This document shows, piece after piece, positions 1-10,140 of a DNA stretch of 10,140 bases. The notes under the pieces were generated by a model. The model was not told where the DNA came from and made no database searches. It saw only the letters and a list, made by a program, of their open reading frames with translations. Origin of the DNA: Phycisphaerales bacterium (GTDB taxonomy: Bacteria > Planctomycetota > Phycisphaerae > Tepidisphaerales > Tepidisphaeraceae); assembly GCA_003153655.1 (NCBI GenBank), contig PMAK01000026.1:1-10140 (forward strand), given 5' to 3'. The position numbers were made by a program, and so were the translations under genes. Position 1 is the stretch's first letter, and each line of letters starts with the position of its first letter.

Positions 1-70
1 ATCTGTGTGCATCTGATTTTTATCCGTGGCTAATACGCATTTCCCCGCAGCGACGAATAATTGTGCAAGA

Positions 71-493
71 TCACCGCGAAAACCGGATCTTCCGATCGCT
101 GGACGATTCCCCTTCATACCACCGGCCCGAACGCAGGCTGATCTTTCGCAAGCCCGTGGTTTTGCATGCGATGAGCAGTTGCTGCTCGAGGCCGGCCAGA
201 AGAAGGGTTTTCAATTGGTAGAGATGAGATGAACTGTCAACCATCACCGTCAGCGTGCCGCGCGTATAGCCTTCCAGAGCGCAATGCTCGCTGAGAAGTT
301 CCGGAACCAACTGGCCCCAATATGCGGCGATTTTCTCCAGCTTCGTCTGACGCTTGGCGACCGACTGCTTGAAAAAATCCAGCATCTCTTTCCCAAGCTC
401 AACGGCAATCGGTTTGGTTTGCGATTTGAACCGGTGCATTCGCCGGAGTTCATCGACGGATTGAGATGCTTTTCCCGGCAAGTTGCTTGGCAT
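71..493 (-). CDS. dciA: DUF721 / DciA-type replicative helicase loader
   Basis: A 140-residue cytoplasmic protein. Residues about 50-125 fit the DUF721 (DciA) domain: an amphipathic helix ending in W59, a short segment, then a beta stretch (about 80-86, LTVMVD), a Ser-rich turn, a helix with L95 and following leucines, and a closing ISLRSG strand (118-123). DciA is known as the ancestral bacterial loader of the DnaB helicase, used where DnaC or DnaI is absent. The basic N-terminal 45 residues and the charged tail look disordered. The ATG at 493 has an AGG eight bases upstream; a second in-frame ATG at residue 19 is possible. It is the last of three same-strand genes, nine bases after the stop of the GT-C gene, in the dnaN operon, which fits a replication role. 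The domain call is from visible pattern, not a profile search. Confidence 0.82.
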   Translation of the reverse strand: MPSNLPGKASQSVDELRRMHRFKSQTKPIAVELGKEMLDFFKQSVAKRQTKLEKIAAYWGQLVPELLSEHCALEGYTRGTLTVMVDSSSHLYQLKTLLLAGLEQQLLIACKTTGLRKISLRSGRWYEGESSSDRKIRFSR

Positions 494-502
494 GGCGAAA
501 AC

Positions 503-1594
503 CTAACTGCAATAACGAACGCCGACGACACCGATGTAAAACAGCACCGCGACAAGGGGAATATACAGCCACGGACTCGCCGGCAGAAATCTTCGCCATG
601 CGTACGCCAGCGCCGGCAGCGCGGGAATCATGAATCGGGGAAAATGATTGAATCCCCACGCGCCGGGACCGAGGCCGATGCAGAGGATGAAGAGCGTGTT
701 CAGCGCGAGCCAGGTGAACGCGAGCAGGTCGGTCGGGGAATTTCTGCGGGAAAGAATGATGCATCCGCCGATGCAGGCCGCGACGTGCGCAACAATGTAA
801 ATCCATCGCCACCACCCGACGTGCCCGTGCAGCGTCATCCACCAGATGGAGTGCAGCGGCCAGGTGAATATCTGCCCGCCATACGCTCGCGGTGAATTGA
901 CGTAGACGCTGACGCCGTGAAACATCCCGCCGGTAATCGGGCGAACGACGAACATTCCCACGACGAAGACGAGCACGGCACAGATCGCGGTAAGCAATCC
1001 GCGATGAAGACGTCCGCGAGCGAATTGCTCAAGCAATAGGCCGATCAGTGCGAAAGCCGCGACGGGTCGGGTCAGTATGGATAAACCGAATACAATGCCT
1101 CCCGCAGCAGGCTGGTTTCGGCGAGCCAGGAGCAATCCGAGCATCATCAGCGCCAGCACCGGCGCTTCGCTCATCGCCAGCGACATATTGATCCAAGCGT
1201 GTGGCAGCGCCAATCCCACGGCCCATCCAATGCGACGATCCTCAAACACAACGGCGGACAGCGCCGCAGCCGCGCCGGCGCCAATGAATGCCACAGCCAG
1301 CGCGGACGCCGAAAAGGATAGCCGCGTGATCAGGTGCGTGATGGCGATGAGCATCGGATAGCCGGGAAAGACGCGCGTGTCGTATTCATCCATCGCGCCT
1401 CGTTCACCGAGCAACGCCGCGGCCATGTGTTTGTAGCTCGCGCCATCGCCTTTGTTTGAATAGGTTTCCAGCGAGATGTGGAAAAACGAAATGACCGTGA
1501 GGAATATCGCCAGATGAATCAGCGACGCGCTCGCCCCGATTGCCAGCACATCACCAGCGGCCACACGCCCGCGGGCTCCGCCGCCTCGGCTCAC
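503..1594 (-). CDS. Polytopic GT-C-like glycosyltransferase (PIG-V/ArnT-like)
   Basis: A 363-residue integral membrane protein with around nine or ten hydrophobic segments. The first membrane helix lies at about residues 16-40. It is followed by a loop with a lone acidic residue, D50 (GDGASY), then DTRVFPGYP (72-80) and, between later helices, SEAP (142-145) and TRP (175-177). A loop-1 Asp, an FPxYP stretch and a SE(A/S) motif are typical of GT-C fold transferases that use polyprenyl-phosphate sugars (PIG-V/GT39-like), so D50 is the likely catalytic base; donor and acceptor are unknown. The start is GTG at 1594, whose GTGA overlaps the dnaN TGA, so translational coupling is likely. No other start has better support. 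A membrane glycosyltransferase between dnaN and dciA is out of place functionally. The exact family is uncertain. Confidence 0.72.
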   Translation of the reverse strand: MSRGGGARGRVAAGDVLAIGASASLIHLAIFLTVISFFHISLETYSNKGDGASYKHMAAALLGERGAMDEYDTRVFPGYPMLIAITHLITRLSFSASALAVAFIGAGAAAALSAVVFEDRRIGWAVGLALPHAWINMSLAMSEAPVLALMMLGLLLARRNQPAAGGIVFGLSILTRPVAAFALIGLLLEQFARGRLHRGLLTAICAVLVFVVGMFVVRPITGGMFHGVSVYVNSPRAYGGQIFTWPLHSIWWMTLHGHVGWWRWIYIVAHVAACIGGCIILSRRNSPTDLLAFTWLALNTLFILCIGLGPGAWGFNHFPRFMIPALPALAYAWRRFLPASPWLYIPLVAVLFYIGVVGVRYCS

Positions 1595-2697
1595 TGCAGA
1601 TTCACGGGCATGATGACGTACAGGAAATTCGGGCCGGCCTTCAGCAGGCCCGGGCGATTGGGGGCCGTCAATTCCAGGCTGATCTCATCCGTATCCACGA
1701 CGCGCAGGGCATCGACCAGAAAAATCGGATTGAACCCGATCTCGACATCCGCTCCCTCAAATTTGCAGGGAAAATTAATGGTCGCCTCGCCGCTCTCCGG
1801 CGACCGGCTGGTGAGGACCAGCCCCTTCTTCGTAAACGCCAGTCGAACGCCACGGCTTTCTTCGGTCGTCAGCAGGGCCGCCCGGCGGATGGCGCTGTTA
1901 AAATCCGCCGTGGATGCCGACATCTTCTTATCCGCATCCTTGGGAATCACATCGTCGTATGGCGGGAATTGTCCTTCAACCAGATTGCTCGTCAGCGTCG
2001 CCCGGCTCGTATGGAAGATCACTTGGTTTTCACGGATCTGAATATCAACCATCTCCGCCGGATCATCCACGAACTTCTCGATCAACTGCAGCGCCTTGGC
2101 CGGGATGATCGCCTTCTTGCCATCCTTATCGAGCTTGTCGCCGGCTGCCAGATCGCCCTTGGCCATCGCCAATCGCCGGCCATCCGTTGAAACCAGCGAA
2201 ATCTTTTTCGCCTTCAGCACCACCAGCACGCCATTGAATGCGTATCGCGTGCTCTCCTTGGCGGCGGCAAAAAGCGTCTGGCTGATGAGCTGCTTCAGCG
2301 CACCGCCCGGCAGTTGCACATCCGCTTCGCCTTCAAAATCAGGAATGGGTGGAAAATCTGTCGCCTTCTGCGTGAAGATTTTGAAATGCGAATCCTGCCC
2401 CCGAATATTGGCTGTGTCGCCCGTCGTCTCGATGGAGAGCGTATCGTCGATGCTTTCACGAACGATGTCGCGGAGCTTGTCCGCAGGAACCAGTGTCTCG
2501 CCGGCCTGTTCAATCTGCACCTGTTCATCGCGGTATCGGATGGCCACTTCCAGATCCGTCGCCGCGACGATCAGGGCATTATCTTCAGCCGTCAGTTTCA
2601 GACACTGCAAAACGGGCTTGGGCGTTCGAGCGGCCACAACGGTGCCTGCGAGGTTCAGCGCATCAAGGAGCGCTCCGCGATTACAATTTACTTTCAT
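1591..2697 (-). CDS. dnaN: DNA polymerase III sliding clamp, beta subunit
   Basis: A complete 368-residue clamp, the usual length of 365-375. It begins MKVNCNRGALLDAL, contains the characteristic TPKPVLQ (residue about 25 onward), a central STDGRRLAMA, and ends YVIMPVNLQ, matching the conserved C-terminal MPxxL that lies by the partner-binding groove. Three clamp folds of about 120 residues each are expected; the protein dimerises into a ring around DNA and tethers polymerase III. The ATG at 2697 has a clear AAAGG at 2706-2710, eight bases away, which fixes the start. It is the first gene of a minus-strand unit (dnaN, GT-C gene, dciA) and borders the putative origin, so it would be copied co-directionally with a fork leaving the origin. 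No dnaA or recF is adjacent in this window. Confidence 0.98.
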   Translation of the reverse strand: MKVNCNRGALLDALNLAGTVVAARTPKPVLQCLKLTAEDNALIVAATDLEVAIRYRDEQVQIEQAGETLVPADKLRDIVRESIDDTLSIETTGDTANIRGQDSHFKIFTQKATDFPPIPDFEGEADVQLPGGALKQLISQTLFAAAKESTRYAFNGVLVVLKAKKISLVSTDGRRLAMAKGDLAAGDKLDKDGKKAIIPAKALQLIEKFVDDPAEMVDIQIRENQVIFHTSRATLTSNLVEGQFPPYDDVIPKDADKKMSASTADFNSAIRRAALLTTEESRGVRLAFTKKGLVLTSRSPESGEATINFPCKFEGADVEIGFNPIFLVDALRVVDTDEISLELTAPNRPGLLKAGPNFLYVIMPVNLQ

Positions 2698-2769
2698 GAG
2701 CCGGGCCTTTCGCTATTCTCCAGATCAACGTGATCCGCATCCCCTCCAAGGGGGAAAAGAGGACTGCGG

Positions 2770-2798
2770 AGTGTAACTACACTACTTTGATATTGAAA
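2770..2798 (-). promoter_or_regulatory. Possible dnaN promoter inside the origin region
   Basis: On the minus strand a TTTCAA (2798-2793) and a TACACT (2775-2770) are spaced by 17 bases and resemble -35 and -10 hexamers (3/6 and 4/6 matches to the sigma-70 consensus). Transcription would start near 2763, leaving a leader of about 65 bases before the dnaN ATG. The hexamers overlap the A+T-rich tract of the putative origin, so initiation and dnaN expression could interfere. The match is modest and could be chance in A+T-rich DNA. Confidence 0.28.
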
Positions 2799-2808
2799 CT
2801 TTATAAGA
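2775..2808. other. A+T-rich tract, candidate DNA unwinding element
   Basis: About three quarters of these bases are A or T, in sharp contrast to the G+C-rich coding DNA on both sides. It abuts the trinucleotide run at 2809-2829 on the side away from the DnaA box, the position where strand opening is expected. It is bracketed by a short inverted repeat, ACTACT at 2781-2786 and AGTAGT at 2810-2815. Confidence 0.5.
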
Positions 2809-2829
2809 TAGTAGTCTTAGTGGTAGTGG
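2809..2829 (-). other. DnaA-trio-like trinucleotide run
   Basis: The plus strand reads in phase TAG TAG TCT TAG TGG TAG TGG, i.e. four TAG and two TGG among seven triplets. Read 3' to 5' this is GAT repeats, the DnaA-trio signature through which the DnaA filament engages single-stranded DNA. On the other strand the run reads CCACTACCACTAAGACTACTA starting nine bases beyond the DnaA box TTATCCACA, the same order and polarity as the Bacillus subtilis unwinding module. The triplet phase is visible directly; function is inferred. Confidence 0.55.
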
Positions 2830-2838
2830 CTGTTGATT

Positions 2839-2847
2839 TGTGGATAA
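2839..2847 (-). promoter_or_regulatory. DnaA box (perfect consensus)
   Basis: TGTGGATAA on the plus strand is TTATCCACA on the minus strand, an exact match to the high-affinity DnaA box. It points toward the trinucleotide run and dnaN, and nine bases separate it from the run. A single 9-mer can occur by chance, but this one lies in the non-coding gap next to dnaN. Confidence 0.72.
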
Positions 2848-2874
2848 GTTCCGGCGATTTCAGCTAAGTCTTTT

Positions 2875-2902
2875 TTGTGCCTGAACATGGGTCGGCTATT
2901 AT
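2875..2902 (+). promoter_or_regulatory. Possible promoter for the rightward unit
   Basis: TTGTGC (2875-2880, 3/6 to the -35 consensus) and TATTAT (2897-2902, 5/6 to the -10 consensus) are separated by 16 bases. Transcription would start near 2909 and run rightward through the second DnaA box into the gene at 3077 and then dinG, with a leader of roughly 170 bases. No closer candidate upstream of 3077 looked better. Confidence 0.28.
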
Positions 2903-2913
2903 AGGACTCTAGA

Positions 2914-2922
2914 GGTGGATAA
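2914..2922 (-). promoter_or_regulatory. DnaA box, one mismatch
   Basis: GGTGGATAA on the plus strand is TTATCCACC on the minus strand, differing from the consensus only in the last base. It has the same orientation as the perfect box 75 bases away, which supports both being part of one DnaA-binding cluster. Confidence 0.5.
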
Positions 2923-3049
2923 AGTGTTGGCTCTGTTTTGGTTGAACCGGCTGCGAAACCGAGTTTTGGCGACAGACAGTCCAGGGGCAACGCTTGTACT
3001 GTTCGTAAGCCTGATCTTTAGCGATCTCTTCGCGGCAGGTTAGATCAAG

Positions 3050-3058
3050 TTTTCCACG
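3050..3058 (+). promoter_or_regulatory. Weak DnaA box-like site
   Basis: TTTTCCACG differs from TTATCCACA at positions 3 and 9. It lies in the opposite orientation to the two better boxes, close to the start of the gene at 3077, and a still weaker TTATCGGCA follows at 3061-3069. It could mark the right edge of the DnaA-binding region. Confidence 0.25.
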
Positions 3059-3076
3059 GGTTATCGGCACTACCTG

Positions 3077-3523
3077 ATGAATGAGCCGACCGGCCCGAAA
3101 AAGATAAGGCATATTTGGGATATGAGCGCTCGCTGGCTCGTCTATCTTTGGGCATTTCCGATCAGGGCCCTGGGCCTGTGCGCGGCGGCCATCGTCGCGC
3201 TCACCGGCGGTGAAACACGCGTCGTCGATGGCGTTCTCGAAGTCTCCGGCGGTGCGGCCGACTTTTGCCTCCGGCGAATCGTCGGATTGGTATTACGCGG
3301 CGGGGCATCCGCGATGACCTTGGGTCACGTCGTACTTGCTAGGAGTCCAGATCTGCTCCTCATCACCCGCGCGCACGAACGCGTTCACGTTCGTCAATGC
3401 GAGCGGTGGGGGCCTCTCTTTATTCCCGCGTATGTCTTCGCCTCGCTCTGGGCGTGGGTGACGGGGCGGCGGCCATACCGGGATAATTTCTTCGAGCGGC
3501 AGGCTTTTCAGCTTGCGGGGTGA
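3077..3523 (+). CDS. Small membrane protein with HExxH...E metallopeptidase-like signature
   Basis: A 148-residue protein of unassigned function. A hydrophobic segment at about 19-43 is followed by a GGE-x-RVVDGVLE region, then SAMTLGHVVLARS (78-90), then HERVHVRQ with H100, E101, H104 and Q107, a hydrophobic stretch (about 112-128) and finally YRDNFFERQAF with E140. H100/E101/H104 plus downstream E140 has the form of a gluzincin zinc site, and similar short proteins with HExxHxRQ, WGPLF and a final (P/F)-x-E-R-x-A are known to me as uncharacterised bacterial proteins. Catalysis is not established. The ATG at 3077 lacks a good ribosome site; the ATG at 3122 (residue 16), just before the first hydrophobic segment, is an alternative start. 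It stands 15 bases before dinG on the same strand and next to the putative origin. Confidence 0.78.
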   Translation: MNEPTGPKKIRHIWDMSARWLVYLWAFPIRALGLCAAAIVALTGGETRVVDGVLEVSGGAADFCLRRIVGLVLRGGASAMTLGHVVLARSPDLLLITRAHERVHVRQCERWGPLFIPAYVFASLWAWVTGRRPYRDNFFERQAFQLAG

Positions 3524-3538
3524 TACCCTCAATATCTC

Positions 3539-5572
3539 ATGTCCACTGCGCCGACGTTAGACGCGATTCTCGGCAAGGACGGCGCCATCGCCCGCCGGCT
3601 CGGGGATTTGTACGAATTCCGCCCAGAGCAACTGGAGATGGCGGCGGCCGTCCGCAGCGCCATCGGCGAAGAGCATCACCTCATGGTCGAGGCCGGCACG
3701 GGCGTCGGAAAATCATTCGCCTATCTTCTTCCGGCAATCGAATACGCCGTCCGCACGAAAAAGCGCGTCGTCATTTCAACGCATACGATTTCCCTCCAGG
3801 AGCAGTTGATCGAGAAAGATATTCCGCTCCTCCGCGCCGTCTATCCCGATGAATTCACCGCGGTCCTCGTAAAAGGACGCGGAAATTTCCTCTGTCAGCG
3901 CCGGCTGGAACAGGCGCGCGGGCGACAGGGAATGCTGATGGATCTGCCGCGGCAGCTCGAATCACTTCATACCATCGAGCAGTGGGCCCAATCAACCAAA
4001 GATGGAACGCTGGCGACGGTGCCGGCCCTTTCGGATCCATCGGTCTGGGAGCGCGTCTGCGCCGAACACGGCAATTGCCTGGGGAAGAAGTGCAAGTTTT
4101 ACAACGACTGTTTCTGGCAGGCCGCCAAGCGGCGGATGAACAGCGGAAATATCCTGGTGGTCAATCACGCCCTCTTTTTCGCGGACCTGGCACTGCGAAT
4201 CTCCGGCGTCAATTACCTTCCCAAATATGATGTCGCCATCCTCGATGAAGCACACACCGTGGAAGACGTGGCGGCCAGCCATTTCGGGCTGAACGTTTCG
4301 GAGCATCGCCTGAAATATCAATTGCGAACCCTGTATGACCCGATCCGCGGCAAGGGATTGCTCAGCACCCACGGCGCGGTTGTGAACGATGCCATCGACG
4401 ACATCGTGGAAATCCATCAGCGGCTGGACGGATTTTTCGAGAATTGCGTGGAATGGCAGAAAGAACATGGCCGATCCAACGGCCGGGTACATGAAGCGGG
4501 AATCGTCGAAAACAATTTATCACCGCTGCTGCATAAATTGTCGCTGCACCTCAAAGCCGCGCTGGCCACGATTCAGAATCAGGAGGAAATCTCCGAACTA
4601 ACCGCGATGGCGGACAAGGTGAGCCTGCTGGCCGAGGAGTTGGAAGCCATCGTCTCGCAACGGATGCCGGACGCGGTTTACTGGATGGAAGTGGGCGGGC
4701 GGTTGCACCGGAATGTCAGCCTGCATGCCGCTCCGGTGAATGTGGCCCAGGGCCTGAAGGCGCATCTGTTTGGAAAAGTCCCCAGCGTCATTATGTGTTC
4801 CGCGACGTTGTGCACGGCGGAAAAACGACCGGCGAAAAAGCGGGAGGCGCAAGCCCCGGTTGACGTGGCAAGTGATTCATCTTTTAATTATATGATCTCT
4901 CGGCTCGGCGCGGAGGGGGCGCAAACACTAGCGCTCGGCTCGCCGTTTGACTACAAAAAACAAGTAACGCTCTACATCGAATCCGATCTTCCCGAGCCAA
5001 ACGACACTCAGCGATTCGCCCCCGCAGCCTGCGAAAAAATCATCGAGTATCTCAAACAAACCAACGGCGGCGCGTTCGTCCTCTTCACCAGCTACAGCGC
5101 CCTTCTCGACGCAGCCAAGCGCCTCAAAGCTCCGCTCGCCGGACTGGGCTATCCAATGCTCGTCCACGGTGAAGGCACGCCGCGGAAAACGCTCCTCGAT
5201 CGGTTTCGTACCACACAAAATGCCGTCCTCCTCGGCACCTCCAGCTTCTGGCAGGGGATCGACGTGCGCGGCGACGCGTTGCGAAACGTCATCATCGTCA
5301 AGCTGCCGTTCTCCGTTCCCGATGAACCCGTCGTCGAAGCCCGCCTCGAAGCGATCACCCGCGCCGGCGGAAATCCGTTCATCGATTATTCGGTCCCTGA
5401 AGCCATCATCCGGCTTAAACAGGGATTCGGCCGTCTGATCCGCAGCAAGACCGATCGCGGAATCGTGGTCATTCTCGACAGCCGGATCAAAACCAAGCGT
5501 TACGGGAAACGTTTTCTCGACGCGCTTCCGCCGAGCAATGTGGTCATACGCGAGCGAAAGCGTGATTCATGA
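3539..5572 (+). CDS. dinG: DinG-family ATP-dependent iron-sulfur DNA helicase
   Basis: A 677-residue superfamily 2 helicase of the XPD/DinG group, which unwinds DNA 5' to 3' and resolves structures such as R-loops, D-loops and G-quadruplexes during repair. Visible motifs: FRPEQ (27-31, Q-motif region), Walker A AGTGVGKS (52-59), motif Ia STHTISLQEQL (80-90), iron-sulfur ligands C119, C180, C185 and C191 (the last three spaced 5 and 6, as in Escherichia coli DinG), DEAH (236-239), a motif V-like SSFWQGIDVRGD, and motif VI QGFGRLIR (628-635). There is no N-terminal exonuclease domain. An extra cysteine, C174, lies near the cluster. The ATG at 3539 comes 15 bases after the upstream stop, with no strong ribosome site. 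Its TGA overlaps the ATG of the next gene. Confidence 0.95.
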   Translation: MSTAPTLDAILGKDGAIARRLGDLYEFRPEQLEMAAAVRSAIGEEHHLMVEAGTGVGKSFAYLLPAIEYAVRTKKRVVISTHTISLQEQLIEKDIPLLRAVYPDEFTAVLVKGRGNFLCQRRLEQARGRQGMLMDLPRQLESLHTIEQWAQSTKDGTLATVPALSDPSVWERVCAEHGNCLGKKCKFYNDCFWQAAKRRMNSGNILVVNHALFFADLALRISGVNYLPKYDVAILDEAHTVEDVAASHFGLNVSEHRLKYQLRTLYDPIRGKGLLSTHGAVVNDAIDDIVEIHQRLDGFFENCVEWQKEHGRSNGRVHEAGIVENNLSPLLHKLSLHLKAALATIQNQEEISELTAMADKVSLLAEELEAIVSQRMPDAVYWMEVGGRLHRNVSLHAAPVNVAQGLKAHLFGKVPSVIMCSATLCTAEKRPAKKREAQAPVDVASDSSFNYMISRLGAEGAQTLALGSPFDYKKQVTLYIESDLPEPNDTQRFAPAACEKIIEYLKQTNGGAFVLFTSYSALLDAAKRLKAPLAGLGYPMLVHGEGTPRKTLLDRFRTTQNAVLLGTSSFWQGIDVRGDALRNVIIVKLPFSVPDEPVVEARLEAITRAGGNPFIDYSVPEAIIRLKQGFGRLIRSKTDRGIVVILDSRIKTKRYGKRFLDALPPSNVVIRERKRDS

Positions 5573-6282
5573 AATTCGTGCAGGACACGGTCGAAAAAAA
5601 GCTCTCGCAACTGCTGGGAAAGCAGGTGACGTTCGAGCGGCTGAATGTCTCGCCGCTATCGGGGCAAGTTGACGCCGAAGGGCTGACCGTCGCGGGCGAT
5701 GGGGCGAATCCGCCGCTGCTGTCAGTGAAGCGCATCAGCGCTAAAGTCGCCGTCGCCAAGGCCCTGGCTGGACAGATCGTCATAAAGGCGATGTCGATCG
5801 AAAGCTTCACATTCAATATTCCGCGCCTGGACAATGGGTTGATCAAATGGCCGCCTCGCGGCAAATCCTTGGCCGACCGGGATCAGGCCAAAACGGGCGG
5901 CTGGCAACTGGAAGCGCAATCGATCCAGGTGGCCAATGGCACGGTTTTCCTTGGTCCGCCCGGTTGCAGCGCCGCCGCGGAGCGGATCAAAGGCGAGCTG
6001 AAACTATCGACGGAGCGCCGCGCGGAGGTGGAATTGCGTGGATCACTGGATATCGCGAGATGGCTGGCCTCGCTGCCGCCGTCGATCGTTTTGCCTCCCG
6101 CGCTCTCAGCCTGGAAGTTCAACGGCCTGACGGAGGTTGAAGTGCGTTTGGATGCCAGCATCGCGGATGGGATTCACATTCGTGAAGTGAAGCTGCGGGC
6201 GGTTGATGTCAACATTCCGTTGAATTTCATATCCAAGCCGATGGACCATCCCACAGCGGCCGCAGCCGAAGCACGAATGTAG
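5569..6282 (+). CDS. Short AsmA-like / DUF748-like protein without a membrane anchor
   Basis: A 237-residue protein resembling the N-terminal repeat unit of AsmA/TamB-type bridge proteins: a helix followed by LGKQVTFERLNVSPLSGQVDAEGL (residues 16-39), LLSVKRISAKV (50-60), an IVIKAMSIESFTFNI strand pair (70-84) and GLIKWP (90-95), then more short beta strands. AsmA-like proteins are normally anchored by an N-terminal membrane helix and carry lipids across the periplasm; here residues 1-20 are charged (MKFVQDTVEKKLSQLLGK), with no signal peptide, and the protein is far shorter than typical members. It may be a truncated copy or a reduced variant. The ATG shares ATGA with the dinG stop, so translational coupling is likely, but a functional link to a helicase is not obvious. 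No frameshifted continuation was seen after the TAG. Confidence 0.68.
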   Translation: MKFVQDTVEKKLSQLLGKQVTFERLNVSPLSGQVDAEGLTVAGDGANPPLLSVKRISAKVAVAKALAGQIVIKAMSIESFTFNIPRLDNGLIKWPPRGKSLADRDQAKTGGWQLEAQSIQVANGTVFLGPPGCSAAAERIKGELKLSTERRAEVELRGSLDIARWLASLPPSIVLPPALSAWKFNGLTEVEVRLDASIADGIHIREVKLRAVDVNIPLNFISKPMDHPTAAAAEARM

Positions 6283-6348
6283 GGAGACAGGCGACCATCC
6301 ATCCGGCGGCCGCGTTCATATGTATTTCATCAACCGTAATTACCCTTA

Positions 6349-6378
6349 TTAGGATCGGCACCAAGTAATCGGTATAAT
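6349..6378 (+). promoter_or_regulatory. Promoter of the glycan cassette
   Basis: A perfect sigma-70 type -10 hexamer TATAAT sits at 6373-6378, with a poor -35 candidate TTAGGA at 6349-6354 (18-base spacing). Transcription would begin near 6385, giving a leader of about 95 bases before the ATG at 6479. It is in the only sizeable gap between the dinG unit and the glycosyltransferase cassette, which fits a separate transcription unit. Confidence 0.5.
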
Positions 6379-6387
6379 CTGGAGACA

Positions 6388-6421
6388 GAGGTGGTGTCGC
6401 AGCGGCACGGGCACCGGCCTC
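6388..6421 (+). other. Leader hairpin upstream of the GT2 gene
   Basis: An inner stem pairs GTGTCG (6394-6399) with CGGCAC (6403-6408, one T-G wobble) around a CAG loop. It is extended by GGTG (6390-6393) with CACC (6412-6415) across a GGG bulge; GAGG (6388-6391) and CCTC (6418-6421) offer an alternative outer pairing. It would lie at the very 5' end of the transcript from the TATAAT at 6373. No uridine tract follows, so it is not a standard terminator, and it matches no riboswitch class I recognise. Confidence 0.3.
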
Positions 6422-6449
6422 TTACAAAAGGCAGGCGTCTTACACATCT

Positions 6450-6476
6450 GGCGATCAGCAGGACGTGCGGCGATCA
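6450..6476 (+). repeat. Direct repeat GGCGATCA just before the GT2 start
   Basis: GGCGATCA occurs at 6450-6457 and again at 6469-6476, a 19-base period, with the second copy ending two bases before the ATG at 6479. The related CTTACA also occurs twice (6421-6426 and 6439-6444, 18 bases apart), suggesting a local imperfect duplication or paired protein sites. Confidence 0.35.
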
Positions 6477-6478
6477 TT

Positions 6479-7312
6479 ATGCAAGTTCCTACGCATCTCT
6501 CCGAACCTCAAGGCGGCTTTCAATGCACGTTGGTGCTGCCTACGTATAACGCCGTGGGATTCATTGAATCGACCGTGGATCGTCTCAACGCGTTTTTGGA
6601 ACGCCACGGCAATTGGTGCGCCATTTTCGTCTGCGACGGATGCACCGATGGCACGTCTGAAAAGCTGGCGGAATTGGTCAGCGGCCTGGGCCCGCGAATC
6701 CGGGTCGTCTCCTGCGACGTCAACCGCGGCAAGGGAAGCGTTTTGCGCGATGGGCTAAATCTTTGTGACACGCAATACCTCGTCTACACCGATGTGGACT
6801 TTGCATACGATCCGGAGGAGGCGATTCAGATTGTCGAAGCGCTGAAAGCGGGCGCGGACATCGCCGTGGCGAACCGCGCCAGCGCGCAGTCCGAGTTCCT
6901 GATCAGCCCCCGCCATTTTTCCAGCATATACCGCCGCCACATATTAAGCCGGTGCTTTAACTGGTGGCTTCGCCGTGTGCTTCCGATTTCCATCTGCGAT
7001 ACGCAGGCGGGTCTGAAGGGAATGACGTTCCGAGCGTGGAAGATGCTGCTGCCGCGCATGACCAGCGATGGATTTTTCTTCGACGTCGAGCTGCTGGCGC
7101 GCGGCGCGGCGGCCGGCCTGCGCATCGAGGAGATGCCGGTCTGCTTCAAACATGTCAATCACTCGACGGTGCGCATGATGTCCCACGGCTGGCAAATGGT
7201 TAGGGAGACCGTGAAGCTCCGTCACAACCTGCATGCCGCAAGCCGTTCGCCGGTGACCGTCACCGTATCGCGCGAAGTTCATGACGCTGTGCGAGCGGTC
7301 AGCCCTCCCTGA
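6479..7312 (+). CDS. GT2 glycosyltransferase, ALG5/DPM1-like polyprenyl-phosphate hexose synthase
   Basis: A 277-residue soluble or peripheral GT-A fold enzyme. Motifs: VLPTYNAVGFI (19-29), CDGCTDGT (52-59) in place of the usual DDGSTDGT, NRGKG (82-86), YTDVDF (103-108) as the DxD-type metal site, DTQAGLKGM (174-182), GFFFDVELLARG (198-209) and MPVCFKHVNHSTVRMM (219-234). The DTQxGxK, FDVELL and closing pattern are typical of dolichyl-phosphate glucosyl- or mannosyltransferases, which move a hexose from a nucleotide sugar to a polyprenyl phosphate at the inner membrane face. No C-terminal membrane helices are present. It leads a cassette in which a GT87-like protein could use its lipid-linked product. 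The ATG at 6479 has no strong ribosome site. The changed first Asp/Ser of the nucleotide-binding motif is notable. Confidence 0.85.
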   Translation: MQVPTHLSEPQGGFQCTLVLPTYNAVGFIESTVDRLNAFLERHGNWCAIFVCDGCTDGTSEKLAELVSGLGPRIRVVSCDVNRGKGSVLRDGLNLCDTQYLVYTDVDFAYDPEEAIQIVEALKAGADIAVANRASAQSEFLISPRHFSSIYRRHILSRCFNWWLRRVLPISICDTQAGLKGMTFRAWKMLLPRMTSDGFFFDVELLARGAAAGLRIEEMPVCFKHVNHSTVRMMSHGWQMVRETVKLRHNLHAASRSPVTVTVSREVHDAVRAVSPP

Positions 7313-7362
7313 CCGCGGCGGCGCGGAACTTCTTGTCGATTCTGAATCCACTTCGGTGTGTC

Positions 7363-8310
7363 ATGAATAAGCAGCGTGGTTTGGCCATCATCGTTACCGC
7401 CGACGATTTCGGATTCGGGCTGCGCACCAGCGAGGGAATCATACAGGCGCACCGCGATGGCCCCGTCACCGCGACGAGCATGATGACCGTCACGGGCGAC
7501 CATGCCGCGGCATCGGCGGATCTGCTGGCGGATGCGCCCGCTCTTGAAGTCGGCCTCCATCTGGTGCTGACCCGCTGCGGGCATCGGCCGCTGGTCGCCA
7601 CGGCTTCTTCGGGATTTGCCGACGACGATGGCTATGTCGGCAACGGGCAACTCTGGATCAGGGCCATGACGGGCGGGCTGGATCGCCGCGCGGTCTCGGA
7701 TGAAATCGCCGCCCAGGCGGAGTTGTTCCGCAAGCTCGCCGGCCGCGCGCCGGCGTTCGTCGATGCCCATCATCACGCCCACCAGTTGCCGGTGATCCGC
7801 GAAGCACTCCTTGACGTGATCGGCCAGGGCTTGTTGCCGCGCATCACGCGGACGACGCTTGAACCACCCGGATGGATGCGAGCGATTCCCGGTAAACGGC
7901 CCAGGCGATGCGCAGCGCATTTCCTTGGAAAGCGAGCCCGGACGTTGTTTTCGCGGCGCGGAGTCTGGACCAACGATTTTTATTTTGGAATGATCGAGCC
8001 GCGTTGCCTGCGTTCGCCCGGGCCCTGGGATCCGTACATCCAGCGCTTACCGGAAACCGGCGTGGTCGAATGGGTCGTACATCCCGGCTTGCCGGATGAG
8101 ACGCTCCGCGGTCGCGACCTGTATATCGCCGAGCGACCGCTCGAGCTCCAGCGGCTGACCGATTCCGTCAACGCGCTGGCCTGGCATCATCTGCGGCCTT
8201 TTCTAACCAGGAAATCCGCTGTGGCGGCGCACTCTGCCGAACGGGAAATCGCCGCCCCCGTCCCGATTTCCTACGACCCTCTACTCAGGCGCCAATGCCG
8301 ATCAAGCTGA
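7363..8310 (+). CDS. YdjC/ChbG-HpnK-family carbohydrate deacetylase-like protein
   Basis: A 315-residue protein of the YdjC family (includes ChbG, a chitooligosaccharide deacetylase, and HpnK of hopanoid clusters). Visible family marks: VTADDFGFGLRTSEGI (11-26) with the metal and catalytic Asp pair D14/D15, VGLHL with H66, VDAHHHAHQLPVI (133-145) with H136, H138 and H140, and WVVHPG (237-242) with H240. These residues form the divalent metal site in family members, so activity as an N-acetyl-sugar deacetylase is plausible; the substrate is unknown. I use the ATG at 7363 because the family motif starts shortly after it; a TTG at 7333 would add ten residues and has a GGAAC nearby. The gene starts 50 bases after the GT2 stop, and its end overlaps the next gene by 16 bases, so the three genes are probably one operon. 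Confidence 0.82.
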   Translation: MNKQRGLAIIVTADDFGFGLRTSEGIIQAHRDGPVTATSMMTVTGDHAAASADLLADAPALEVGLHLVLTRCGHRPLVATASSGFADDDGYVGNGQLWIRAMTGGLDRRAVSDEIAAQAELFRKLAGRAPAFVDAHHHAHQLPVIREALLDVIGQGLLPRITRTTLEPPGWMRAIPGKRPRRCAAHFLGKRARTLFSRRGVWTNDFYFGMIEPRCLRSPGPWDPYIQRLPETGVVEWVVHPGLPDETLRGRDLYIAERPLELQRLTDSVNALAWHHLRPFLTRKSAVAAHSAEREIAAPVPISYDPLLRRQCRSS

Positions 8311-9503
8311 TCAGAAAACTTCTTCCGCCAACTGCGTGGGGTTTGTGGGGCCTGGCGATGTTTCTGGTCGCCGTCCTGGTGTACATCCATCCGTTCAACA
8401 CCAATCTTTGCTCCACGTTCGCGCCGAGTTCCCAAAACTGGTGGGCGGGGCGAGACCTTTATTTCATGCAGTCGATTGATGGGTTTCTCTATTTCCCGCA
8501 ATTCGCGATCATCTATTCGCCATTCGCCTGGGCCGCCAACCCGATCGGCGACATTGCCTGGCGCTTCGCGGGACTGGCGCTGTTTTGCATTGGCCTGTGG
8601 CGGCTGGCTCGATTGCTTTCGCCGCAAAACGGCGCACTGGTTTTTGCCCTGACCACGCTCGCGGTCTTTGCGCCGAGTCTTTCAAGCATCCGCTGCGGAC
8701 AGGCGAATCTGCACATCGCCGGGTTTCTGTTGAACACGACCGTCGAACTCGCCCGAAAGCGTTGGTGGCGGGCGACGATCTATCTGGTCGTCGCGCTGGC
8801 GGTCAAGCCGATCATCTTCGTCCTGCTGCTCCTGGCGGCGGCGATTTATTGGCCGATGATCTGGCGGCTGGCGGTGGGGCTGGTCGTGTTCATGTTGTTT
8901 CCTTTCGCGACCGCCAATCCCCACTATGTGATGGCTCAATACCATGCTTGCGCGGCCAAGCTTTTGGTGGCGGCGCTGCCCGACCGCGCGTTCTGCGACA
9001 TTCGCGGAGTATTCTGGGCCATCGGCTGGATTATCCCCCAATCGCGTCTGGCCCTGATGCAGGTATCGGCGGCGGCGGGGACGCTGGGATTGTGCGTTCT
9101 CGCCAAGCGCTGGTGGAACGAGCCCCACCGCGCGGTCTTCATCGCCGCCTTCAGCGCCTGCTATTTGATGCTGTTTAACCCGCGCACCGAGGAGAATTCC
9201 TACGTGATCCTCGCGGGAATACTGGCCGTTCCCACGGCCATGCACTATGTGGATCGGCGGCGATTCTCGGCCGGCGCCGCGCTCGTCTGCATCGGCTTTT
9301 GGTTCAGCGGCGACGGCTGGGCGTATCGCCTGACCGATCCCTGGCTCAAGCCGCTGGCGTGCATGATTTTTACCATCGTATTGATTCGCAAATTGTTCCG
9401 TCGCGACATCGGCCGATTTTCTTCGTCGGCAGAGGGCCAACTGGAACATTTTTCGGCTCAGCCAACAGGTCTCACACCGGCGGCAGCCTCTACGGTTGAG
9501 TAA
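8295..9503 (+). CDS. GT87-like (DUF2029) polytopic glycosyltransferase
   Basis: A 402-residue integral membrane protein with roughly nine to eleven hydrophobic segments. After the first helix (about 13-31) comes a loop with SSQNWWAGRDLY (45-56), then FLYFPQFAIIYSPF (64-77) and, later, CGQANLH (134-140). The WWAGxDLY, YxP...SPF and GQxNL patterns are typical of DUF2029/GT87 enzymes, which transfer mannose or another hexose from a polyprenyl-phosphate donor on the outer membrane face. Loop 1 has no clear Asp or Glu ahead of NWWAG; D54 is the only acidic residue there. The last 30 residues are polar and presumably cytoplasmic or disordered. The ATG at 8295 lies inside the end of the YdjC gene, which implies coupling. 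An ALG5-like GT2 two genes upstream could supply its lipid-linked sugar donor. Confidence 0.8.
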   Translation: MPIKLIRKLLPPTAWGLWGLAMFLVAVLVYIHPFNTNLCSTFAPSSQNWWAGRDLYFMQSIDGFLYFPQFAIIYSPFAWAANPIGDIAWRFAGLALFCIGLWRLARLLSPQNGALVFALTTLAVFAPSLSSIRCGQANLHIAGFLLNTTVELARKRWWRATIYLVVALAVKPIIFVLLLLAAAIYWPMIWRLAVGLVVFMLFPFATANPHYVMAQYHACAAKLLVAALPDRAFCDIRGVFWAIGWIIPQSRLALMQVSAAAGTLGLCVLAKRWWNEPHRAVFIAAFSACYLMLFNPRTEENSYVILAGILAVPTAMHYVDRRRFSAGAALVCIGFWFSGDGWAYRLTDPWLKPLACMIFTIVLIRKLFRRDIGRFSSSAEGQLEHFSAQPTGLTPAAASTVE

Positions 9504-9521
9504 TTGCCGCCGGCCCTCAAA

Positions 9522-9554
9522 AAGTGCGAGACCAATCACCTCTTCCTCGCACTT
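9522..9554. terminator. Inverted repeat, possible bidirectional terminator
   Basis: AAGTGCGAG (9522-9530) and CTCGCACTT (9546-9554) are perfect nine-base inverted arms separated by 15 bases, located 18 bases after the GT87 stop and before the transketolase gene. Read on the minus strand the stem runs into five T residues; on the plus strand the following tract is only GTT-rich. The loop is longer than in most intrinsic terminators, so it could also be a protein-binding palindrome. Confidence 0.45.
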
Positions 9555-9669
9555 GTTCGTCTATTTCCTGCAACGAAAAGTCAGATATCCTTCGCTAAGT
9601 GGAATTGCGTCCATTTCCACGGGATAGTATTCTCGCCGGTCTAAGAAAATCCTTTACCGGAGCGCCACC

Positions 9670-10140
9670 ATGGGATTCGAATCCGCGGTCAATCGGAAAG
9701 CCATCGATATCGGCAAACTCAGCGTCGAGATGACCACCTCCGCCGGTAGCGGGCATCCCTCGACGGCCCTGTCGCTGGCGCATCTGGTCACCGTCCTCAT
9801 GTATCACCAGATGCGCTGGGATCCGAAAGACCCATGGAGCCTCGCCTGCGACCGGCTCGTATTGTCCGAAGGACACGCGGTGCCGATCGTTTATGCGGCG
9901 CTGGCGGATTTGGGTTCGATGATTATCCCGCTGGGAAAGACGCGCGAAGCGGCGCGGCCGATGACCAAAGCCGATGCGATGACCCTCCGCGCGATCGACA
10001 GCCCCATCGACGGCCATCCCCATCCGCAGGTCGGCGTTCCCTTCTTCGACGCGGCCACGGGAAGCCTCGGTCAGGGTTTGTCCGTCGCGGCTGGTCTCGC
10101 CGCCGCCGCTCGCATGGACAAGGTTGATCGAAATATCTAT
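9670..10140 (+). CDS. tkt: Transketolase, N-terminal part (runs off the window)
   Basis: The first 157 codons of a transketolase, open at the right edge with no stop. The visible part is the thiamine diphosphate-binding domain: IGKLSVEMTTSAGSGHPSTALS (14-35), with the GHP motif, RLVLSEGHAVPIVYAAL (63-79), IDGHPHP (115-121) and ATGSLGQGLSVAAGLA (129-144). Transketolase moves two-carbon units between sugar phosphates in the pentose phosphate and Calvin-type pathways in the cytoplasm. The ATG at 9670 follows a GGAG at 9659-9662 with a seven-base spacer, a convincing ribosome site. The gap upstream (9504-9669) holds an inverted repeat at 9522-9554 and no strong promoter match that I can defend, so this looks like the first gene of a new unit. 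Confidence 0.95.
   Translation, partial: MGFESAVNRKAIDIGKLSVEMTTSAGSGHPSTALSLAHLVTVLMYHQMRWDPKDPWSLACDRLVLSEGHAVPIVYAALADLGSMIIPLGKTREAARPMTKADAMTLRAIDSPIDGHPHPQVGVPFFDAATGSLGQGLSVAAGLAAAARMDKVDRNIY

Follow-up and report, generated by a model that had tools for sequence, protein, structure and literature searches.

Does the intergenic region upstream of dnaN in a planctomycete contig hold the chromosomal origin of replication and, if so, is that origin opened through DnaA-trios? The window analyzed here is the whole 10,140-nucleotide stretch of DNA, and by dnaN its closest named relatives fall in the Phycisphaerae, with one labelled Tepidisphaeraceae, which agrees with the planctomycete host assumed in an original prediction made from the letters alone. 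That prediction read a DnaA box, a triplet run and an A+T-rich tract beside dnaN as a likely oriC. Judged from its sequence, the module of around 130 bases upstream of dnaN is very likely (probability about 0.9) the chromosomal oriC of a Tepidisphaeraceae-like planctomycete and, given that it is the origin, DnaA-trios are probably the means by which it is opened. Among the papers listed in a literature search, judged by titles and abstract openings, none dealt with planctomycete origin anatomy, and no publication in the literature searched combined DnaA-trio with planctomycet*. If true, this reading provides a precise origin position for a mostly uncultured group with scattered dnaA and dnaN, and the module becomes a handle for locating the origin in draft genomes.

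Box, spacer and trios upstream of dnaN

The proximal DnaA box, TTATCCACA, lies on the minus strand at 2847-2839 and is the sole perfect copy in the window; both its coordinates and its letters had been predicted correctly. A distal box with one mismatch, TTATCCACC, was found 75 bp 5′ of it on the same strand (2922-2914), inside the interval of the original prediction (2770..2930) but absent from it. Downstream of the proximal box the prediction counted nine bases, AATCAACAG, and then CCA CTA CCA CTA AGA CTA CTA, with CTA in four of seven triplets. This is literally correct, but the nine-base spacer did not stand: the register set by relatives gives a 12-nt spacer, AATCAACAGCCA (2827..2838, minus strand), with a conserved ACAG/CCAG, followed by six DnaA-trios (2809..2826, minus strand). 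On the box strand these read CTA CCA CTA AGA CTA CTA, starting with the CTA at 2826-2824 and with CTA in four of the six, and on the plus strand 3′-GAT GGT GAT TCT GAT GAT-5′. The order and polarity claimed for a DnaA-trio are present; the published pattern in its strict form is not, as two of the six trios are not A-centred (one is C-centred and one G-centred). The A+T-rich tract expected after the trios was also found (2770..2810; 76% A+T, vs. a window mean of 41%). It overlaps the last trio, includes the starting point (2774) of the 40-mer with the highest A+T content in the window, and is presumed to be a continuation of the unwinding region.

Two further elements lie between the boxes. 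The central palindromic element (2865..2889; consensus TAAGT-N15-ACTTA) has an intact TAAGT arm on the plus strand at 2865-2869 and a decayed opposite arm. On the minus strand at 2898..2907 is a family-level motif, GTCC(G/T)ATAAT, which is weak or absent in the consensus of other families and is possibly a dnaN promoter element or an extra site.

The window has five DnaA boxes with one mismatch or none, against 0.92 expected, and none of 200 shuffles reached five; the module accounts for two of them, and the other three lie elsewhere in the window. None of 20,000 local dinucleotide shuffles yielded six in-phase triplets with four CTA. Among 300 whole-window shuffles five contained a perfect box, and none contained a box with at least four CTA.

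On the minus strand, dnaN (1591..2697; Pfam PF00712, PF02767 and PF02768), encoding the sliding clamp, is transcribed away from the module, as is a DciA-like ORF encoding a candidate helicase operator (71..493; PF05258, E 1.6e-8). Across the module from dnaN, and divergent from it, lies a plus-strand helicase gene (Helicase_C_2, 3539..5572), the product of which we take to be DinG-like. The plus-strand genes beyond it also run away from the module, so that the genes on both sides diverge from it. As in a bacterial oriC, DnaA boxes above chance are found in intergenic DNA beside a replication gene. No RNA family was detected in the window at gathering score, and a scan of 2600-3150 for sigma-70-like promoters found no consensus site. 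The GC skew of the window itself was discarded as evidence, being dominated by the divergent genes and proving little. The genome holding the window is in 304 contigs (4.65 Mb), with dnaA on a separate contig from dnaN.

Conservation and trio code of the module

Conservation was assessed with R1, a sequence-only model of 130 positions trained on the genomes of 12 relatives, with the window excluded. R1 gave exactly one match in each of 22 of the 26 family genomes, always immediately upstream of dnaN and in its orientation; ten of these 22 genomes were outside the training set, including that of the window (2928-2802, E 1.8e-14). Such retention among relatives at one place per chromosome is expected of an oriC and supports the likely-oriC reading. 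The family layout is nearly gapless: ACA, distal box, the motif GTCCGATAAT, TAAGT..ACTTA, proximal box, spacer and CTA-type trios. The comparison of dnaN upstream regions that had been proposed as a check came out in favor of the prediction, with a spacer carrying ACAG or CCAG that is 12 nt long in 21 of 22 modules, and a box-to-box distance of 75 bp in 20 of 22 and 76 bp in two, one of which (L275) has a poor distal box with three mismatches. We regard the parts of the module, their order and register, their conservation, the single copy per family genome and the linkage to dnaN as established.

Four family genomes gave no match. One (G011, locus L023) has dnaN but no module upstream of it, with nothing up to E 0.1, and its origin may have moved or diverged. 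In G015 and G025 dnaN was not found. In the fourth, G024, only 154 bases upstream of dnaN are present before the end of the contig, and they hold a weaker box, TAATCCACA, and a trio-like run, TTA TCA CTA ACT ATA. In a 2.4 Mb sample of G012 there were 138 boxes with at most one mismatch, and only the one upstream of dnaN had three or more CTA among the six triplets after it.

The family motif GTCC(G/T)ATAAT lies at a constant distance from the distal box in family loci L003-L021 and is nearly confined to the family. Its -10-like core, GATAAT, is conserved, and no -35 was found. The sequence GTCCGAGAA in L337 resembles it.

Beyond the family, R1 was run at a cut-off of E ≤ 0.001 on a class sample of 298 Phycisphaerae genomes, the 26 family members included. 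It matched 67 genomes, which are the 22 family genomes and 45 of the 272 others, the latter with weaker copies; 227 of those 272 gave no match. The place of dnaN was listed for 24 of the 45: in 15 the copy lay within 17 kb on the same contig, in eight dnaN was on another contig, and in one (G147) it was 1.17 Mb away, a match set aside as probably due to chance. Seven of the 15 nearby copies lie 36-271 bp upstream of dnaN in its orientation; five, all from family f5, lie 603-748 bp past the dnaN 3′ end and face dnaN, and three (f4/f13) are 12-16 kb from dnaN. In G035 the module sits between dnaA and dnaN, so the order dnaA-oriC-dnaN may be ancestral. When R1 was applied to the named loci L061-L063 and L078-L140, a module was found near dnaN in the three nearest relatives, and the 63 other named loci around dnaN gave one weak match, suggesting that many Phycisphaerae have their origin at another place or in a form that has diverged too far.

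Next to the module in f5 genomes, a further DnaA box was seen on the opposite strand, accompanied by a palindrome-like element and lacking trios (L283 1362-1440, minus; L284 1697-1758, plus; L286 and L289 1368-1432, both minus).

We aligned 51 modules, comprising the 22 from the family and 29 of the 45 from other families. In these 29 the box distance was 75-79 bp in 16, 64-65 bp in four and elsewhere in nine, several of the last having poor boxes. The two clusters are around one helical turn apart, which is suggestive of helical phasing of the box distance in other families; the phasing is not firm, since only two of the four short-spaced modules (L287 and L321) have good boxes at both ends. 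Between the boxes, TAA..TTA is present in both group consensuses, and TAAGT-N15-ACTTA is the consensus over all 51 rows. Comparison of the column profile of this palindrome with its own reverse complement scored 5.8 at one offset and 1.2 at the next best of 17 tried. With its own row left out, the palindrome of the window is the top-scoring place in the window (16.7, next 10.7). As a genome-unique site the palindrome was rejected, since higher scores occur elsewhere in the G012 and G041 samples.

How the trios are read has been described in B. subtilis, where, in the text available of two papers, the proximal box guides a DnaA filament onto 3′-GAT-5′ trios and the distal box acts via a loop, its helical phasing being strict over three turns and, beyond them, still detectable though no longer essential (PMC6669920), and where two bases per trio are captured, by Arg202/Glu228 and Asn187, with C the best-tolerated substitution at the middle of a trio (PMC10721633). 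The survey of such basal unwinding systems (BUS) used a rule of a box with at most two mismatches facing the trios, a spacer of at most 16 nt and at least three consecutive A-centred trios; it predicted modules in the origins of 1755 of 2070 species, with spacers peaking at 10-13 nt, and planctomyc* is absent from its main text in the form available (PMC8287927). A planctomycete BUS is therefore not in itself surprising, and the extension to a new group that the original prediction had put forward is less so than stated. The window has a perfect box and a 12-nt spacer, both within this rule, and its longest run of A-centred trios within 16 nt is one. The module would function as a BUS does, and we call it a variant because its trios depart from the published rule on this one point; runs of three consecutive A-centred trios were found in 13 of the 22 family modules.

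Middle bases were counted in the 38 of 51 modules with a clear register, a set in which related genomes are non-independent and the register rule favors a middle A. Trios 3-6 gave A 88, C 49, G 15 and T 0 (of 152), and trios 1-2 gave A 51, G 19, T 4 and C 2 (of 76). The tolerance of C in B. subtilis fits trios 3-6 and not trios 1-2, where the mostly-G middles other than A count against the idea that the middle base is read via its amino group. The anchor rule used for the register mis-registers some weak modules (e.g. L311, L330, L337 and L338). Three others (L290, L325 and L326) have a run reading TGATGATG of ambiguous register; their trio region, ACGATGATGATG, holds cytosine-centred trios if in register, or has a shifted register.

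GC skew, DnaA and rival explanations

Cumulative GC skew, also proposed as a check, was calculated for three relatives, and its outcome was divided. In the complete genome G041 (3,868,357 bp) the minimum fell at 3.13 Mb, around 30 kb from the module at 3.160 Mb. This sample consisted of 29 stretches of 4-7 kb, and 3.13 Mb is the boundary between two of them; nine stretches (3.156-3.704 Mb), including the one with the module, were sampled later to refine the minimum. This boundary was recovered in 1680 of 2000 bootstraps, with 274 at 3.29 Mb, where the curve comes close to its minimum. Skew agreement is shown in this one relative, and it backs the location of the module more than its detailed layout, because the G041 copy matches weakly and its proximal box is degenerate. 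G012, the sole single-contig genome of the family here (7.19 Mb; 120 stretches of 20 kb), has a weak GC skew (permutation p 0.017) with its minimum at 4.06 Mb, 0.39 Mb from the module at 3.675 Mb. Its TA skew (p 0.98) and gene strand bias (p 0.23) gave no signal, and its strand-centred third-position skew (p 0.0076) had a minimum at 6.64 Mb, not matching the module. The skew of G080 (20 stretches of 2 kb) was not significant (p 0.14); its module is at 1.93 Mb, and bootstrap origins fell at 2.14-2.30 Mb (409 of 1000), 2.30-2.46 Mb (292) and 0.86-1.02 Mb (249).

Within the window’s family dnaA is not adjacent to dnaN. For 21 of the 26 family genomes we screened the top-ranking dnaA locus, 67.3 kb in total, and none held a perfect box or a box with trios. 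One-mismatch boxes numbered 14 in these loci, against about four expected at the G012 rate, and several recur at similar places within the dnaA frame. At least two Bac_DnaA-domain matches, some of them short, were seen in 56 of 61 genomes; in many genomes the second match has a full-length frame with E near 1e-45 to 1e-57, and in the window’s family it is on another contig or far from dnaN.

The DnaA of the genome holding the window, truncated C-terminally by the contig end so that domain IV is partial, was aligned to the B. subtilis chain 8btg. Four of the five positions given as causing severe defects in B. subtilis DnaA in the accessible text of PMC10721633 are identical (Asn187, Ile190, Arg202 and Glu228) and the fifth, Ile193, is Val, so that four of these five pocket residues are shown to be kept. 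Other B. subtilis contacts are changed (Glu183 to Asp, Asn196 to Gly, Lys222 to His and Glu223 to Asp).

Could the module be a dnaN promoter or operator autoregulated by DnaA, with no origin present and the triplets incidental? Its co-oriented place directly upstream of dnaN in all 22 R1-positive family genomes would suit such a site, as would the conserved -10-like GATAAT. Against this, the f5 copies facing dnaN from beyond its 3′ end and the f4/f13 copies many kilobases away indicate that the module is more than a dnaN promoter; no sigma-70-like promoter was found between 2600 and 3150, the skew minimum of G041 lies beside its module copy, and triplets phase-locked to a box are needless for a promoter. 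We consider this explanation very improbable. We give equally little credence to a real origin at the dnaA locus or elsewhere, with the module acting as a DnaA-titrating or timing site. The single R1 place per family genome and the lack of perfect boxes and trios at the 21 best family dnaA loci argue against it, even though dnaA lies apart from dnaN and is often accompanied by a second DnaA-domain match, dnaA loci are richer in one-mismatch boxes than the G012 rate, and the G012 skew does not point to the module. In G041, both dnaA genes (C1:280-756, at 0.0003 Mb, and C1:966513-966995, at 0.967 Mb) are far from the 3.13 Mb minimum. Bootstrapping put the skew maximum at 0.96-1.34 Mb, a range that includes the better of these two genes (0.967 Mb).

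A third explanation accepts the origin and places its opening mainly at the A+T-rich tract, through looping strain as in E. coli, with the trios secondary. It draws on the two window trios that depart from the A-centred rule, on the adjacent tract being the A+T maximum of the window, and on the conserved element between the boxes, which recalls the E. coli IHF site (PMC6669920, in the text available). Against it stand the 12-nt locking of trio phase to the box, seen in 21 of 22 family modules, the mainly tolerated C among substitutions in trios 3-6 and the retention of four of five DnaA pocket residues, and we think it unlikely.

Proposed mechanism and known origins

For a DnaA-trio origin at this module we infer DnaA binding, looping, melting and helicase loading as follows. 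DnaA would bind the perfect proximal box and the distal box, which is 75 bp or about seven helical turns further upstream. The DNA between them would loop, raising DnaA near the trios, and the loop may be organized at the central palindrome, which by analogy we guess to be a loop-organizing site comparable to the E. coli IHF site. A DnaA filament would then grow from the proximal box, across the 12-nt spacer and onto the trio strand (3′ to 5′), capturing two bases per trio, and the trios with the adjacent A+T tract would melt. Helicase would be loaded at the melted region, and the DciA-like ORF lies nearby.

More tentatively, the origins of Tepidisphaeraceae and some other Phycisphaerae could form a distinct DnaA-trio build, with boxes at a fixed distance around a palindrome, a protein at the loop apex as counterpart of IHF, and later trios centred on C or A; in Tepidisphaeraceae this origin would have separated from dnaA and remained beside dnaN. 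We find this proposal doubtful. Cytosine would be accepted in the later trios as an amino-group contact with Asn187 predicts, and the proposal is weakened by G, rather than C, being the commonest non-A middle base in trios 1-2. If the module is indeed the origin, it offers natural variation bearing on the biochemical rule of amino-group recognition at the middle of a trio, and the central palindrome points to a possible novel origin protein.

As far as the incC BUS of B. subtilis is described in the text available (PMC6669920; PMC10721633), the module shares with it the order and polarity of box, spacer and trios, the 3′-GAT-5′ consensus, a distal box besides the proximal one, and most DnaA pocket residues. 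In contrast to the tandem pair of boxes 6/7 in incC, the module has one proximal box, with the conserved ACAG-type spacer standing where incC has its second box. Its distal box is at a near-fixed distance, whereas that of B. subtilis works at many, helically phased, and its central palindrome, cytosine-centred later trios and adjacency to dnaN without dnaA also set it apart. With E. coli oriC the module shares distal and proximal boxes and a conserved element between them, where the accessible text of PMC6669920 places the IHF site of E. coli. The element in the module is a palindrome unlike the IHF consensus. Many more DnaA boxes are present in E. coli oriC than in the planctomycete module. 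Origins have reportedly been predicted in bulk by DoriC/Ori-Finder. Those predictions, and those of the BUS survey in its available text (PMC8287927), resemble the module in having a box and trios near a replication gene, and the window copy differs from those of the survey in lying below its minimum of three consecutive A-centred trios.
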